Below the pieces are notes generated by a model. That model saw only the letters and a program-made list of their open reading frames with translations, ran no database searches and had not been told where the DNA came from. Of a stretch of DNA of 64,000 nucleotides, positions 1-64,000 are shown piece by piece. The stretch comes from Maribacter algarum (ex Zhang et al. 2020). GTDB lineage: Bacteria > Bacteroidota > Bacteroidia > Flavobacteriales > Flavobacteriaceae. The stretch is from assembly GCF_005885635.1 (NCBI RefSeq), contig NZ_VATY01000002.1, positions 248,001-312,000 of the forward strand, read 5' to 3'. Within the stretch, counting starts at the first letter, position 1; the number at the start of each line of letters is the position of its first letter. Made by a program: the position numbers and the translations under genes.

Positions 1-198
1 TGGAAGCAGAGGCAGTGTTGATTGCAAAGCGTACAAACAGAAATCTGACTTTTCTGGCATGGATAGCTTTCCGCCTTTTAGGTGGAACTTATCACCAACA
101 GTCATATTACAAGTACAATTGCCTCCAATCTTTTCAACTACAATTGTCAAATCATACAGTTCAAATTGGTCATCTCTGAGTTCTTTTTCTTTATCCAT
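1..198 (-). CDS. TIGR04076 family protein, N-terminal part
   Basis: Only the first 66 codons are present; the gene runs off the left edge. The ATG at 198 lies inside the stop of the NhaC gene (ATGGATAA, 8-bp overlap), so the two are probably translationally coupled. The visible part has a strand-like segment, then Cys28 and Cys30, a VGDKF motif at 34-38 and Cys54. This matches the start of the small TIGR04076 family, whose function is unknown. It is the third gene of the leftward operon aldo/keto reductase, NhaC, TIGR04076. Assignment is by recalled family pattern, so moderate confidence. Confidence 0.7.
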   Translation of the reverse strand, partial: MDKEKELRDDQFELYDLTIVVEKIGGNCTCNMTVGDKFHLKGGKLSMPEKSDFCLYALQSTLPLLP

Positions 199-1600
199 GT
201 TCTTCTTTTCTATTTTTAGGTCTTCCCAAACCAAATAACAAGGTAATGATTGCCATGATAAGTAATCCCCATGACATAAAATTGTACAATCCTACCTCTA
301 ATAGGCTTACCTGAGCAATATCAAATTCTTTTCCGGTGTTTGTCATATTCGCCATTAAAATTACTGGAATAAAATAAGGCAATACAAAAGGGAATATGCA
401 GGCAATTAAACTTAATAAATTAGCTCGCCTGATTTTTGAAACACCCAGATGTGTTCCCGTTTTTTTAGTAAAATCTGTAACCATTAAAATAGCTACTATA
501 CTATGAGTGGTTAATAAAACAGCGATACTCATTACGGTCGCAATCCAACCTTCTGCATGTTTTTGGGTTTGGGCACGAGCTGCTGCAAAACCTACTAAAC
601 GATTCATAAGTCCGCTTGCTTTTAATGTCGCTACTAACCCCATCAAGAGGATAGTAAAAAAACTAAGTCCAACAGCTCTATTGATACCATCGATGATAAA
701 ACTTTTGGCTGCAAAATTTTCCAAGTCCAAAGAAATGATTTGATTCAAAGGAAGGAGTCCTAAGACAAAACCTAAAATTGTTCCGAACAGTAGGCCAAAG
801 AGGAGTCCATGTAGTAGGTGTTTTCCCTTTAGGAAGAGATAGATGATAAACGAAGGTACTAGCAACATAGGTAAGCCCTTAGGACTACCCAGCGTTCCCG
901 TCTCACTAATTTCCATTTCTGTACCGTTTCTAAATGCAACAATCGAATAACAAACCAGTGCGAACAAAGCAGCCGGAAAAACGTATTTCAATCTACTTTT
1001 TATGGTCGCTCCAATCTCCGCATTTTGACTTAAAGCACTGGCAATAGTGGTATCGGAGATCGGAGCAATAAAATCGCCAAAGGTAGCTCCTCCAATAATA
1101 GCTCCGGCAAGTACGGGTAAATGCGCACCCAGAATTCCTCCCGTAGGATAGAGTAGCGGACTACAAATCAAAATTGTGGCAAAACTCGATCCTGTGGATA
1201 ATGAAACAATACAACAGATTATAAATGTGGCAATTACAAAGCCTTTACCTGAAAGGTTTATCTGGTCAGATAACCAAATAAGAGCTTCTACAAAACCTGT
1301 GAGCGTCATTAGTATGCCTATGATGGAGGCTAAAATCCAGGCAGTAATCATAATCATGACTATTTTCTGTGACATCCCTGAAATAACTGCTTCTGAAAAA
1401 GCAGTACGGTCCTTGCAAAGGATAAGACCTAGGCCTAAAGCTAAAATAAGAACAGGCCAAAATCCACGTTCATCTGGAGCACCTGAAAGCGCAATGGTAA
1501 TTACTCCCGTTACGAAAACAAAAAAAGGAAGCAATGCACCAAAGGCACCACCATGAAATTTGATTTGTGGGAGTTTTTCCTCTGTTTCTTCCAGTTTCAA
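191..1600 (-). CDS. nhaC: Na+/H+ antiporter, NhaC family
   Basis: A 469-residue inner-membrane protein made almost wholly of hydrophobic segments, the usual length for NhaC antiporters, which exchange Na+ for H+ (some relatives carry organic acids or amino acids). Mid-protein Gly/Ser/Thr-rich stretches such as STGSSFAT and the following GDFIAPISDTTIAS fit the NhaC ion-binding region. The start is a TTG at 1600, two bases after the stop of the aldo/keto reductase; no ATG exists upstream before an in-frame stop. Such spacing suggests translation by re-initiation. It overlaps the next gene by 8 bp. The actual substrate is not decidable from sequence. Confidence 0.88.
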   Translation of the reverse strand: MKLEETEEKLPQIKFHGGAFGALLPFFVFVTGVITIALSGAPDERGFWPVLILALGLGLILCKDRTAFSEAVISGMSQKIVMIMITAWILASIIGILMTLTGFVEALIWLSDQINLSGKGFVIATFIICCIVSLSTGSSFATILICSPLLYPTGGILGAHLPVLAGAIIGGATFGDFIAPISDTTIASALSQNAEIGATIKSRLKYVFPAALFALVCYSIVAFRNGTEMEISETGTLGSPKGLPMLLVPSFIIYLFLKGKHLLHGLLFGLLFGTILGFVLGLLPLNQIISLDLENFAAKSFIIDGINRAVGLSFFTILLMGLVATLKASGLMNRLVGFAAARAQTQKHAEGWIATVMSIAVLLTTHSIVAILMVTDFTKKTGTHLGVSKIRRANLLSLIACIFPFVLPYFIPVILMANMTNTGKEFDIAQVSLLEVGLYNFMSWGLLIMAIITLLFGLGRPKNRKEEHG

Positions 1601-1602
1601 GA

Positions 1603-2646
1603 TTAATCTTCGTTTAGGTTATATTTCATTATTGAGCCATGTTTGCCCGTCTTATCACGTTCCAATTCGTAAAAAGGGCCATTGGGACCTCGACTTTGGG
1701 TGACGATAGTTTCTATTTTACTTAGGTCTTTTTCGTCCAAAGAAAATCCATTTAGCCTTTGTAAACTTTCCAAATGATTTCGGTTACGGGCACCAATGAT
1801 GATTCCACCCACCATAGGCTTTTGCAGAATGTATTTACAGGCTACTTCTGCAATGCCGACCTCATATCGATTTGCGACATCGCGGAGTGTTTCCAATGCT
1901 TTTTGAAATAACTCATATCCACCAAACTCGTCGATTATTAACCTGTATTTGGTCAGCGAGCGGTTCTCAAAGGGAGGAAGTGGGTCGGGAGCTTCCAAAT
2001 AACGGTCACTAAGAAACCCGCCTGCTACTGTTCCATAACAGAGATAAGGTATATAGTGTTTTTTAGCAATTGCCGTCATGTTGTTTTCTACACGTTGGTC
2101 GAGAACAGAATATTGTACTTGATTCGAAGCGATGTTGACTCCTGCATCAATCATTTCCTGTATCCGTTGTGCGTCGAAATTGGTAATACCTAAAAATCTG
2201 ATTTTGCCAGCTTTCTGTAATTCAGATAAGTGCAGCGCGGTTTCCAAGTATTTAGGAAATTGATAATCCCACCAGGCGAATTGAACTAAATCAAGTTGTT
2301 CAACACCCAAACGTTTTAAAGAACGGTCAATGATACCAGTCGTTTGTTCATTTGTAAGTGTTGCTAGAGCTCCGTAATCAGGCACATATTTCGTATGGAC
2401 TTGAATCGGAGGCAATTCTCCAGAGCAAAATTCATCTTGATACTTTTTTCTAAACTTACCAATAAGCTCTTCCACACCAGTATAAATATCGGCACAGTCG
2501 AAAGTAGTTATTCCAGCTTTTACAAAATGGAGCATATCTTCTAAAGCTTGCTCTTCAGATATGCTTCCGTGGCCTCCTGCCAAATGCCACCCCCCTTTTA
2601 TGACCCTGGAAATAGAATAACCAGGTTGTAACTCTATTCGCTCCAT
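1603..2646 (-). CDS. aldo/keto reductase
   Basis: NAD(P)H-dependent TIM-barrel oxidoreductase of 347 residues, first gene of an operon with nhaC. The ATG at 2646 is chosen; a TTG at 2700 in the same frame would add 18 unconvincing residues. Visible family features are FDCADIY (Asp50 and Tyr55 of the catalytic tetrad), a following Lys in VHTKY, and the C-terminal cofactor segment GGIIIGARN. The tetrad His position, usually in a Q-[LF]-H-W segment, reads QFAWWDY, so His is replaced by Ala (codon GCC). The fold is certain, but ordinary reductase activity is in doubt. Confidence 0.88.
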   Translation of the reverse strand: MERIELQPGYSISRVIKGGWHLAGGHGSISEEQALEDMLHFVKAGITTFDCADIYTGVEELIGKFRKKYQDEFCSGELPPIQVHTKYVPDYGALATLTNEQTTGIIDRSLKRLGVEQLDLVQFAWWDYQFPKYLETALHLSELQKAGKIRFLGITNFDAQRIQEMIDAGVNIASNQVQYSVLDQRVENNMTAIAKKHYIPYLCYGTVAGGFLSDRYLEAPDPLPPFENRSLTKYRLIIDEFGGYELFQKALETLRDVANRYEVGIAEVACKYILQKPMVGGIIIGARNRNHLESLQRLNGFSLDEKDLSKIETIVTQSRGPNGPFYELERDKTGKHGSIMKYNLNED

Positions 2647-2742
2647 AAATAATTTTAGAATCAATTTATCTCCTGCCCTAGTGGTTATGAGCTTTGTCAA
2701 GAAAGATAGGAATTTACAAGGAGATTTTATCTTCGGAGTTCT

Positions 2743-2750
2743 TAACTTTG
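2743..2750 (+). promoter_or_regulatory. Bacteroidota -7 element upstream of nudK
   Basis: TAACTTTG matches the TAnnTTTG -7 consensus of Bacteroidota housekeeping promoters. It ends four bases before the GTG start of the Nudix gene, so the transcript would have almost no leader. No good -33 TTTG was seen at the usual spacing, which lowers confidence. Confidence 0.45.
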
Positions 2751-2754
2751 TAAT

Positions 2755-3342
2755 GTGAAAAACGGAAAAATAAAAAACATTGAAAAAACCCTCTTGTCAG
2801 ACAATTGGTATACGCTTAACAAGTTCAAGTTTGACTACCAAAGAGAAGATGGAACTTGGGAAACCCAGGAACGTGAAGCATACGATAGGGGTAATGGAGC
2901 AGCCATTCTCTTGTACAATAAAGAGAAAGGTACGGTGGTATTGACACGACAATTTCGTATGCCTACTTACGTCAATGGCAACGAAGATGGAATGATGATT
3001 GAAGCCTGCGCAGGTCTTCTGGACGGAGACAATCCTGAGGATTGCATTCGCAAAGAAACCGAAGAAGAAACAGGTTATCGCATTGATAATGTTGAAAAAG
3101 TAATTGAGACTTATATGAGTCCAGGTTCGGTTACCGAAATCTTGTATTTGTTCATTGGGGAATACGAAGATCGAATGAGGGTAAGTGAGGGCGGAGGTTC
3201 AGAACATGAAACCGAAAATATAGAGGTTCTTGAATATTCTTTTGAAACGGCAGTACAAATGATAAAAACTGGTGAAATTCGAGACGCAAAAACTATCATG
3301 TTGCTGCAGTATGCTCAGGTAAATGGGTTATTTAGCAACTAA
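2755..3342 (+). CDS. nudK: Nudix hydrolase, GDP-mannose pyrophosphatase type
   Basis: A 195-residue Nudix enzyme of the NudK/ADP-ribose pyrophosphatase branch, which hydrolyses nucleoside diphosphate sugars such as GDP-mannose. The Nudix box sits around residues 88-110 as [21 protein letters not shown], a near-consensus form with Lys at the usual Arg. The family signature [14 protein letters not shown] precedes it. The start is GTG at 2755; the ATG two bases upstream is out of frame and closes at once. The gene converges on dacB and their stops overlap by 4 bp. With several mannose enzymes elsewhere in the window, a GDP-mannose role is plausible but not shown. Confidence 0.88.
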
Positions 3343-4607
3343 TAATTATCTCTGATTTCTTCGAAAATCCGTTGCATTTGTATTTTGATTTCGGAAGAAG
3401 GTCGCATGAAATGATTGTTCATAAAGCTAAAAATCAAGGTTTCGCCTGATTTCGTGATGAGGTACCCGCTTATATTATGGTTGTTACCTACGCTTCCGGT
3501 TTTGGCAAATAGATAGGGCTCTGGGTCACCAGGATACCAATCTTCTAAAGTTCCTGCAACCCCGCCAGCTGGAAAAAAACTCAGCAAGCGATTTCTAGGA
3601 ATATCACGATACATTTTACTCAAAACATGAACCATAGATTCAGGGGTAAAGAGATTGTATCTTGAAAGCCCTGAACCGTCGACCCATCTGGGTTGTTGCT
3701 TTAAGTCGGCCAATTCCTTTTCTAGCATATATTCCCTAACTCTGGAACTACTTAATGTATCTGAAAGTGTTGAAGAACATAGCAACAGTAATTGTTCCGC
3801 TAAAAAATTGTCACTTTCAATCATCATACGTTTATATACAGAATCTACTGGGACACTATATTTGATTCTTTTCTCTCCTTCTGGCATTTTCATGGCGATT
3901 TTCACATCCTTGCCGAGGACCCTTCCAAGTAATTTTTTGGTTAAAGCAGAGTCAGTTTTAAATGGGACTTCTAAAGTGTCTTTTCGCGAAGGTCCGTAGT
4001 AGAAAGTATTCTTTTGCAATTCTCGATTTCTGCTAAAATTCATCTGAACAACACTGTCTTGAAAGTAGGAAGGAGTTACTTGTAAGGGGCTAAGGGACCA
4101 TAATGTTGTAACATTTCCATACAAGGGCAAAGGTCCTTTTTCAGGTTGGAAATAATATTGGTAATCTTCCCAAGCCCAACCCGGACCAAATTTTTCATCT
4201 TGAAAATTGTTGAGGTGAACTGATATGTTGTCATATCCCTTTAAAAAATCTAGCGTATTATTATGCTCAAAATACGAATGTAAAAGAGTGGGATCCCCTG
4301 TACCTTCTACATATAGCGTATCTTTTCGCTCGATATACTTTAAAGCAGGAATGCTATCCGGTAATAATTTTAAAACGGTGAACAAAGTGAAGATTTTGGT
4401 GTTACTGGCGGGTGTAAAGTACTTTTCACCGTTAAAATTCAACAACGTGTCCCTATTTTGTTGATTTACTACTAAAAACCCTGTAAATTGATTGTCGTAA
4501 AATGCTGATTTAAAGACCTTTTGGGTGCTTTTCTGGATACTGCGTTTAGCACCCGAACACCCCACGAATAGGGAGATTAACAAAAAGTAATGGGCTACTC
4601 TTTTCAT
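3339..4607 (-). CDS. dacB: D-alanyl-D-alanine carboxypeptidase/endopeptidase (PBP4 type)
   Basis: Periplasmic peptidoglycan hydrolase of 422 residues, S13 family, that trims pentapeptides or cuts cross-links. It begins with a lipoprotein signal whose lipobox Cys is residue 17 (FVGCSG). The three penicillin-binding motifs are in order: SxxK as SNTK at 68-71, SxN as SDN in [10 protein letters not shown], and KTG in AKTGSVGN. The length is at the short end for the family, suggesting a reduced inserted domain. Monocistronic in appearance, convergent with nudK. Confidence 0.9.
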
Positions 4608-4771
4608 GAAGTTAAAAGTAAGAAAATAAGCGATTTAAATAGACCAAATTAGATTAACATGAATTTATCTAATTTTTAACAAAATCGGAGCAATAACATA
4701 TATACTTTTCTGTTTAACTTTAGGAAGCTGAAATGCCCAAAGAACTACTAATTAATTAAACATTTTGAAAT

Positions 4772-4969
4772 ATGGCTAGAGCAATGCTTGAGTACACGAA
4801 AACTGTACTCAAAAAAGTGAGCTTCGACACGAAGCTTTTTTGCAAAGAATTAAAAAAAGCAATTTCAAATTTACTCCCCGAAGAAATTGAGGAACTCAAA
4901 CTCTGGTTAAAACAGTTCATTAATGACAAACCAGAATTACAAGAAAGTCTAATTTATTTAAAAGCATAA
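4772..4969 (+). CDS. small helical protein of unknown function
   Basis: Sixty-five residues, no signal peptide. It is mostly charged and helix-forming: an N-terminal basic helix with two Cys-free turns, one Cys at residue 24, then PEEIEELKLWLKQF, typical of an amphipathic helix pair. An upstream TAACTTTA at 4715-4722 is a weak -7 match and a strong terminator follows directly, so it reads as a real stand-alone transcript. The N-terminal half also carries paired aag-ctt runs (gtgagcttcgacacgaagctt). I do not recognise the family. Confidence 0.65.
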   Translation: MARAMLEYTKTVLKKVSFDTKLFCKELKKAISNLLPEEIEELKLWLKQFINDKPELQESLIYLKA

Positions 4970-4973
4970 GTTC

Positions 4974-5003
4974 AAACCCAGCCTAGCAGCTGGGTTTTTT
5001 AAT
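4974..5003. terminator. bidirectional intrinsic terminator
   Basis: Perfect 9-bp stem, AAACCCAGC at 4974-4982 pairing with GCTGGGTTT at 4989-4997, a 6-base loop, then a T-run. It lies between the converging small gene and oxyR, whose stop codon falls within the T-run, so it can serve both. Confidence 0.85.
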
Positions 5004-5940
5004 TTTTATTAATTGGGCTTATAATTTTCACATCCTGAAATGCGATAGCCCCTCTTACAATTCCTGAAATTACATCACGCAGGGCTTCTGTGATTTGTAT
5101 TTTCAATTCACTCTTATGATATATAAGACTTACTTCACGCGCTGGTGAAGGATTGTCAAAATATTTCAGATTTTTCTTCTTGACATCATCCAATTCCAAA
5201 GTGTTCAAATAGGGGAGTAGCGTCATGCCCATACCTTCATCGGCCAAGTTTACTAAGGTTTCAAAACTTCCACTTTGAAGTTGAAAGTGTTCTTTTGATA
5301 AGTCCTTAGGAGCTTTACAAATATTAATTACTCCATCGCGAAAGCAATGTCCATCTTGTAAAAGAAGCACATCAGAAACATCTAGATCTTCAGGTTTTAA
5401 ATTTTCATAAGCCCCTAATCGATGTGTTCTGGGCACATAGCCAACAAATGGCTCATAATACAAAGGACGCTCTTTGATGAATTCGATTTCAAGCGGTGTT
5501 GCGGCAATGGCCGCATCAATGTGGCCGTCTTGAATATTTCGAATTAGGCTTTCAGTACTTTGCTCCTTAATAATGAGATTTACCTTCGGATACTTCTTAA
5601 TAAAGGTTTTCAAGAACATGGGTAGCAAAGTGGGCATTACCGTTGGAATTATTCCCAAAATAAAATCTCCTCCTATATAACCTTTGTCCTGATCTACGAT
5701 ATCTGAGATTCGAGAAGCCTCGTTAACAATGTTTTTCGCCTGTGCTACTATTTTTTCACCTACTTCTGTTATTCCTATAGGTTTTTTACTTCTATCAAAA
5801 ATAAGTACATCCAATTCATCCTCTAGCTTTTGAACCTGCATGCTGAGCGTGGGTTGGGTGACGAAGCTTTTCTGGGCAGCCAGCGTGAAATTTCGGTATT
5901 CTGCAACAGCTAGGACATACTGTAATTGGGTGATAGTCAT
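4999..5940 (-). CDS. oxyR: hydrogen peroxide-sensing regulator OxyR
   Basis: LysR-type regulator of 313 residues. The N-terminal winged helix (MTITQLQYVLAVAEYRNFT) is the OxyR-type opening, followed by the periplasmic-binding-like sensor domain. The sensor contains GHCFRDGVINIC, with cysteines at positions 199 and 208, the same spacing and numbering as the redox pair of E. coli OxyR; peroxide oxidises them to a disulfide. It is expected to control catalase and peroxidase genes elsewhere; no such target lies next to it here. The 124-bp upstream region is very AT-rich. Confidence 0.93.
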   Translation of the reverse strand: MTITQLQYVLAVAEYRNFTLAAQKSFVTQPTLSMQVQKLEDELDVLIFDRSKKPIGITEVGEKIVAQAKNIVNEASRISDIVDQDKGYIGGDFILGIIPTVMPTLLPMFLKTFIKKYPKVNLIIKEQSTESLIRNIQDGHIDAAIAATPLEIEFIKERPLYYEPFVGYVPRTHRLGAYENLKPEDLDVSDVLLLQDGHCFRDGVINICKAPKDLSKEHFQLQSGSFETLVNLADEGMGMTLLPYLNTLELDDVKKKNLKYFDNPSPAREVSLIYHKSELKIQITEALRDVISGIVRGAIAFQDVKIISPINKN

Positions 5941-6064
5941 CGCAATAGTTTTGAGAGATAAAAATACAAAAAACCATCAATAAAACTTATGGCTTGAAAT
6001 TTTGTTTTTTATATGAATAAGAGTCTATAAAATATAATTTGAGTCTTTAAAGTATTTTACTACT

Positions 6065-7006
6065 TCAATCAATTTCGTAGACTAATAACTTTGTCTTTGG
6101 AATTGTATCTGATTTAGAAAACTCCATCGTTTCTTGATTCAAGTGACCCAAATTGGAATTTCCTATCACCACTGCTCTGTTTTCAGCAAAACAAAAGGTA
6201 AGTGGTACGTACAGTTCTGGGTTACCACCATCGATGATTTCAGCACCGATAATTTGGTTTTGCGCGTCATTCAAAAGCAGCTTTCTAAAGTTGAAGCCAT
6301 TCGCACTTACACCGTTTTGAATTCCATATAAATGACCTTTACGAAACTCCAAACCATCGATACCAGTCGAAATGTCAAGGGTATCTGTTTCATTGAGTAT
6401 TTTTTTCGAGGAAATATCAATTACTTTAATGCCTAATGGCATAGAAGCAACATATAACTTGGAATTATCATCTGAAATCGCAATACCATTGGGAAATTCA
6501 ATTTCTTCAGACTTGTAAAATAGCTCTAGAGAATCGGAACCTTGCTTCAAAATAAATACCGAGGCATCTTTGGTGTCTGTCAAATACATATCTCCTTTCG
6601 TATCTACAACCATATCGTTCAGAAAATGCTCGTCTGATAAATTATATCGTTTTAGTAGTTTTTTTGTGTTTAGGTCAAAAGTGTATAGAGAAGAAAGTGA
6701 ATCCGGTAACCTATAATATCCGCCCAAAGCATGTAGTTGGTTTCGTTTATCATCGACCCAAATACCGACACCAGGCTGGTAGCCAAACTTGTTCTCCGTG
6801 ATAAAATCGGTTTGTTTGCCTGTTGTCCTATCCACGGCTATGATTTTCGATTTGGTGACACTGGTAAGGTAAAAGGCATCTATTTTTGCTGAATATGTTA
6901 TACCCTCGGGTACCAAATCTTTTTCATCAAGTACATATTCATAAGGTGCTTTATGATTGCACGCCAGAAGAAATAGAAAAACAAGAATGGTTGTTACGTA
7001 TTTCAT
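6065..7006 (-). CDS. SMP-30/NHL-like beta-propeller lipoprotein
   Basis: About 313 residues from the ATG at 7006; an ATG at 7030 would add eight residues before the signal. The chosen start gives a clean lipoprotein signal ending LLACNHK. The body has propeller-like repeats: VPEGITYS, HFLNDMVVDTKGDMYLTD, FPNGIAISDDNSKLYVA, ISTGIDGLEF. This pattern is that of SMP-30/gluconolactonase-like six-bladed propellers, which hydrolyse lactones or bind sugars with a metal. Substrate unknown. It stands alone between oxyR and the efflux operon. Confidence 0.75.
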   Translation of the reverse strand: MKYVTTILVFLFLLACNHKAPYEYVLDEKDLVPEGITYSAKIDAFYLTSVTKSKIIAVDRTTGKQTDFITENKFGYQPGVGIWVDDKRNQLHALGGYYRLPDSLSSLYTFDLNTKKLLKRYNLSDEHFLNDMVVDTKGDMYLTDTKDASVFILKQGSDSLELFYKSEEIEFPNGIAISDDNSKLYVASMPLGIKVIDISSKKILNETDTLDISTGIDGLEFRKGHLYGIQNGVSANGFNFRKLLLNDAQNQIIGAEIIDGGNPELYVPLTFCFAENRAVVIGNSNLGHLNQETMEFSKSDTIPKTKLLVYEID

Positions 7007-7104
7007 TTCAGGTAGTTGCTTCTTATCCATTTCAAAGATGTTAGAATTGATTTAGAAACCTCGACTGGCACTTTTTCTATGCTTAGGTCTGAAAATCAAA
7101 TATT

Positions 7105-8565
7105 TTAATCAAAAATAATGTCCTCGATCGCTATTTTTTGGTCAGCTGCAAAATCATATAGTGTCAACCTTCTCAAGGTATAGTAATCAACCCAAAACTT
7201 TTCCAAAGAATTGAGATAATCAACCACTGCCTTATCTTTTTCTTCTTGGGCTATGTTTAAATCGGTAATCGTAATTTTGCCCAGTACATATCTCTTTTTT
7301 GTTATTTCGTAGCGTTTAAGGGCGATTTCTTGTGCTTTTTCAGCTGTTGTTAAGAAATCCCGCTGACTTGACCAGTTTAATGTATGCAAGTAAATTTCCT
7401 GTTCAAACTCTTGTTTTTCTTGGCTGATATCATTTTCTATTAAACTTAAATTGGCTTCCGCCATTTTGCGTCTTGATTTTGAAACGCCCCAATCAAAAAT
7501 CGGAATTCCCAGTCGTAGTGTGACATTTTGTTGTTGGTCATAGTCTTGAAAAAGGGCATCGTACTCATCGGCGCGTCTATTCAAACCAAAATTTGCACTT
7601 AAATTCATTTGCAATCGATTGCTACCTTTGACCTCGGCCAATTCTTGCTCAGCTTCTAATCGTCTTCTTCTGAATTCAATTACCGATTTTCTATTGTTTT
7701 CTGCTTCTGCCAAAGCCTTAGTGACTTCGACTCCAAATTCTTGTAGTTTTTCTGGGACTTCTAATTCAATGGACTCTGTATCCAGTTCTAAAAAACGGGC
7801 TAAATCTTGTGAAGTCTTTTTTAACAAAATCGTGTTTGTAGTAACATTGTTTTTTGATATTAAGTGACTCAACTCTATTTGCAACAATTCATTTTCAGCA
7901 ATCTTTCCTATTTTGTATCGACCTTTGGTTATTTGCAGCAAGGTATCTTGATTCGAAAGATTCTTTTTCGCTATTTCTAAACTTACCTGTGCTTTTAAAA
8001 GTCCAAAATACCGCATACAAGTGCTCAAAGAGATACGTTCCATATTCTCAATAATAGTACGTTTCGATTCTTCGTATCGAAGGGGCTCAATCTTCCTATT
8101 CCATTTATAAGGGTTGTAGAACAACGAATTTTGAAAATAGTTAACGGAGAATGGAATCAAAGAATAATTCGTAGCTGAGTCATCTCCAAAGCGGTCAACC
8201 CGTTCCAATTGGCTACTCACAAAAAATTGACCTCCCGTAAAAGGTACTTTTTGGTTTATTGATAGTCCAGCTTCGATACGAGATTGATTTTGCCTCACAA
8301 AAATATCTTGTCCAAGGTCATTAGTTATTCTTTGAGTTGAATTGGAATATTGGGGTAATACAGCATCTAACCTTACTTGTGGCAAAAAATCAGCCTTAAA
8401 ATTTCTATACCTCCAATAACCACTTTGATATGTATTTACCGCCCTAACGTATTCCGGTGATTTCTTTTGAGCAATCTTAATAGCTTCGCTTAGTTTTATT
8501 TTTTGTGATTGTGCATGGGTTGTAATATGCGATATTAGAATTAGGAAAAACAGAACTCTTCTCAT
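7105..8565 (-). CDS. TolC-family outer membrane efflux protein
   Basis: Outer-membrane channel tunnel, about 486 residues from the ATG at 8565 (a TTG at 8583 is the alternative). A signal peptide ends in THAQS. Long heptad-like helices alternate with strands, the expected two-repeat TolC layout, with segments such as AEANLSLIENDISQEKQEFEQE. It is the last gene of a leftward operon after HlyD and a MacB-type permease, 57 bp from the permease. It would provide the exit duct across the outer membrane for whatever the permease drives. Confidence 0.88.
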   Translation of the reverse strand: MRRVLFFLILISHITTHAQSQKIKLSEAIKIAQKKSPEYVRAVNTYQSGYWRYRNFKADFLPQVRLDAVLPQYSNSTQRITNDLGQDIFVRQNQSRIEAGLSINQKVPFTGGQFFVSSQLERVDRFGDDSATNYSLIPFSVNYFQNSLFYNPYKWNRKIEPLRYEESKRTIIENMERISLSTCMRYFGLLKAQVSLEIAKKNLSNQDTLLQITKGRYKIGKIAENELLQIELSHLISKNNVTTNTILLKKTSQDLARFLELDTESIELEVPEKLQEFGVEVTKALAEAENNRKSVIEFRRRRLEAEQELAEVKGSNRLQMNLSANFGLNRRADEYDALFQDYDQQQNVTLRLGIPIFDWGVSKSRRKMAEANLSLIENDISQEKQEFEQEIYLHTLNWSSQRDFLTTAEKAQEIALKRYEITKKRYVLGKITITDLNIAQEEKDKAVVDYLNSLEKFWVDYYTLRRLTLYDFAADQKIAIEDIIFD

Positions 8566-8622
8566 TTGGTATGTTTTGATCAATAAAAAATTGTAGGTCC
8601 TTTTGATTGTAATTACATCGAG

Positions 8623-9990
8623 CTACTCATGCCTGATGGCCTCGATTGGATTTTTATTGGCGGCGGATTTGGCCGGTAAAACACCAAAAATGAGTCCGAT
8701 AAACGTAGCAACCAAAAAGGACAACAGAATAGAACCCATAGATACTATGGTTTCGATGTCAGTTGCTAGTTCAAGTATATATGAAGCTATTACCCCCAAA
8801 ATGCAACCAATGATCCCTCCACTTAAACTTATTAGAATAGATTCAGATAAAAATTGTAAAATAATATCTTGCTTAGTAGCGCCTATAGCTTTCATAATGC
8901 CAATCTCTTTTGTTCGCTCTAAAATTGAGGCCAACATAATATTCATTATTCCTATACCGCCAATTAATAAGGAGATACCAGCAATTATACTAAGCACTAT
9001 ATTGAAGATTTGTTTTGTCTTTTGTTGCTGTTTGAGCAAATTAATAGGAATGGTTATCTCAAAATCCAACATGCCATTATGCTTACGTTTGAGCATTTTG
9101 CTGATGACCTCCGCAGTTGCCTTGAGCTCGTTTGAATTGTTCACTTGAACTGTTAGCTTATCAATTTGATGATAGTTGCCGCGGGGAGTTCTTTTCTTAG
9201 GGCCATTGTCACCACCGAAAATCATGAAATTGCCTTGTGGTAAGGGCTGGTCAACAATAATTTTTCGGTCTTTGTAGCGTACCAAGAACGTTTTTATGGG
9301 AATGTATATATCTTGATTTAAATCCCGTATACCTAAATTTTCTTGAGCAGTTTGAGAAATTAGTTTTTCTTCTATTATACCAATTACCTTAAGCCAAACA
9401 TCTTTGACTTTTATTTGTTTACCCAAAGCACTTTCCCCTGTAAAAAGTTTTTTCTCTACTTTTTCACCAATAATGCATACAGGTAAGGCATTCACAGATT
9501 GTATTTCCGTAAAGTTTTTCCCTTGTCCAATATGGACATTCGAAGTTTCGAAAAAGGAGTTCGTAACCCCTATCAATTTAACAGGGCTTTGCCTTCCCTT
9601 TTTAATCATATAGGTTTCCAGAATAATTTCCGGGCTGAGCTGTTTTATAGTAGGAATATTGTCTCGAATACTTTGAACGTCCAATAAATCAAGTCCCTTT
9701 GAAAATCGAATCGTTTCAGTTGCTCCTCCTTCTTCCTCATCTTCAGAAGCGTTTTCATCAGCTTCATCTGGTATTGGGGTAACTACGATGTTATTTACAC
9801 CAACCAATTCCAATTGTGAGAGAATTTCTTGCTCAGCTCCTTTCCCAATGGCCAACATGGTAATTACCGCGGCTACTCCAAAAATGATTCCCAAAGCGGT
9901 TAAAAATGTCCGTACTTTATTCGCTAATATCACGCGAATTGCCTCGGCCAGATTGGATTTTAAGGTTTCTAAAAGTATTTTGTCAATCAT
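8623..9990 (-). CDS. MacB-like ABC transporter permease (FtsX domain)
   Basis: Inner-membrane permease of 455 residues. One N-terminal membrane segment (NKVRTFLTALGIIFGVAAVITM) is followed by a large periplasmic MacB_PCD domain, then the three C-terminal FtsX helices with GGIGIMNIMLASILERTKEIGIMKAIGA, the hallmark motif. It lacks the nucleotide-binding domain that full-length MacB carries at its N-terminus, so it needs a separate ATPase. The adaptor gene ends four bases before this start and TolC follows. No ATPase gene is present in or near the operon. An acidic linker (EASEDEEEGG) sits in the periplasmic domain. Confidence 0.9.
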   Translation of the reverse strand: MIDKILLETLKSNLAEAIRVILANKVRTFLTALGIIFGVAAVITMLAIGKGAEQEILSQLELVGVNNIVVTPIPDEADENASEDEEEGGATETIRFSKGLDLLDVQSIRDNIPTIKQLSPEIILETYMIKKGRQSPVKLIGVTNSFFETSNVHIGQGKNFTEIQSVNALPVCIIGEKVEKKLFTGESALGKQIKVKDVWLKVIGIIEEKLISQTAQENLGIRDLNQDIYIPIKTFLVRYKDRKIIVDQPLPQGNFMIFGGDNGPKKRTPRGNYHQIDKLTVQVNNSNELKATAEVISKMLKRKHNGMLDFEITIPINLLKQQQKTKQIFNIVLSIIAGISLLIGGIGIMNIMLASILERTKEIGIMKAIGATKQDIILQFLSESILISLSGGIIGCILGVIASYILELATDIETIVSMGSILLSFLVATFIGLIFGVLPAKSAANKNPIEAIRHE

Positions 9991-9994
9991 GGGA

Positions 9995-11239
9995 CTACTT
10001 TATCTGAGCAATACTTTTTTCTTCTAGCCCCTCCGGTTTACTCAGATAAACCACATCTTTTTCATTTAGCCCTTTGGTTACAATGACAACATCTTCATTT
10101 GAATCACCTAACTCCACTTGTTTTTTATTAATGGAGAAACCAGAATCCAAATAAACATAACTTAGGGAGTCTTTTGAGAATACCGCCTCTAAGGGAATCA
10201 TCAAAACATCTTCCTCTTTTTGAATTAAAATCCGATTTGAAGTAGTCATGCCCGGTCTGATATTTTCGTTTGAATCTTTCAGTTTTATCAACACTTGAAA
10301 AAGCTTGATATCAGAACCCCTCTTATTCTCACCAACATTGGCAACACTGGTAACAACCCCATCCATAGTGATATCAGGGAAAGCATCGAAACCAACTGCA
10401 ACCGTTTGGTCTTTCTTTAGTTTTCGTATATCCACCTCGTTAGAATAGGTTTTGGATTCCATTTTGGTTAAATCTGGTAAGGTAGCAATGGTGAGGTCCC
10501 AAGGGTTGATATCTGACCCAACCTTCTTTTTACTGCCATCCCAGTTCTTGGCATAGGTAACCATACCGCTCGCATCAGAATGAATTGTGAAGGAAGCTTG
10601 AAGGGCGACTAGGTCTGCTAGTTTGGTCCGTATTTTAGAAACCTCCGTACCAACTTCGACCATTTTGGCAATAGCTTTTCTCTTTTTTATCGAATAGTCT
10701 TCTTTTTTCTCTTTCAAATCCCGTTTGGCTCTTTCAATTTTAATCTCTAATTGTTTGATGGTTACGGGCGATTCATAGATTGATTGCTCTAGTTCTAGCT
10801 TGTCTTCTTGCATATTGAACTGAATATCTTTTATAGCAGTTCGTTCTTGTTTTAGCGTTAAGGTCGTATCAAGCTGTTCTTGTAAGTATTTAGATTCGGC
10901 ACTTTCTAAACTTAAACGTGCATCTATAATTTGCTCATTAACTGAAGATGGGTCTAGCCTTCCCACATAATCCCCCTTATTTATTACCGTACCTTCAGGA
11001 ATCAAATCTTGTATTTTGATATTGTTCAATCTAAATTTGCGGAGATTGGCGGGACCATCTATATTCTTGAGGCTTGTGGACTGTGCTTCGCCAGATATTA
11101 TGACTTCATTTAGGAATTCTCCTCGCACTACCTCGGCTGTTATTGACGCATCTTCTTCTGTATCAGAGCTAAAAAAAGTATAACCAAGGATAAGGAGTAA
11201 AATAGGAATTCCTATGAGAAGGAGTCTCTTTTTGTTCAT
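9995..11239 (-). CDS. HlyD/MacA-type periplasmic adaptor
   Basis: Membrane-fusion protein of 414 residues, anchored by an N-terminal helix (RLLLIGIPILLLILGYTFF). It has a split biotinyl-lipoyl domain around a long helical hairpin (residues about 110-220, KQLEIKIERAKRDLKEKKED) and C-terminal beta-barrel and membrane-proximal domains. Such adaptors join the inner-membrane permease to TolC. It is the first gene of the operon; the permease starts 4 bp after its stop. A 226-bp spacer upstream ends in a terminator from the preceding genes, so the promoter should lie within 11240-11360. Confidence 0.88.
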   Translation of the reverse strand: MNKKRLLLIGIPILLLILGYTFFSSDTEEDASITAEVVRGEFLNEVIISGEAQSTSLKNIDGPANLRKFRLNNIKIQDLIPEGTVINKGDYVGRLDPSSVNEQIIDARLSLESAESKYLQEQLDTTLTLKQERTAIKDIQFNMQEDKLELEQSIYESPVTIKQLEIKIERAKRDLKEKKEDYSIKKRKAIAKMVEVGTEVSKIRTKLADLVALQASFTIHSDASGMVTYAKNWDGSKKKVGSDINPWDLTIATLPDLTKMESKTYSNEVDIRKLKKDQTVAVGFDAFPDITMDGVVTSVANVGENKRGSDIKLFQVLIKLKDSNENIRPGMTTSNRILIQKEEDVLMIPLEAVFSKDSLSYVYLDSGFSINKKQVELGDSNEDVVIVTKGLNEKDVVYLSKPEGLEEKSIAQIK

Positions 11240-11363
11240 GGCGGTTTGGTTTTTAATGTGTTTAAATCTACTTAATAAGTGGTATCAAAAATTATACCCG
11301 ATGTTATTTTTTTCTTAATATTTGAGAGAAAAAAGATACAGCTAGAATTTTTTAATGCAAACA

Positions 11364-11395
11364 AAAAGAGGCTTGCCCAATGGCAAGCCTCTTTT
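11364..11395 (-). terminator. terminator downstream of small lipoprotein gene
   Basis: A perfect 14-bp stem, AAAAGAGGCTTGCC pairing with GGCAAGCCTCTTTT, with a 4-base loop. Read leftward it is followed by TTTTTGTTTG. It ends the transcript of the lipoprotein genes at 11466-13076 and insulates the efflux operon. Confidence 0.85.
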
Positions 11396-11465
11396 CTTCT
11401 TTATGGATGTTTAGTTTAGAAGCGTTTTATAATTTGTTGGTCTTTCAACCTTTGAAGTCTTAAAT

Positions 11466-11654
11466 TTAAGGCGTCAGATAATCTACATATGCAATGGTAG
11501 GTTGAGCAGGGTCAACTTTTCCGTCAGGATTATCAGGATTTTCTTCTTCTTTCTTCACTTCTTCAGGAGGCGGCAAATCATCTTTGCTACAAGCGGTTTG
11601 TAAGATGAGCACTGAAAAAATGAACATTGTAAATAGAAATAACTTGTTTTTCAT
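11466..11654 (-). CDS. small lipoprotein of unknown function
   Basis: Sixty-two residues. A strong signal peptide ends with the lipobox LQTACSKDD, so the mature protein is only about 40 residues. The mature part is acidic and proline-rich (PPPEEVKKEEENPDNPDGK), looking like an unstructured surface peptide. It follows the larger Asp-Pro lipoprotein gene by 100 bp on the same strand and is followed by a strong terminator, so the two probably share a transcript. No family recognised. About 65 bp of 3' untranslated sequence lie between the stop and the hairpin. Confidence 0.7.
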   Translation of the reverse strand: MKNKLFLFTMFIFSVLILQTACSKDDLPPPEEVKKEEENPDNPDGKVDPAQPTIAYVDYLTP

Positions 11655-11753
11655 GACTTTAATTTTTGAAATTTGAGTGAAACCATTTTTTTGAGGTTTA
11701 AGGATGCCTCTAGACCTTTTTATTTGAATTCTATGGTATTCACAACTGACTTT

Positions 11754-13076
11754 TTAAACGGTCGGAAGACCATCACCTTTGGCTGGATCGTATTTTCTGG
11801 CCTCTGTAAACCAGTGATCTGAATCTACGTTGTAAGCATTTAACCAAACTCTCTGGCGCAGAGTTTGGCCAGTTTCTGGATCATCATTATATTCATAGAG
11901 ATAATCATTCTTGTCAAATACATATATTCCTAGTTCAGGAAACTCCAGGATGAAATGATCAACTTTATAGGTTGTTCTAGGCCCAGAACCGGCACCGATA
12001 AATTTGGGCCAATCTCCAAGATATTCACCTGTAAACTCGCTGTATACCGGTTCTACCTGTCCGGTTAATTGGTCGATGGTAATGGTACAATCGTTGGGAT
12101 TGAAGGTATACGTTCCGCTATATATATTATCGACTCTTGCTTCGGGTAAATATGCAGGTATGCCATTGCAATAATCAGATTCGAGTTGGTCGATATTTCT
12201 ACTGCCTTTATTCTGTAAATATCCTGTAAGCGTGCCGTCGGGATAAAAAGTAATAGATTCTAATTCAGGATCCCATGTTTTGAACTCGGCATGAATTGTT
12301 ACTGCTTGTAAGCCTTTCGGATCACAGCCGTGAAAATAGCTCCCGTTCGGGCCACAACATCCTGTAGGGGTAATAGGATAAGTAATCACTTGGCCATTGT
12401 AGGTTAATTCATTTGTATTGAGATTTTTAGTATAACGCCAAAAGAATTGCAAAGGACCATCTTCAAAAGGGTTTGTACATCCATTACTGTTGTCTGTGGG
12501 TTCAACTACAACAACCGGTACAACAAATGCATCAACGGGTGTGCCATTGCTGTCAATGGGTGCCATTGCAAGTTCAAACGCTACGGGTAGTTCCCAATCG
12601 CTTGAATCGAATTCGAAGTTAAAATACACCATAGTATCATTTTCAACCTCCATTTCAAATTCAGCTTCTTGATAAGAATCACTGCCAGGTACATAGCTAT
12701 ACATTGTTTGTAATACCATTCCAGAAGGCTTTCGAAAAAGTATTGCGGGTTTTACGCCTTCTACTAAAACAATGTGCTCTCGATCAATTGCAATATCAGC
12801 TATGTTTGCAGAAATTGGCATCTCCCCGTCATGCTTTATTCCGTTTCTAAAAACTAAACTCTCACTGATTTTATTGGCATCAGGGTTTATGGTACCTATC
12901 GGGTCAGGGTCAGGGTCAGGGTCGGGGTCGGGGTCGGGATCATTTTGACCAACAGGGTCTGGGTCTTCTACTTCAATACCAATATCGTCTTCGTTGCATG
13001 AATACATCACTGCCAACACAAGCACTACTAATAAGACGAACGGATAATAGAGTTTACTTTTCTTTAGATTTTTCAT
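11754..13076 (-). CDS. surface lipoprotein with Asp-Pro repeat linker
   Basis: A 440-residue lipoprotein of unrecognised family; the ATG at 13076 is preferred to the in-frame GTG one codon earlier. The signal ends in VMYSCNEDD. A DPDPDPDPDP linker follows at about residues 47-60, encoded by a hexanucleotide repeat. Then comes a beta-rich domain (EMPISANIADIAIDREHIVLVEG) and a C-terminal region with CTNPFEDGPLQFFWRYTKN, GCCGPNGSYFHGCD and aromatic-rich strands reminiscent of lipocalin-like or cell-wall proteins. The flexible linker suggests a domain held away from the membrane. Confidence 0.75.
   Translation of the reverse strand: MKNLKKSKLYYPFVLLVVLVLAVMYSCNEDDIGIEVEDPDPVGQNDPDPDPDPDPDPDPIGTINPDANKISESLVFRNGIKHDGEMPISANIADIAIDREHIVLVEGVKPAILFRKPSGMVLQTMYSYVPGSDSYQEAEFEMEVENDTMVYFNFEFDSSDWELPVAFELAMAPIDSNGTPVDAFVVPVVVVEPTDNSNGCTNPFEDGPLQFFWRYTKNLNTNELTYNGQVITYPITPTGCCGPNGSYFHGCDPKGLQAVTIHAEFKTWDPELESITFYPDGTLTGYLQNKGSRNIDQLESDYCNGIPAYLPEARVDNIYSGTYTFNPNDCTITIDQLTGQVEPVYSEFTGEYLGDWPKFIGAGSGPRTTYKVDHFILEFPELGIYVFDKNDYLYEYNDDPETGQTLRQRVWLNAYNVDSDHWFTEARKYDPAKGDGLPTV
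12899..12942 (-). repeat. hexanucleotide coding repeat (Asp-Pro)
   Basis: Six or seven tandem copies of GGGTC[A/G] on the plus strand, split into a GGGTCA block and a GGGTCG block. On the coding strand each unit is one Asp-Pro pair. Because the unit is six bases, slippage would change linker length without breaking frame. Confidence 0.85.
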
Positions 13077-13079
13077 CAC

Positions 13080-13405
13080 ATAAAATTTTAGTTACACATT
13101 ACAGTTTGATGGAATACTCTTAAAAAGGAGGCGCTGCCTAATCACTGTGTCAACCCTTATTTGTCATTTTTTGGGTGTATGCACATAGCGCTTAACTAGC
13201 AGGGGAGGGCCTCCCTTAGATTTCTCTTGTTTGTGTTAGGGGGAGATGGCTATTGTGTGAATCAGTATAGTAGTTTTGGTCAAAACTGCACATACCTTCG
13301 CGATTCTGATGGTAAAAGTAGGTCGTGTACTTAAGACCTTTTAGCCCAAACTAGTATGTGGTAGAAATAATGAAGTAAGTGATTATTGAATGCGAATAAG
13401 TGGAA
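13080..13405. other. intergenic region without a gene
   Basis: About 325 bp between the Asp-Pro lipoprotein start and the LytTR regulator stop. I see no open frame with coding character. There is an imperfect GC-rich inverted repeat near 13202-13217 (GGGAGGGCCTCCC) and a partial inverted match TTTTGGTCAAAACT near 13275. Part should hold the leftward lipoprotein promoter. Confidence 0.5.
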
Positions 13406-14149
13406 TTACCCTTGATACAACTTTTGCAGAAAACTGTCTTTTTTTCTGCGGGATACGTTGAGGTGCTGCTCATTTGAAATGATGACATAACCACCTTCAC
13501 CTTTAATGTATTTGACTACATGGTTTAGGTTTACCAAGGTACCGTGATGTATACGAAAGAAATCATCAGAGGGTAAGATGTTCTCGAATTCCTTAAGGGT
13601 TTTGGATACCGTTATTTTTTTTCCCTTGTTTAAGTAAAGGGTCGTGTAACTGCTATCAGCTTCACAATAAACAATGTCCGCAATGGGTTGCATAATAATC
13701 TCATTGTCAGAAGGAATGGCTAAACGCTTTAGTTTTTCTGTATCAGATTTTATGTTATTGAATAATGACTTGTACTGAACTGATTTATCTCTTCTTTTTT
13801 TTGAAATTTTATTGACGGCAGTCACTAATTCGTCTACATCTATTGGCTTTAAAAGATAATCCAAAGCACTGAATTTTATGGCCTTAATGGCATAGCGATC
13901 ATACGCCGTAACGAAAATGACCTCGAAGTCTATTTCTGGAATACTTTCCAATAGGTCGAACCCTGACATTTTTGGCATTTGCACATCAAGAAAAACCAAT
14001 TCGGGTTGTAGCGATTTTATTTTTTCTAATCCGATTTCCGGCGATTCACAAAGAGCAAGTATTTCAACCTCAGGACAATACTTTTCCAACACCAGCCTAA
14101 GCCCTTGTCGGGCTTTAGCTTCATCGTCTATCAGTAGTGCTTTAATCAT
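13406..14149 (-). CDS. LytTR-family response regulator
   Basis: A 247-residue regulator. The receiver domain has the acidic pocket DDE at 8-10 and phospho-acceptor Asp55 in FLDVQMPKMSG, with Lys in LLKPID. A C-terminal LytTR DNA-binding domain follows (residues about 145-245, with FFRIHHGTLVNLNHVV and the closing LNVSRRKKDSFLQ). Start is the ATG at 14149, seven bases after the kinase stop; a TTG at 14164 is less likely. It forms a two-component pair with the kinase upstream. LytTR proteins bind short direct or inverted repeats near promoters. Confidence 0.93.
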   Translation of the reverse strand: MIKALLIDDEAKARQGLRLVLEKYCPEVEILALCESPEIGLEKIKSLQPELVFLDVQMPKMSGFDLLESIPEIDFEVIFVTAYDRYAIKAIKFSALDYLLKPIDVDELVTAVNKISKKRRDKSVQYKSLFNNIKSDTEKLKRLAIPSDNEIIMQPIADIVYCEADSSYTTLYLNKGKKITVSKTLKEFENILPSDDFFRIHHGTLVNLNHVVKYIKGEGGYVIISNEQHLNVSRRKKDSFLQKLYQG

Positions 14150-14156
14150 AGTTTCG

Positions 14157-16139
14157 CTATGCAATGGGAATTTGAAGGTTCACCTGCGTACCCACTGCAT
14201 TTTGGTTTTCGTCTTTTAAATCTATGATCTTTATGACCTCTTGAATTTTCTGTTTGGTCAAAAGTTTAAGTCTGTCGGCAGTTATTTTGATGCCCATCGA
14301 TTTCTTTTTAAGTCCACCTTTTTGTTTAAGGGTTACCGATTTTTCACGCCCCACTCCATTATCGATGATACTGCAATGGAGTTTATGGTCATCTTCCGTT
14401 ATGGAAATGGTCAAGAGCCCTTTATTGTCTTTATGCAGTAACCCGTGCCAAATGGCATTTTCGACAAATGGTTGTATGACCATTGAGGGTAGCAATGTAC
14501 TTTCTTGTTCAATGTCCGTATCGATATTGATTTGATACTCCAATTTGTTATTGAAGCGAATTGCTTCGAGTTGAATGTAAGTCTCTAACATATCCATTTC
14601 ATCCTTTAGGGAAACCATCGGTTGCTCCGAGTTTTCTAAAAGCATGCGAACAAGTTTCGCAAATTTTGAGAGGTATCGGCTCGCATTTTCGTTTTCATCA
14701 TTAAGAATCATGGTATTTATCGAATTCAAGCTATTGAACAAAAAGTGCGGATTCATTTGTGCGCGAAGAGCTTTCATTTCTAAGGTCTGCAGTTCTTCTG
14801 CAAGTTTGGCCTTGTTGATTTGCTCATTTTTTGCAGCAATCATTTTTTGATTTTTCAGTCGTTGTCGCATCGTATAGAACAAAAGCAAACCTATTATTGC
14901 GAATGAAACAAGCCCACCAATAAGTGCTTTTCTTATAGTAGCTTCCTTTTCTGCATTAGCTTCCTGTACCTCATTTTCTTTGGTTAGAATCGCTATATCC
15001 TTATCTTTTTGAGAAACTTCGTATTTGGTTTCCAATTCGACCAATTGTTTGTTCTTTTCCTTATTAAAAATTGAATCCTTAAGTTCTGAATGTATTTTCT
15101 GAAAATAATATGCTCCCTTATAATTTCTTGTCTCAGAAAGCAGCTTACCTAATACTTCGTAATTTCGTAGTGTTATTGGTTTTGCATCTATGTTTTTTGA
15201 AATGGCAAGACTTCTTTCAAGATAGTTTTTTGATTTTTCATATTCCTTTAACTTAAAATAGCTTCCCCCAATTGAATTTAAACTACTAGCTAAATCTTTA
15301 TTGGACGGAAGATTTTTTCTTATTTCATAGGCTTCGAGATGATATTTCAACGCTTTAGAATGTTCTTCGGTTTTTCCATAAAGACTACCAAGATTATCAG
15401 ATACAGAGGCAGATAAAAAGGGAACTTTTAAAATATGTGCCAGCTCATAGGCTTTTATTAAGGGAATTAGGGCCAAATTATACTGCTCCATTTCTCCATA
15501 GGCATTACCAAGACTAGTGAGACTCATAACTATGCCTTCATTATCACCAAGTTTCTCCTTAATATTTATAGATTTTTGATAACTTTCTATGGCTTCCTTC
15601 TGTTTGTCCATTTTTCGCTGAATATGACCAATAGAGTGCAAGGTTGTTGCGATACTCTTTTCACTGCCATTCTCTTCATAGATCTTGAGGATACGAAAAT
15701 AATTTTTCAAACATTCCTCATAGTTGCCCATTTCATGTTGAATAACCCCAATTTGAAATAATCCAGCGGCAACGTTTAAACTATCTTTTGAGAATTTCAA
15801 ATATTTCTCCAAATGACTTAGGCCCCTAGAATAGTCGCCTTTAAATCTTCCTATAAGGCCGTGATAAAAGTGGGATAATGCAATTCCACTTTGGTGATTA
15901 ATTTTAGAAGAAAATCTATTTAGGCTATCTGCGTAAAATGTGGCGGAATCCAATTTACTTCTGGTGGTTGCATAATACCAACTGAGGTTCTTTAGAATTG
16001 TAATGGTAGTCGAATCAGAATGTACATCAGCTAATGACTTTCGAAGACTATCTATTTTCGCCTCATTTTGTGCTTGAAGTATCGTACAACATAAAGTATT
16101 GGCAGCAAGAAGCCAATACAAAAAATGTTTCGGTTTCAT
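14157..16139 (-). CDS. TPR-containing LytS-type histidine kinase
   Basis: Sensor kinase of 660 residues. A signal peptide (LLAANTLCCTILQAQ) is followed by about six periplasmic TPR units (residues 90-350), a coiled coil, one membrane helix at 405-423 and the cytoplasmic His_kinase domain. Phospho-acceptor His465 lies in NPHFLFNSLNSIN; the ATP lid region contains NAIWHGLLH and DNGVGRE. The TPR array likely senses a protein partner rather than a small molecule. It directly precedes its LytTR partner. This architecture is common in Flavobacteriaceae. Confidence 0.93.
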   Translation of the reverse strand: MKPKHFLYWLLAANTLCCTILQAQNEAKIDSLRKSLADVHSDSTTITILKNLSWYYATTRSKLDSATFYADSLNRFSSKINHQSGIALSHFYHGLIGRFKGDYSRGLSHLEKYLKFSKDSLNVAAGLFQIGVIQHEMGNYEECLKNYFRILKIYEENGSEKSIATTLHSIGHIQRKMDKQKEAIESYQKSINIKEKLGDNEGIVMSLTSLGNAYGEMEQYNLALIPLIKAYELAHILKVPFLSASVSDNLGSLYGKTEEHSKALKYHLEAYEIRKNLPSNKDLASSLNSIGGSYFKLKEYEKSKNYLERSLAISKNIDAKPITLRNYEVLGKLLSETRNYKGAYYFQKIHSELKDSIFNKEKNKQLVELETKYEVSQKDKDIAILTKENEVQEANAEKEATIRKALIGGLVSFAIIGLLLFYTMRQRLKNQKMIAAKNEQINKAKLAEELQTLEMKALRAQMNPHFLFNSLNSINTMILNDENENASRYLSKFAKLVRMLLENSEQPMVSLKDEMDMLETYIQLEAIRFNNKLEYQINIDTDIEQESTLLPSMVIQPFVENAIWHGLLHKDNKGLLTISITEDDHKLHCSIIDNGVGREKSVTLKQKGGLKKKSMGIKITADRLKLLTKQKIQEVIKIIDLKDENQNAVGTQVNLQIPIA

Positions 16140-16319
16140 ATGATTTTCTTTAAAAAGAGGGAGTCAACATAAATTTAACGAATATTTATTCAATCGAGGG
16201 TTTTAATATTTATCTCGTTTACTGAATATCAACAATTTAAAAAGTCAAGAAACATGTAATTTAGTAAATGGCAGACTTCAATTAGTAAGTGGTTATAAAG
16301 TCAGGTTGGTAGGTAAAAA

Positions 16320-16345
16320 AAAGACCTCCATGCTTGGAGGTCTTT
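16320..16345 (-). terminator. terminator of the DUF2141 gene
   Basis: Perfect 11-bp stem, AAAGACCTCCA at 16320-16330 with TGGAGGTCTTT at 16335-16345 and a 4-base loop. Leftward it runs into eight Ts. It sits 30 bp after the DUF2141 stop. Confidence 0.85.
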
Positions 16346-16374
16346 CTACTTTTGATCGATGAATTTTTGATTTT

Positions 16375-16794
16375 CTAGAAGCGTATTCTAATTTCTTGGT
16401 CTTCATCCGTAACCTCAAACTTCGAACTTTCAAAGTTTGGAGGACCGAACATATTCATTTCGCCTGAAGTACCATAGCTTTCTTGAGGCATCCCATTTGC
16501 ATCCATATCCATTTGTTTATTGTCATTTTTGTCATGCATTACCATAATGGCAAATGTGCCTGGTTCAACATTTTCAAAAGTTAAGGTTACTTCTCCAGCT
16601 TTTGCTGGCTCCGTGGCGTTGAGAACTCCAGCACCTTTCATAAAAGTTTCGGCAGTGTGAAGTCCACCTAAGATGGTACCACCATCTGATAAAACATTTT
16701 CAATAGTTACTTTTACGGTAACCCCTTTGCTGTCTTGTGCAATTCCTGTAAATCCAATTACTAATGTTGCGATAAATAGTCCTAATTTTTTCAT
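16375..16794 (-). CDS. DUF2141 secreted protein
   Basis: A 139-residue exported protein with a signal peptide cut after GIAQ. The mature part is the DUF2141 beta-sandwich, recognisable by GTFAIMVMHDKNDNKQMDMDANGMP, where the DKNDN segment looks like a metal-binding loop. Function unknown; the family often sits next to TonB receptors. Here it is divergent from one, with 215 bp between starts holding an inverted repeat. A second family member begins at 63683. Confidence 0.88.
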   Translation of the reverse strand: MKKLGLFIATLVIGFTGIAQDSKGVTVKVTIENVLSDGGTILGGLHTAETFMKGAGVLNATEPAKAGEVTLTFENVEPGTFAIMVMHDKNDNKQMDMDANGMPQESYGTSGEMNMFGPPNFESSKFEVTDEDQEIRIRF

Positions 16795-16886
16795 GATGTT
16801 TTGTTTTAGTGATTAATTATGACCCAAAGATGCAATCATACTTTTCTCTTTTGAAATGCTTCTTACCGAACTGTTGATTTTTGCAT

Positions 16887-16942
16887 CCGAATTGTAAATG
16901 GAAATTCGAACTTCAATTCAGTCCCGAAAAATTACAATTCGG
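16887..16942. promoter_or_regulatory. 11-bp inverted repeat in a divergent promoter region
   Basis: CCGAATTGTAA at 16887-16897 is exactly repeated in inverted orientation as TTACAATTCGG at 16932-16942, separated by 34 bp. It lies between the DUF2141 gene and the TonB receptor. Arm centres are 45 bp apart, about four helical turns, so a dimeric or looped regulator binding both arms is possible. The nearby LytTR regulator is a candidate. It could also form a long-loop hairpin in RNA. Confidence 0.5.
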
Positions 16943-17009
16943 TCATTTGGTTTTCTCAATGCCTTTTTATGTGTCCATTTTTGCTTCATCAATTAAAAAG
17001 CGAACAGCC

Positions 17010-19172
17010 ATGCTAAAATCAATCTTTACATTTATCTTACTTTGCTACTCTTTGGTTAGCATTGCCCAATCGACTATTTCCGGTGCGGTCACCGATGCTA
17101 AAGGTAACCCCATAGAGGGAGCCAATATTTATCTGGAAGGCACTTATGATGGGGCATCCTCCGATGCAAATGGAAAATTCAATTTTGAGACTTCGGAAAC
17201 AGGAACCCAGAACCTTGTTGTTTCCATGATTTCATTTGACACCTATATGCAAGCAGGAGATGTTTCTTATTTAAAGGATTTAGACATTCAATTGCAAGAA
17301 GCGATCAATCAACTGACGGGAGTAACCTTAACTGCCGGAAGCTTTCAAGCTGGGGATAATTCTAAAGTATCTGTCTTAAAACCTTTAGATATTGTAACCA
17401 CCGCGGGCGCAGCAGGAGATTTTGTTGGAGCTTTACAAACGCTACCAGGAACTTCAAATGTCAGCGAAGATGGTAGACTTTTCGTTCGTGGAGGGCAAGC
17501 TGGAGAGACGCAGGTTTTTATTGACGGACTCCGTGTATTTCAACCTTTCAATGCTACGGCGAATAATATTCCAACCCGAGGGCGTTTTTCACCTTTCCTG
17601 TTTAAAGGAATCACATTCAGTACAGGTGGCTATTCTGCGGAATACGGCCAAGCACTTTCTAGTGTTTTACTCTTAAATACTACCGACGAACCCGACCAAG
17701 AGAAAACCGATATCTCTGTACTTTCTGTTGGGGCAGGACTCGGTAAGACTGAAATTTGGGGTAATCAATCCCTTAGTGTCAATGCTCAGTATATCAATCT
17801 AGCGCCTTATCAATGGCTTATTCCGAATGAGCAGGGAGCACGTTGGAACAAACCTTATGAATCCATCTCTGGGGAGGCTGTTTTTAGAAGCAAGTCTGAT
17901 AAGGGTATGTTCAAGTTTTATACAGGATTTAATCAAGCAAATCTCGATTTGGACCAAGAGGATATCAATTTTGATGATTTCGTCAACTTCAGATTGAAAA
18001 ATAGTAATCTTTATGCGAATACTTCTTACAAACATTTTTTTGATAATGAATGGACAATGACAGCTGGTGCCAGCATTTCTTCCGATAGAAATGATATTGG
18101 TTTTGCCACCAATTCAATAGACGCTAATGAAACGGCAGGCCATTTAAAATTGAAGGTCAAGAAATCGTTTAGTAGCCGATTTCAATTGAATTTTGGTGCA
18201 GAACATTTTATTACCGATTATCAAGAAAATTTTCTGGCTCCCGATGGATTTACATTTGATTCGGGTTTTCAAGATAATCTTTCAGCAGGTTTTGCAGAAG
18301 CGGATATATTTTTTAGCAACAAATTCGCCATGAAACTAGGGGTAAGGGGTGAGCACTCCAGTTTTCTAGAAGATTCGAATATAGCTCCTAGGGTTTCCTT
18401 AGCATATAAGAGCAGTGATAAAGGACAATTCTCTTTAGCCTATGGTGATTTCTATCAGAACCCTTTGAGTGAATCTTTAAAGTTTGACCAAAGTTTGAAT
18501 TTTGAGAAAACCTCTCATTATATTTTCAATTATCAATATTTATCCGATGGAAAAACTTTTCGAGCAGAGGCATTTTACAAAGACTATGACAAACTTGTAA
18601 AGTTCGATACGCAAATGCCACAATTTAACTCACAATTCAATAATCTAGGAAGTGGGTACGCCAGTGGTATTGACCTTTTTTGGAGAGACAATAAGAGTAT
18701 CAAAAATCTTGATTATTGGGCATCTTACAGCTATTTGAACACCGAGAGGGACTTTCGAGACTTTCCTGAAAGAGCAACACCGAATTTCGCCCCGACCCAT
18801 GGTCTTTCGTTAGTGACCAAATATTGGGTAGAAGATTGGCGTTCTCAGATTGGGGTATCTTATAATTACAGTTCAGGTAGACCTTATGACAACCCAAATA
18901 CACCTGAGTTTTTAGCAGAAAAAACCAAATCGTTCAACAGCTTGAACGTAAACTGGGCCTATCTCATATCACAACAAAAAATACTGTTTTTCTCCGTTAG
19001 TAATGTCACCGGATTTAAAAACGTTAACGGATATCAATATGCAAATACTCCAAATATGGATGGTATTTTTGAACGCCGTGCTATTCGACCGACCGCCGAT
19101 GCTTTCTTCGTTGTAGGTTTCTTTTGGACTATCAGTGACGATAAGAGCAGCAATCAACTAGATAATTTATAA
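17010..19172 (+). CDS. TonB-dependent receptor with carboxypeptidase-like N-domain
   Basis: Outer-membrane receptor of 720 residues. The ATG at 17010 gives a clean signal peptide (MLKSIFTFILLCYSLVSIAQ); the longer frame from 16881 would bury it behind 43 residues. After the signal comes a CarboxypepD_reg-like domain (ISGAVTDAKGNPIEGANIYL), then a plug with GRLFVRGGQAGETQVFIDG and a 22-strand barrel, with no SusD neighbour. The ligand is unknown. It is shorter than SusC proteins (about 1000), fitting metal or small-ligand receptors. Its placement beside DUF2141 and a LytTR pair is suggestive of joint control. Confidence 0.92.
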   Translation: MLKSIFTFILLCYSLVSIAQSTISGAVTDAKGNPIEGANIYLEGTYDGASSDANGKFNFETSETGTQNLVVSMISFDTYMQAGDVSYLKDLDIQLQEAINQLTGVTLTAGSFQAGDNSKVSVLKPLDIVTTAGAAGDFVGALQTLPGTSNVSEDGRLFVRGGQAGETQVFIDGLRVFQPFNATANNIPTRGRFSPFLFKGITFSTGGYSAEYGQALSSVLLLNTTDEPDQEKTDISVLSVGAGLGKTEIWGNQSLSVNAQYINLAPYQWLIPNEQGARWNKPYESISGEAVFRSKSDKGMFKFYTGFNQANLDLDQEDINFDDFVNFRLKNSNLYANTSYKHFFDNEWTMTAGASISSDRNDIGFATNSIDANETAGHLKLKVKKSFSSRFQLNFGAEHFITDYQENFLAPDGFTFDSGFQDNLSAGFAEADIFFSNKFAMKLGVRGEHSSFLEDSNIAPRVSLAYKSSDKGQFSLAYGDFYQNPLSESLKFDQSLNFEKTSHYIFNYQYLSDGKTFRAEAFYKDYDKLVKFDTQMPQFNSQFNNLGSGYASGIDLFWRDNKSIKNLDYWASYSYLNTERDFRDFPERATPNFAPTHGLSLVTKYWVEDWRSQIGVSYNYSSGRPYDNPNTPEFLAEKTKSFNSLNVNWAYLISQQKILFFSVSNVTGFKNVNGYQYANTPNMDGIFERRAIRPTADAFFVVGFFWTISDDKSSNQLDNL

Positions 19173-19179
19173 TATTGAT

Positions 19180-19785
19180 TTACGAATGACCCCAATTATC
19201 GGGGTCATCGTTTTGATTAGGCGAGAGTCCTAATATATCACCCTTGGTATTGGCACCTAATCCAATGACACTTCGATTTACATAATTGAAATAGCTCACA
19301 ACTTGATTGATTTCCAATATTTCACCTTCTGAGAATCCTGATTTATTGAGTTTTGAAAAATCTTCTTTAATAATACTCTGAACATTCATTGTTAGCTTTT
19401 TAGCATAGTTCGCTCCCTTGGTGAATTTTACATCAAGGAAGGAATCTAGAGCGTCATTCTTGACAGCTTCCAAAAATTGATTTGATTTTGCATCATCATT
19501 AAGAAGACGTTGGAGACCAGCAAAATGGTGGTCAAAACAATAGTCACAATTGTTTAGGTTGCTTACATAACACCCTAGGGCTTCCAAATACCATTTAGGC
19601 AAGGTGTTTGCCGAGTGGTGCAGTACCGCTTTATATAAAACCATGTGTCCCTCAAGTGTGTGCGGACGAAGACTATGTATTTTTAAAACATTATCGACAT
19701 TATTATTTGGTCCTTTGACCCTTTTGTAAAGACTTTTTAGTTTGCCTTCTGCCTTATCGAAATCGATTGTTTTTATCCAGCTCAT
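19180..19785 (-). CDS. AhpD-like (carboxymuconolactone decarboxylase family) peroxidase-related protein
   Basis: A 201-residue all-helical protein. The family signature is NNCDYCFDHH, with CxxC cysteines 80 and 83 and a nearby His87, as in AhpD-like alkylhydroperoxidases that use the Cys pair for thiol redox. It matches the subgroup annotated as uncharacterised peroxidase-related enzymes. The C-terminal GDILGLSP segment is typical of that subgroup. It converges on the TonB receptor, seven bases apart, and is a lone gene. Confidence 0.85.
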   Translation of the reverse strand: MSWIKTIDFDKAEGKLKSLYKRVKGPNNNVDNVLKIHSLRPHTLEGHMVLYKAVLHHSANTLPKWYLEALGCYVSNLNNCDYCFDHHFAGLQRLLNDDAKSNQFLEAVKNDALDSFLDVKFTKGANYAKKLTMNVQSIIKEDFSKLNKSGFSEGEILEINQVVSYFNYVNRSVIGLGANTKGDILGLSPNQNDDPDNWGHS

Positions 19786-19899
19786 TCATAAAGATTTATA
19801 TAGAATTGTATCCTTGGGAAATATACCAATTTAGAATGCAAAATTTGTGACAGCAACTGAATTTAGGTATCTTAAACCCTTAGGACTAATTTATACTTT

Positions 19900-20793
19900 A
19901 TGAAGAGCGAGGAACTATCCCAAATCAAAAAAATGCTGCAAGAGCAAGGTTATATTGACGATGGAGCCATAGCCATGTCAGTGTTTTTGGCAATGAAATT
20001 GGAGAAACCTTTACTGGTTGAAGGTCCGGCTGGGGTAGGGAAAACTGAAATCGCTAAAGTGATGGCCAAAGCTATGCAAACGGAATTAATTCGATTGCAG
20101 TGCTATGAAGGCTTAGATAGTACCCATGCCTTATACGAATGGAATTACCAACACCAATTACTTTACCTAAAGATGCATGAAAGCAAAGACCAAGATGTCA
20201 AAGCGCTGGAAGAAACCATTTTCTCTGATAAATTTCTTTTAAAGCGACCTGTTTTGAATGCCATTACCCATGAAAATAAAACCGTCTTGCTGATTGACGA
20301 AATTGACCGAGCTGATGAGGAATTTGAAAGTTTTCTATTGGAAGTCCTTTCGGATTGGCAAGTAACCATTCCTGAAATCGGTACCATTAAGGCAACCAAC
20401 AAACCGCAAATTATCCTAACCGGTAACAGAACCAGAGAACTTTCAGAAGCTCTCCGAAGAAGATGCCTATACCTATGGATTGATTACCCAACATTCGAAA
20501 AAGAACTCGCGATTGTAAAGTCCAAAGTACCAGAAATCGACCAAAAACTAGGGACTGAAATCTGCTCCTTTATGAAGGAATTGCGAGAAATGAAACTCGA
20601 AAAGACTCCTGGTATTTCCGAAACCATTGATTGGGCTAGAGCATTGGCTAGCATGCACTTAAAGCACTTAGACAAACAAATAGTTGAAGATACCTTAGGA
20701 GTTGTATTGAAAGATTGGCAAGATATGCGACATACACAGGATTCACTTTCTGAGTTGTTGGAGCGAACTGGAGTAACTTCAAGAATAGGGTAA
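19900..20793 (+). CDS. MoxR-type AAA+ ATPase (CoxD-like)
   Basis: A 297-residue AAA+ ATPase. Walker A is GPAGVGKT at 42-49, Walker B LLIDEID near 128-134, with an arginine-rich sensor region REALRRRCLYLW nearby. Together with the next gene (VWA) it resembles the CoxD/CoxE pair that, in carboxydotrophs, matures the Cu-S-Mo centre of CO dehydrogenase; similar pairs accompany other molybdenum hydroxylases. It begins a rightward cluster of five genes and the VWA gene follows two bases after its stop. Confidence 0.9.
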   Translation: MKSEELSQIKKMLQEQGYIDDGAIAMSVFLAMKLEKPLLVEGPAGVGKTEIAKVMAKAMQTELIRLQCYEGLDSTHALYEWNYQHQLLYLKMHESKDQDVKALEETIFSDKFLLKRPVLNAITHENKTVLLIDEIDRADEEFESFLLEVLSDWQVTIPEIGTIKATNKPQIILTGNRTRELSEALRRRCLYLWIDYPTFEKELAIVKSKVPEIDQKLGTEICSFMKELREMKLEKTPGISETIDWARALASMHLKHLDKQIVEDTLGVVLKDWQDMRHTQDSLSELLERTGVTSRIG

Positions 20794-20795
20794 TT

Positions 20796-21965
20796 GTGAA
20801 AACAACAACGCATCAAACCGAGCTCTCTGCAAATGTAGTTTTACTTTGTCGTTTTCTGCGCAAGAAGAGTTTCAATTTGACTGCGACCGAAGAAGCTGAC
20901 GCCCTAAACGCAGTTTCCTATTTGCCTATTCATTCCGAAAACTATTTTAAGGAAGCCTTACGTTCAGTCCTGACCAAAAGCCAATTTCAACAATCAAAAT
21001 TCGACGAATACTACCACGAATTCAAAGACCAATTAAAAAAAGCCTCAGATTCCAAGGTCAAAGAACTTCCTGAAAAAAAACCACAACCCGAAAAAAAAAC
21101 CAAAGCTGAACAATTCGATGCTTTAAAAGATTGGTTGAATTTGAGTCCCTCCGAAGAAGAGAAAGAAATTGCTGCTTTTAGTGATTTGGAAGTGCTTACA
21201 CGAAAGGATTTCCTCGATTTAAGCGAAAATGAAATGCAGCTGATGATGCGTGTTTTGCAAAAACTAGCGCGCAAAATGGCGCATCAAAAAAGTAGGCTTA
21301 GAAAGAAATCCAAAAGAAGACAACAGCTGGACTTAAAACAAACCATACGAGCGAACATGCGAAAAGGAGGAGAGATTCAGCAATTGGTTTTTTCCGAAAA
21401 GAAAAACCGGAAACTAAAGCTGGTACTCCTATGTGATGTAAGCCGTTCGATGGATTTATATAGTCGTTTTTTCATCCACCTTATATATGCCTTTCAAAAT
21501 GCCTATGATAAAATAGAGACACTTGTCTTTAGCACGGCTTTGCATAAGGTAAGCGAAATATTAGATAATAATGAGTTCGACAAAGCTTTCCGAACCATTT
21601 CAGAGCGCGTTCCTCATTGGTCTGGTGGCACAACCATTGGTTCATGCTTACAGGATTTTACAGAAAATTACGGCCACGGTATGTTGGATAAGAAAACCAT
21701 GGTTTTGATTTTATCCGATGGATGGGATACCGGTGAACCTGAGGTCATGAAGGAAGCTATGAAGACTATCTACAAAAAATCGAAAAAGGTCATCTGGCTA
21801 AATCCCTTGGCTGGGAATCGCGATTTTTCCCCTGAATCCATCGGAATGCAAACCGCTTTGCCTTATATCGATGTTTTAGCATCAGCGCACAATCTTGAAA
21901 GTTTGAAAGGTGTTTTGCAGCAACTTCGAAGCAAACGCAATTTATTGAATAGACAGTTTAATTGA
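20796..21965 (+). CDS. VWA-domain protein (CoxE-like)
   Basis: A 389-residue cytoplasmic protein. A helical N-terminal half with a Lys-rich linker (KKPQPEKKTK) precedes a von Willebrand A domain whose MIDAS motif is CDVSRSMD (Asp214, Ser216, Ser218). Start is GTG at 20796, two bases after the stop of the ATPase, implying coupling. MoxR and VWA proteins act together like a metal-chelatase pair; here the expected client is the molybdenum enzyme downstream. COG3552/CoxE family by layout. Confidence 0.88.
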   Translation: MKTTTHQTELSANVVLLCRFLRKKSFNLTATEEADALNAVSYLPIHSENYFKEALRSVLTKSQFQQSKFDEYYHEFKDQLKKASDSKVKELPEKKPQPEKKTKAEQFDALKDWLNLSPSEEEKEIAAFSDLEVLTRKDFLDLSENEMQLMMRVLQKLARKMAHQKSRLRKKSKRRQQLDLKQTIRANMRKGGEIQQLVFSEKKNRKLKLVLLCDVSRSMDLYSRFFIHLIYAFQNAYDKIETLVFSTALHKVSEILDNNEFDKAFRTISERVPHWSGGTTIGSCLQDFTENYGHGMLDKKTMVLILSDGWDTGEPEVMKEAMKTIYKKSKKVIWLNPLAGNRDFSPESIGMQTALPYIDVLASAHNLESLKGVLQQLRSKRNLLNRQFN

Positions 21966-22113
21966 ACTGTATTGATTTGATAATCAAACAAATTCCCAAT
22001 TAATTGAGAAATTGTTAAAATTCTTTGAGAAATATTCATGAAAAACCAACACTTCTTTTTATCTTGATAAACCCACTTTTTAATTTATCGAGAAACACTT
22101 TAAATCGTATTAT

Positions 22114-22578
22114 ATGCAAATTTCAATGACAATCAATGGGAAAGAATATTCCCATGATATTGAGCCGCGTATTAGTTTGGCCCAATATTTACGAGAGAAC
22201 TTAAACCTCACAGGAACACATATCGGTTGCGATACTAGTGGCTGTGGCGCATGTACAGTCACAGTAGATGGTGCTGCCGCAAAAGCCTGTACACTTTTAG
22301 CGGTCCAGGTAGATGGAAGTGAAATTACCACTATAGAGGGTATGGCGAATGGGAACGAAATGCATCCCATTCAAGAAGCCTTTAAAGAAAATCACGGATT
22401 GCAATGTGGCTTTTGTACGCCGGGCATGGTGATGACAGCCGCCGATATCCTCAAAAACAACCCGAATCCGACCGATGAGGAAATCAGACACGGACTCGAA
22501 GGCAACTTCTGTCGTTGTACCGGCTATCACAATATTGTCAAATCGATACAGCATGCCGCTGAAAAAATAAATGCATAA
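22114..22578 (+). CDS. molybdenum hydroxylase small subunit, two [2Fe-2S] clusters
   Basis: A 154-residue iron-sulfur subunit of the xanthine dehydrogenase/CoxS type. The plant-ferredoxin-like N-domain has Cys39, Cys44, Cys47 and Cys59; the helical C-domain has CGFC (98, 101) and CRC (133, 135). It passes electrons from the molybdenum site to FAD. The stop is three bases before the large-subunit start. The 148-bp gap to the VWA gene could hold a second promoter; it contains near-repeats TTGAGAAATT and TTTGAGAAATATT. Confidence 0.94.
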
Positions 22579-22581
22579 ACT

Positions 22582-24948
22582 ATGGAAACATTTATAGGAA
22601 AACCGATTAAGAGAAGAGAAGACGCCCGTTTTCTAAAAGGTGCCGGAAAATATACCGATGATATCAAGCTGATGGGAATGACCCATTCAGCCTTTGTACG
22701 TAGCCCTTATGCCCACGCAAAAATTTTAAGTATAGATACCGCTGCTGCTGAAAAAGCTGAAGGTGTTGTTGCAGTTTATACCGGAAGTGATGCCTGTGGA
22801 ACTTTTGGTGTCCCTTGCGGATGGCAGGTGGATTTTAAGAATGGTGAAACCATGCGTGAACCTTTGCATCCTCTTTTAGCCAAGGATAAAATTCTTCATG
22901 TTGGCGAAGCCGTTGCCATTGTAATTGCTGAAACTTTGGAATTGGCGCGAGACGCTGCCGAATTGGTTCAGGTGAGTTACGAAGCCCTACCCGCAGTTAC
23001 TTGTCCTAAAAAAGCAATGGAGGCGGGTGCACCGAAAGTCCATGACCAATGGGAAGACAATGCGGCCTTTGACTGGTGTATTGGTAATGACCGTACGGAG
23101 GTTGAAGCGGCTTTGGAAAGTGCCCATCACGTTACTGAAATGACATATAAGAACCATCGTTTGGCACCAAATGCCATAGAACCAAGAAGCTACATTTCGG
23201 ACTATGATGTAAATGCCGACAAATGGACTTTATATACAAGTACCCAAAATCCACATTTAATTCGCTTATTGCTTTGTGCTTTTGTTTTGGGAATTCCCGA
23301 GCATAAAGTCAGAGTGCTTTCATATGATGTAGGTGGTGGATTTGGAAGTAAAATATATCATTATACCGAGGAAGCTTTGCTCACTTGGGTATCTAAAGAA
23401 ATCGGAAGGCCAGTAAAATGGACATCCGATAGAACGGAAGCCTTTTTGACTGATGCACATGGTCGTGACCATATCGTACATTCCAAAATGGGCTTTGATG
23501 AAGATGGAAAAATCGTTGCCCACCTGACGGATGAATACTGTGCCATGGGTGCTTATCTTTCGACCTTTGCTCCGGCAGTACCGACCTATTTACATGGAAC
23601 GCTTTTTCAGGGCGTATATACGACGCCATTAATTCACTTGAATGTTGTGGCACCATTTACGCATACTGTAGCTGTTGATGCCTATCGCGGTGCAGGACGA
23701 CCTGAAGCTACCTATTTGCTGGAACGCATCATTTCGAAAGCTGCCAAGGAAATGGATATCGACCCGGCGGAATTAAGGTATAAAAATTTCATCCCTCCCT
23801 TTAACGGAACTTCAGAACCCGGGTTTCAAACTCAGGTTGCGCTGCAATATGATAGTGGGAATTACCATGGCGTTCTCAAAAGAGGACTTGAAATGTTAGG
23901 CTATGAGGATTTTAGAAAAGAACAAGCCGAAGCCCGCAAGAATGGAAAATTAATAGGTGTTGGAATATCAACTTATATTGAAGGTTGCGGAATTGCGCCG
24001 TCTGCTGTAGTAGGTTCCTTGGGTGCTCGTGCGGGACTCTATGAGGTAGGACATGTACGTGTACAACCAACTGGAAAAGTTTCAGTGTTTACGGGAGCAC
24101 ATTCTCACGGACAAGGCCATGAAACTGTTTTCGCTCAGTTTGTAGCCGATAAATTGGGTATCCATATGGATGATGTGGATATCGTACATGGCGATACCGA
24201 CCAAGTTGCCTTTGGAATGGGAACTTACGGTTCTCGAAGTTTGGCCGTTGGAGGAAGCGCGATTATCAAAAGTGTTGAAAAAGTGCTGGAAAAAGGTGCT
24301 AAGATTGCTGCCCACAAACTTGAAGCAGCGGAAAGCGACCTTGAATATGCCGAAGGCAAATGGACGGTCAAAGGAACTGACAAATCCATTTCCTTTGGAG
24401 ATGTTTCCCTGACCGCCTATGTACCACATGATTATCCAGAAGGTGTAGAACCTGGATTGGATTTCTCTAGTTTCTATGACCCAACAAATTTCACCTATCC
24501 CTTCGGAACGCATATAGCCGTTGTTGAGGTTGATCCAGATACAGGTAAGGTAGACCTGCAACGTTTTGTTGCCTGTGATGATGTTGGGAATGTCATGAAT
24601 CCGATGATTGTAGATGGACAAATTCACGGTGGAGTAGTGCAAGGCGTTGGCCAAGCACTATTGGAAGAAGTCATCTATGATGGTGAAGGACAGATGGTCA
24701 CAGGATCCTATATGGATTATGCCATGCCACGTGCAGATGATGTGCCGAATATAGAAACCGATAGAACTACAACGCCTTGTCCACATAACCCATTGGGTGT
24801 AAAAGGAGCAGGGGAGGCTGGAGCCATTGGCTCTACACCTGCTGTTGTAAATGCCGTAGTCGATGCCCTTTCTCATTTAGGCGTAACCGACATTCAAATG
24901 CCAGTCACGCCAAAACGTGTTTGGAAGGCAATGCAGACGCAAGCTTGA
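22582..24948 (+). CDS. molybdenum hydroxylase large subunit, form II (AYRGAGR) type
   Basis: A 788-residue molybdopterin cytosine dinucleotide subunit. Visible motifs: GGGFGSK at 251-257, the active-site loop AYRGAGR at 367-373, and the catalytic Glu745 in KGAGEAGAIGS. True form I CO dehydrogenases carry AYxCSFR with a Cys that binds copper; the form II loop here lacks it, so CO oxidation is not supported. The substrate is more likely an aldehyde, purine or N-heterocycle. The gene lies in small-large-medium order, medium being 132 bp further on past a repeat region. Confidence 0.94.
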   Translation: METFIGKPIKRREDARFLKGAGKYTDDIKLMGMTHSAFVRSPYAHAKILSIDTAAAEKAEGVVAVYTGSDACGTFGVPCGWQVDFKNGETMREPLHPLLAKDKILHVGEAVAIVIAETLELARDAAELVQVSYEALPAVTCPKKAMEAGAPKVHDQWEDNAAFDWCIGNDRTEVEAALESAHHVTEMTYKNHRLAPNAIEPRSYISDYDVNADKWTLYTSTQNPHLIRLLLCAFVLGIPEHKVRVLSYDVGGGFGSKIYHYTEEALLTWVSKEIGRPVKWTSDRTEAFLTDAHGRDHIVHSKMGFDEDGKIVAHLTDEYCAMGAYLSTFAPAVPTYLHGTLFQGVYTTPLIHLNVVAPFTHTVAVDAYRGAGRPEATYLLERIISKAAKEMDIDPAELRYKNFIPPFNGTSEPGFQTQVALQYDSGNYHGVLKRGLEMLGYEDFRKEQAEARKNGKLIGVGISTYIEGCGIAPSAVVGSLGARAGLYEVGHVRVQPTGKVSVFTGAHSHGQGHETVFAQFVADKLGIHMDDVDIVHGDTDQVAFGMGTYGSRSLAVGGSAIIKSVEKVLEKGAKIAAHKLEAAESDLEYAEGKWTVKGTDKSISFGDVSLTAYVPHDYPEGVEPGLDFSSFYDPTNFTYPFGTHIAVVEVDPDTGKVDLQRFVACDDVGNVMNPMIVDGQIHGGVVQGVGQALLEEVIYDGEGQMVTGSYMDYAMPRADDVPNIETDRTTTPCPHNPLGVKGAGEAGAIGSTPAVVNAVVDALSHLGVTDIQMPVTPKRVWKAMQTQA

Positions 24949-24951
24949 AGC

Positions 24952-24985
24952 ACGAAGTTTGAAGCGAGGAGTACGAAGTTAGAAG
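24952..24985 (+). repeat. two direct copies of a 13-bp repeat
   Basis: ACGAAGTTTGAAG at 24952-24964 and ACGAAGTTAGAAG at 24973-24985, a 21-bp period with one mismatch, directly after the large-subunit stop. Degenerate AAGT-type repeats of this sort occur between genes in Flavobacteriaceae. Confidence 0.6.
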
Positions 24986-25043
24986 TCTTAAGTCTTGGCT
25001 CTAGTTTCTTGTTTCTGTCTAATAGATTAAAAAATAGATAAAG

Positions 25044-25063
25044 ATTCCCGCCTTCGCGGGAAT
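25044..25063. repeat. ATTCCCGC / GCGGGAAT hairpin repeat
   Basis: Perfect 8-bp stem with a CTTC loop, immediately upstream of the FAD-subunit gene. The motif TTCCCGCCTTCGCGGGAA is a familiar dispersed intergenic repeat of Flavobacteriaceae. As RNA it would form a stable hairpin inside the cox-like transcript and might partly separate the third subunit. Confidence 0.7.
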
Positions 25064-25080
25064 TACAAAAAACAACAATT

Positions 25081-25884
25081 ATGATACCAGCAAAATTTGA
25101 TTATATAAAAGCTTCTTCCGTTAGTGAAGCGATTGGATTGCTCGAGAAGCACGGTGATGATGCAAAACTCCTTTCCGGGGGACATAGTTTGATTCCTGCA
25201 ATGAAATTGCGATTGAGTCGACCGGAGGTATTGATTGATATCGGTGGAATTTCCGGATTGAATTCCATTTCTGAAGATGGAAATGAAATCGTCATTGGTG
25301 CGAATTGTACCCATGCGGATATTGTAAACTCCGATAGGATAAATTCCGATTTGAATATTCTGGCACAGACTGCCAAACATATTGGTGACATACAAGTCCG
25401 TAATCGCGGAACCATTGGTGGAAGTCTCGCTCATGCGGACCCAGCAGCCGATTACCCGGCGGTGGTTTTAGCCTGTGATGCAAAAATCGAGGTGGAAGGA
25501 AAAGGAGGAAAAAGAACTATTCCCGCAACGGAATTCTTCTTAGGTATTTTCACTACCGCCCTGGCCGAAGATGAAATCATTACCGCGATTCGTTTTCCAA
25601 AGGTTGCCAATGGTAACTATCAAAAATTCTTTCAGTCTGCTTCGCGTTTTGCCGTAGTGGGAGTAGCCGCAGTAAAAGATGGTGATTCGGTAAAAGTTGG
25701 GGTAACCGGTGTCTCCGGAACACCTTACCGCGCAACGGCCGTTGAAAATGCTTATTCTGGAAGTTCAGATGCAGCATCACATGCGGTCGATGGTATTGAC
25801 GATTTGATGAGTGACCATTTTGCCGATGAGGAGTATCGTGCCCATTTGGCCAAAGTGATGGTCAAAAAGGCTCTCGAGGCCTAA
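25081..25884 (+). CDS. molybdenum hydroxylase medium subunit, FAD-binding
   Basis: A 267-residue flavoprotein of the CoxM/xanthine dehydrogenase FAD type. The FAD-binding elements are LLSGGHSLIPAMKLRL near 37-52 and RGTIGGSLAHADPAADYPA near 112-130, with the C-terminal CO_deh_flav domain after residue 170. It completes the three-subunit enzyme, taking electrons from the iron-sulfur subunit and passing them to an acceptor. No XdhC/CoxI-type insertion chaperone is seen after it. A terminator-like hairpin follows at 25947. Confidence 0.93.
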   Translation: MIPAKFDYIKASSVSEAIGLLEKHGDDAKLLSGGHSLIPAMKLRLSRPEVLIDIGGISGLNSISEDGNEIVIGANCTHADIVNSDRINSDLNILAQTAKHIGDIQVRNRGTIGGSLAHADPAADYPAVVLACDAKIEVEGKGGKRTIPATEFFLGIFTTALAEDEIITAIRFPKVANGNYQKFFQSASRFAVVGVAAVKDGDSVKVGVTGVSGTPYRATAVENAYSGSSDAASHAVDGIDDLMSDHFADEEYRAHLAKVMVKKALEA

Positions 25885-25894
25885 ATCTAGTGGA

Positions 25895-25926
25895 ATGTCA
25901 TCCTAAGCTTGTCGAAGCACTTGACG
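25895..25926. repeat. REP-like intergenic repeat
   Basis: AATGTCATCCTAAGCTTGTC followed by GAAGCACTTGACG. This is a variant of a TGTCATCCTGAGCTTGTCGAAG element that I recall as dispersed in many genomes, often tied to RAYT transposases. It lies right after the medium-subunit stop, at the edge of the AT-rich Pycsar-like gene. Confidence 0.55.
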
Positions 25927-25946
25927 TAATTAATATTCCATGATAT

Positions 25947-25977
25947 AAACCTCAATGTAAAACACATTGGGGTTTTC
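25947..25977 (+). terminator. terminator of the molybdenum hydroxylase cluster
   Basis: AAACCTCAATGT at 25947-25958 pairs with ACATTGGGGTTT at 25964-25975, one G-U wobble, followed by a short T-run. It separates the hydroxylase cluster from the Pycsar-like gene. Confidence 0.65.
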
Positions 25978-26157
25978 AATTTTGAATATCCTTGGTATGA
26001 ATTGTAAAATTTAGTTCTGATTTGGTAGTGCAAAGATGAATATGGCGTTTGGATAGGCAACAGAATGACATTTATTTCGTGGTTATATCAAAAAAAGAGA
26101 AAAATTGTTTAGATTAAAATAGTTAAAATCAATCTTGAAATTGAAACAAAACAAATA

Positions 26158-26787
26158 ATGAATAATGAAAATCAACATTTAAATGACAAAGATCCTGATG
26201 AATTGATTTCAAAAGCTGAAAATAATTCAGGTAAGGACTTGTATGATACAAAAAAGGAACCGAGAAAATCAATGGGAGTCTATTTGAAAAATCAAAATAG
26301 ACTTATAATGAGTTCAATTGCGATTGCAGATAAGAAAGCAGCAATTTTAATTCGAATAAATACGGCGATAATTTCTGCTCTAATAGTATTTGAAAGTTAC
26401 TTTGAAGGAAACTCATCGTTTAATAATCAGATTATTCCAATACTTATTATTGGACTATCTATTTCATTGATTTTTGCCATTCTTGCAGCAAAACCTTTCA
26501 GCTTTATTATGTATAAGGTCTTTAATAAAATCATCAAAAAGAAATATCCCAATTTAGAGGAGAATAACTTTATGATTTTTGAAGTTCCAGAATTTGAGAA
26601 ATACGAATTATCAATGCAAAAGGTTTTAAAGAGTCAAAACTTGCAGATTGGTAACCTTACAAGATTTAATTATTTTATGAGCAAGAGCATATCGAGGAAT
26701 TACTTACAACTAGAAATAGCATACACTGCTTTTTTAATTACATTCTTAATAGTTACCATATTTTATATAAGTTCAAACTACTTTTGA
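26158..26787 (+). CDS. orphan Pycsar effector-like membrane protein (DUF5706/PycTM)
   Basis: A 209-residue protein with a charged N-terminus and three or four membrane segments (about 61-80, 91-111, 186-206). The segment RLIMSSIAIADKKAAILIRIN at 48-68 and the C-terminal NYLQLEIAYTAFLITF follow the pattern of the Pycsar TM effector family, in which a cyclic pyrimidine nucleotide triggers membrane damage during phage infection. Pycsar effectors normally sit beside their cyclase; here neighbours are metabolic and no cyclase adjoins. The gene is visibly more AT-rich than the hydroxylase cluster. Family match is by memory of the pattern. Confidence 0.7.
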   Translation: MNNENQHLNDKDPDELISKAENNSGKDLYDTKKEPRKSMGVYLKNQNRLIMSSIAIADKKAAILIRINTAIISALIVFESYFEGNSSFNNQIIPILIIGLSISLIFAILAAKPFSFIMYKVFNKIIKKKYPNLEENNFMIFEVPEFEKYELSMQKVLKSQNLQIGNLTRFNYFMSKSISRNYLQLEIAYTAFLITFLIVTIFYISSNYF

Positions 26788-26835
26788 ATTTTATGAAGTA
26801 ATTAAATCGATAGGTGAGATAGACTACAAAAAAAT

Positions 26836-27342
26836 ATGATTAAAAGACCAATACTATTTCTTACATGCCTAATTCTTGTAATGGCTTGCAAAGAACAGCT
26901 ACCACAAAAAGCAGAAGTAGCTGCAGTGACTGAGGTAAATTTCCAAGAAGAAAAAGCGGCCATTCTAAATACTTTGAACGGCGAAACCGAAGCTGCCTTC
27001 AGCCGGAATTATGAAGCTTGGCAAGACAAATGGGTACATGACCCGGATATGACTAAAGTCTATCTCAACTTTGCAGACAGCACCTTTTCTGAGTCCATCG
27101 GCTGGGAGGAGGTCGACCAATTCGTTAAGGACTATTTTGTTGCCCACCCTGAACCAGAGCCGCTACCCGAATTGGTAGATGACATCGATGTGCGTTTGTA
27201 TGGCACTGGTGCATGGGTCACATACGAATCCGTAGATTCCCTACGTGGCCGTAAGCGCGAAACCCGCCTTATGGAAAAAGTGGATGGCCAATGGAAAATC
27301 GCAGGTATGCAAACCACCATTTATGGTGTGGAGGAAAAATGA
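26836..27342 (+). CDS. SnoaL/NTF2-like lipoprotein
   Basis: A 168-residue lipoprotein (signal ending LVMACKEQ). The mature part is a single cone-like NTF2 fold: long helix (EEKAAILNTLNGETEAAFSRNYEAWQD), a conserved W, and C-terminal strands ending RKRETRLMEKVDGQWKIAGMQTTIY, as in DUF4440/SnoaL_3 proteins. Such proteins bind small ligands or act as accessory domains; no catalytic residues can be assigned. It lies 48 bp before a zinc hydrolase and may be co-transcribed. Confidence 0.78.
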   Translation: MIKRPILFLTCLILVMACKEQLPQKAEVAAVTEVNFQEEKAAILNTLNGETEAAFSRNYEAWQDKWVHDPDMTKVYLNFADSTFSESIGWEEVDQFVKDYFVAHPEPEPLPELVDDIDVRLYGTGAWVTYESVDSLRGRKRETRLMEKVDGQWKIAGMQTTIYGVEEK

Positions 27343-27390
27343 GGAATGCTTCTATTCTTCTTGTATCTTAGCTCAGTACTCTAATGAAAA

Positions 27391-28446
27391 ATGAAGAACA
27401 TGGTATCTAAAATTTTCACATTACTTGTGATTTTATTTTCGACCCTATCCCTAATAGGGCAGAGTTCCTTTGAAACGGCCTATTCCGAAGGTAGCTGGCC
27501 TTCGGTAAAAAACCTTCAAATTGACTTTTATGACAATCAGGAAAATGAAACCTTTCTGCCTATTTCCATTATCAAAGGTAATACGGAAGGTCCTGTTTTT
27601 ACGATGGTTGCTGGGGTACATGGGTATGAATATCCCCCTATTGTTGCCGTACAAGAATTGTTGCAAGAAATCAAGGCGTCAGCATTGACAGGTACGCTGA
27701 TTGTGATTCCTATTGCCAGTACGAATTCCTTTTTCACACGTACGCCTTTTAAGAATGCGAACGATGGCGTTAATTTGAATGGTGCTTTTCCAGGAGAAGT
27801 AGAAGGAACCGTGACCCAACAGATTGCGCATTTTATTACAAAGGAAGTCATTCCTAAAACCAATGTGTTTTTGGATATCCATGGGGGAGATGCCAGTGAG
27901 GATTTGTTACCCTTCATTTGCTATTACAACAACGAGCAAAAACCCGAACAAACCCAATTGGCGAAGGAGCTTTCTGAGGTTAGTGGTTTTGAATATATCG
28001 TTTCCTATCCGTACACTTTAAAAGATAATGACCCTGCCAAATATGTTTTTAAACAAGCCGTACAAGATGGAAAAACGGGACTGAGTATTGAATCGGGAAA
28101 GTTGGGCAATGTGCAAAAAGATGCAGTGGATTTGATTAAAGTGGGTGTTTATAATATGCTCGATAAAATGGGGATGTACGACAATGCTAAGAGAACTGAT
28201 ATAACCCATAAGCATTTTAATAGTCAAGATTATATCCGCTCGCCAAACCAAGGCATATTTTACAGCGACTACAAAGCAGGAGATTCTGTAGAAGACGGCG
28301 CTGTGGTGGGAGTCATTAAAGATGTATTCGGGAAAGTGACGGCTGATATCAAGGCGCCCAAATCTGGAATTATCTTATACAAAATTGGTACACCTCCTGT
28401 CAGTAAAGATGAAACACTAATCTGTATTAGTAGCTTCGATAAATAG
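27391..28446 (+). CDS. succinylglutamate desuccinylase/aspartoacylase-family zinc hydrolase, exported
   Basis: A 351-residue M14-like hydrolase with an N-terminal signal peptide (LLVILFSTLSLIGQ), so it acts in the periplasm unlike classical AstE. Zinc ligands are seen in GVHGYEYPP (HxxE) and LDIHGGDA, with catalytic Glu in LSIESGKLG. A C-terminal beta-domain (YKAGDSVEDGAVVGVIKD) resembles a lipoyl-like fold found in this family. It probably removes acyl groups from amino acids. The next gene, an M20 amidohydrolase, starts 7 bp after its stop, suggesting linked steps on N-acyl amino acids. Confidence 0.85.
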   Translation: MKNMVSKIFTLLVILFSTLSLIGQSSFETAYSEGSWPSVKNLQIDFYDNQENETFLPISIIKGNTEGPVFTMVAGVHGYEYPPIVAVQELLQEIKASALTGTLIVIPIASTNSFFTRTPFKNANDGVNLNGAFPGEVEGTVTQQIAHFITKEVIPKTNVFLDIHGGDASEDLLPFICYYNNEQKPEQTQLAKELSEVSGFEYIVSYPYTLKDNDPAKYVFKQAVQDGKTGLSIESGKLGNVQKDAVDLIKVGVYNMLDKMGMYDNAKRTDITHKHFNSQDYIRSPNQGIFYSDYKAGDSVEDGAVVGVIKDVFGKVTADIKAPKSGIILYKIGTPPVSKDETLICISSFDK

Positions 28447-28453
28447 CACATTG

Positions 28454-29587
28454 ATGAACCCTGAAATCTTAAGTTTAAGAAAAGAAATTCATGAAAACCC
28501 TGAATTGTCAGGGTTTGAATATGAAACCGCGAAGCGAATCCGGAATTTTATCGTGGAGCATCACCCGACAACTATGCTCGAGAATTTGGGTGGAACTGGA
28601 GTAGCCGCCATTTATAAATTCCCTAAAAAAGGACCATCGATTACCATTCGCTGCGAGTTGGATGCGTTGCCTATTCAAGAGGTTAATGATTTTGAGCATC
28701 AATCAAAAAACAAAGGCGTTTCCCATAAATGTGGGCATGATGGTCATATGGCCATCGTTTCAGGTTTAATATTTTGGTTGAAGGAACAATCTTTTGATTC
28801 TGGAGAAGTCATTCTATTGTTTCAACCTGCAGAGGAAAATGGAGAAGGGGCCTATCGCGTTCTACAAGATGAACGGTTCAAGAAACTGAAAACCGATTAC
28901 ATCTTTGCATTGCACAACATTCCCAAAGAACCACTTCATAGTGTCATACTCATGAAAAAAGGCTTTTCCGCGGAGGTTCAAAGTCTTATCATACGACTAA
29001 AAGGAAAAGAGTCTCATGCTGCGGAACCAGAGAACGGAATAAATCCGGCATTGGGCCTATCAGAGCTAGTAACCACCTTTTCAAGTCTTGAAGTCATTAA
29101 TCCCGAAGATGAAAATTTTACCTTACTCACTCCCGTACATCTTAATATGGGGCAAAAGGCATACGGAGTCTCACCTGCTAATGGCGAATTACATTATACC
29201 ATGCGTGCATGGAGTAGCGAGAACATGTCTGCTTTAAAAACGCAGATAAAATCGAGCGTGGAGAAAATATGCCAAACACAAAGACTTGCATACGAATTAG
29301 AATGGTTAGAACATTTTCCTGCTGCAGCCAATGATGTCGAAAGCAACATTTATGTTTCCAAAGCAGCGAAAGAAAATAATTTTCAAATCATAGAAAGGCC
29401 TTATCCATTTAAATTTGGCGAAGATTTTGGCTGGTTTTCAAAGGAATACAAAACAGCCATGTTTGGACTGGGGGCAGGGGAGGATATGCCTGCCTTGCAC
29501 AATGCGGATTATGACTTTCCTGATGAGCTATTGGACACAGGAATTGCGATGTTCAAATTCATTATTTCAAGCATCTTGAAAGCGTAA
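28454..29587 (+). CDS. M20 family amidohydrolase (IAA-amino acid hydrolase-like)
   Basis: A 377-residue cytoplasmic metallo-amidohydrolase. The M20D metal-binding signature is KCGHDGHMA near 96-104 and EENGEGA near 138, with a dimerisation domain between (KGKESHAAEPENG) and HNADYDFPD at the end. The ATG at 28454 is used; the TTG one codon before is the other reading. These enzymes cleave N-acyl amino acids or hippurate-like amides. It follows the exported AstE-like hydrolase and overlaps the next small membrane gene by one base (TAATG). Confidence 0.88.
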   Translation: MNPEILSLRKEIHENPELSGFEYETAKRIRNFIVEHHPTTMLENLGGTGVAAIYKFPKKGPSITIRCELDALPIQEVNDFEHQSKNKGVSHKCGHDGHMAIVSGLIFWLKEQSFDSGEVILLFQPAEENGEGAYRVLQDERFKKLKTDYIFALHNIPKEPLHSVILMKKGFSAEVQSLIIRLKGKESHAAEPENGINPALGLSELVTTFSSLEVINPEDENFTLLTPVHLNMGQKAYGVSPANGELHYTMRAWSSENMSALKTQIKSSVEKICQTQRLAYELEWLEHFPAAANDVESNIYVSKAAKENNFQIIERPYPFKFGEDFGWFSKEYKTAMFGLGAGEDMPALHNADYDFPDELLDTGIAMFKFIISSILKA

Positions 29588-29877
29588 TGAAACTTTTTGG
29601 TAAAAGACTTTTAGTTTTTTTGGCAATCATCGTCCTTATTTTACTGATTCCACTAGTTGCTATGCAGTTTACAGATAAGGTCAACTGGGGTTTGGGTGAT
29701 TTTTTGATTGCAGGATTCTTACTTTTCACAACGGCTATATTAATAGAACTTCTTACCCAAGGAATTCCGAATAGAACGCACCGACTTGTGCTCATCAGTT
29801 TAGTCTTTCTAGGATTTTTATTACTTTGGGCGGAGTTGGCGGTTGGCATCTTCGGAAGTGGAATTGCAGGAGATTAG
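29587..29877 (+). CDS. small three-helix membrane protein
   Basis: Ninety-six residues with three hydrophobic segments (9-26, 36-57, 69-90) separated by short polar turns; the middle turn has TQGIPNRTHR. No signal peptide cleavage site and no catalytic motif. The ATG overlaps the stop of the amidohydrolase by one base, so it belongs to the same operon. Members of this shape are common as unnamed membrane proteins in Flavobacteriaceae. Function unknown. Confidence 0.75.
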   Translation: MKLFGKRLLVFLAIIVLILLIPLVAMQFTDKVNWGLGDFLIAGFLLFTTAILIELLTQGIPNRTHRLVLISLVFLGFLLLWAELAVGIFGSGIAGD

Positions 29878-29921
29878 GAATAAAAGTGTATTTTTCAAAG
29901 AACGTTAGTTCTATCGCTTTT

Positions 29922-30800
29922 ATGAAAAATGAGCTTCCGCAAATACAGTTTGAATCCAGTTTCTTTCAAGTAGAAGGAATCGAGATTATTACACTTGAGG
30001 GTCTAATGCAACGACGTGAAAGTCTGAACCACTTTCCTGAAAAGCCACATCAACTTGAATTTTACGCTTTGGCCTACTATACGGCTGGAAGAACCAAACA
30101 TTTGGTTGATTTTGTATGGCATGAAGTCAAAGCAAATACCCTATTATACTTGTCTAAAGGGCAGGTAAATGCTTTTAATTTCAAGGCTGATATCAAAGGC
30201 TACTTGATACTATTTACGGAGGACTATTTTATAAAGCAACTGAACAGATTACCGAATACGGAGGTGGTGCGTTTATTCAATTCTCATTTATTCTCGCCTA
30301 AACTTCAGATACCTGACAATTCTAAAGTTCAAAATTATATTGAACTGTTGTTCGCCGAGTTTTACGATGAGAAGGAATCTTATAACAAGGCCAATACTAT
30401 TGATGCCCTCTTTACAGTACTTTTTTCAAAATTGGAACAGCTCAAAAAGTTTCAGACTTTTCATATAAAAGAATCCGAAAAGCTTTCTCAGTTTTTACAG
30501 TTTAAATCTTTGGTAGAACAGCACTTTACCCAAAGTAGAAACGCCGATTTCTATGCAGACAAAATGCATATGAGTTATAAGCATTTGAATAGTATATGCA
30601 AAGAAATTATCGATAGTACGGCAAAGCAATTTATTGATGCTTTTATAATACTAGAGTCGAAAAGGCGATTAATAAATTCCTCTGTAAAAAGCACCGAATT
30701 GGCCTTCAATATGGGTTTTGAAGAACCCACAAATTTTGTCAAGTACTTTAAGAAAAAGACTGGATTAACCCCAAATATGTTCAAAAATACTCATAAATAG
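29922..30800 (+). CDS. AraC-family transcriptional regulator
   Basis: A 292-residue regulator. An N-terminal cupin-like effector domain (FYALAYYTAGRTKHLVDF, LLYLSKGQVNAF) is followed by a C-terminal AraC double helix-turn-helix with RNADFYADKMHMSYKHLNSICKE and ELAFNMGFEEPTNFVKYFKKKTGLTP. The ATG at 29922 is preferred; a longer frame from 29826 would overlap the preceding gene and has a Gly/Trp-rich start without family similarity. Likely targets are the neighbouring hydrolase or SnoaL genes. The upstream gene ends 44 bp before. Confidence 0.88.
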   Translation: MKNELPQIQFESSFFQVEGIEIITLEGLMQRRESLNHFPEKPHQLEFYALAYYTAGRTKHLVDFVWHEVKANTLLYLSKGQVNAFNFKADIKGYLILFTEDYFIKQLNRLPNTEVVRLFNSHLFSPKLQIPDNSKVQNYIELLFAEFYDEKESYNKANTIDALFTVLFSKLEQLKKFQTFHIKESEKLSQFLQFKSLVEQHFTQSRNADFYADKMHMSYKHLNSICKEIIDSTAKQFIDAFIILESKRRLINSSVKSTELAFNMGFEEPTNFVKYFKKKTGLTPNMFKNTHK

Positions 30801-30866
30801 AGTTGTAGGTTCGATATTTACCATTTTTGAATTCATTTTCACCTTTCTTTCGGTGTATCCTAATTT

Positions 30867-30874
30867 TAGATTTG
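30867..30874 (+). promoter_or_regulatory. -7 promoter element for the SnoaL lipoprotein gene
   Basis: TAGATTTG matches TAnnTTTG, 21 bases before the ATG at 30896. A TTTC at 30844-30847 is at about the right distance for a weak -33 element. This would start a new transcript after the AraC gene. Confidence 0.55.
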
Positions 30875-30895
30875 TACCAACAAAATATCTAAAAT

Positions 30896-31774
30896 ATGAA
30901 ATACACACTTATCGCAATTACCATGACCATGGCAATATGGTCTTGCAAATCACAGAAGAAAGAAGAAGTACCTATTGAAAATCAAAAAGAAGAAAAAATG
31001 GAAGTATCAAACAAAGAAAAAGCAATTGACGTTTTAAGTAGTTTAGAAACAGGTGACCAAAGTGCCATTGGGTATATCAACCCAGAAAAGTATACACAAC
31101 ACAACTTGGGCGTTGCTGATGGATTGGAAGGTTTCGGGGCTGTTCTACAGAATGCGCCCGAAGGTGGATTCAAGGCTAAAGTTGTGCGTGCCTATAAAGA
31201 TGGTGACTATGTATTTACCCACACCATTTACGACTTTTTCGGACCGAAAATCGGTTTTGATGTATTTCGATTTGAAAACGGAAAAATTGTTGAACACTGG
31301 GATAACTTAATAGCTGTTGCACCTGCCAACTCTAGTGGGCGAACCCAAACAGATGGACCTTACGAAGCAACTGACCTTGAAAAGACCGCCGCTAACAAAC
31401 AATTGGTAAGCGATTTTGTATCCACGATTCTGGTAAGAGGTGAAATGGACAAAATTGCCAATTTTATTGATGGAGCCGACGAGGCTTATTTACAACATAA
31501 TCCTGCCGTGGCTGATGGTTTGTCGGGATTAGGAAAAGCATTGGAAGGAATGGCCAAACAAGGCATTTCTATGGTGTACAACACTACTCATAAAGTATTA
31601 GGAGAAGGTAATTTTGTCCTTGCCATTAGTGAAGGTACTCTTGGAGATGCTCCAACCTCTTACTACGATTTGTTTCGAGTTGCCGATGGTAAAATTGTTG
31701 AGCACTGGGATGTTATTGAGACGATAGCTCCAGAATCTGAATGGAAGAATAGCAATGGTAAGTTTAATTTTTAA
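30896..31774 (+). CDS. tandem SnoaL-like lipoprotein
   Basis: A 292-residue lipoprotein (signal ending IWSCKSQ). It contains two homologous SnoaL-like domains: the first has YTQHNLGVADGLEGFG, then IYDFFGPKIGFDVFRFENGKIVEHWD; the second has YLQHNPAVADGLSGLG and SYYDLFRVADGKIVEHWD. This is an internal duplication of a single-domain polyketide cyclase-like fold. These proteins bind small ligands; enzyme activity is not established. It begins a transcript that also covers the small gene at 31786. Confidence 0.85.
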   Translation: MKYTLIAITMTMAIWSCKSQKKEEVPIENQKEEKMEVSNKEKAIDVLSSLETGDQSAIGYINPEKYTQHNLGVADGLEGFGAVLQNAPEGGFKAKVVRAYKDGDYVFTHTIYDFFGPKIGFDVFRFENGKIVEHWDNLIAVAPANSSGRTQTDGPYEATDLEKTAANKQLVSDFVSTILVRGEMDKIANFIDGADEAYLQHNPAVADGLSGLGKALEGMAKQGISMVYNTTHKVLGEGNFVLAISEGTLGDAPTSYYDLFRVADGKIVEHWDVIETIAPESEWKNSNGKFNF

Positions 31775-31785
31775 AATTCTGCAGT

Positions 31786-32151
31786 ATGAAACTTACTGTT
31801 ATCTTTTTAATTAGCACCCTCGTTTTAACGAGTCAAAAGAAAACTGAGCCTGTAAAACCTTATGTTATAGAAGTAACAACTTTTAAGTATATAGCAACAG
31901 TTAATGCTGAGACATTTTGGGTAGCAGATGCTGAATTAGAAGCAGATTACACTAGTGTTCAACCCGGATTTATAAGTCGTGAAAGTGGTTTTTCACAAAC
32001 AACTGGTGAAGTAGTCGTAGTGGTTCGCTGGAAGACTATGGCAGACGCAGAAGCCTCAATGCAGAAGTTTATAACGGATAAATCAGTTACAACCTATGCA
32101 AAGATGATTGATGTAAAAACGATGAAAATGAATCGTTACAGTGTGCATTAA
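31786..32151 (+). CDS. small exported ABM-like protein
   Basis: A 121-residue protein with a weak N-terminal signal (KLTVIFLISTLVLTS). The rest, including YVIEVTTFKYIATVNAETFW, GFISRESGFSQ and VRWKTMADAEASMQKF, has the layout of the dimeric alpha-beta barrel antibiotic biosynthesis monooxygenase (ABM) family. It is 11 bp after the tandem SnoaL gene and ahead of a terminator. It may be an accessory protein; substrate unknown. Confidence 0.7.
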   Translation: MKLTVIFLISTLVLTSQKKTEPVKPYVIEVTTFKYIATVNAETFWVADAELEADYTSVQPGFISRESGFSQTTGEVVVVVRWKTMADAEASMQKFITDKSVTTYAKMIDVKTMKMNRYSVH

Positions 32152-32171
32152 GTTCCCCAATTCTTGCGTTT

Positions 32172-32206
32172 AAAGCGGGTTGGATGGTTATTCAATCCGC
32201 TTTTTT
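32172..32206 (+). terminator. terminator after the ABM-like gene
   Basis: AAAGCGGGTTG at 32172-32182 pairs with CAATCCGCTTT at 32193-32203 with one G-T wobble, then a run of Ts. It ends the SnoaL/ABM transcript and abuts the stop of hxlR, which comes from the other side. Confidence 0.7.
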
Positions 32207-32552
32207 ATGGCGTGGCTATTACATTTTGTTTTGCTACCAGTTGATCTCCCCATTCCGCAATAGCTTTGAGTAAGGGAATAAGTGTTTTGCCCAAATCGGT
32301 TAGGGAGTACTCTACTTTTAATGGAGGTTTCGAGGTATAGACCTTTCTTTTCACGATTCCGTCTTCTTCGAGATTCTTTAATTGTAAACTCAGCGTACGT
32401 TCGGTTACTGATATCATCTGTTTACGTAATTCATTATAGCGCAAAGGGCTATTTATCAAATGATATAAAATAACCGTTTTCCACTTGCCACCAATGATAC
32501 CCATGGTGATACTTGTGCAACACGGGTATGTTTTGCCATTTACCTTGTACAT
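32205..32552 (-). CDS. HxlR-family winged-helix regulator
   Basis: A 115-residue HxlR/YodB-type repressor or activator. The typical segment MGIIGGKWKTVILYHLINSPLRYNELR gives the recognition helix; CC at 11-12 within TYPCCTS is the usual N-terminal Cys site that senses quinones, aldehydes or disulfide stress in this family. Divergent from the alcohol-dehydrogenase-like operon at 32668, whose promoter overlaps a palindrome; it likely controls that operon and itself. Confidence 0.9.
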   Translation of the reverse strand: MYKVNGKTYPCCTSITMGIIGGKWKTVILYHLINSPLRYNELRKQMISVTERTLSLQLKNLEEDGIVKRKVYTSKPPLKVEYSLTDLGKTLIPLLKAIAEWGDQLVAKQNVIATP

Positions 32553-32599
32553 AATACTTAAAATTTTGCTAAAATCGCTACTATACTTTTTGACCGTTA

Positions 32600-32630
32600 T
32601 TGCAAAGATAAATCGCTATACTTAGTTTTG
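32600..32630 (+). promoter_or_regulatory. strong Bacteroidota promoter of the redox operon
   Basis: TTG at 32600-32602, 20 bases, then TAGTTTTG at 32623-32630. Both elements and the spacing fit the Bacteroidota -33/-7 consensus. The start site would be near 32637, about 30 bases before the ATG at 32668. Confidence 0.7.
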
Positions 32631-32631
32631 C

Positions 32632-32650
32632 AACTATATTTTTTATAGTT
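32632..32650. promoter_or_regulatory. palindromic operator candidate for HxlR
   Basis: AACTATA, five Ts, TATAGTT: a perfect 7-bp arm palindrome of 19 bp, placed over the predicted transcription start. TTGCAAA at 32600-32606 and TTTGCAA at 32627-32633 form a second inverted pair flanking the promoter. Both are well placed for repression by the divergent HxlR protein. Confidence 0.5.
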
Positions 32651-32667
32651 TAATAAAATACACTCGT

Positions 32668-33657
32668 ATGAAAGCAATGATTATTAATGAATATGGTGAA
32701 AGTTCAGTATTCGCAAAAGAAGAAATAGCAATACCTTCCTTAAAGTCTGGGGAAGCACTCATTAAAATAGGGGCGTCTAGTGTTAATACGGTAGATACCA
32801 TGATTCGAAAAATGGGTAAAGACCTGCCCTTATCACCAGATGCGCCTGCCATACTGGGTATGGACTTTGCCGGAACCATTGAATCTATTTCTGGGGACGT
32901 TACTGGGTTTTCAGTCGGAGATGAAGTATATGGTTGTGTTGGTGGTCTTGCTGAATTGCCGGGTACTTTGGCGGAGTATGTTGCGGCTGACGTCAAGCTT
33001 ATAGCTAAAAAACCCAAAAATATAACTATGAAAGAAGCGGCCGCCATTCCGTTAGTAGGTATTACGGCTTACGAGGGTCTTGTGCGTGCTGGCATCACAG
33101 CAGGTCAAAGGGTATTGGTTCATGGAGGGTCCGGTGGTGTTGGTCATATAGCATTACAATTAGCAAAGCACTTTGGGGCAAATGTTTACTCCACAGGAGG
33201 AGGTGAAAAACAATTGGCACTCATTGAGGAACTTGGGGCAACCCCCATTAACTATAAAACGGAAACCGTTGAAGACTACGTTCAAAAACACACTAATGGT
33301 AATGGTTTTGATATTGTATATGATTCCGTTGGAGGAGGAAACCTGATCAATTCGTTTAATGCAGCGACGCTGAACGGTCATATTGCTACGACGGTTTCGC
33401 TATGCGAACTAGACCTCACATTAGCACATTTTAAAGGACTTTCGTTGCATGTAGTGTTTATGTTGATTCCCATGTTGCATGATCATAAACGCGAAGAGCA
33501 CGGAAAAATATTGCAACATATCGCTGAAATAGTTGAAGGAGGAGGTCTACAAGTTGTACTAGACGAACAGTCTTTTTCACTGGAAGATGCCGGAAAGGCC
33601 CATGCACGTTTAGAGAGTGGGCAGGCCATTGGAAAAGTAGTCGTAGTAAATGAATAG
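32668..33657 (+). CDS. quinone-oxidoreductase-like MDR enzyme
   Basis: A 329-residue NAD(P)H-dependent medium-chain dehydrogenase/reductase. The cofactor site is VLVHGGSGGVGHIALQLAKHFGA near 150-172; the N-terminal GroES-like domain has GMDFAGTIES. No zinc-ligand cysteines are in the usual places, matching the zinc-independent quinone oxidoreductases, which reduce quinones or enals. First gene of a five-gene operon (gaps of 3 to 23 bp) divergent from HxlR; a role in electrophile or quinone detoxification is inferred. Confidence 0.88.
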   Translation: MKAMIINEYGESSVFAKEEIAIPSLKSGEALIKIGASSVNTVDTMIRKMGKDLPLSPDAPAILGMDFAGTIESISGDVTGFSVGDEVYGCVGGLAELPGTLAEYVAADVKLIAKKPKNITMKEAAAIPLVGITAYEGLVRAGITAGQRVLVHGGSGGVGHIALQLAKHFGANVYSTGGGEKQLALIEELGATPINYKTETVEDYVQKHTNGNGFDIVYDSVGGGNLINSFNAATLNGHIATTVSLCELDLTLAHFKGLSLHVVFMLIPMLHDHKREEHGKILQHIAEIVEGGGLQVVLDEQSFSLEDAGKAHARLESGQAIGKVVVVNE

Positions 33658-33660
33658 CAC

Positions 33661-34728
33661 ATGTATACCAAAAAGCAATATCGCATATCGATTGTTCTGA
33701 GTTGGACAAAGCGTTATATTTTAATTTTTTTCCTACTTGCCATCATACCGGTTATTTTTTATGAACTGGCCGAATGGAAGTGGCTGCAATTACCTTGGTT
33801 GCCCATCGGACTTATTGGTACTGCCTTGGCTTTTATCAGCGGTTTTAAGAATAATGCCGCTTATGATAGACTCTGGGAAGCACGTAAAATCTATGGTGGC
33901 ATTGTGAATGCATCAAGAACCTTGACTACTATGGTCAATGACTTTATTACGGACGAGTTTGCAGCTAAAAAATATTTGGACAGCGATCTTTTTAAAATTC
34001 GAAAGGAGATTATTATGAGACATGTTGCATGGATGACGGCCTTAAGATATTCCTTGAGGAAACCCAAAGAATGGGAATCTTCGTTTAGCAATAAATCGGA
34101 TAAAGAGTTTATGAAAAGTATTGAGGTCGATGAATATAAATATTCGTTGAAAGAGCAGTTGGAAGGTTATTTATCAGATGCCGAACTAGAAGAGGTTCTC
34201 AGTAAAACGAACAAGCAAACGGGCTGTTTAAAACTCCAGTCGAATCATTTTAAAAAACTGAAAATAAGCGGTTTGATTGAAGACTTTCGACATATGGAAT
34301 TCAAAAATAGTATTGAGGAGCTCTTTACATTACAGGGAAAAGCGGAGAGAATCAAAAATTTTCCATATCCCAGACAATTTGCGACCTTAAACATCATCTT
34401 TGTCTGGATTTTTATAATCCTAATTCCTTTTGGTTTAATGAATGAATTTGAAAACATTGGGGATAGGCTAATGCAGAGTCATGCCAATCTGATTACCAAC
34501 AACTTTGTTTGGCTTTCTGTCCCGTTTAGTATGGTAATCTCTTGGATATTTATGTTGATGGAACGTGTTGGCGACACTTCAGAAAACCCTTTTGACGGAG
34601 GAATGAATAACGGAGTGCCCATAACCACAATGAGCAGAGGTATTGAAATCGATATCCGAGAGATGATCGATGACGACAAACAAGAAATACCCCAACCTTA
34701 TCCAAAGACCAGAGATTCTCAAATGTAA
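33661..34728 (+). CDS. bestrophin-family anion channel
   Basis: A 355-residue inner-membrane protein of the bestrophin/UPF0187 family, whose members are pentameric chloride or other ion channels. The N-terminal helices ([21 protein letters not shown] and [19 protein letters not shown]) are followed by [20 protein letters not shown], the family hallmark, with two further helices near 245-300. The ATG is three bases after the MDR stop, so it is part of the operon. Its grouping with redox enzymes is unusual. The DUF4437 gene start overlaps its stop. Confidence 0.88.
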
Positions 34729-34751
34729 TGTTGAAAATTGTTCTAGGGAAA

Positions 34752-35591
34752 ATGAAAAAAATAAGCTTTGTAGTTATGACAATCGGATTGTTGCACGCTT
34801 GCTCCAGTCCAAAGAAAAACAAGCCGGAAAGAATCCCGAAAATTGAAAACCCAACGAACAAAGTCCTATTAAGCTCCGAAATCGTTTGGGAAAAATTGAA
34901 TCCGGCGAGAGGTGACCAAAGCCCCCAAGCTGGGACTATTTGGGGTGATAGAAAAGGAGAAGTGCCCACTGGGTTTTTAGCCAAATTTGTTGACGGCTTT
35001 TCGTCACCACCCCATATTCATAATGTAACCTACAGAGCAGTGGTTATCAAAGGGCGTATACATAATGACGACCCGGAAGCAGCAATGATATGGATGCCAC
35101 ATGGAAGTTTTTGGGCGCAGCCTGCCGGGGAATCACATATTACCGCTGCCAAAGGAGAAGAAAATATTGCCTTGGTAGAAATAGATAAGGGGCCATATTT
35201 GGTTAAGCCGATAGAAGAATCTTTTGACAATGGAGAGCGGCCTATAAATATCGATGCCACAAATGTGGTTTGGTTAAATAGCAAAAAAACAAATTGGATA
35301 GCTGCCGAAAGTAAAGCGGAAATAAGTTTTCTTTGGGATGATTCGAGTTCTAGAGGACTTTTTGTGAAACTTCCAAAAGGATTTAAAGGCACTTTAAGAA
35401 CCAATGGGTCTGTCTTATATGCTGTGGTGATACAAGGCGAATTGAAGTATACCTTACCTCAAAATCAAGAAACCAAAACCCTAGATGTAGGAAGCTCTTT
35501 TAGTGCTACCGACAAGGCTATCCACGCAATAGCTAACACAAATAATGGAGTTATGCTATACATAAGAACAAATGGAAGTATTAAAATTTAG
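34752..35591 (+). CDS. DUF4437 cupin-like lipoprotein
   Basis: A 279-residue lipoprotein (signal ending LLHACSS). The ATG at 34752 is chosen for the clean signal; the ATG at 34728, overlapping the bestrophin stop, would add eight residues. The mature part is a double cupin-like DUF4437 fold: [19 protein letters not shown] with metal-binding His, [20 protein letters not shown], then the second half with [12 protein letters not shown] and [13 protein letters not shown]. Probably a metal-dependent hydrolase or ligand-binding protein. Third gene of the operon. Confidence 0.8.
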
Positions 35592-35596
35592 TAAAG

Positions 35597-36406
35597 ATGA
35601 AAACGATTTTTATCACAGGAAGTACCGATGGCATTGGAAAAATTGCCGCATTTAGGTTTGCTGAAGCGGGTTGCGAAGTTGTTTTGCACGGCAGAAAACC
35701 TGAGAAGCTAGCCCAAACTGTCAATGAATTGAAATCTACTACGGGCAATGAAAACATAAAAGGATATCTCTCTGACTTCTCAGATTTGGAGAGTGTCAAA
35801 AAAATGGCAGATACCATAAGACAAGAAGTACCTAAAATAGATGTACTTATAAATAATGCAGGAATCTTTAAGAGTCCGGTTTCAACAACATCCAAGGGCC
35901 TAGATATCCGATTTGCCGTGAATTATTTGGCTCCTTATGTATTGACCAAAAGTCTTTTGCCAGTTCTTAAGGAAGGAAAGTCCCCTAGGATTATCAATTT
36001 GAGTTCGGCGGCACAGTCTTCGGTTTCATTGAATGCATTGAAGGGGAATAGTGAATTTTCTGCTCAGGAAGCGTATGCACAGAGTAAGTTAGCTTTAACG
36101 ATGTGGAGTTTTGAATTGGCTAAAAACCATCAAGATATAGTTGTTATAGCAGTCAACCCCGGTTCTTTGTTAAATACCAAAATGGTAAAAGAAGCTTACG
36201 GGAATCACTGGTCTCCGGCAGAAAAGGGTTCCAATATCTTATACGATTTGGCCATTTCTGATGAATATCAAAATAGTACAGGGCAGTATTTTGATAATGA
36301 TAAGGGAGAAACAAAAGGGTTTTTCGCCCCTGCTCACCCTGATACTGAGGATACTTCAAAAATCGAAAATTTGATTACTACAACGGAAAATCTTCTTACG
36401 GATTAA
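35597..36406 (+). CDS. short-chain dehydrogenase/reductase
   Basis: A 269-residue Rossmann oxidoreductase. Cofactor motif TGSTDGIGK near 7-15, NNAGI at about 90, catalytic Ser in NLSSAAQ and YxxxK as YAQSK. Asp/Glu preference could not be judged with confidence. It likely reduces a small carbonyl compound with NAD(P)H. Fourth gene of the HxlR-divergent operon, five bases after DUF4437. Confidence 0.9.
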   Translation: MKTIFITGSTDGIGKIAAFRFAEAGCEVVLHGRKPEKLAQTVNELKSTTGNENIKGYLSDFSDLESVKKMADTIRQEVPKIDVLINNAGIFKSPVSTTSKGLDIRFAVNYLAPYVLTKSLLPVLKEGKSPRIINLSSAAQSSVSLNALKGNSEFSAQEAYAQSKLALTMWSFELAKNHQDIVVIAVNPGSLLNTKMVKEAYGNHWSPAEKGSNILYDLAISDEYQNSTGQYFDNDKGETKGFFAPAHPDTEDTSKIENLITTTENLLTD

Positions 36407-36417
36407 TTCCAGAGCTT

Positions 36418-37341
36418 ATGCAAAAACTAGATAAAATAGCAACAAGGGGAAAGCTTACGCTAGGACTGGTATTTCCGTTGGAATCCTATAGCGGTTCCAT
36501 CGCAAAAATGGAAAATCAGGAAAAGCTTGCCCAAAGAGCGGAAGAACTGGGTTTTAAGGCGCTCTGGTTTAGGGATGTACCTTTTAATGATCCCAATTTT
36601 GGTGATGCGGGTCAATTGTATGACCCATGGGTATATATGACCCACATAATGAACCATACCAAAGAGATCGCTCTGGCAACGGGAAGTATCATTCTACCGC
36701 TGCGACATCCAGTACATACGGCAAAATCGATTCTAAGTTTACAAAAATTGTCGGGAGGAAGATTGATAATTGGCACTGCATCGGGTGACCGTCCTGTTGA
36801 GTATCCCGCTTTTAACCAAAATATTGAAAAAAGAGGGGAGTTGTTCAGGGATAGTTTTTTCTACATCAAGGCGTTACAAAAAGATTTTCCCACATATGAA
36901 TCAGCTCACTATGGAGTAACAAACGGAGGTATTGATTTACTTCCGAAATACAAGCAAGAAACCCCGATGCTCGTCACAGGTCATTCCGGACAATCCCTTG
37001 AATGGATTGCCGAGCATGGCGATGGGTGGATTTATTACCCTAGGAACTTTAGTTTCCTTCAACATACCTTGACGGACTGGAATAATGCTTTAGAATCGAC
37101 GGGACAATACTGGAAACCTTATATGCAATCCCTATATATTGACTTGTTGGAAGGCAAGAACGCCGCCCCTCAAGGAATTCATCTTGGATTTAAATCCGGT
37201 ACGGACTATGCCCTTGAACACGTAAAGACCTTGGAAACCTATGGTGTAAATCATGTAATCATCAATCTTAAATATGGCTCAAGGCCTGCAGAGGAAGTTT
37301 TGGAAGAATTGGGAGCGGACATCGTGCCCCATTTCACCTAA
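36418..37341 (+). CDS. luciferase-like (LLM class) flavin oxidoreductase
   Basis: A 307-residue (alpha/beta)8 flavin- or F420-type monooxygenase-like protein of the LLM class (TIGR03571-like). Landmarks: ERAEELGFKALWFRDVPF region near 33-52, LRHPVHTAKS and RLIIGTASGDRP. Such enzymes use reduced FMN for oxidation of small organics. Fifth and last gene of the HxlR-divergent operon; no terminator hairpin is evident before 37400. Confidence 0.85.
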   Translation: MQKLDKIATRGKLTLGLVFPLESYSGSIAKMENQEKLAQRAEELGFKALWFRDVPFNDPNFGDAGQLYDPWVYMTHIMNHTKEIALATGSIILPLRHPVHTAKSILSLQKLSGGRLIIGTASGDRPVEYPAFNQNIEKRGELFRDSFFYIKALQKDFPTYESAHYGVTNGGIDLLPKYKQETPMLVTGHSGQSLEWIAEHGDGWIYYPRNFSFLQHTLTDWNNALESTGQYWKPYMQSLYIDLLEGKNAAPQGIHLGFKSGTDYALEHVKTLETYGVNHVIINLKYGSRPAEEVLEELGADIVPHFT

Positions 37342-37545
37342 ATGTGGAAGGTTTATCAAAATAAAAGGACTTTAAGTCTGTCAATTTTGTAAGTTCATCA
37401 AACTCCTATGCAAATTATTTTCCAATTGTTAGTTGAACCGCACTTCAATAAAAGCTCGAACATTTTCTACGAAAAAGTTTCTCCAAATTTTATAAACTTC
37501 GATAGTATCGATAAGTTTTCCGTAGACATCATAGCTAGGTTTTTT

Positions 37546-37938
37546 TCATTGCTCAGAACCTTGTGTAATGACATCTTTTCGTTTTCCTAAAATTTCTACT
37601 ATCCAATAAATAAGTTTCCCTATTCCGCCAACGAAAACAAATAAAAGAATCCAAACAAGAAGGGTATTACCTTGTTTTAAATTCGGATTCTGAACGGCAT
37701 GCATGATATAGAAAATTAGACTACCAAGACTTGTAAATAGCATTAATAGTATAAAGACAAAGAAAATGCCCATACCAGCGAACATAGAGCTTGGTGGCAT
37801 ACCATTATTTGAATTTTCCAGCTCTGGAATTTGATTTACCATTGAAAAGATGAAAAAGAAGTATGCGATAAAAAAGAGAATAAACATGACAATAGGGCCA
37901 ATTGCAAAAAAGCCTTGCCAGAATTTGTTGTGTAACAT
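37546..37938 (-). CDS. three-helix membrane protein, PLDc_N-like
   Basis: A 130-residue protein with hydrophobic segments at about 12-34, 53-80 and 93-117. The last segment (LLVWILLFVFVGGIGKLIYWIVEIL) resembles the phospholipase D N-terminal (PLDc_N) membrane motif; similarity is weak. After its TGA stop the same frame stays open for 39 more codons, an oddity. A lone gene, convergent with the redox operon, with CIA30 gene upstream 43 bp away. Confidence 0.65.
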   Translation of the reverse strand: MLHNKFWQGFFAIGPIVMFILFFIAYFFFIFSMVNQIPELENSNNGMPPSSMFAGMGIFFVFILLMLFTSLGSLIFYIMHAVQNPNLKQGNTLLVWILLFVFVGGIGKLIYWIVEILGKRKDVITQGSEQ

Positions 37939-37980
37939 GATTTTAATTTTTTATGTAACGTTAATAGGGGTCATGGTATT

Positions 37981-38511
37981 TTAAAGAAGTTCTATATAGT
38001 CTATTTCCAAAGCAAAATTTTCTTCCTTTTTGTTTCCAATCAAAAAAGCGATTTCTGTCATTTCTATTCCTGAGTAATTCGGAAGGTCTAATAATCGTCC
38101 GCGAAAAGCGGGGTACATTTCTGAGAATTCAATGGACAGGATTTCCCAATCTCCCGAAGTCTTGATGTTTGCAATATAAGAATAGCGCTGCCGGTCATCC
38201 GCTTTTACCCGAAACTGATACGGTTTACCATCGCCTTTCAAACGGATTTGAATTTGGCTAAATTTCGAAGTGTCTTTTGTTTCGAAGCGATAACGGACTG
38301 ATGAAAATCCGCCGTAGTTCTCTAAGGAGACGTTCCCACGAAAAAATCCATGCCCTTCTGAGTTGATAGAAAATATTCCTTGCGATAAACCTCCCATGAC
38401 GCCATCATTGACGACTCTCCAATCTTCAGTACTTACTTTATCATTGAAATCAAATAGGGGAGTTCCGTCCATAAAAGCGAGAATAAATAAAATATTAAAA
38501 ACTAAATGCAT
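37981..38511 (-). CDS. CIA30-family protein, exported
   Basis: A 176-residue protein from the ATG at 38511 that gives a short signal peptide (LVFNILFILAFMDG); another ATG at 38532 adds seven residues. The mature part is the CIA30 galactose-binding-like fold: DWRVVNDGVMGGLSQG, ENYGGFSSVRYRFETKD, RYSYIANIKTSGDWEILSIEF and PNYSGIEMTEIAFLIGNKK. In mitochondria this family assists complex I assembly; bacterial secreted members have unknown or carbohydrate-binding roles. It is divergent from the GH26 gene by 86 bp. Confidence 0.82.
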   Translation of the reverse strand: MHLVFNILFILAFMDGTPLFDFNDKVSTEDWRVVNDGVMGGLSQGIFSINSEGHGFFRGNVSLENYGGFSSVRYRFETKDTSKFSQIQIRLKGDGKPYQFRVKADDRQRYSYIANIKTSGDWEILSIEFSEMYPAFRGRLLDLPNYSGIEMTEIAFLIGNKKEENFALEIDYIELL

Positions 38512-38597
38512 TGTATTTGAAAGATACGACATATTCGAATTAACTTTCGGAATGATTCTTGTGACTGGAAGCTAAGACCACAAAATCCCATCAAGAT

Positions 38598-39710
38598 ATG
38601 CAAAGAATACTTCCTTTATTTGGTTTGCTCGTGGTTTTTGCCTGTAGCCCGGAAGACAACTTAAAGAGTATTGAAACTATCGAGAATACTGATATGATAG
38701 AAGAATCTGAATCTTCAAATATTCCGGAAGGTCCTGTTTTTGATGGTCGAAATAAAGAAACAATACTCGACTATTTAGAGACGTTAATTGCGAATAAGCA
38801 ACTTATTGTAGGGCAACAGTGTGGTGACGCCCCTGATTCAACTTGGTGGTATTACAATACCTATGTAGACCAATTGGCCGATGAAACCGGGAAACACGTA
38901 GGCTTGATAGGAGCTGATTTTGGCTGGTTTAATGGTGATAATTACCCAGTTCAAACACTAATCGACCACTGGCGTGATGGTGGTTTAGTTACCGTAAGTT
39001 GGCATGCTGATAATCCGTTTGTCGACAAGGTAGATGTGTACTGGGATACGGTAAATGATAAAGACCAAATCAATTTAAAATCACTATTAAAAGGAGCATC
39101 AGAAACAAAAGCACGGGCGAGCTATCGTACAGAACTAGATAAAGTTGCTGGTGCTTTGCAAAAACTAAGAGATGCCGGAGTTACTGTAATTTGGAGGCCT
39201 TTCCACGAGATGAATGGGGATTTCTTTTGGTGGGGAACCAATGCGAATGGAAACCGACAAACGAATGAAGAAGATTATAAAGCGCTGTGGATTGACTTGT
39301 ACAATACGTTCAAATGGGATTACGGATTGGACAATTTAATATGGGCCTACTCCGTGGTGCCTAGTGAGACTTGGTATGCTGCAGTAACGGTATATTACCC
39401 CGGGGATGAATATGTTGATTTGGTAGGAATGGATTACTACGGTAACCAGCCTGATTTTCCACATTATGAAGAACTAATAACGCTGGGAAAACCTATTGTC
39501 ATGTCAGAATCGGGTCCGAGAGAAACAGGTTATGGTAATTGGAATATGATGGATTTCGCCAATCTGTTAAAGGGTAAAGCTGCGTATTTTCTACAATGGC
39601 ACAGCTGGAACGGAGCGAAAGTCGCAATCAAAGACAACAAAAATTTTATGGAAATGATGGATAGTGATTTTGTTATTACCAGAGATGAGTTGCTACCTAC
39701 TTCATTTTAG
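38598..39710 (+). CDS. GH26 beta-mannanase-type lipoprotein
   Basis: A 370-residue glycoside hydrolase. Lipoprotein signal ends VVFACSPED. The GH26 hallmark PFHEMNGDFFWWG gives acid/base Glu204; the nucleophile is Glu304 in VMSESGPRE. GH26 enzymes hydrolyse beta-1,4-mannans (sometimes beta-1,3-xylan or lichenan). Anchored at the cell surface or outer-membrane inner face, it would start mannan breakdown. Its stop overlaps the tfoX-like gene by 14 bp on the opposite strand. No SusC/SusD neighbours, so this is not a typical polysaccharide utilisation locus. Confidence 0.9.
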   Translation: MQRILPLFGLLVVFACSPEDNLKSIETIENTDMIEESESSNIPEGPVFDGRNKETILDYLETLIANKQLIVGQQCGDAPDSTWWYYNTYVDQLADETGKHVGLIGADFGWFNGDNYPVQTLIDHWRDGGLVTVSWHADNPFVDKVDVYWDTVNDKDQINLKSLLKGASETKARASYRTELDKVAGALQKLRDAGVTVIWRPFHEMNGDFFWWGTNANGNRQTNEEDYKALWIDLYNTFKWDYGLDNLIWAYSVVPSETWYAAVTVYYPGDEYVDLVGMDYYGNQPDFPHYEELITLGKPIVMSESGPRETGYGNWNMMDFANLLKGKAAYFLQWHSWNGAKVAIKDNKNFMEMMDSDFVITRDELLPTSF

Positions 39711-40074
39711 GCTTTCGCTTCTTACTGGATTTGGCGAGTGGGTTAAAATCTAAACACATCTGAATCCAACTTTCCAGGTCCTTGTCCGTATCAATACCCT
39801 CTTCTGTAACAAAAACATAACCTTTCATTACTCGACCAGTAAAGTTCATTACAGAACAATGGGGTTTTGCCAGCGCACTCTTATATTGCTCTAGACCAAC
39901 TCTTGCCATAAGAAAAGACGAATTGGATTCCTTATCGATATGCATTCCAAAACACATTTTGCCATCCACCATAAAACAAAGTCCGCCCATCATTTTCTTT
40001 TCTTCAATTGCAGTGATTGATTTTCCTTTTAAAATTTGTCGCGCCCGGTCGGCTAAAAATTCATCGTATGCCAT
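39697..40074 (-). CDS. TfoX/Sxy N-terminal domain protein
   Basis: A 125-residue cytoplasmic protein with the TfoX_N fold: KKMMGGLCFMVDGKMCFGMHIDKE, MARVGLEQYKSALAKPH, and MKGYVFVTEEGI. The C-terminus is strongly basic (SSKKRKPKMK). In gammaproteobacteria TfoX/Sxy promotes competence; single-domain homologues in Bacteroidota have unknown roles. Convergent with GH26, 14-bp overlap of the 3' ends. Confidence 0.85.
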   Translation of the reverse strand: MAYDEFLADRARQILKGKSITAIEEKKMMGGLCFMVDGKMCFGMHIDKESNSSFLMARVGLEQYKSALAKPHCSVMNFTGRVMKGYVFVTEEGIDTDKDLESWIQMCLDFNPLAKSSKKRKPKMK

Positions 40075-40194
40075 GAGTTATATAGATTTAGCCTTTTGAC
40101 GTTACCGTTCAAAATTTACGGAACATTCCCTTAAAAAAGCCTACTGTGTAATCAAGATACTATTAAAAATGTACTTTTTTGATAATTGACTATC

Positions 40195-41313
40195 ATGAAA
40201 CTTTTATATTTAGGGTATATGGTACATCCTAAAAATATACGTCGTGTAAAACAGATTTTACCGTTTGTGGCATTTTGGCTTATTTTTTCTCTAGTGTATT
40301 CATTAATTGAATATGGAATCATAGGAGACTTGGGACATTACCCTTCTACTGGAAATCTCTACAATTTTAAAGGAAACCTTTTGTTTGGTGTTTCGGTCTG
40401 CCTAATTGTTGGATTACTTCAAGGTTGTATAGAAGTTCTTTGGTTAAGAAAACGATTTATACACCAACCTTTATGGGTAAAAGTGGTTTTGAAAACGATA
40501 TTCTACCTTCTTTTTATTTCCTTTTTTCTGATATTGTTTTCTACCTTGAATAGTCTTATAAACTTTACAGAGGGCGATATAAATTTCGCTTTTGAAGAGC
40601 TAGAAAAGTTTGCGGGCAGCTTTGCTTTTTGGAGTATTGTGATTTACATAAGTGTAGCCATTGGAATGGCAATATTATTTTCAGAAATGAGTCAACATCT
40701 AGGCGATGGGGTATTGTACAATTTCTTATTTGGAAAATACCATCGCCCGATTCATGAGACCCGAATTTTCATGTTTTTGGATATGAAGGGCTCAACTTCC
40801 ATAGCTGAAAATATAGGACATAAAAGATATTTTAACCTTTTAAAGGAATATTATGCAGATATGACCAATGCGATTTTAGAAACCTCAGGAGATATATACC
40901 AGTACGTAGGAGATGAAATCGTCGTCTCATGGACTAAAAGAGATGGACTCTACAAAAATAATTGTATTCGTTGTTTTGAAAAAATACATTATGCTATCCA
41001 ACAAAAAAAAGAAATATACGGCAATCATTTTGGGACGGTGCCAGAATTCAAAGCGGGCTATCATATTGGAGAAGTAACCACAGGAGAAATCGGAATTATT
41101 AAGAAAGATATTATTTATACAGGAGATATTCTGAATACCGCAGCTCGTATTCAATCACAATGCAATAGCTATAATGCACAAGCTCTTATATCTGAGAATC
41201 TACTTGATGAATTGCAGAAAAAGGAACCCATAGATTGCAAGCAAATAGGCTCACTTACACTTCGTGGTAAAAAAGAATCCATTCAATTGTTTAGCGTAGT
41301 TTTCAAAAATTGA
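40195..41313 (+). CDS. membrane-bound class III adenylate/guanylate cyclase
   Basis: A 372-residue protein; the ATG at 40195 is used rather than a TTG at 40186. Four membrane helices (about 20-40, 60-80, 100-123, 145-165) precede a class III cyclase domain. Metal-binding Asp196 is in FLDMKGST and Asp240 in YQYVGDE, followed by GYHIGEVTTGEIGI and GDILNTAARIQSQC, all family landmarks. Substrate-specifying residues could not be fixed with confidence. No cNMP-binding partner is adjacent. The 3' end meets the isomerase-like gene after three bases. Confidence 0.9.
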   Translation: MKLLYLGYMVHPKNIRRVKQILPFVAFWLIFSLVYSLIEYGIIGDLGHYPSTGNLYNFKGNLLFGVSVCLIVGLLQGCIEVLWLRKRFIHQPLWVKVVLKTIFYLLFISFFLILFSTLNSLINFTEGDINFAFEELEKFAGSFAFWSIVIYISVAIGMAILFSEMSQHLGDGVLYNFLFGKYHRPIHETRIFMFLDMKGSTSIAENIGHKRYFNLLKEYYADMTNAILETSGDIYQYVGDEIVVSWTKRDGLYKNNCIRCFEKIHYAIQQKKEIYGNHFGTVPEFKAGYHIGEVTTGEIGIIKKDIIYTGDILNTAARIQSQCNSYNAQALISENLLDELQKKEPIDCKQIGSLTLRGKKESIQLFSVVFKN

Positions 41314-41316
41314 TAC

Positions 41317-42258
41317 TTACATAAGGTTTTTCCAAACCCGTTCTATTAGGTTTTTAGTGGCTTTAATACCTTGTGGTTCGCTCATGTTTTCTCCTTCAAA
41401 TTCAATACCGATATGACCATCAAATTTAGATTCTTTAACTAATTTAAGGAGTTTTGGATATTCGATAACGGTTTCATTTCCGTTGGAATCGAACGCATAT
41501 GATTTCGCGCTAACTCCCTTTGCGTAAGGTAAAAACTCCCTAAGACCCACATCTGACGGATAAATATTGGTGCAATTTTTTGCCGTTTCTGTACTTCCCC
41601 ATTCCGCATTTAGACACCAGTTGCCAAAGTCTGGTAAAGTCCCTAAATAAGAATTGTCCACTGCTTTAATTATGCCTGTCATAAAGCTGGCATTTGAGGT
41701 ATGTAGCCCATGATTTTCTATAATGACATTTATTTCTTCTTTTGCGGCATATTCTGTGAGCCTCCCTAATCCGTCTATCAATGAGGCTTCCAATTCATCA
41801 GGACTTCCCTCGCCAAATGCATTAACGCGAACAGAATGACATCCTAATATTTTGGCCGCATTCACCCATTTATAATGGTCTTCAACCGCTTTTTTTCGTT
41901 TGCCAGTATTTAAATCACCCAGTTTTTCTTCTTCATCAACCATCATGATTAAGCTTTGAACTCCGGCATCTGTGGCCCTTGTTGTCATTTCATTCCAAAA
42001 TTTTTCATTTGTCGCATTATCAGCATAAAATTGATTTACGTATTCAACTGCCGATATGCCATAGTCGTTTTTGGCAAGATTAGCGAACTGTACAGGGTTT
42101 AGTTCTTTTGAGAAAAATGAACGATTTAAAGACCATTGGGCCAAAGATATTTTAGGCATGTTATATTCTGATTTAATTCCGCAGGCATACAAAGAGGGCA
42201 TTGAAATAGCCGTAGCTGCAAGGGTGGTTTTCTTGATAAATGTTCGTCTACTTTTCAT
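41317..42258 (-). CDS. sugar phosphate isomerase/epimerase-like TIM barrel protein, exported
   Basis: A 313-residue xylose isomerase-like TIM barrel. The N-terminus MKSRRTFIKKTTLAATAISMPSLYACG is a Tat-type signal with RRTFIK and also a lipobox Cys, so the folded protein is probably exported and anchored. Metal-site segments include NVIIENHG, LGTLPDFGNWC and HIGIEFEGE. Substrate unknown. Last gene of a five-gene leftward operon (SnoaL-like, EEP phosphatase, PaiB, GH113-like, this) and 12 bp after GH113. Confidence 0.85.
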   Translation of the reverse strand: MKSRRTFIKKTTLAATAISMPSLYACGIKSEYNMPKISLAQWSLNRSFFSKELNPVQFANLAKNDYGISAVEYVNQFYADNATNEKFWNEMTTRATDAGVQSLIMMVDEEEKLGDLNTGKRKKAVEDHYKWVNAAKILGCHSVRVNAFGEGSPDELEASLIDGLGRLTEYAAKEEINVIIENHGLHTSNASFMTGIIKAVDNSYLGTLPDFGNWCLNAEWGSTETAKNCTNIYPSDVGLREFLPYAKGVSAKSYAFDSNGNETVIEYPKLLKLVKESKFDGHIGIEFEGENMSEPQGIKATKNLIERVWKNLM

Positions 42259-42269
42259 AAGAATAACGT

Positions 42270-43640
42270 TTAAAGTTTATCATTTGAACTTTTTCCAAAC
42301 CACTTTGCTAGGATATTTTCCGCAGGCTTAAAACGTGGTGAGAAGTCAAGATCTGTTTGGGCACTTTCTTCCATAGTTCTGTTGTCCCACTGCCAAATGT
42401 AGACTCCTGCAAACCAGGGTTGATGCCAGGTTTTATTGAACAATGCTTCATAAGCCAATTGTTGTGTTTGGTCAGATTTCTTTTTTGTTATTTCACCAAA
42501 AAATTGATTCCATTCCCAAGGCTTGATCGTCGCATCTGCATCACTGCGATAACCTACCTCCGTAAACAGAATGGGTTTGTCATATTTTTTATGAAAGGAT
42601 TCTAGAACGGTCAAATGTTTTTCCCAACCTTTTTCAATCGTTTTCAAATCAGGATTTTTCACTTTTGTAAGTGGAAAATACGCTTGTATTCCAATATAAT
42701 CAAGATCCTTCCAAAATGAAATATGTTCATACTCATCATACCAATTGGCAGCATAGGTAAGTTCTCCAGAATATATTTGCCTGATTTCACCAATTAAGTT
42801 TTCCCATTTTTGAGGTTGCTTTTTAATGGATGTTTTTAATTCAGTACCTACACAAAATAACTCCGTATCTGTTACTTCCGCAATTCTCGCATAGCGCAAT
42901 ATATTGGTGCGATATGATTCGAACCAGGCTTCCCATTCCACTTCATTATCTAGTGTGATATTTGAACGCCAGCCATCGTTCATCCATAAATGTGGCTTTA
43001 ATTGTACTCGAATTCCTTTTTTATGTAAATCTTGAATTGCCCGGATATGACTCGAATCTCTTCTGGTATATACTTCTGGATTCTCGGGAATATCGACTAA
43101 TTTGGTTTTTTCATCCTTTTGATATAAAAATGGGATGACCGCAACCCATTCTACATTGGCATGAACAAGATTATCTATGGCTTCCTGATTATCTTCTGAC
43201 CAGCCAAAAACACTCATGCCACGGTGTTTCTTATCTACGTCATATAGATTTTTGACATGACCGTTTTCATTCATAACGGTCGCATCCCAATCGAAGGTGT
43301 ACCAATCATTGGTGTTGCTATATGCTAAGGTTTTGTATCCGGTAAAAACCAATAGGATCGGGAGAATAAATCGAAATGAAAGTTGCTTTAGGAATATTGT
43401 TTTTCCTTTGGTTAGGAATACTTTTCTGAAATATCGTGCACTTAAGAAAAGTGAATAACAAAGAAGAAAAACAATATGAAAAGCAATTAGAAACCTACGG
43501 CTAGAAGCAATTTCAAAAAAGAAAGCGCTACTATCTAAAAAACTCCGTTCCCCGCGGCTCAATAAAAAACTAATTACAACAAATGCTATTAGCCATAGAA
43601 TGACATAGACCATTAAGAAATGTTTGATTCCGGACTTCAT
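42270..43640 (-). CDS. GH113-like glycoside hydrolase, membrane anchored
   Basis: A 456-residue protein. Three membrane helices (7-27, 48-68, 90-107) precede a TIM-barrel catalytic domain. The pattern GMSVFGW, QLKPHLWMNDGWR, CVGTELKTS (Glu267, acid/base) and LFTEVGYRS (Glu361, nucleophile) fits GH113, whose characterised members are beta-mannanases. The N-terminal multi-helix anchor is unusual for this family. It lies in the operon after paiB (1-bp gap) and before the isomerase-like gene. Confidence 0.82.
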   Translation of the reverse strand: MKSGIKHFLMVYVILWLIAFVVISFLLSRGERSFLDSSAFFFEIASSRRFLIAFHIVFLLCYSLFLSARYFRKVFLTKGKTIFLKQLSFRFILPILLVFTGYKTLAYSNTNDWYTFDWDATVMNENGHVKNLYDVDKKHRGMSVFGWSEDNQEAIDNLVHANVEWVAVIPFLYQKDEKTKLVDIPENPEVYTRRDSSHIRAIQDLHKKGIRVQLKPHLWMNDGWRSNITLDNEVEWEAWFESYRTNILRYARIAEVTDTELFCVGTELKTSIKKQPQKWENLIGEIRQIYSGELTYAANWYDEYEHISFWKDLDYIGIQAYFPLTKVKNPDLKTIEKGWEKHLTVLESFHKKYDKPILFTEVGYRSDADATIKPWEWNQFFGEITKKKSDQTQQLAYEALFNKTWHQPWFAGVYIWQWDNRTMEESAQTDLDFSPRFKPAENILAKWFGKSSNDKL

Positions 43641-43641
43641 T

Positions 43642-44256
43642 TTAATCGGGCTTCTTTAGATTTTTCATTTCTCTGGCTATGGCATGTGATGCGACATCCC
43701 GTTCTTCAAGTTCACTAATAATTTTTAGATGGTCATGCTCTCGTCCTTGAGAGAGCTTATAGGTAGCCTGAATATTTTCTATTTTAATTTCAAAGCCTAC
43801 GACCCCTTTAATTTGGCGCATGGTCTTTGGTGACATGTCTCTGGACGAAACAGGCTCCTTGGAGTCAGCTTCATATTTATCAACCAATTTATGCAACGAA
43901 GCCAGTAATGCTTCTTCATTTTGAAAATTTAAAGTGCCATAAACATGAACGGCAATATAGTTCCAAGTGGGCACTTCCTCTTCCTTGTACCATGAAGAAG
44001 AGACATAGCTATGTGGTCCATTGAAGATACATAAAACTTGAGTTTCTGGTTGAAAATACTTCCATTGTGGATTGGCTTTCGCAATGTGACCGACTAGAAT
44101 ATCCTTTCCATCTGAATCGAGATCTAGCTCTAGAGGAATATGGGTTGCCCAAGGTTTTCCATCGACCTGACTCACTAGAATACCGAAGCTGTTATTGATA
44201 ATGAAATCTTTGATTTCTTCGAGGTCCTTGTTTTTGTATTGAGTTGGGGTGTACAT
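43642..44256 (-). CDS. PaiB family FMN-binding protein
   Basis: A 204-residue protein of the FMN-binding negative regulator PaiB family: WATHIPLEL, GHIAKANPQWKYF, CIFNGPHSYVSSSWY and VPTWNYIAVHVYGT, the split-barrel flavin-binding core. In Bacillus PaiB affects sporulation and protease genes; here it may be a flavin oxidoreductase or regulator. It sits mid-operon, three bases after the EEP gene and one base before GH113. Confidence 0.9.
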   Translation of the reverse strand: MYTPTQYKNKDLEEIKDFIINNSFGILVSQVDGKPWATHIPLELDLDSDGKDILVGHIAKANPQWKYFQPETQVLCIFNGPHSYVSSSWYKEEEVPTWNYIAVHVYGTLNFQNEEALLASLHKLVDKYEADSKEPVSSRDMSPKTMRQIKGVVGFEIKIENIQATYKLSQGREHDHLKIISELEERDVASHAIAREMKNLKKPD

Positions 44257-44259
44257 GAC

Positions 44260-45096
44260 TTATTTTTTAGATAAAGAAACCAAAACTGGTAAATGGTCGG
44301 ATATATGTTTTCCACTAGCAAGCCGCTTATCGATATGAATATAACTATTGACCTTTAGGTTTTTTGTAAAGATATAGTCAATACGTCTTTCCATGGGATT
44401 GTTGATATCGAAATTATTGAAAGTACCTTTAGGGCTCTTATGAGTAGTCTTCGAAATATGCTGTGCATCATCCATTTTCTTTTGAAACAAACGAATTGGT
44501 TTCTCCTCAGGCATAAGATTGAAATCACCCATTAAAATTAACGGGAGTTTTTCAATATTGAGCTGTTTTATTTCTTTCAAAATAAGTTTTGCAGAATTCT
44601 TCCGGGCTTTTACTCCAATATGGTCAAAATGGGTATTAAAGACCCATACTTTTGCCTTTGATACTCTGTTCTCGAAAAGTCCGTAGGTACAAATACGCTC
44701 CATGGATGCATCCCAGCCAACCGATATTTTATTAGGGGTTTTTGAGAGCCAAAAAGTGTTTGAGTCCAACAGTCGAAACTTCTTTTCATCAAATAGAATA
44801 GGGGAGAACTCTCCTTTTTGTTTCCCATCGTCCCTGCCAACGCCTATATACCTGTGATTGATTAGGGAATTATCCAAGTACTCAAGTTGCCGGAACAGTA
44901 CTTCCTGAAGCCCCAAGAATTCTGGATTATACCCTTTAATAAGATCGACCATTGCCGCCTTTCTATCGTTCCAGTTGTTGACCGTATCATTTACATTATC
45001 GTATTTGATGTTGTAGGTCATTGCCTTAAAATCTTGTGAAATACAGAGCAAGGGAACAATAAGAGCAGCTAAAAAAAGTATTTTCTTTATGTTCAT
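44260..45096 (-). CDS. exported endonuclease/exonuclease/phosphatase-family protein
   Basis: A 278-residue protein with a signal peptide (LAALIVPLLCIS) and the EEP fold of DNase I and inositol phosphatases. Metal-site motifs: AMTYNIKYD, GLQEVLFRQ, VFNTHFDHIG, MGDFNLMP and ISDHLPV. Bacterial exported members often act on phosphodiesters or sphingomyelin-like or sugar phosphates. Start overlaps the preceding NTF2-like gene (ATGA, 4 bp), so it is the second gene of the operon that includes GH113. Confidence 0.88.
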   Translation of the reverse strand: MNIKKILFLAALIVPLLCISQDFKAMTYNIKYDNVNDTVNNWNDRKAAMVDLIKGYNPEFLGLQEVLFRQLEYLDNSLINHRYIGVGRDDGKQKGEFSPILFDEKKFRLLDSNTFWLSKTPNKISVGWDASMERICTYGLFENRVSKAKVWVFNTHFDHIGVKARKNSAKLILKEIKQLNIEKLPLILMGDFNLMPEEKPIRLFQKKMDDAQHISKTTHKSPKGTFNNFDINNPMERRIDYIFTKNLKVNSYIHIDKRLASGKHISDHLPVLVSLSKK

Positions 45097-45596
45097 TCTG
45101 AATAAGTCGATTTTTCAACGGAGGCCATATGGTCTTTAATTACAAACCATTTTCCTGTTGTTTTTTTAAGGACATAGCTAACGTGCATTCTATTAAAATA
45201 TGGTTTTCCATCACGTTCAGGTTCTTTATATATTGATTCAACTACAACCGAAGCCATGATTTCACCCACATCAGAATTCAATATTTCCGATTTCAATGTC
45301 CAATTATTTGATTTGAACCACTCTCTATGATAATCCATGAAACCGCTTGTTTTTTCAATGATTTCTGTTCCCGGCAAGATGAGTTGCATATTTCCTTCAG
45401 GGGAAAGCGTGCTTTCCAGCGTTTCTAAATCACGTTTAGAAATCGCTTCCAAATGTTTTTGCATGACCTCCAAGACCAATTCTCTGTTTAGCGATTGGTT
45501 TTGAACTAGTGCAATAGGTTTTTTAGTTTCACTGTTGCAGGAGCTGAAGAGAACGGTAAATACGAAGAGGCTGGCCAAGAAAAGATGTGCTTTCAT
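45093..45596 (-). CDS. SnoaL/NTF2-like (DUF4440-type) lipoprotein
   Basis: About 167 residues from the ATG at 45596; a TTG at 45605 is the alternative. The signal ends LFSSCNSE. The mature domain (VLEVMQKHLEAISKRDLETLESTL, EGNMQLILPGTEI, VSYVLKKTTGKWFVIKDHMASV) is an NTF2-like cone of the SnoaL/DUF4440 type. It is the first gene of the leftward operon; its stop overlaps the EEP start. Function unknown; third protein of this type in the window. Confidence 0.8.
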   Translation of the reverse strand: MKAHLFLASLFVFTVLFSSCNSETKKPIALVQNQSLNRELVLEVMQKHLEAISKRDLETLESTLSPEGNMQLILPGTEIIEKTSGFMDYHREWFKSNNWTLKSEILNSDVGEIMASVVVESIYKEPERDGKPYFNRMHVSYVLKKTTGKWFVIKDHMASVEKSTYSE

Positions 45597-45649
45597 TCTT
45601 ATCAAAATTAATTCAAGAACAAGTTAATTAGAATACTTTAAATTTAGGC

Positions 45650-46030
45650 ATGGAAACAAAAGGATATCTGCACCAAATACACCCAGTATTGCCAGTAAAA
45701 GATGTGTTGGAAGCTTTGGATTTTTATGTCAACCGCTTAGGGTTTAAAATTGGTTTCGCCGATGATTCCAAAAAACCTACCTATGCCGGCGTTTTACGTG
45801 ATGGAATTGAAATACATTTGCAATGGCATGATGCGGTGGAATGGGAGGTGGAAATAGATAGACCAATGCTTAGAATTGTGACTCAGAATATACAGGAGTT
45901 GTATGACGAATACGCCGAAAAGGATGTTTTTCATGCACATACCCTTTTGCGTGAAACAGCTTGGGGTACTAAAGAATTCGCTTTTTACGATCCTTTTAAG
46001 AACGGATTGACCTTCTATAGAGATCTGTGA
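45650..46030 (+). CDS. VOC family (glyoxalase-like) protein
   Basis: A 126-residue protein with paired beta-alpha-beta-beta-beta units (VLPVKDVLEALDFYVNRLGFKIGF, then AWGTKEFAFYDPFKNGLTFYRDL). Residues such as His52-type HLQWHDAV could bind metal. It resembles bleomycin-resistance/glyoxalase superfamily proteins; no specific substrate. A -7-like TAAATTTA ends four bases before the ATG, suggesting a leaderless transcript. Convergent with the Cache-channel gene, 9 bp apart. Confidence 0.83.
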   Translation: METKGYLHQIHPVLPVKDVLEALDFYVNRLGFKIGFADDSKKPTYAGVLRDGIEIHLQWHDAVEWEVEIDRPMLRIVTQNIQELYDEYAEKDVFHAHTLLRETAWGTKEFAFYDPFKNGLTFYRDL

Positions 46031-46039
46031 TTGTTGTTT

Positions 46040-48151
46040 CTAATAAAACTTCGCCAAAGTAATCACCAGAATACATAGAAAAAAGAAAGGGAAATAAGAA
46101 GCCTTGAAAATTTGATTTTCATTAAAATCAAAAATTGGGGCCTTGCTTTTGGCGTAGGTGATAAGATTCCATGTCGATAGAATAATCATGAGATAAGTCA
46201 CAAAATAGAAGTATTCCATATAAATCAAATCCGCCGTGATGATTTCTTTTCTCAAATCGATATGCGAGAAAATTAAAACGAAGAAAAAGGCTGCCATTCC
46301 TTCAATTATTCCTTGCCTTTCTTCTGTTTTAGAACACGCGACTAATAGAATATACATCATTATCAATACTACAAAAATTGGAATTAAATAGGTCACGAAT
46401 GTATTTAGGAGAATACGCCTGAGATCAATGTTGTAATGCAACACGGGCACTTCTTCAAAAAGGGTCTTCGAACCAAATCCAAAATCAGTATCGTATGATT
46501 CAACAGAGTAGTTAAAATAACTCTTCATAATATTATTGCCCGAAACCTTTACGTTTTGATTCAAACCTGGTTTCTTAGTGGGATTTGTGAATTCATAGCT
46601 TGCTAAATCAGGAGTAAAAATGAGATGATCTTCATTGCTGATAGGAACAATGTCCATACTGATATGCCGCTTGTCAAAAGGGAAATTTTCGTAATTCAGG
46701 TATTGTTGCAAGGTCACCCTAAAATCCCAACCAATCAGGAGGTAATCAGGACTGCCGGCAATGCCTTTTACTTTTTTACGGTAGATTTCTTCTACGAACG
46801 AAGCTTCTGCAAAAGGAGAGGTTTGAGGAAATAAGAATCCTTCTTCAACTTTTTCAATAAGGTCTATGGGGTATTTTTGCCAAACCGTTCCGCCAATATT
46901 CAAGTTGTAACTATTTTCAAAAGCCATACGCTGCACAAAAATCCCCGTTGGAATGGCTGTGCTTTTTGGAAGCTTTAATTCCTCTCTCCGCGTTTCTTGT
47001 TGATTTATAAAACTTCCCAAGCTTGATACATCAGCAATTGGAGGACTTTCTTCCGCATTTATTCTGCGGCTACCTGTATGCTCCAGATATCCTACCAAAA
47101 GAATATTAAAAATCAAAAGAAAGGTAGCTAAAGCACTCAATTGCCATATTTCTTGTCGGTCTAAATGGTCTTTATTGAAATGTATAAGTATAATCATTAA
47201 AAGAAAAGCCGAAAGCAACAAGGTCAACTTGATATACCGGTGATTCAGGGCCGCTTTACTGCCTAAGAGCTCGTTTTTAGAGAATGCCAATCCGATACCC
47301 CATCCGTTAGAAGGAATCTTATCATAAAAGAACAGTTCGGTATCATTACTGTCATCAGCAGTAAAAGCCACATTACCTGCTTCTCCCTTTAACAATCCTT
47401 CATAGGCTGATTTTAGAATGGTATTCTCTTCCGCATCACTTATGGTTTTGAGATTGGTAGTTCCGATATAGTCATTTACGGGATGCGATAAATACGTGCC
47501 CTCTTTGGAAGTAATAAGACCGTACCCCGTTTTTCCCAAACTCAATGAAAGAATCAGGCTCTTGAATCCACTTGTTACGAAACTCATGGTAATCGTTCCA
47601 CGCACTTGTCCTTTTTTTGGTCCAGAAGTATAGTGGAAAGGAATGCCATAATCGATATACCAATCTTTCGCACCTTTGGCATAATAGGGTTCTACCCATT
47701 TTGCACCATTGTCACGTACACCAGTATACCAAGCGGTTCCATCAGCCTTTGCATCCGTATAGTCATAACTTTCGCCAACAAATAGGTAATCGCTGGTTCC
47801 TTTATTGTAATATGGACAATAGAGTCTGCGTTCTTCGGAAAATGCAAAAGGCTCATAACAAGCGGTAATGCCTTGTAAGGCAGGAATCTTTAAAGAAGAC
47901 TCTTTAATTATGCGTTCTATTTCTTCTTGGGAATATTCATTTGCACCGAACTCATCCGCTAACCTTTCACCCTCGTTCACAATGCTTGAAAGAATAGCAT
48001 CCACCTGCTCCTTCAGATTGTTCATTGTGGTCAAGCCTTTTTCCTGAACAATTCGATTTCGCTCTTGCGTAAAGGAATAGAGTTCGTAAGCATGATAGAC
48101 CAAGGCCACGAATAGAATAACTGCAATCGCATATAGAATTTTCTTTACCAT
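46040..48151 (-). CDS. Cache sensor fused to pentameric ligand-gated ion channel-like module
   Basis: A 703-residue membrane protein; the ATG at 48151, one base after the porin stop, is chosen over the ATG at 48176-48178. Order seen (numbering from the upstream ATG): TM 11-33; double-Cache domain about 40-310 (AWYTGVRDNGAKWVEPYY, then GYGLITSKEGTYLSHP); two TMs at 313-333 and 345-365; a beta-sandwich 405-590 with the pro-loop NFPFDKRHISMDI; then four helices at 590-613, 622-640, 650-674 and 690-710. The last four match M1-M4 of prokaryotic pLGICs, and the topology fits a periplasmic C-terminal half. Ligand and ion are unknown. Confidence 0.85.
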   Translation of the reverse strand: MVKKILYAIAVILFVALVYHAYELYSFTQERNRIVQEKGLTTMNNLKEQVDAILSSIVNEGERLADEFGANEYSQEEIERIIKESSLKIPALQGITACYEPFAFSEERRLYCPYYNKGTSDYLFVGESYDYTDAKADGTAWYTGVRDNGAKWVEPYYAKGAKDWYIDYGIPFHYTSGPKKGQVRGTITMSFVTSGFKSLILSLSLGKTGYGLITSKEGTYLSHPVNDYIGTTNLKTISDAEENTILKSAYEGLLKGEAGNVAFTADDSNDTELFFYDKIPSNGWGIGLAFSKNELLGSKAALNHRYIKLTLLLSAFLLMIILIHFNKDHLDRQEIWQLSALATFLLIFNILLVGYLEHTGSRRINAEESPPIADVSSLGSFINQQETRREELKLPKSTAIPTGIFVQRMAFENSYNLNIGGTVWQKYPIDLIEKVEEGFLFPQTSPFAEASFVEEIYRKKVKGIAGSPDYLLIGWDFRVTLQQYLNYENFPFDKRHISMDIVPISNEDHLIFTPDLASYEFTNPTKKPGLNQNVKVSGNNIMKSYFNYSVESYDTDFGFGSKTLFEEVPVLHYNIDLRRILLNTFVTYLIPIFVVLIMMYILLVACSKTEERQGIIEGMAAFFFVLIFSHIDLRKEIITADLIYMEYFYFVTYLMIILSTWNLITYAKSKAPIFDFNENQIFKASYFPFFFLCILVITLAKFY

Positions 48152-48152
48152 T

Positions 48153-49334
48153 TTAAAAGTACAAACCGAAATTAACATTCAATCGATGATGCCACTCACC
48201 AGTACCATCTCCCGTAGTTAAAGCATCCGTTGAATTTGGGGTCAACCAGGGTTGGTTTCTCCCGCTGGCATAATCCACATAAATATACAGTGGTTTTATG
48301 GATATTAAGGCACCTAGTATATTCATTTGAGTGTCTTCCCAGGTGGCAATTGATTTATCCATATAGGTGTAATCGTTGTATAATTGTATGGATTGAAATC
48401 TACCTCTGTTAACCGGAATAGTATAGGCCAAGCCTATAGAATACATACTTGCTTTTGCAGCGGTGTTATATGGGAAATTATAGGCAGCTTGTTCCAGGAA
48501 TTCCCGACTTTCTCCCTCTGCATTTTTTGGTTTGTTATTGTATGTGATGAACTGGGTTTGCAGATTCCATCGTTTATAATCCAATTGATAATGGAGTCCT
48601 AATGCCGAATGATTTCCGACATCTTGGGTATCTATATTCCAAATACCGCCATATTGTAAGGAAGTGCCGAGTAGGTGTTTTGCCTTCTCACCCAATTTAT
48701 AATTAAAACGGATGTTAAACTGGTTCACTTCTTTATTTCTTCCGGAGAAATCATAGGAATACCGATTTGGAGAAACGGGATTATTATCGCTTAAGGTTAG
48801 CGCCTCGGCATTTTTGTAAAAACCAATATCTAATTTGATTCTATCATCTTCATAGTCATAGCTGATACCCATATCATGGTCATCTTCAAAACCCAAATAA
48901 AAGGGAAGTTGAAAAAACCAACTGTGTGAATTGAATTGTTGCGGACCAAAATAGCCGGGAATCAGACCTAATTTTAAATGACTTTTTTTGTTGAGATTGT
49001 ATTGTACCCAACCATATTTGAGGAAAGCTCCTCCAAAAGCCCCGGAGTAAAAACGTTGGTCGATGTGGATCTCCATAGGCCCATAAGCAGCATCAACATT
49101 AATGCGGAAAACTTCAAACCCGAAATCACCACCTCTTTTTTGTTGATTGGGTTTCCATGTAGAATTGTTATAGTTGTAGCGCAGGGCACCACCTAAGTCC
49201 ACTTTTAATTTTGGTTTTGTGATGCTGTCATTTTGAGAATATGATAGAATTGAAAACCCAAAAACAAAAAAAAGTAGCAACACCCTTTTAAGAGAGATGC
49301 GTTCGCTATTTTTTCCGAAAAGGGAATAGTTCAA
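48153..49334 (-). CDS. outer-membrane beta-barrel porin-like protein
   Basis: A porin-type barrel of about 393 residues with alternating amphipathic strands, many aromatic girdles and a terminal Phe (NFGLYF), as needed by the barrel assembly machinery. The signal peptide is VLLLFFVFGFSILSYSQ. No ATG exists in frame near it; a TTG at 49334 (giving NYSLFGKNS) is chosen, with TTG at 49415 as an alternative, so the start is uncertain. It resembles OprO/OprP-type phosphate-selective porins only in general form. The channel gene follows after one base, so the two form an operon. Confidence 0.8.
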   Translation of the reverse strand: MNYSLFGKNSERISLKRVLLLFFVFGFSILSYSQNDSITKPKLKVDLGGALRYNYNNSTWKPNQQKRGGDFGFEVFRINVDAAYGPMEIHIDQRFYSGAFGGAFLKYGWVQYNLNKKSHLKLGLIPGYFGPQQFNSHSWFFQLPFYLGFEDDHDMGISYDYEDDRIKLDIGFYKNAEALTLSDNNPVSPNRYSYDFSGRNKEVNQFNIRFNYKLGEKAKHLLGTSLQYGGIWNIDTQDVGNHSALGLHYQLDYKRWNLQTQFITYNNKPKNAEGESREFLEQAAYNFPYNTAAKASMYSIGLAYTIPVNRGRFQSIQLYNDYTYMDKSIATWEDTQMNILGALISIKPLYIYVDYASGRNQPWLTPNSTDALTTGDGTGEWHHRLNVNFGLYF

Positions 49335-49465
49335 TGAAAAACTGCATCGGTGGTAAGTCTTTTTCAAGAGGTAAATAGCACTAAAGGGTTGGTTTTCTAT
49401 TTGTGAAGATACCAAAAATCTAAAATTGATAGTGTCATCCTCCTAAAATGGCCTTTTCCTTACTG

Positions 49466-50797
49466 TTAATCTGTTTGATTAGATCTGCTGCTAATATCAC
49501 CGCTACCGCTGCCACTATTGCGGTTCCGATTTCGATTGCGATTGCGATTCCTATTTCGGTTCTTACTATGGTTAGAATCGCGGCTGTTTTTTCGGTTTCT
49601 AGATTGATTGTTGCGAGATTTTTGAGATGGTTTTCTGACTACAGTTTCTTGCTCTGAAGCATCATCCATATACGGATGTTCTCCTAAACGCGGGACTTGC
49701 TGCTTGATGAGTTTTTCAATGTCCTTTAGGTAGGGGCGCTCTTCTGCCATACAGAATGACATTGCGATTCCGCTAGCATTCGCCCTACCTGTTCTACCGA
49801 TGCGGTGGACATAAGTTTCTGAAACATTGGGTAAGTCGTAATTGATAACTAAAGCCAAATCATCTACGTCAATTCCTCTTGCAGCAATATCTGTGGCTAC
49901 TAATACTTTGAGTTTTCCTTCTTTGAATGCTCCAAGAGCCTTCTGACGTGCCGTTTGTGATTTATTACCATGAATTGCCGCAGACTTAATATCCGCTTGC
50001 CCCAGTTTTTTTACAATCTTGTTTGCTCCATGCTTAGTGCGTGAAAAGACCAATACAGAGTCATCAGGTCTTTGCTGAAGTAGATGTACCAATAGTTTTG
50101 GTTTGTTCGCTTTACTAACGAAATAGACCCCTTGTTCAACGCGTTCGGCAGTAGCCTGCTCGGGTTTTATGGTCACGCGTTCAAAATCCCCAAGCATTTT
50201 ACGAGATAATTCCACAATGGTTTTCGGCATGGTCGCAGAGAAGAAAAGGGATTGTCTTTTTGGCGGGAGTTTCGCAATGATTTTTTTAATATCATGAATG
50301 AAACCCATATCCAACATCTGGTCGGCTTCATCAAGTACTACGAAGTCTAGGTCTCTGAACGATATAAAACCCTGGTTCATTAAATCAAGTAATCTTCCAG
50401 GAGTGGCAATTAAAATATCTACACCAGCTCTCAATGAATTTACTTGTTTCCCTTGTTTTACACCCCCAAAAATCACTGTATTTCGCAACCCTGTATGTTT
50501 TCCGTAGGCTGTGAAACTTTCTCCAATTTGAATAGCGAGTTCACGAGTTGGTGTAACTACAAGGGCTTTTACTTTTCTTTTATTGTCACGAAGACTGATT
50601 CCTTCATACAAATGATGTAAAATGGGAATACCGAAGGCAGCAGTTTTTCCTGTTCCTGTTTGGGCAACACCTAAAAGGTCTTTTCTTTTGAGAAGAATCG
50701 GAATTGCCTGTTCTTGTATGGGAGTTGGGTTGGTATAGCCTTCTTCTCGAAGCGCCTTGAGAATAGGCTCTGCAAGCCCGAGTTCTTTGAATGTCAT
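49466..50797 (-). CDS. rhlE: DEAD-box RNA helicase RhlE
   Basis: A 443-residue helicase. Q motif (TPIQEQAIP), Walker A AQTGTGKT, DEAD at Asp147-149 region (VVLDEADQMLDMGF), SAT, and HRIGRTGR are all present. The C-terminus is a basic tail with seven alternating Arg-Asn pairs, then Gly-Ser repeats (NSGSGSGDISSRSNQTD), a likely RNA-binding or condensate-promoting tail. Typical length for Bacteroidota RhlE. Likely unwinds structured RNA in ribosome biogenesis or decay. No autoregulatory feature identified. Confidence 0.94.
   Translation of the reverse strand: MTFKELGLAEPILKALREEGYTNPTPIQEQAIPILLKRKDLLGVAQTGTGKTAAFGIPILHHLYEGISLRDNKRKVKALVVTPTRELAIQIGESFTAYGKHTGLRNTVIFGGVKQGKQVNSLRAGVDILIATPGRLLDLMNQGFISFRDLDFVVLDEADQMLDMGFIHDIKKIIAKLPPKRQSLFFSATMPKTIVELSRKMLGDFERVTIKPEQATAERVEQGVYFVSKANKPKLLVHLLQQRPDDSVLVFSRTKHGANKIVKKLGQADIKSAAIHGNKSQTARQKALGAFKEGKLKVLVATDIAARGIDVDDLALVINYDLPNVSETYVHRIGRTGRANASGIAMSFCMAEERPYLKDIEKLIKQQVPRLGEHPYMDDASEQETVVRKPSQKSRNNQSRNRKNSRDSNHSKNRNRNRNRNRNRNRNSGSGSGDISSRSNQTD
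49516..49564 (-). repeat. hexanucleotide coding repeat (Arg-Asn)
   Basis: Repeated TTGCGA/TTTCGG-type units on the plus strand, encoding the alternating Arg-Asn tail of RhlE. Several units vary by synonymous changes, as expected of an old, slowly drifting repeat. Confidence 0.7.
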
Positions 50798-51018
50798 ATA
50801 AAATTATAAGTCGCGAAGTTACGTTTTAACGACGGATAAAATTCCGAACTGCGATTTTTTTGATTTTATAGCATTTTTGAAAAGTATTCTGCCACAGAAT
50901 TTGGGCGTTTGATATCGTTTCTAAATAGATACACAACATATAAATGTACCAGAAGTCTTTAAAGCATAAATTGCTGTTATATCTTAATCAAATAAAGGTT
51001 TCCCGTTCCTAAAAACCC

Positions 51019-52458
51019 ATGCGGAATTCACAAATACTAATTTGTACGATTTTGTTTTTCTTCCTCCATGCATTACATGGACAGGATACCTTTGCCGATG
51101 ATTTTGATGTTCGGAGTTATGCTAACAACGATGGAACAAATCTTTTTTTAGGTAACTGGGTAGAAACTAATGAAACGACAAATCCTACTACTGGAAACAT
51201 AGAAATTACATCAGGTGGGGATCTTGAGTTTGTAAACTTAGATAATAGATACATCACAAGGAATCTAGATTTATCTGCCTATGAAAATGTAACATTGACC
51301 TTAGATCATGACAGGACGAATGGTAATGAAACGATATCGGTTCAACTTTACGACGGAACTACTTTTAATTCTATCGCTACGTTAAATGGAGATGGAAGTT
51401 TAACCTACGAATTGGCAACGAATGAGATTAGCTCGGGTTCAGCTATCCGATTTATCACTGGCAGTGGCGATTGGGATGATTCCGAACGTGTTTTAATCGA
51501 TAATTTATTGTTCACCGCAGAGGAACCTGACTTACCACCAATCGTTATTGGCTCTGGAGATGATCTTTATTGCCCTGGTGGTTCTATCCCGATTGCGGAA
51601 AGCATCACAATTACGGACCCAGATGATGTAGGAACTACCGCTGTTTTCATTCAGATTTCCGGTGGTTATGTCAATGGCGAAGATTTACTGACTTTGACCG
51701 GAAGCCATCCTAGCATTAGCACTTCTTGGGATCCTATTCAAGGAGAACTTACTTTACAAGGGCCAGCGACTTACACTGAGTTTGAAGCTGCCGTGTTAGC
51801 CACAGAGTTTTCTTCAAGCTCAGGAAACCCATCTGGTATAAGGCAATTTTCGATAACGGTTGGTGAAGCGAATTTCTTACCATCAACTAGTCATTACTAT
51901 GAGTTCATTTCTGCTCCGGGTATAAATTGGACCGATGCAGAGATTGCGGCGGGCAATCGTACTTATTTCGGATTACAAGGCTATCTAGCTACGCTTACCT
52001 CACAAGCCGAGGCGGATTTTTCAGGTCAGCAGGCAAGCGGATTTGGATGGATAGGCGCAAATGATGTGAACGTTGAAGGAGAATGGCGCTGGGTTACTGG
52101 CCCCGAAGCAGGTACTCAATTCTGGAGTGGAGATGAATCTGGAACTGAGCTAACCTTTGCAAATTGGAATGGGGGAGAGCCTAACGACCATCCTAATGAC
52201 AATGTACCGGCTCAAGAAAATTATGCCCATATTGCCGATGCCTCTGTGATAAGGGGAGGAGCACCCGTTGGAGCATGGAACGATTTACCAAATACAACGG
52301 GAACTGGCGGTCCATATGCTGCCCAAGGTTATGTAGTTGAGTATGGCGGTACGACAGGTGACCCTGTACTTAATATAACTGCAACTACGGCATTGAATAT
52401 TAGCGATTGTCGTGTGATTACAAATCGCAGAATTACTTATCGAACGAATAAAAATTAG
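51019..52458 (+). CDS. secreted C-type lectin-domain protein
   Basis: A 479-residue exported protein. Signal peptide ends LHGQ; a jelly-roll-like region follows (about 25-170, FADDFDVRSYANN to VLIDNLLFTAE), then a cadherin-like region with ITDPDD near 195-200, and a C-type lectin domain at about 290-450 (YYEFISAPGINWTDAEIAAG, WIGANDVNVEGEWRWVTG, FANWNGGEPND, WNDLP). The WND/WNGGEPND residues are those that bind calcium and sugar in this fold. The protein ends abruptly in a basic tail (RRITYRTNKN) with no recognisable type 9 secretion sorting domain, so it may be truncated or an odd variant. Confidence 0.8.
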   Translation: MRNSQILICTILFFFLHALHGQDTFADDFDVRSYANNDGTNLFLGNWVETNETTNPTTGNIEITSGGDLEFVNLDNRYITRNLDLSAYENVTLTLDHDRTNGNETISVQLYDGTTFNSIATLNGDGSLTYELATNEISSGSAIRFITGSGDWDDSERVLIDNLLFTAEEPDLPPIVIGSGDDLYCPGGSIPIAESITITDPDDVGTTAVFIQISGGYVNGEDLLTLTGSHPSISTSWDPIQGELTLQGPATYTEFEAAVLATEFSSSSGNPSGIRQFSITVGEANFLPSTSHYYEFISAPGINWTDAEIAAGNRTYFGLQGYLATLTSQAEADFSGQQASGFGWIGANDVNVEGEWRWVTGPEAGTQFWSGDESGTELTFANWNGGEPNDHPNDNVPAQENYAHIADASVIRGGAPVGAWNDLPNTTGTGGPYAAQGYVVEYGGTTGDPVLNITATTALNISDCRVITNRRITYRTNKN

Positions 52459-52468
52459 GGAAAGATTT

Positions 52469-54019
52469 TCATATTCCTTCAGTTGCCGCTTCTGCACAAC
52501 GTTCCCCATCCATGGCAGCTGAAACGATACCACCGGCATAACCTCCACCTTCTCCACAAGGGAACAAACCTTTGATTTCAGGGTGTTCCAGTTGCTCATT
52601 TCTTGGGATGTTAACTGGGGATGAGGTTCGAGACTCGACACCAACTATATTTGCCTGCGAAGTATAATAACCCTTCATTTTCTTCCCAAATTCCGAAAAC
52701 CCCGTACGTAGACGACTTCCGATTAATTTGGGAAGCAACGAATGTAGCGGTGCCGAATTCAATCCGGGTTGGTAGGAGGTAGGGTTGAGGTCTTTGGATA
52801 GTTTTCCTTCTACAAAATCTGTCAGGCGTTGTGCTGGTGCAGTTTGTGTTCTTCCTCCGGATGTAAAAGCCAAGCGCTCTAGGTTTTTTTGGTATTCCAA
52901 TCCTCGCAGTTCCCCGAACTTTTCATATTTGTATAAATCTTCATCTACATTGATTTCGACTACTATTCCCGAATTGGCGTATAGATTATTTCTTTTGGAG
53001 GGAGACATACCATTGACCACAACCTCTCCCGGGGAGGTAGCCGCGGGAACGATAAATCCGCCGGGACACATACAAAAAGAGTAGACACCTCTACCTTTAG
53101 ATTGATGCACCAAACTATAAGCTGCGGCAGGAAGTAATTCGTTTCGTTCTCCTTTGCAATGATATTGAATGGAATCGATAATTTGCTGCGGATGTTCTAC
53201 CCGAACACCCATTGCAAATGACTTCGCTTTGAGTGCAATTTTCTTTTTATGTAAGAGATAAAAGATATCACGAGCGGAATGTCCTGTAGCGAGAATCACG
53301 CGTTTCACTTCTACTTTTTTTGAATCATTTAAAACAATGGATTTCAATTGATTAGAATCAATTATAAAATCTGTTACTTTAGTGTTGAAATGCACTACTC
53401 CGCCGAATTTTACAATCGTTTCGCGAATATTCTGTACGATTTTTGGCAGCTTGTTCGTGCCGATATGCGGATGTGCATCTACTAAGATTTCTTCGGTTGC
53501 ACCATGATGCACTAAGCTCTCAAATACACGACGTACATCACCACGTTTTAAACTTCTAGTATAGAGTTTTCCATCGGAATAGGTGCCAGCTCCACCTTCA
53601 CCAAAGCAGTAATTGGAGTCCTCATTTACGGTATGGTCTTGATTGATGGCCTTTAAATCACGCCGTCTTTCCTGGACGTTTTTTCCTCTTTCGAGAACGA
53701 TGGGTTTGTAGCCCAATTCTAAACAGCGTAGTGCGGCCCACATTCCCGCAGGGCCAAAACCAATAATATGAATGGGTTTTGCCTTGGAAACATCATTATA
53801 GTCAAAGTTATAATCCTTCGTGGAAGCCATGGGTTCGTTGATGTAGACTTCCAATTTGTAGTTGAAGTAGATTCTAGGTTTACGAGCGTCAATGGACTTG
53901 CGTTGTATTTTAATTTCAATCTCTTCTTCTGAAACACCTAAATATGTAGCAGTTTTTGCTTTCAACCCTAATTGCCCCTCCTCCTTTATACTTAGTCGTA
54001 GTTGTATGTTTCGAACCAT
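52469..54019 (-). CDS. FAD-dependent dehydrogenase, COG2509 type
   Basis: A 516-residue flavoprotein. N-terminal 80-residue extension, then dinucleotide motif GFGPAGMWAALR at 87-98; further FAD contacts in GGAGTYSDGKL and VILATGHSARD; a C-terminal CGEGGGYAGGIVSAAMDG. This set matches the COG2509 uncharacterised FAD-dependent dehydrogenases, some linked to sulfur or tRNA metabolism by neighbours elsewhere. Monocistronic; convergent with the lectin gene (10 bp). Substrate unknown. Confidence 0.88.
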   Translation of the reverse strand: MVRNIQLRLSIKEEGQLGLKAKTATYLGVSEEEIEIKIQRKSIDARKPRIYFNYKLEVYINEPMASTKDYNFDYNDVSKAKPIHIIGFGPAGMWAALRCLELGYKPIVLERGKNVQERRRDLKAINQDHTVNEDSNYCFGEGGAGTYSDGKLYTRSLKRGDVRRVFESLVHHGATEEILVDAHPHIGTNKLPKIVQNIRETIVKFGGVVHFNTKVTDFIIDSNQLKSIVLNDSKKVEVKRVILATGHSARDIFYLLHKKKIALKAKSFAMGVRVEHPQQIIDSIQYHCKGERNELLPAAAYSLVHQSKGRGVYSFCMCPGGFIVPAATSPGEVVVNGMSPSKRNNLYANSGIVVEINVDEDLYKYEKFGELRGLEYQKNLERLAFTSGGRTQTAPAQRLTDFVEGKLSKDLNPTSYQPGLNSAPLHSLLPKLIGSRLRTGFSEFGKKMKGYYTSQANIVGVESRTSSPVNIPRNEQLEHPEIKGLFPCGEGGGYAGGIVSAAMDGERCAEAATEGI

Positions 54020-54201
54020 AAAACAAAACTAGGTGAAATTCTCCAATAGGATAAAATAGAATAAATACATAAATATTTCAGGGCATTTAATTCTAAATAA
54101 GGGATTACTTATTACACTTAATAATTTTAGTTATTTCGAAAAAAATATACGAATAAGCATTAAATTACCGTTGTATATTCTTACAATTTAATTCAACCAC
54201 A

Positions 54202-56076
54202 ATGGCTATTAACATTCACAGACTTCAAAATCATTTTCATCCTGACCCGAAAAGAGTTATTGTTCGCTTTTTTATGCCCGGTGGTGAGTCAAGAGCAAAA
54301 AAAATAATAAATAGGGTAATTGCAATGTCAGATGGGGATACCGCACAAGTCTTAAATCAGACCTTACGTGATTTTAGCAATCGTCATAGGAACATAACAC
54401 GAATATTCTACCAACATTATGAAAGGGTTAATTTCTTATTCGATGAACTAGGTCATAATCCACTTCATATATCAGATGAGAGAAAGTTGTTAATAGGCGC
54501 ATATTTTACGCATGAATATTCCATAGAATCTGCCGCCTTTTTCAATCCTTCTATTGTTGAGGATCCTGATCAATCGCATCTAAAACCAGGTCAAAAAAGA
54601 GTCATTGTAAGTTTTAGAGCAACGGGTGAAGGTCATGTATCTTCCATAGGTTTTAGAGGAGCCATTTTAGATGAAAACAACCATTTGGAATTTAATCCTG
54701 TCAGTAAATTGGTAGATGTGGCTGAAACCATACAGCTTCATGAGTATAAAAAAGAAGACTTCCTACATAAATTAAAGGATATGAAGTTTAAAGAAATAGC
54801 TGCCATGGAGGAAATTTTTGGCAGACTCAATGATACATTTCTTTTTAGGGAATTGCTACAAAGTATTAATCAATTCGAAAATGAAACCGCAATCACAATA
54901 GAAAATAATAAGGTTTTACACGCGATAAAGTTTATTGCTAATGCCCAATACGAAATTAAATTTTCTTTGGATACCGCTATTAGTGAACGTGTTATATTTC
55001 CGGTTACCGATGCCGAAAGTAATGGTATTGAAGACGCAAGGTTTGTGAAGTTTACTGAAGAAAATGGCGATGTAAAGTTCTACGCTACTTATACGGCTTA
55101 TAACGGTTTTGTAATTATGCCCCAACTTATTGAAACTAATGATTTTTATTCATTTAAAGTTATGCCCATTTATGGTCAAAATGCTCAAAATAAAGGGATG
55201 GCGCTTTTTCCAAGAAAGGTTAATGGAAAATACGCCATGCTTTCGCGTCATGATGGCGAGAACAATTATATCATGTTTAGTGATCAAATAAATAATTGGG
55301 ATGGCGAGGCAACCTTAATTCAAGAACCCGAATACCCATGGGAATTCGTTCAGTTAGGTAATTCGGGTTCACCAATCGAAACCAAAGGAGGTTGGTTGGT
55401 CATTACGCATGGAGTAGGTGCGGTTAGACGATATGTTTTAGGCGCCATTTTATTGGATTTAAATGACCCAACCAAAGTCTTGGCCACCTTAAAAAATCCA
55501 TTGCTGGAAGCAAATGAAATGGAACGTGAAGGTTATGTACCTAATGTTGTTTATTCGTGTGGGTCAATTTTGCATAATGATAATATTATTATTCCATATG
55601 CCATGAGCGATACCAGTAGCGGTTTTGCCTATGTCTCGGTGCAAGAGGTACTGGGTAATTTAACATTCAAGGAAGGCCAGAAGGGGGCGTCCAGTATAAA
55701 AAGTAATAAAAAAATACTTATAGTAGAAGATGATGAAGTGAGCGCATCAATTTTAAACAAGATATTACTCGAAGAGGGGTATGATATATTACATGTAAAA
55801 GATGGTTTAAAGGCAATTCATGAGCTAAATAAGAATGAATACGATTTGATTTTATCCGATATTCGGATGCCGAATTTAGATGGATATCAATTATTAGAAT
55901 TTATCAAAGAACAGTCTATAGAAATTCCGGTGGTCTTTATTAGCACGTTTAACAGTGTGGAAGATGAAATCAAAGGCCTCGAATTGGGCGCTGTAGAGTA
56001 TATTCGTAAACCTGCAAAAAATGATGTTGTAAAACTTAGAATTAAAAATATCTTGCAACAAGCGAGTAAAGTTTAA
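54202..56076 (+). CDS. GH130-type mannoside phosphorylase fused to a response-regulator receiver domain
   Basis: A 624-residue protein. Residues about 1-220 are an N-terminal region, then a GH130-like five-bladed propeller with the characteristic GIEDARFV (Asp278 as probable catalytic acid), AMLSRHDGENN and GNSGSPIETKGGWLVITHG, as in beta-mannoside phosphorylases. Residues 504-620 are a complete receiver domain: acidic Glu509-Asp510-Asp511, phospho-acceptor Asp553 (LILSDIRMPNLDG), Ser581 and Lys603 (RKPA). Both halves look intact. A phosphorylation-controlled glycoside phosphorylase would be unusual. Convergent with the GT4 gene over a shared terminator. Confidence 0.88.
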   Translation: MAINIHRLQNHFHPDPKRVIVRFFMPGGESRAKKIINRVIAMSDGDTAQVLNQTLRDFSNRHRNITRIFYQHYERVNFLFDELGHNPLHISDERKLLIGAYFTHEYSIESAAFFNPSIVEDPDQSHLKPGQKRVIVSFRATGEGHVSSIGFRGAILDENNHLEFNPVSKLVDVAETIQLHEYKKEDFLHKLKDMKFKEIAAMEEIFGRLNDTFLFRELLQSINQFENETAITIENNKVLHAIKFIANAQYEIKFSLDTAISERVIFPVTDAESNGIEDARFVKFTEENGDVKFYATYTAYNGFVIMPQLIETNDFYSFKVMPIYGQNAQNKGMALFPRKVNGKYAMLSRHDGENNYIMFSDQINNWDGEATLIQEPEYPWEFVQLGNSGSPIETKGGWLVITHGVGAVRRYVLGAILLDLNDPTKVLATLKNPLLEANEMEREGYVPNVVYSCGSILHNDNIIIPYAMSDTSSGFAYVSVQEVLGNLTFKEGQKGASSIKSNKKILIVEDDEVSASILNKILLEEGYDILHVKDGLKAIHELNKNEYDLILSDIRMPNLDGYQLLEFIKEQSIEIPVVFISTFNSVEDEIKGLELGAVEYIRKPAKNDVVKLRIKNILQQASKV

Positions 56077-56114
56077 TGAGGATGCTTCAAAAATCCTAGT
56101 CTTTTTTTAATATA

Positions 56115-56141
56115 AAAAAGCCTAGCATTGCTAGGCTTTTT
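56115..56141. terminator. bidirectional terminator between GH130 and GT4 genes
   Basis: Perfect 12-bp stem, AAAAAGCCTAGC at 56115-56126 and GCTAGGCTTTTT at 56130-56141, with an ATT loop. T-runs on both sides make it work for both converging genes. Confidence 0.88.
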
Positions 56142-56162
56142 CAATTTTAGATTTCCGGCTTA

Positions 56163-58436
56163 TTATATCGCTTTTAAGATACGTGTTTTGGTTGCCATGA
56201 CTTTATTTGAATCAAAGAACCGATCAACAGAAGCCGATTCGATTTCAGTTTGCCAAACCGTTAGGTAAGAGAGTAAATATGAAATAGTACTTTCAGCCCC
56301 TTGATTGCGATTTACACTCGTCAGTTCAAGGCCATCACAGCAACCGTTGGATTCATCGTCGTACAGCGGTAGTAATAAATCATTGTTTCCTAAGAACCAG
56401 CTAAATGCAATATGCATTTTTGTATAATAGGTATTGTCTTTTAATATTTCATATGCTTTGCTATAGAGCATTACCATTGCCATAGTATCAATAGGTTGTT
56501 GTCCACCTTTTATTTGTTGAGGCTGATCTTTATAGTCCCACGAATTTCCTATTAAAGATAATTTATTGTTTATACAAGTTTTTTTATCCAGAAAGGTAGT
56601 ACTGTCTATAGCAACTTGATAGAATTCTTTATCCTTTGTTAGTTCGTATGCATGCCAAATCGCAAGAGGCAACATAGCATTATCATAGCTTAATACTGGT
56701 TCAAACCATTTCCAATGCTCACTACTTTCATCATTATATTGCTTGATTAATTTAGAAGTGAGAGAGCGCATAGTATGTATCACACCCTCATTATCAGGAT
56801 ATCGTTTTAGAAAATGATAAAGGCCTATAATTGTGCTCGCAATTGCCCTAATTGATTTAATTTCTTCAAAGTTATGATAGGAGGTAAAAAAGACATCTTT
56901 TGCAAATTGAAAATGACTATCATTTGGCGCAAGTCTAATGAGATAACCCATCGCCCAAATAGTTCGACCAAAGGAATCTTCTGAACCGGTTTCATCTAAG
57001 AAGGTCTTACTGAAGGACATGTCATTGTGAAAATATCCATCTTCTTTTTGCATTAATTTGATATACCTAAGGTAGGTGTCCACCAGCCGATTCGCATTCG
57101 AATCAACCTCTAATTTGTTTGCTTGTAGTACAAGAATTAACGCGCGTACATTGTCATCAAGACAATACCCTTCTTTGTAATCAGGAATAGAGTAATTGGC
57201 GTGTTCTAAAATTCCAAAATCATCCGTTAGACGTTGAATATGGTTCATGCTAAATACTGGTAGAGCATTGATATTAGGTTGCTGCGGAGAAGACACCGAT
57301 TCATGATTTTGAACTACGATTTTTAATGTATCGTTGTACAATGCTCCAATACTATTCCAATACAAGCCTTTTCCATAATTGAAGGCATTCGATTTAATCG
57401 TAGCAATTTCTGAAGGATTTTCTAATAGCTCACATAAAGTTTTTGCCAAAATCGGACTATCACCAAATGGAAAAGTTTTTCCCCTTCCGTTTGCAAGAAG
57501 TTCTTTGGCATGCCAAAAAGGTGTCGAAACAATACACGCTCCTGCACCTATGGCGTATGAAATTGTTCCACTTGTAATCTGAGCCTCGTTTAAATATGGG
57601 GTTATATAAAGGTCTAACTTGTTAAGAAAAATTTTGAGGTCTTCTTCCGTAAAAAAGCCATCCTCGAAAAGTAGGTTCTTAGCGACGCCATTGTTTTCGG
57701 CCAGTTTCTTAAGGTAGTCACGATATTCTTCTCCCGAGTCTTTTTTTACATTCGGATGTGTTTGCCCCATTACTACGTATATTACTTCTGGATGTTCTTT
57801 AACTACTTCTGGTAAGGCATTTATAACGGTCTCTATTCCTTTTGAGCGACCTAAGAAGCCAAAAGTGCCCAGTATCTTGTTGCTAGGGTAGTTAAATTTT
57901 TGATTGTCAGATTCTAGACTAGAGAAATCAGGAACACCATGTTCAATTACTTTAATTTTTTGTTTAGGAACCTGATAAATTGTTTGCAGAAAGTCAACAG
58001 CCATTTTGCTCATGACGATCATTTTTTGGGAAAGAAGCCCCATTTTCTTAATAATGTGACGTTCATGATAACTTGGAGTTTTTAGTACCGTATGTACTGT
58101 TGTTATGATAGGTATTTTGACCTGCTCCATGAAACTGAGAATGAACACACCACTCTCCCCTCCAAAAATTCCGAATTCATGCTGAATAATGCAAACATCG
58201 GCTTTACTGTCATTTATTGTCTTAGCTGCAGCAATATATTCTGACTGAACTTGTTGACTGATTGTTTGTTTAACTATTTCTGGATATTTATGCTTTTTAA
58301 ACCCATTTTCCATGGCGATGACAAAGACATCTGTATCTTTTTTGTTAGAAGCAATAATTGATTCTGCTAGGTTAGAGGTAAATGTGGCAATGCCACAGCG
58401 TCGAGGTAGAAAGTTACCCAGGATAGCTATTTTCAT
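56163..58436 (-). CDS. GT4-type glycosyltransferase with C-terminal helical barrel domain
   Basis: A 757-residue protein. The N-terminal half (to about 390) is GT-B: RRCGIATFTSNLAESI, nucleotide-sugar region VIEHGVPD, and GFLGRSKGIETVINALPEV, with the GT4 acidic segment ITSGTISYAIGAG. The C-terminal half is an alpha-helical (alpha/alpha)6-type domain (YCLDDNVRALILVL, WFEPVLSYDNAMLPLAI, YDDESNGCCDGL). In many bacteria this layout is paired with GH130 phosphorylases. Here it converges on the GH130-receiver gene rather than sharing an operon. Product is presumably a mannose-containing oligosaccharide or glycolipid. Confidence 0.85.
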   Translation of the reverse strand: MKIAILGNFLPRRCGIATFTSNLAESIIASNKKDTDVFVIAMENGFKKHKYPEIVKQTISQQVQSEYIAAAKTINDSKADVCIIQHEFGIFGGESGVFILSFMEQVKIPIITTVHTVLKTPSYHERHIIKKMGLLSQKMIVMSKMAVDFLQTIYQVPKQKIKVIEHGVPDFSSLESDNQKFNYPSNKILGTFGFLGRSKGIETVINALPEVVKEHPEVIYVVMGQTHPNVKKDSGEEYRDYLKKLAENNGVAKNLLFEDGFFTEEDLKIFLNKLDLYITPYLNEAQITSGTISYAIGAGACIVSTPFWHAKELLANGRGKTFPFGDSPILAKTLCELLENPSEIATIKSNAFNYGKGLYWNSIGALYNDTLKIVVQNHESVSSPQQPNINALPVFSMNHIQRLTDDFGILEHANYSIPDYKEGYCLDDNVRALILVLQANKLEVDSNANRLVDTYLRYIKLMQKEDGYFHNDMSFSKTFLDETGSEDSFGRTIWAMGYLIRLAPNDSHFQFAKDVFFTSYHNFEEIKSIRAIASTIIGLYHFLKRYPDNEGVIHTMRSLTSKLIKQYNDESSEHWKWFEPVLSYDNAMLPLAIWHAYELTKDKEFYQVAIDSTTFLDKKTCINNKLSLIGNSWDYKDQPQQIKGGQQPIDTMAMVMLYSKAYEILKDNTYYTKMHIAFSWFLGNNDLLLPLYDDESNGCCDGLELTSVNRNQGAESTISYLLSYLTVWQTEIESASVDRFFDSNKVMATKTRILKAI

Positions 58437-59013
58437 TCTGTTGGTTAATTTTATATAGTAAGATAAAGCTTACTTATTATTTAGTATAATTCAACAACGA
58501 TATTAGTTTTTATTTATTGTCATCGCAAAATAATGTAACTGATTAATCAACTTAGACCGTTCTATTTTATGTGAAAAATACATTGATGATAAAATTGAAT
58601 ATTGGAAATAAAATTTTAAATAGTTGCCTTATTTTCTTTTTTTAGCGGAAATTGATTTTGTTATAGTTCAAAGCCCAAACCTTGAAGAATACGTTCTTTC
58701 CAGAATACATTATTACTACTGAGTTGTGAACTATTAATCTGAAGGTCAATCTTATTACCAATAACCAAAAGAATAATTTCGCCACGGGTATTATATTTAA
58801 AGTATTCGCTTTAATTCCTAGTGATTCTTCCACCTTTATACAAACTTGCCAAATGGATGTTTTTGACGATGGACATGAAATTATGGCAATTTTGTTTATG
58901 TATACGAACCAACAAGTTTCTCCAATACCTATTTTGAGATTACTTTAACTTTTCTAACGAAATGATTTCGAATCGGCCTCGACTACTCTGTCATACCAAT
59001 TAAATAGACAATA
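58437..59013. other. AT-rich intergenic region with a gene relic
   Basis: Some 577 bp, very AT-rich, between the GT4 start and the DCC gene start. Apart from the DUF6090 relic (58661-58810) and presumed promoters for the flanking genes, no convincing gene is seen. A 31-codon plus-strand frame from 58855 has no coding character. Confidence 0.5.
58661..58810 (-). pseudogene. DUF6090-family gene relic
   Basis: An unannotated frame read leftward gives EYFKYNTRGEIILLVIG then IDLQIN. It aligns with KYFKYAIGEIILVVIG and IALSINN of the intact DUF6090 gene at 60262, but upstream reading is broken by a TAA at 58811-58813 and the C-terminal 20 codons do not match. No full-length gene remains, so this looks like a decayed paralogue about 1.5 kb from its relative. 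Confidence 0.6.
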
Positions 59014-59394
59014 ATGGAAAGCACTAAAGATATTATCATTTTTGACGGCGAATGTAACCTCTGCAATGGCGTAGTGGGGTGGTTGCTCAAGTTCGCTCCA
59101 GAAGAACTATTTAGTTTTGTTCCTTTTCAATCCCCTATCGGGCAAAAACTTCTTGAGAAAAATGGTTTTGATACCCATCAATTGGATACGGTGATACTCA
59201 TTGATGCAGAAGGCGTGCATACACATTCCGATGGTTTTTTAAGAGTTGTCTCCAAAGTTCCAAAATGGAAAAGAGTAGCGGCTTTATTGGCTTTTATACC
59301 TAGATTAATTCGCGATTTTGTTTATAAAACGGCTTCTAAACATCGGGTGAAATGGTTTGGGACTTCAAGTAGTTGTGCAATTTCGTTGAAGTAG
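59014..59394 (+). CDS. DCC family thiol-disulfide oxidoreductase
   Basis: A 126-residue DUF393/DCC protein. The name-giving motif is FDGECNLCNG, with a CxxC pair at the start; further conserved residues are FVPFQSPIGQ and the HSDGFLRV segment. It is thioredoxin-fold-like and probably catalyses thiol-disulfide exchange. No adjacent partner; the preceding 164 bp hold its promoter. Confidence 0.88.
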   Translation: MESTKDIIIFDGECNLCNGVVGWLLKFAPEELFSFVPFQSPIGQKLLEKNGFDTHQLDTVILIDAEGVHTHSDGFLRVVSKVPKWKRVAALLAFIPRLIRDFVYKTASKHRVKWFGTSSSCAISLK

Positions 59395-59464
59395 GGGTAG
59401 TGCTATTGAACACTAACTGAATTTATTTTTAGAGATTAGTTTTGTACCGATTTTTCAGAAGAAC

Positions 59465-60262
59465 TTAATTATTGTTTGGTTCTAAGTCTTGTTTTATTAA
59501 ATCTAAAATTTCAATTATTCGCTGACGCAAACTCACAGCTTGACTATTTGTGAGTTTTGCATAAGTAGCGCATTGTGCGATAGAACTCTCGAATAGAGGA
59601 TCATCTAAAATAGCTGAGATAACATTTTCCTTTTTAGAATTTCCTAAATCAATTTCTGTTTTAGTGCCAACATCTAAATGAAAAGCTGAAAGAACATTAT
59701 CTTTCCAATAGCGATTTAAAACATTTCTCATAAAGCCTTTTTGCGATAGCATCGGAAGATATTCATTCCCTCTAATGAATACCCAGGCTTGCTCTTCTTC
59801 GGTTACTTGAATAACTTCACTTGTCCATCTAGCCAATCGTTCTTTTAGATCTACGTTTTGTAATAGTTGTATTCTTCCAGAGCTATTAATATCGTTAATG
59901 ATGGGGTCAAAAGTTGGATTTACAGCGGTAAGCCCTATGTTTTTTGTAATAGAGTCTGCATTTCGCGTTTCCGGATGGTCAATATTGTGAAGCAACTTTA
60001 ATGCTGCAAAAGTCATCTGATTTCGCATATCAGTTTTTTGGTCAAGTTGCTCTAGATTACTTCGAAATTCTGACTGTAATTGTAGAAGCAATTCTTGTTC
60101 TTGTCCTCTTTCTTTTCGGTTTTCATTCCAATTGTTAATTGAAAGTGCGATGAGAATTCCAATGACCACAAGGATGATTTCGCCAATAGCATATTTGAAG
60201 TATTTGCCCATTTTGTTTTCTTGGATTAGTGAACGACGAATATGTCTGAAGAATTTAATCAT
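59465..60262 (-). CDS. DUF6090 family membrane-anchored protein
   Basis: A 265-residue protein from the ATG at 60262; an ATG at 60283 would add seven residues. The N-terminus MIKFFRHIRRSLIQENKMGK then a single membrane helix (YAIGEIILVVIGILIALSIN) is the DUF6090 signature. The remaining 200 residues are mostly helical and charged (NENRKERGQEQELLLQLQSEF), likely facing the periplasm. Function unknown, usually found as tandem paralogues; a decayed relative lies at 58661-58810. Confidence 0.88.
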   Translation of the reverse strand: MIKFFRHIRRSLIQENKMGKYFKYAIGEIILVVIGILIALSINNWNENRKERGQEQELLLQLQSEFRSNLEQLDQKTDMRNQMTFAALKLLHNIDHPETRNADSITKNIGLTAVNPTFDPIINDINSSGRIQLLQNVDLKERLARWTSEVIQVTEEEQAWVFIRGNEYLPMLSQKGFMRNVLNRYWKDNVLSAFHLDVGTKTEIDLGNSKKENVISAILDDPLFESSIAQCATYAKLTNSQAVSLRQRIIEILDLIKQDLEPNNN

Positions 60263-60313
60263 AGTTTTGTGTTTTCCCTTCATGGGAGGGGCTAGGGGTG
60301 GGTTTTAACTACT

Positions 60314-61750
60314 TTACTTTTGCGCGCCAAACCTTTTGATAAGATGGTAACTAAACAATACGATTTCGGTATAATTGTCTTTGCTTATTTTTTCGTCAAT
60401 ACCGTGAAAACGTGTCATGCTTTCTGGGCCTAATCGTATAGGGTAGAATCGATATACATCATCAGAAACCTCATAAAAATACCGCGCATCCGTACCGCCA
60501 CCAACTAGTCCAGGAATTACAACACTTGACGGAAATACATCACGAATGGTTTGTTGTAAAGTTTGGTAGCCTTCTGAATCTATACTCGAAACGGGTGAGG
60601 GGTTGGTCAAAAAGCCAACACGCTCAACTTTAATTTTATCTGAAATAGTATTTTTAATATGTTCTTCAACAATGTCAATGGTTTCACCGGGGAGTATTCT
60701 GAAATTTATGGTGGCTTCTGCTACCGTTGGTATGACATTGTTTTTAATGCCACCTCCAATAATGGTTGGCGCGGTCGTAGTATGCGCATTCAATTTTTCT
60801 AGAATAGGCTTTTTGAACAACCAAGGATTTGAGAGTGCCATTTTTTGCACAAAAGGTAATTCCGGAGCCATATATTCCAATTGATAGTCTATAGGATTCA
60901 CCATTTTATAAGGTCTTTGGTTATTTTCGAGGTCCACAATGGCTTGCGCGAGCATTCCAATGGTATTTTCTTTTGGTGGAGCCGAACTATGCCCACCATT
61001 TGTTTCTACGATGAGTTTGAACGAGGCAAAACCTTTTTCGGCAAGGTTCACTACCGCTACATCATCTTCAACTCCCGGAACAAGACCGCTTGCTAAAAAG
61101 CCACCTTCGTCAAGGGTCATCAAAGCCTGTACGCCTTGTGCTTTTAAATGTTCGGCTATTTTTGCAGCACCATTTGCGCCCCCTATTTCCTCATCATGAC
61201 CAAAAGCCAGATAAATGGTGCGCTCTGGTTGAAAAGATTCTTCAAGCAATTGTTCAACAGCTTCCAATAAACCTATCAGCGTGCCTTTATCGTCAAGGGT
61301 GCCGCGACCTACTATTTCTTTATCAGTTATTTTACCTTCAAAAGGTGCGGCTTCCCAATCGCCTAAGGTGGGTTCATCTACAGGAACAACATCCATATGA
61401 GACATTAAAATGATGGGTTTTTTTGAAGCATTTGTCCCTTTCCATGTATATAGTAAACTATAGGTGCTAATTTTTTCTAGGGCGAGATTTTCATGTGCCA
61501 AGGGGAAGGTCTCCTTTAGAAATCGATGAAACCCAAAAAATGCAGTCGAATCAGGAATGGCCTCTTCACTAAAAGAAATCGTTTTATGTTGAAGTCCTTT
61601 TGAAAGATTTTGGTAAATGTCACTTGCCAAAGTTACCTTTTCTGTAGGTTTTGAAGCTACTTGTTTAGAGTTAGTTCTTAAGGTATTAAAGAGTAATACC
61701 GCAATTAAAAATAAAATGAGAATACCGATTAGTTTGAGTATTTTTTTCAT
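60314..61750 (-). CDS. M20 family carboxypeptidase
   Basis: A 478-residue metallopeptidase of the Cps1-like M20 branch. N-terminal membrane anchor (LIGILILFLIAVLLFNTL). Zinc-site motifs SHMDVVPVDE, GRGTLDDKGTL, FGHDEEIGGANGA and the C-terminal PGLVGGGTDARYF are all present. It likely removes amino acids from peptides in the periplasm. Sits 50 bp upstream of the DUF6090 gene on the same strand, possibly co-transcribed. A TTGGTTG-rich tract (61750-61780) precedes it. Confidence 0.88.
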   Translation of the reverse strand: MKKILKLIGILILFLIAVLLFNTLRTNSKQVASKPTEKVTLASDIYQNLSKGLQHKTISFSEEAIPDSTAFFGFHRFLKETFPLAHENLALEKISTYSLLYTWKGTNASKKPIILMSHMDVVPVDEPTLGDWEAAPFEGKITDKEIVGRGTLDDKGTLIGLLEAVEQLLEESFQPERTIYLAFGHDEEIGGANGAAKIAEHLKAQGVQALMTLDEGGFLASGLVPGVEDDVAVVNLAEKGFASFKLIVETNGGHSSAPPKENTIGMLAQAIVDLENNQRPYKMVNPIDYQLEYMAPELPFVQKMALSNPWLFKKPILEKLNAHTTTAPTIIGGGIKNNVIPTVAEATINFRILPGETIDIVEEHIKNTISDKIKVERVGFLTNPSPVSSIDSEGYQTLQQTIRDVFPSSVVIPGLVGGGTDARYFYEVSDDVYRFYPIRLGPESMTRFHGIDEKISKDNYTEIVLFSYHLIKRFGAQK

Positions 61751-61753
61751 TGG

Positions 61754-61780
61754 TTTTGGTTGTTGGTTGTTGGTTGGTGA
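61754..61780. repeat. TTGGTTG-type simple repeat
   Basis: A low-complexity run of GGTTTTGGTTGTTGGTTG units immediately upstream of the M20 start codon (leftward gene). It may be a slippage-prone leader; no consequence can be read from the sequence. Confidence 0.5.
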
Positions 61781-61848
61781 AAATTTAAAGGGAACACTAT
61801 TGTATGTGCCAATAGTTAGTTTTTTTCATTTTGTAAAAGGAAGATAAG

Positions 61849-63426
61849 TTAATCATCATTAACGCGTTTCAAATTCAAATCTTGAAAATCAAAACTAAAA
61901 TCGATGGCCGGCGATATTCCCTTCATTTTGATGGCTTGTCCTTTTCCTTCCTCATCTAAACCAAACATTGCGAAAGCATCAGCATCAACAAGGCCAGAAT
62001 CAGGCCATTTGACGACAAAGGTATTCGCTTTGTAGAAGTGCATCGGACCTTTCAATTTGGGCGAGCGATGCGATTTGAACCATAGTTGATTCCCTTCCAA
62101 ATATATTTCAACTTTACCAAACCAAACATCTTCATAGATGCCTATATAGTTCTTTAAATCAAGATTCTCTGAATTTGCAGATTCTACCGTCTCCCATACC
62201 TTTTTTACTACTTCTTCAGCTTCACCGCCCTTTTGTTGCATGCGTTCCGAATAAAACCTTACCCAATCAAAATCATCCAATTCCAAATAACGGTCTACTA
62301 TGGTCTGGGATACCGCCGAGAAGACTCCTGCGCCATCCATCCAGGTATTGGTCAAAACGATAATTCCTAAATCTAAATCAGGAATCATTGTAGTTTTGGA
62401 TAACATTCCGATTAAACCACCTGTATGAGAGACCGACATGTTTCCCTTAATATCAGTAAGTCTCCAACCTAAACCGTAACCGGCAAAATGAGAATTGTAA
62501 CGAGGATTTCTATTCGGATTGAGCACGGTATGTATTTTCCACATCTCCTGTTGACTTTCTTCAGTAAAGAGTTGATGTTCAAGGTTTTTTCCATATTTCC
62601 CTCTATTTAGATGTACGAGCATCCAATTGGCGATATCGTTTACATTGGAGTATATACTGCCAGCAGCTCCATTTATTTTTTTTGGGTCCCATTGCTCAGG
62701 GTCTGTCAATGAAAGTTCTTTTCCTTCACTAATGTGTGGAGAGGCCACATTACTTTTATCATTAATATAAGTCAGTGAAGCATAGGAGTTGTCCATCCCT
62801 AGCGGTTTAAAAATGCGTTCTTTTATGAATTGCTCCCAAGGCATGCCGCTAACCCTTGCTATAACTTCCCCCGCAACTAAATAAAGCAGATTGTCGTAAT
62901 CAAACTTTGTTCGAAACGCAGATTCAGGTTGAAAATGTTGAAAACTAGCGATGATATCATCAATGGTAAAATCAGCTCCATCAGGGAAAAACATCAAATC
63001 TCCGATGCCTAAACCAAGACCACTTCGATGTGTAAGTAGGTCTTGGATATTGAAATTCTGCTGCACATAATCATTGTACATGGTGAATTCAGGAATATGT
63101 TCTACAACTTTATCCTTCCAAGAAAGCTTTCCTTCTTCCACCAGTATGGCCAACGCCGTGGTGGTGAATGCTTTGGAGTTTGAAGCAATACCAAAATTGG
63201 TATGTTCGTTGACCTTTCCATTACTGTCCACTGATTTTAGACCATAGCCTTTTTGATGGATTATTTTTCCATCTTTAACTACAGCAACAGCTACTCCTGC
63301 AACTGTAAAATCTTCCATAGCCTTTTTTACAATTGCGTCTATTTGTTTTGAGCTTACTTGAGCATGGATTTTTGGGCTAGCGAAAAGGGTTATACAGGCG
63401 AAAAGGATAATAACAAATCTCTTCAT
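61849..63426 (-). CDS. class C beta-lactamase-like serine hydrolase
   Basis: A 525-residue exported hydrolase (signal ends PKIHAQ). Active-site motifs: SxxK as SNSK at 82-85, YxN as YDN in FDYDNLLYLVAG, and HTG in VSHTGGLIG. Beyond the 340-residue lactamase fold is a C-terminal beta-sandwich of the DUF3471 type (YIGIYEDVWFGKVEIYLEGNQLWFK). Such proteins are usually esterases or D-amino peptidases rather than drug-resistance enzymes. Monocistronic in appearance. Confidence 0.9.
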   Translation of the reverse strand: MKRFVIILFACITLFASPKIHAQVSSKQIDAIVKKAMEDFTVAGVAVAVVKDGKIIHQKGYGLKSVDSNGKVNEHTNFGIASNSKAFTTTALAILVEEGKLSWKDKVVEHIPEFTMYNDYVQQNFNIQDLLTHRSGLGLGIGDLMFFPDGADFTIDDIIASFQHFQPESAFRTKFDYDNLLYLVAGEVIARVSGMPWEQFIKERIFKPLGMDNSYASLTYINDKSNVASPHISEGKELSLTDPEQWDPKKINGAAGSIYSNVNDIANWMLVHLNRGKYGKNLEHQLFTEESQQEMWKIHTVLNPNRNPRYNSHFAGYGLGWRLTDIKGNMSVSHTGGLIGMLSKTTMIPDLDLGIIVLTNTWMDGAGVFSAVSQTIVDRYLELDDFDWVRFYSERMQQKGGEAEEVVKKVWETVESANSENLDLKNYIGIYEDVWFGKVEIYLEGNQLWFKSHRSPKLKGPMHFYKANTFVVKWPDSGLVDADAFAMFGLDEEGKGQAIKMKGISPAIDFSFDFQDLNLKRVNDD

Positions 63427-63682
63427 GGTCTAATTTTTATGGACAGATTATAGGGGGAATAAAGTCTATTTATTTCGTATGATGAAAAGTACTGATAATT
63501 ATTTTATTTCCTTCTTGAATGCATAGGAAAGAAGCGCTTGGATTTAATTCGCTAATTATTTTACAGTCCATCGCCAAAATTCTACAGTTCAGTCTTTCTT
63601 TTTTCATTTCAGGTGAAAATCTAATCAAATTTGCTACTTAATAAACCTGCCCGAATCCGGTTAGGGTTAAAAAAGAAAAATC

Positions 63683-64000
63683 ATGATTCACTTAGTTCGT
63701 ATTCTATTGCTTTTGTTGGCCACAACAGTTGTTCACGCCCAAGAAGAAACAACCACAATTGAAGTGGAAATTACACACATAGACAATGATGAAGGTCAAA
63801 TGCTCATCGGATTATATGATTCAGAGAGCAATTGGCTTAAAAAATTATATAAAGGAACCTTTGGTGTTATTGAGTACGGTAGTAGTTCAGCGATTTTTAA
63901 GGATGTTCCAAGTGGCACATATGCTATATCTGTTTTTCATGATGAAAATAACGACGGAAAACTAGATACCAATTTTTTCGGAATTCCCTCTGAAGATACT
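63683..64000 (+). CDS. DUF2141 family protein, N-terminal part
   Basis: The first 106 codons, cut by the right edge. Signal peptide cleaved after VVHAQ. The DUF2141 signature GTYAISVFHDENNDGKLDTNFFGIP is present, including the acidic loop DENNDGK also seen in the paralogue at 16375 (DKNDNKQ). Function unknown, probably a secreted calcium-binding-like domain. No neighbour to the right is visible. Confidence 0.85.
   Translation, partial: MIHLVRILLLLLATTVVHAQEETTTIEVEITHIDNDEGQMLIGLYDSESNWLKKLYKGTFGVIEYGSSSAIFKDVPSGTYAISVFHDENNDGKLDTNFFGIPSEDT

What the first reader, a model, noticed from the sequence alone, without database searches (positions are those of the whole stretch)
46040..49415. Operon of an outer-membrane barrel and a Cache-pLGIC fusion channel
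The inner-membrane protein joins a periplasmic double-Cache domain, two helices, and a second half with the pLGIC plan: a beta-sandwich with the Cys-less pro-loop NFPFDKRHISMDI, then four helices. The M2-M3 stretch (GMAAFFFVLIFSHIDLRKEI then YFYFVTYLMII) parallels GLIC. Topology is self-consistent, with both sensor domains periplasmic. The porin stop and the channel ATG are one base apart, so the pair may bring a ligand or ion through the outer membrane and gate a channel with it. Some prokaryotic pLGICs are known to carry extra N-terminal domains; this operon link with a barrel I do not recall. The ligand and ion are inference.
Basis: partly seen in the sequence, partly recalled or inferred. 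Interest (0 to 1): 0.85.

Follow-up and report, generated by a model that had tools for sequence, protein, structure and literature searches.

The report
Bacterial neuroreceptor-like channel with porin partner
A flavobacterium carries a divergent relative of animal nerve-receptor channels, fused to a second sensor domain and encoded beside its own outer-membrane pore, whose sister pores mostly serve betaine-type transporters; this suggests a two-membrane sensor for small osmolytes, which has not been tested.

Summary
ORF 46040-48151(-), 703 aa, is a helix, a periplasmic dCache_1 domain, two more helices, then a pentameric ligand-gated channel (pLGIC) module: beta-sandwich with pro-loop plus M1-M4. 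No Pfam or NCBIfam model recognises the module, but a 64-sequence profile matches six pLGICs at 98.1%, E 1e-13 (95.0%, E 4e-8 for the four over Pfam's cut-off); shuffled controls fail. The AlphaFold model (pLDDT 86) finds only pLGICs among the 50 PDB folds listed. One base upstream, the other gene encodes a barrel (pLDDT 85, nearest OprP). Cache-pLGIC fusions were described in 2004; a porin is not mentioned there. The pair occurs in 11 loci; other channel relatives read lack it. Sister porins precede BCCT betaine/choline/carnitine transporters in 19 of 25 regions, ProVWX in 1, sensor proteins in 2, other genes in 3 (DMSP-lyase-like in the one tested). I propose a sensor for onium osmolytes. 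Against it: the Cache domain lacks the Asp of the known amine motif; conduction, pentamer and ligand are untested. Of 67 genomes with relatives, 34 carry a contractile-injection marker, in six within 46 kb of the channel.

The parts
48153..49415 (-). Outer-membrane porin ORF (420 aa as opened; true start uncertain, probably 49334-49280)
   Evidence: No Pfam or NCBIfam match; AF2 pLDDT 85.2, beta-barrel; Foldseek nearest OprP 2o4v E 1.2e-13, then OprO
46040..48151 (-). Cache-pLGIC fusion protein, 703 aa
48152..48152 (-). Single base between porin stop and channel ATG (translational coupling inferred)
   Evidence: short same-strand gaps in the 10 other porin-linked loci
48095..48151 (-). TM1 (residues 1-19)
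   Evidence: hydropathy
47291..48052 (-). Periplasmic dCache_1 domain (residues 34-287)
   Evidence: Pfam E 7.1e-16; PDB 3li8 E 8e-10, 3lib E 3e-6
47177..47233 (-). TM2 (residues 307-325)
   Evidence: hydropathy
47084..47140 (-). TM3 (residues 338-356); the short ~380-aa relatives begin near the equivalent helix
46415..46960 (-). pLGIC-type ligand-binding beta-sandwich (residues 398-579)
   Evidence: AF2 strands, hhalign, Foldseek
46649..46687 (-). Cys-less pro-loop NFPFDKRHISMDI
   Evidence: conservation
46337..46411 (-). M1 (residues 581-605)
   Evidence: AF2
46244..46318 (-). M2 (residues 612-636), aromatic-rich, presumed pore helix
   Evidence: AF2; conservation
46148..46222 (-). M3 (residues 644-668)
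   Evidence: AF2
46046..46114 (-). M4 (residues 680-702)
   Evidence: AF2

Best explanation
The two genes make a two-membrane sensory module. The outer-membrane protein is an OprP-like porin from a lineage whose other members mostly precede inner-membrane systems for onium osmolytes (betaine, choline, carnitine, perhaps DMSP). Here the inner-membrane partner is not a transporter but a divergent pLGIC-superfamily receptor with an added N-terminal Cache sensor. Most likely the porin admits a small zwitterionic or cationic osmolyte to the periplasm, the osmolyte binds the pLGIC ligand-binding domain or the Cache domain, and a pentamer of the protein opens an ion pathway lined by M2. Shown by computation: pLGIC homology and fold, Cache domain, porin fold, conserved pairing, and the partners of the sister porins. 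Inferred: pentamer, conduction, ligand class and physiological output. By step: pLGIC homology about 0.97; works as a ligand-gated channel about 0.7; ligand an onium-type osmolyte about 0.35.
For: Homology: profile of 64 sequences against 6 pLGICs, 98.1%, E 1e-13, score 106, 277 columns from beta1 to M4; against only the 4 of them over Pfam's cut-off, 95.0%, E 3.8e-8, score 66, 186 columns; 7 shuffled or reversed controls score 16-28, best E 0.009. The profile search of the PDB lists 60 of 70 matches, all 60 pLGICs, but only two below E 0.01 (best 0.00098). Fold: pLDDT 86.2; the 50 listed of 893 Foldseek matches are all pLGICs, GLIC TM-score up to 0.75 by target length. Cache. Porin. Pairing: 10 loci besides the window, with other flanking genes in L011, L019, L020, L022, L023 and L025. 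Sister porins: 28 of 299 genomes have a match; of 25 regions read in 24 channel-less genomes, BCCT directly downstream in 19 and ProVWX in 1, an SBP_bac_3/PAS/SpoIIE sensor in 2, and in 3 another gene that is DMSP-lyase-like in the one tested. Channel-linked and other porins split 9 against 15 with 100/100 support. The window genome has no BCCT and no OpuAC match, so its porin serves neither.
Against: The Cache domain does not meet the known amine or amino-acid motif: the shared Asp is Ser here, and only 3 of 47 long forms keep Asp; the Asp mutant of PctD bound choline 162-fold more weakly (PMC10104139). The BCCT-linked porins are only about 37-47% identical to the window's, so specificity may have changed, and the window genome lacks the osmolyte transporters themselves. 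Six close channel relatives have no porin. M2 is unusually aromatic, and an acidic residue just before it is present in only 32 of 64 rows, so conduction is not assured. Single canonical pLGICs give weak profile matches (21.6% and 63.3%). No pentamer could be modelled. I found no linked output gene.
Confidence: 0.5

Rival explanations
1. The C-terminal half keeps the pLGIC fold but is a non-conducting receptor: Cache and ligand-binding domain pass a conformational signal to an unknown partner.
For: M2 carries a nearly invariant FFV....H...R pattern (second Phe 64/64, His 62/64, Arg 62/64), which looks structural rather than pore-like; acid just before M2 in only 32 of 64.
Against: A beta-sandwich fused to four helices with the M1 Pro, pre-M1 Arg and pro-loop Asp mostly conserved is the gating machinery of channels (and general knowledge of pLGICs); the predicted cytoplasmic loops are short, leaving little through which to signal otherwise.
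Confidence: 0.2
2. The ligand is not an osmolyte. The porin is a general or anion-type pore recruited for another solute or ion, and the Cache domain senses that.
For: Closest solved folds are the phosphate/pyrophosphate porins OprP and OprO; the Cache lacks the amine/amino-acid Asp; channel-linked porins form their own group; the genome has no BCCT or OpuAC match.
Against: Fold similarity at 14-16% identity does not give specificity; 20 of 25 sister porins precede a BCCT or glycine-betaine ABC system.
Confidence: 0.3
3. The neighbours are independent genes kept together by genome history, with no joint function.
For: The channel lacks the porin in most relatives read; the porin occurs without the channel in 26 of 28 genomes.
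Against: The pair stays adjacent, same order and strand, across Flavobacteriaceae and Saprospiraceae while flanking genes change, and the 9 porins of the pair that were put in the tree form one group.
Confidence: 0.08
4. The channel passes osmolyte or ions as an osmotic valve rather than sensing a ligand: it takes the place of the BCCT transporter behind the porin.
For: BCCT or channel lies behind homologous porins; 14 of 16 channel genomes tested have no BCCT match (G206 and G535 look like one genome).
Against: pLGIC pores are ion channels (general knowledge) and the predicted M2 is hydrophobic; two periplasmic sensor domains argue for sensing.
Confidence: 0.1

Closest known systems
Prokaryotic ART-LGIC with MCP-N and Cache domains (Tasneem et al. 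2004, PMC549065; Methanosarcina, Cytophaga, Microbulbifer)
   Same: N-terminal sensor with Cache, then pLGIC ligand-binding domain and four helices in one chain (passages). Members of the window's family with open frames of 696-722 aa occur in Methanosarcina (6 of 30 genomes, a seventh split) and are probably the proteins meant.
   Different: 'porin' occurs 0 times in the paper's main text; the neighbours it names are PBP-II, Cache and a Na+/H+ symporter.
GLIC / ELIC / sTeLIC
   Same: Fold and near full-length profile similarity of the C-terminal half.
   Different: 11-14% identity in the structural alignments, aromatic M2, N-terminal TM helix, extra Cache domain.
DeCLIC
   Same: [quoted passage not shown] among the Foldseek hits.
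   Different: DeCLIC's extra domain is two jelly-roll lobes; here it is a Cache domain with two further helices before the ligand-binding domain.
OprP / OprO porins
   Same: Nearest solved folds of the barrel.
   Different: 14-16% identity; no Pfam match; neighbours of sister porins point to onium osmolytes, not phosphate.
dCache_1AM amine sensors (PMC10104139)
   Same: Same domain family; 3lib, an amine-binding member, is a sequence match.
   Different: The Asp of the motif is replaced by Ser.

Membership tests
pLGIC superfamily | Significant, near full-length sequence or profile similarity to known members | tested here: met
   98.1%, E 1e-13 over 277 columns with 6 pLGICs; 95.0%, E 3.8e-8 over 186 columns with the 4 over Pfam's cut-off; controls score 16-28
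pLGIC superfamily | Beta-sandwich ligand-binding domain followed by four helices | tested here: met
pLGIC superfamily | Pro-loop with Pro and Asp, pre-M1 Arg, M1 Pro | tested here: met
   present in the window; 64/64, 56/64, 56/64, 63/64 in A3
pLGIC superfamily | Match to Pfam Neur_chan_LBD (a detection model, not a defining feature) | tested here: not met
   window protein none at E<=1; not among the 25 families shown of 42 for 64 members
pLGIC superfamily | Homo- or heteropentamer | not testable with these tools
   only single chains can be predicted
pLGIC superfamily | Ligand-gated ion conduction | not testable with these tools
   needs electrophysiology or a flux assay
Cache-pLGIC architecture of 2004 | N-terminal Cache plus pLGIC core in one chain | tested here: met
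dCache_1AM amine sensor | Conserved Asp (PctD D235) | tested here: not met
   Ser in the window; D in 3 of 47 long forms; alignment to 3lib
16-stranded porin (OprP/OprO type) | Outer-membrane beta-barrel fold | tested here: met
   (strand number not counted exactly)
16-stranded porin (OprP/OprO type) | Phosphate-selective arginine ladder | not tested
   no residue mapping was done

The most novel reading that the evidence does not exclude
A prokaryotic acetylcholine-receptor relative has acquired its own outer-membrane porin by partner swap from betaine/DMSP uptake systems, giving a two-membrane receptor for algal osmolytes: porin, Cache pre-sensor and ligand-gated pore in one operon.
Probability: 0.3. 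Interest if true: 0.85.

Novelty: new variant of a known kind. Interest (0 to 1): 0.7.

Why it matters
The physiological ligands and roles of prokaryotic pLGICs are largely an open question (general knowledge). Here genome context names a small, buyable list of candidate ligands (betaine, DMSP, choline, carnitine, TMAO) and an assayable outer-membrane partner. The module is missed by the Pfam and NCBIfam models for the window protein; relatives come from records named as Bacteroidota, Proteobacteria, Nitrospirota, Cyanobacteria and archaea among others. It would extend the known range of the superfamily behind animal synaptic receptors.

Tried and rejected
Reading the C-half as an unrelated four-helix domain: rejected. 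Weak Pfam/NCBIfam hits (RseC_MucC, DUF3397, MerC, CbtA): below cut-off and partial. Amine or amino-acid Cache motif as a direct ligand call: not met. L009/G109, the eighth hit, matches at query residues 59-335 only, in a 1,512-aa open frame; dropped, so 7 of 299 genomes, the window's own included, carry the channel family. PDB sequence search with a porin profile of 9 rows: no hit up to E 10. Selectivity from M2: register ambiguous by one residue, no call made. Promoter and terminator scan: no more than chance. Taxonomy look-up of Maribacter added nothing.

Papers. Searches returned none; one listed 15 of 27; one listed 4, among them PMC549065; 71 listed 12 of 4,250; one returned one paper (title and abstract start seen, on aminolipids in Ruegeria); 85 listed 12 of 510; 103 listed 15 of 235. 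The word porin is absent from the main texts of PMC549065, PMC4795631 and PMC9897478, in which I saw passages only, as in PMC10104139. All others: listings only.
Full report
OBSERVATION. On the minus strand, the porin ORF (49415-48153) is followed by the 703-aa channel ORF (48151-46040), one base between stop and ATG. Pfam gives dCache_1 (E 7.1e-16) for residues 34-287, nothing above cut-off for the C-terminal half, and nothing for the porin; NCBIfam gives only weak partial hits to the channel, below cut-off, and none to the porin. The best solved relatives of the Cache part are 3li8, 3lic, 3lib and 9hvj.

IS THE C-HALF A pLGIC? A scan of genome contigs found 115 relatives, of which the best 80 were kept. 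They come mainly in two forms: about 700 aa with an N-terminal extension (Cache in those aligned), and about 380 aa with one N-terminal helix. From 74 usable loci I took 60, dropping 14 that were mostly near-copies, and added the window, L003, L007 and L008: alignment A3, 64 rows. Neur_chan_LBD is not among the 25 families shown of 42 for these 64, yet the A3 profile ranks GLIC chimeras and GLIC first in the PDB (70 matches, 60 shown, all 60 pLGICs; best E 0.00098, only two below 0.01). As a yardstick I took six of the nine loci found by the PF02931 model; four are over Pfam's cut-off, while L091 and L092 are not, though L091 matches GLIC and ELIC at about E 1e-12 and a GABA-receptor chimera at 5.9e-16. 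Profile against profile with all six: 98.1%, E 1e-13, score 106, 277 columns. With the four alone: 95.0%, E 3.8e-8, score 66, 186 columns; L091 alone 98.0%; single canonical sequences are weak (L093 63.3%, L090 21.6%). Three column shuffles, three block shuffles and the reversal of the six-row profile score 16-28, best E 0.009. AlphaFold2 on A3 gave pLDDT 86.2 and pTM 0.79 with strands and four helices in pLGIC order. Foldseek against the PDB: the 50 shown of 893 matches are all pLGICs; sTeLIC first (E 6.7e-12); GLIC TM-score up to 0.75 by target length; the C. elegans betaine receptor ACR-23 is rank 39. Key residues: pro-loop Pro 64/64 and Asp 56/64, pre-M1 Arg 56/64, M1 Pro 63/64. I conclude homology. 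M2 (RQGIIEGMAAFFFVLIFSHIDLRKE) is aromatic. If E611, just before M2, is taken as position -2', then 9' is Leu or Phe in 61 of 64 and 13' Val or Leu in 62 of 64, as in classical gates; but that position is acidic in only 32 of 64, the register is uncertain by one, and no selectivity or conduction claim follows.

THE PORIN. AlphaFold2 on 24 porins: pLDDT 85.2, beta-barrel. Foldseek: OprP first (E 1.2e-13, 14% identity), then OprO. Adjacent porin homologues occur in 10 loci besides the window: L003, L010-L013, L019, L020, L022, L023 and L025. Flanks differ from the window's in L011, L019, L020, L022, L023 and L025 while the pair persists. The closest channels without it, upstream DNA read, are L014-L017, L021 and L026; L018, L024 and L029 are cut by contig ends; no more distant locus shows one, though several hold little upstream DNA.

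WHAT THE SISTER PORINS DO. In 299 genomes of the family, 28 have a porin match and 7 have the channel (8 hits, one dropped); only G000 and G215 are in both lists. I read 25 regions in 24 of the 26 others (G277 and G294, weak partial matches, were not fetched). A BCCT transporter lies directly downstream on the same strand in 19; Pfam was run on three of these, all BCCT with E below 1e-190, and the other 16 rest on tblastn identity of 71-90% to one of them. One BCCT stretch (L137) holds a stop codon, and the L134 porin is split. ProVWX-like genes with an OpuAC protein follow in 1 (L111). A protein with SBP_bac_3, PAS and SpoIIE domains and a sub-threshold dCache_1 match follows in 2 (L132, L133; porin 34-37% identical). 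A gene of 431-435 aa follows in 3 remote ones (L135, L136, L138; porin 25-26% identical); Pfam on the L136 gene gives DMSP_lyase, E 1.7e-5, just under its cut-off. No relative of the channel was found in the 25 (tblastn). The porin tree of 24 rows, which holds 9 of the 11 channel-linked porins and the 15 of L105-L118, splits the two groups with 100/100 support; its midpoint root is for drawing only. The window genome has no BCCT match (2 of 16 channel genomes have one) and no OpuAC match (1 of 13 genomes searched, G220, which has no channel match).

MECHANISM. The porin lineage looks like an outer-membrane entry for betaine-like solutes, perhaps DMSP, that is combined with different inner-membrane partners: transporters, a multi-domain sensor protein, or, here, a Cache-pLGIC. 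The simplest reading is a dedicated sensor for such a solute. Against it, the Cache domain lacks the Asp that the amine and amino-acid motifs share (Ser here; Asp in 3 of 47 long forms). That Asp matters for choline binding in PctD (PMC10104139, passages). If the ligand is an onium compound, the pLGIC domain is the likelier site; pLGICs that bind such ligands include ACR-23, a target of betaine (PMC11377560, listing), and ELIC is activated by primary amines (PMC3119659, listing).

NOVELTY. Tasneem et al. 2004 (PMC549065, passages) described Cache fusions in Methanosarcina, Cytophaga and Microbulbifer. The window family has matches in 7 of 30 Methanosarcina genomes, 6 of them open frames of 696-722 aa, while PF02931 finds nothing in the 14 control genomes, which presumably include M. 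acetivorans (named among them). So it is probably the family they meant. The porin link, the partner swap and the injection-system context are not known to me from print. Three searches joined ligand-gated channels or ion channels with injection systems and found none; none joined porin with ligand-gated channel.

WIDER CONTEXT. Pvc16_N, a contractile-injection marker, is present in 34 of 67 genomes that carry the channel family (G206 and G535 look like one genome), against 13 of 208 gammaproteobacterial genomes after removing two known channel carriers from 15 of 210. The two sets are not matched by phylogeny and the 67 are not independent. Of the 34, the marker is on the channel's contig in 7: at 3.5, 4.5, 5.6, 23.5, 23.6 and 45 kb in six and 544 kb in one; in 27 it is on another contig. 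The window genome is one of those 27. This is about the relatives, not the window locus.

Noticed in passing
L042, L049, L055, L056, L060, L066, L070, L079, L080, L089; G113 near L008: Relatives of the channel sit in or beside contractile injection clusters: Pvc16_N and sheath in L042, AAA ATPase in L049, eCIS_core in L055, Tail_P2_I in L066; eCIS_core-like genes in 9 of 80 loci, 7 of 25 short-form and 2 of 47 long-form; Pvc16_N 3.5 kb from the channel in G113.
   Followed up: partly
L049:6852-11980, L070:3512-9047, L075:7809-12424: Three pLGIC-type genes together (long Cache form, a 366-370-aa gene, short form), as if encoding a heteromeric channel. The middle gene has weak, sub-threshold Neur_chan_LBD similarity in L049; the L070 genome shows a weak A3 match there.
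   Followed up: partly
L033-L036, L039 (downstream); L042, L048 (upstream): Peripla_BP_6-type binding-protein genes beside the long channel; Pfam run on L033 only (E 7e-50), the others judged by N-terminal sequence. In L048 the gene is on the opposite strand.
   Followed up: partly
L007:379-1497(-), L064 downstream: A GluR0-like gene (SBP_bac_3 plus Lig_chan and Ion_trans_2, with TVGYGD) directly next to the channel in L007 and, by N-terminal sequence, L064.
   Followed up: partly
L092: In Halobeggiatoa HSG11 a 1,090-aa open reading (cut by the locus end) places a pLGIC module between two binding-protein-like domains (names by eye); the same genome has 9 matches to the channel profile.
   Followed up: no
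L132, L133: Remote porins (34-37% identity) directly before ~1,360-aa SBP_bac_3/PAS/SpoIIE sensors with a sub-threshold dCache_1 match.
   Followed up: partly
L135, L136, L138: Remote porins (25-26% identity) followed by a 431-435-aa gene, DMSP-lyase-like by Pfam in L136, the only one tested (E 1.7e-5, below cut-off).
   Followed up: partly
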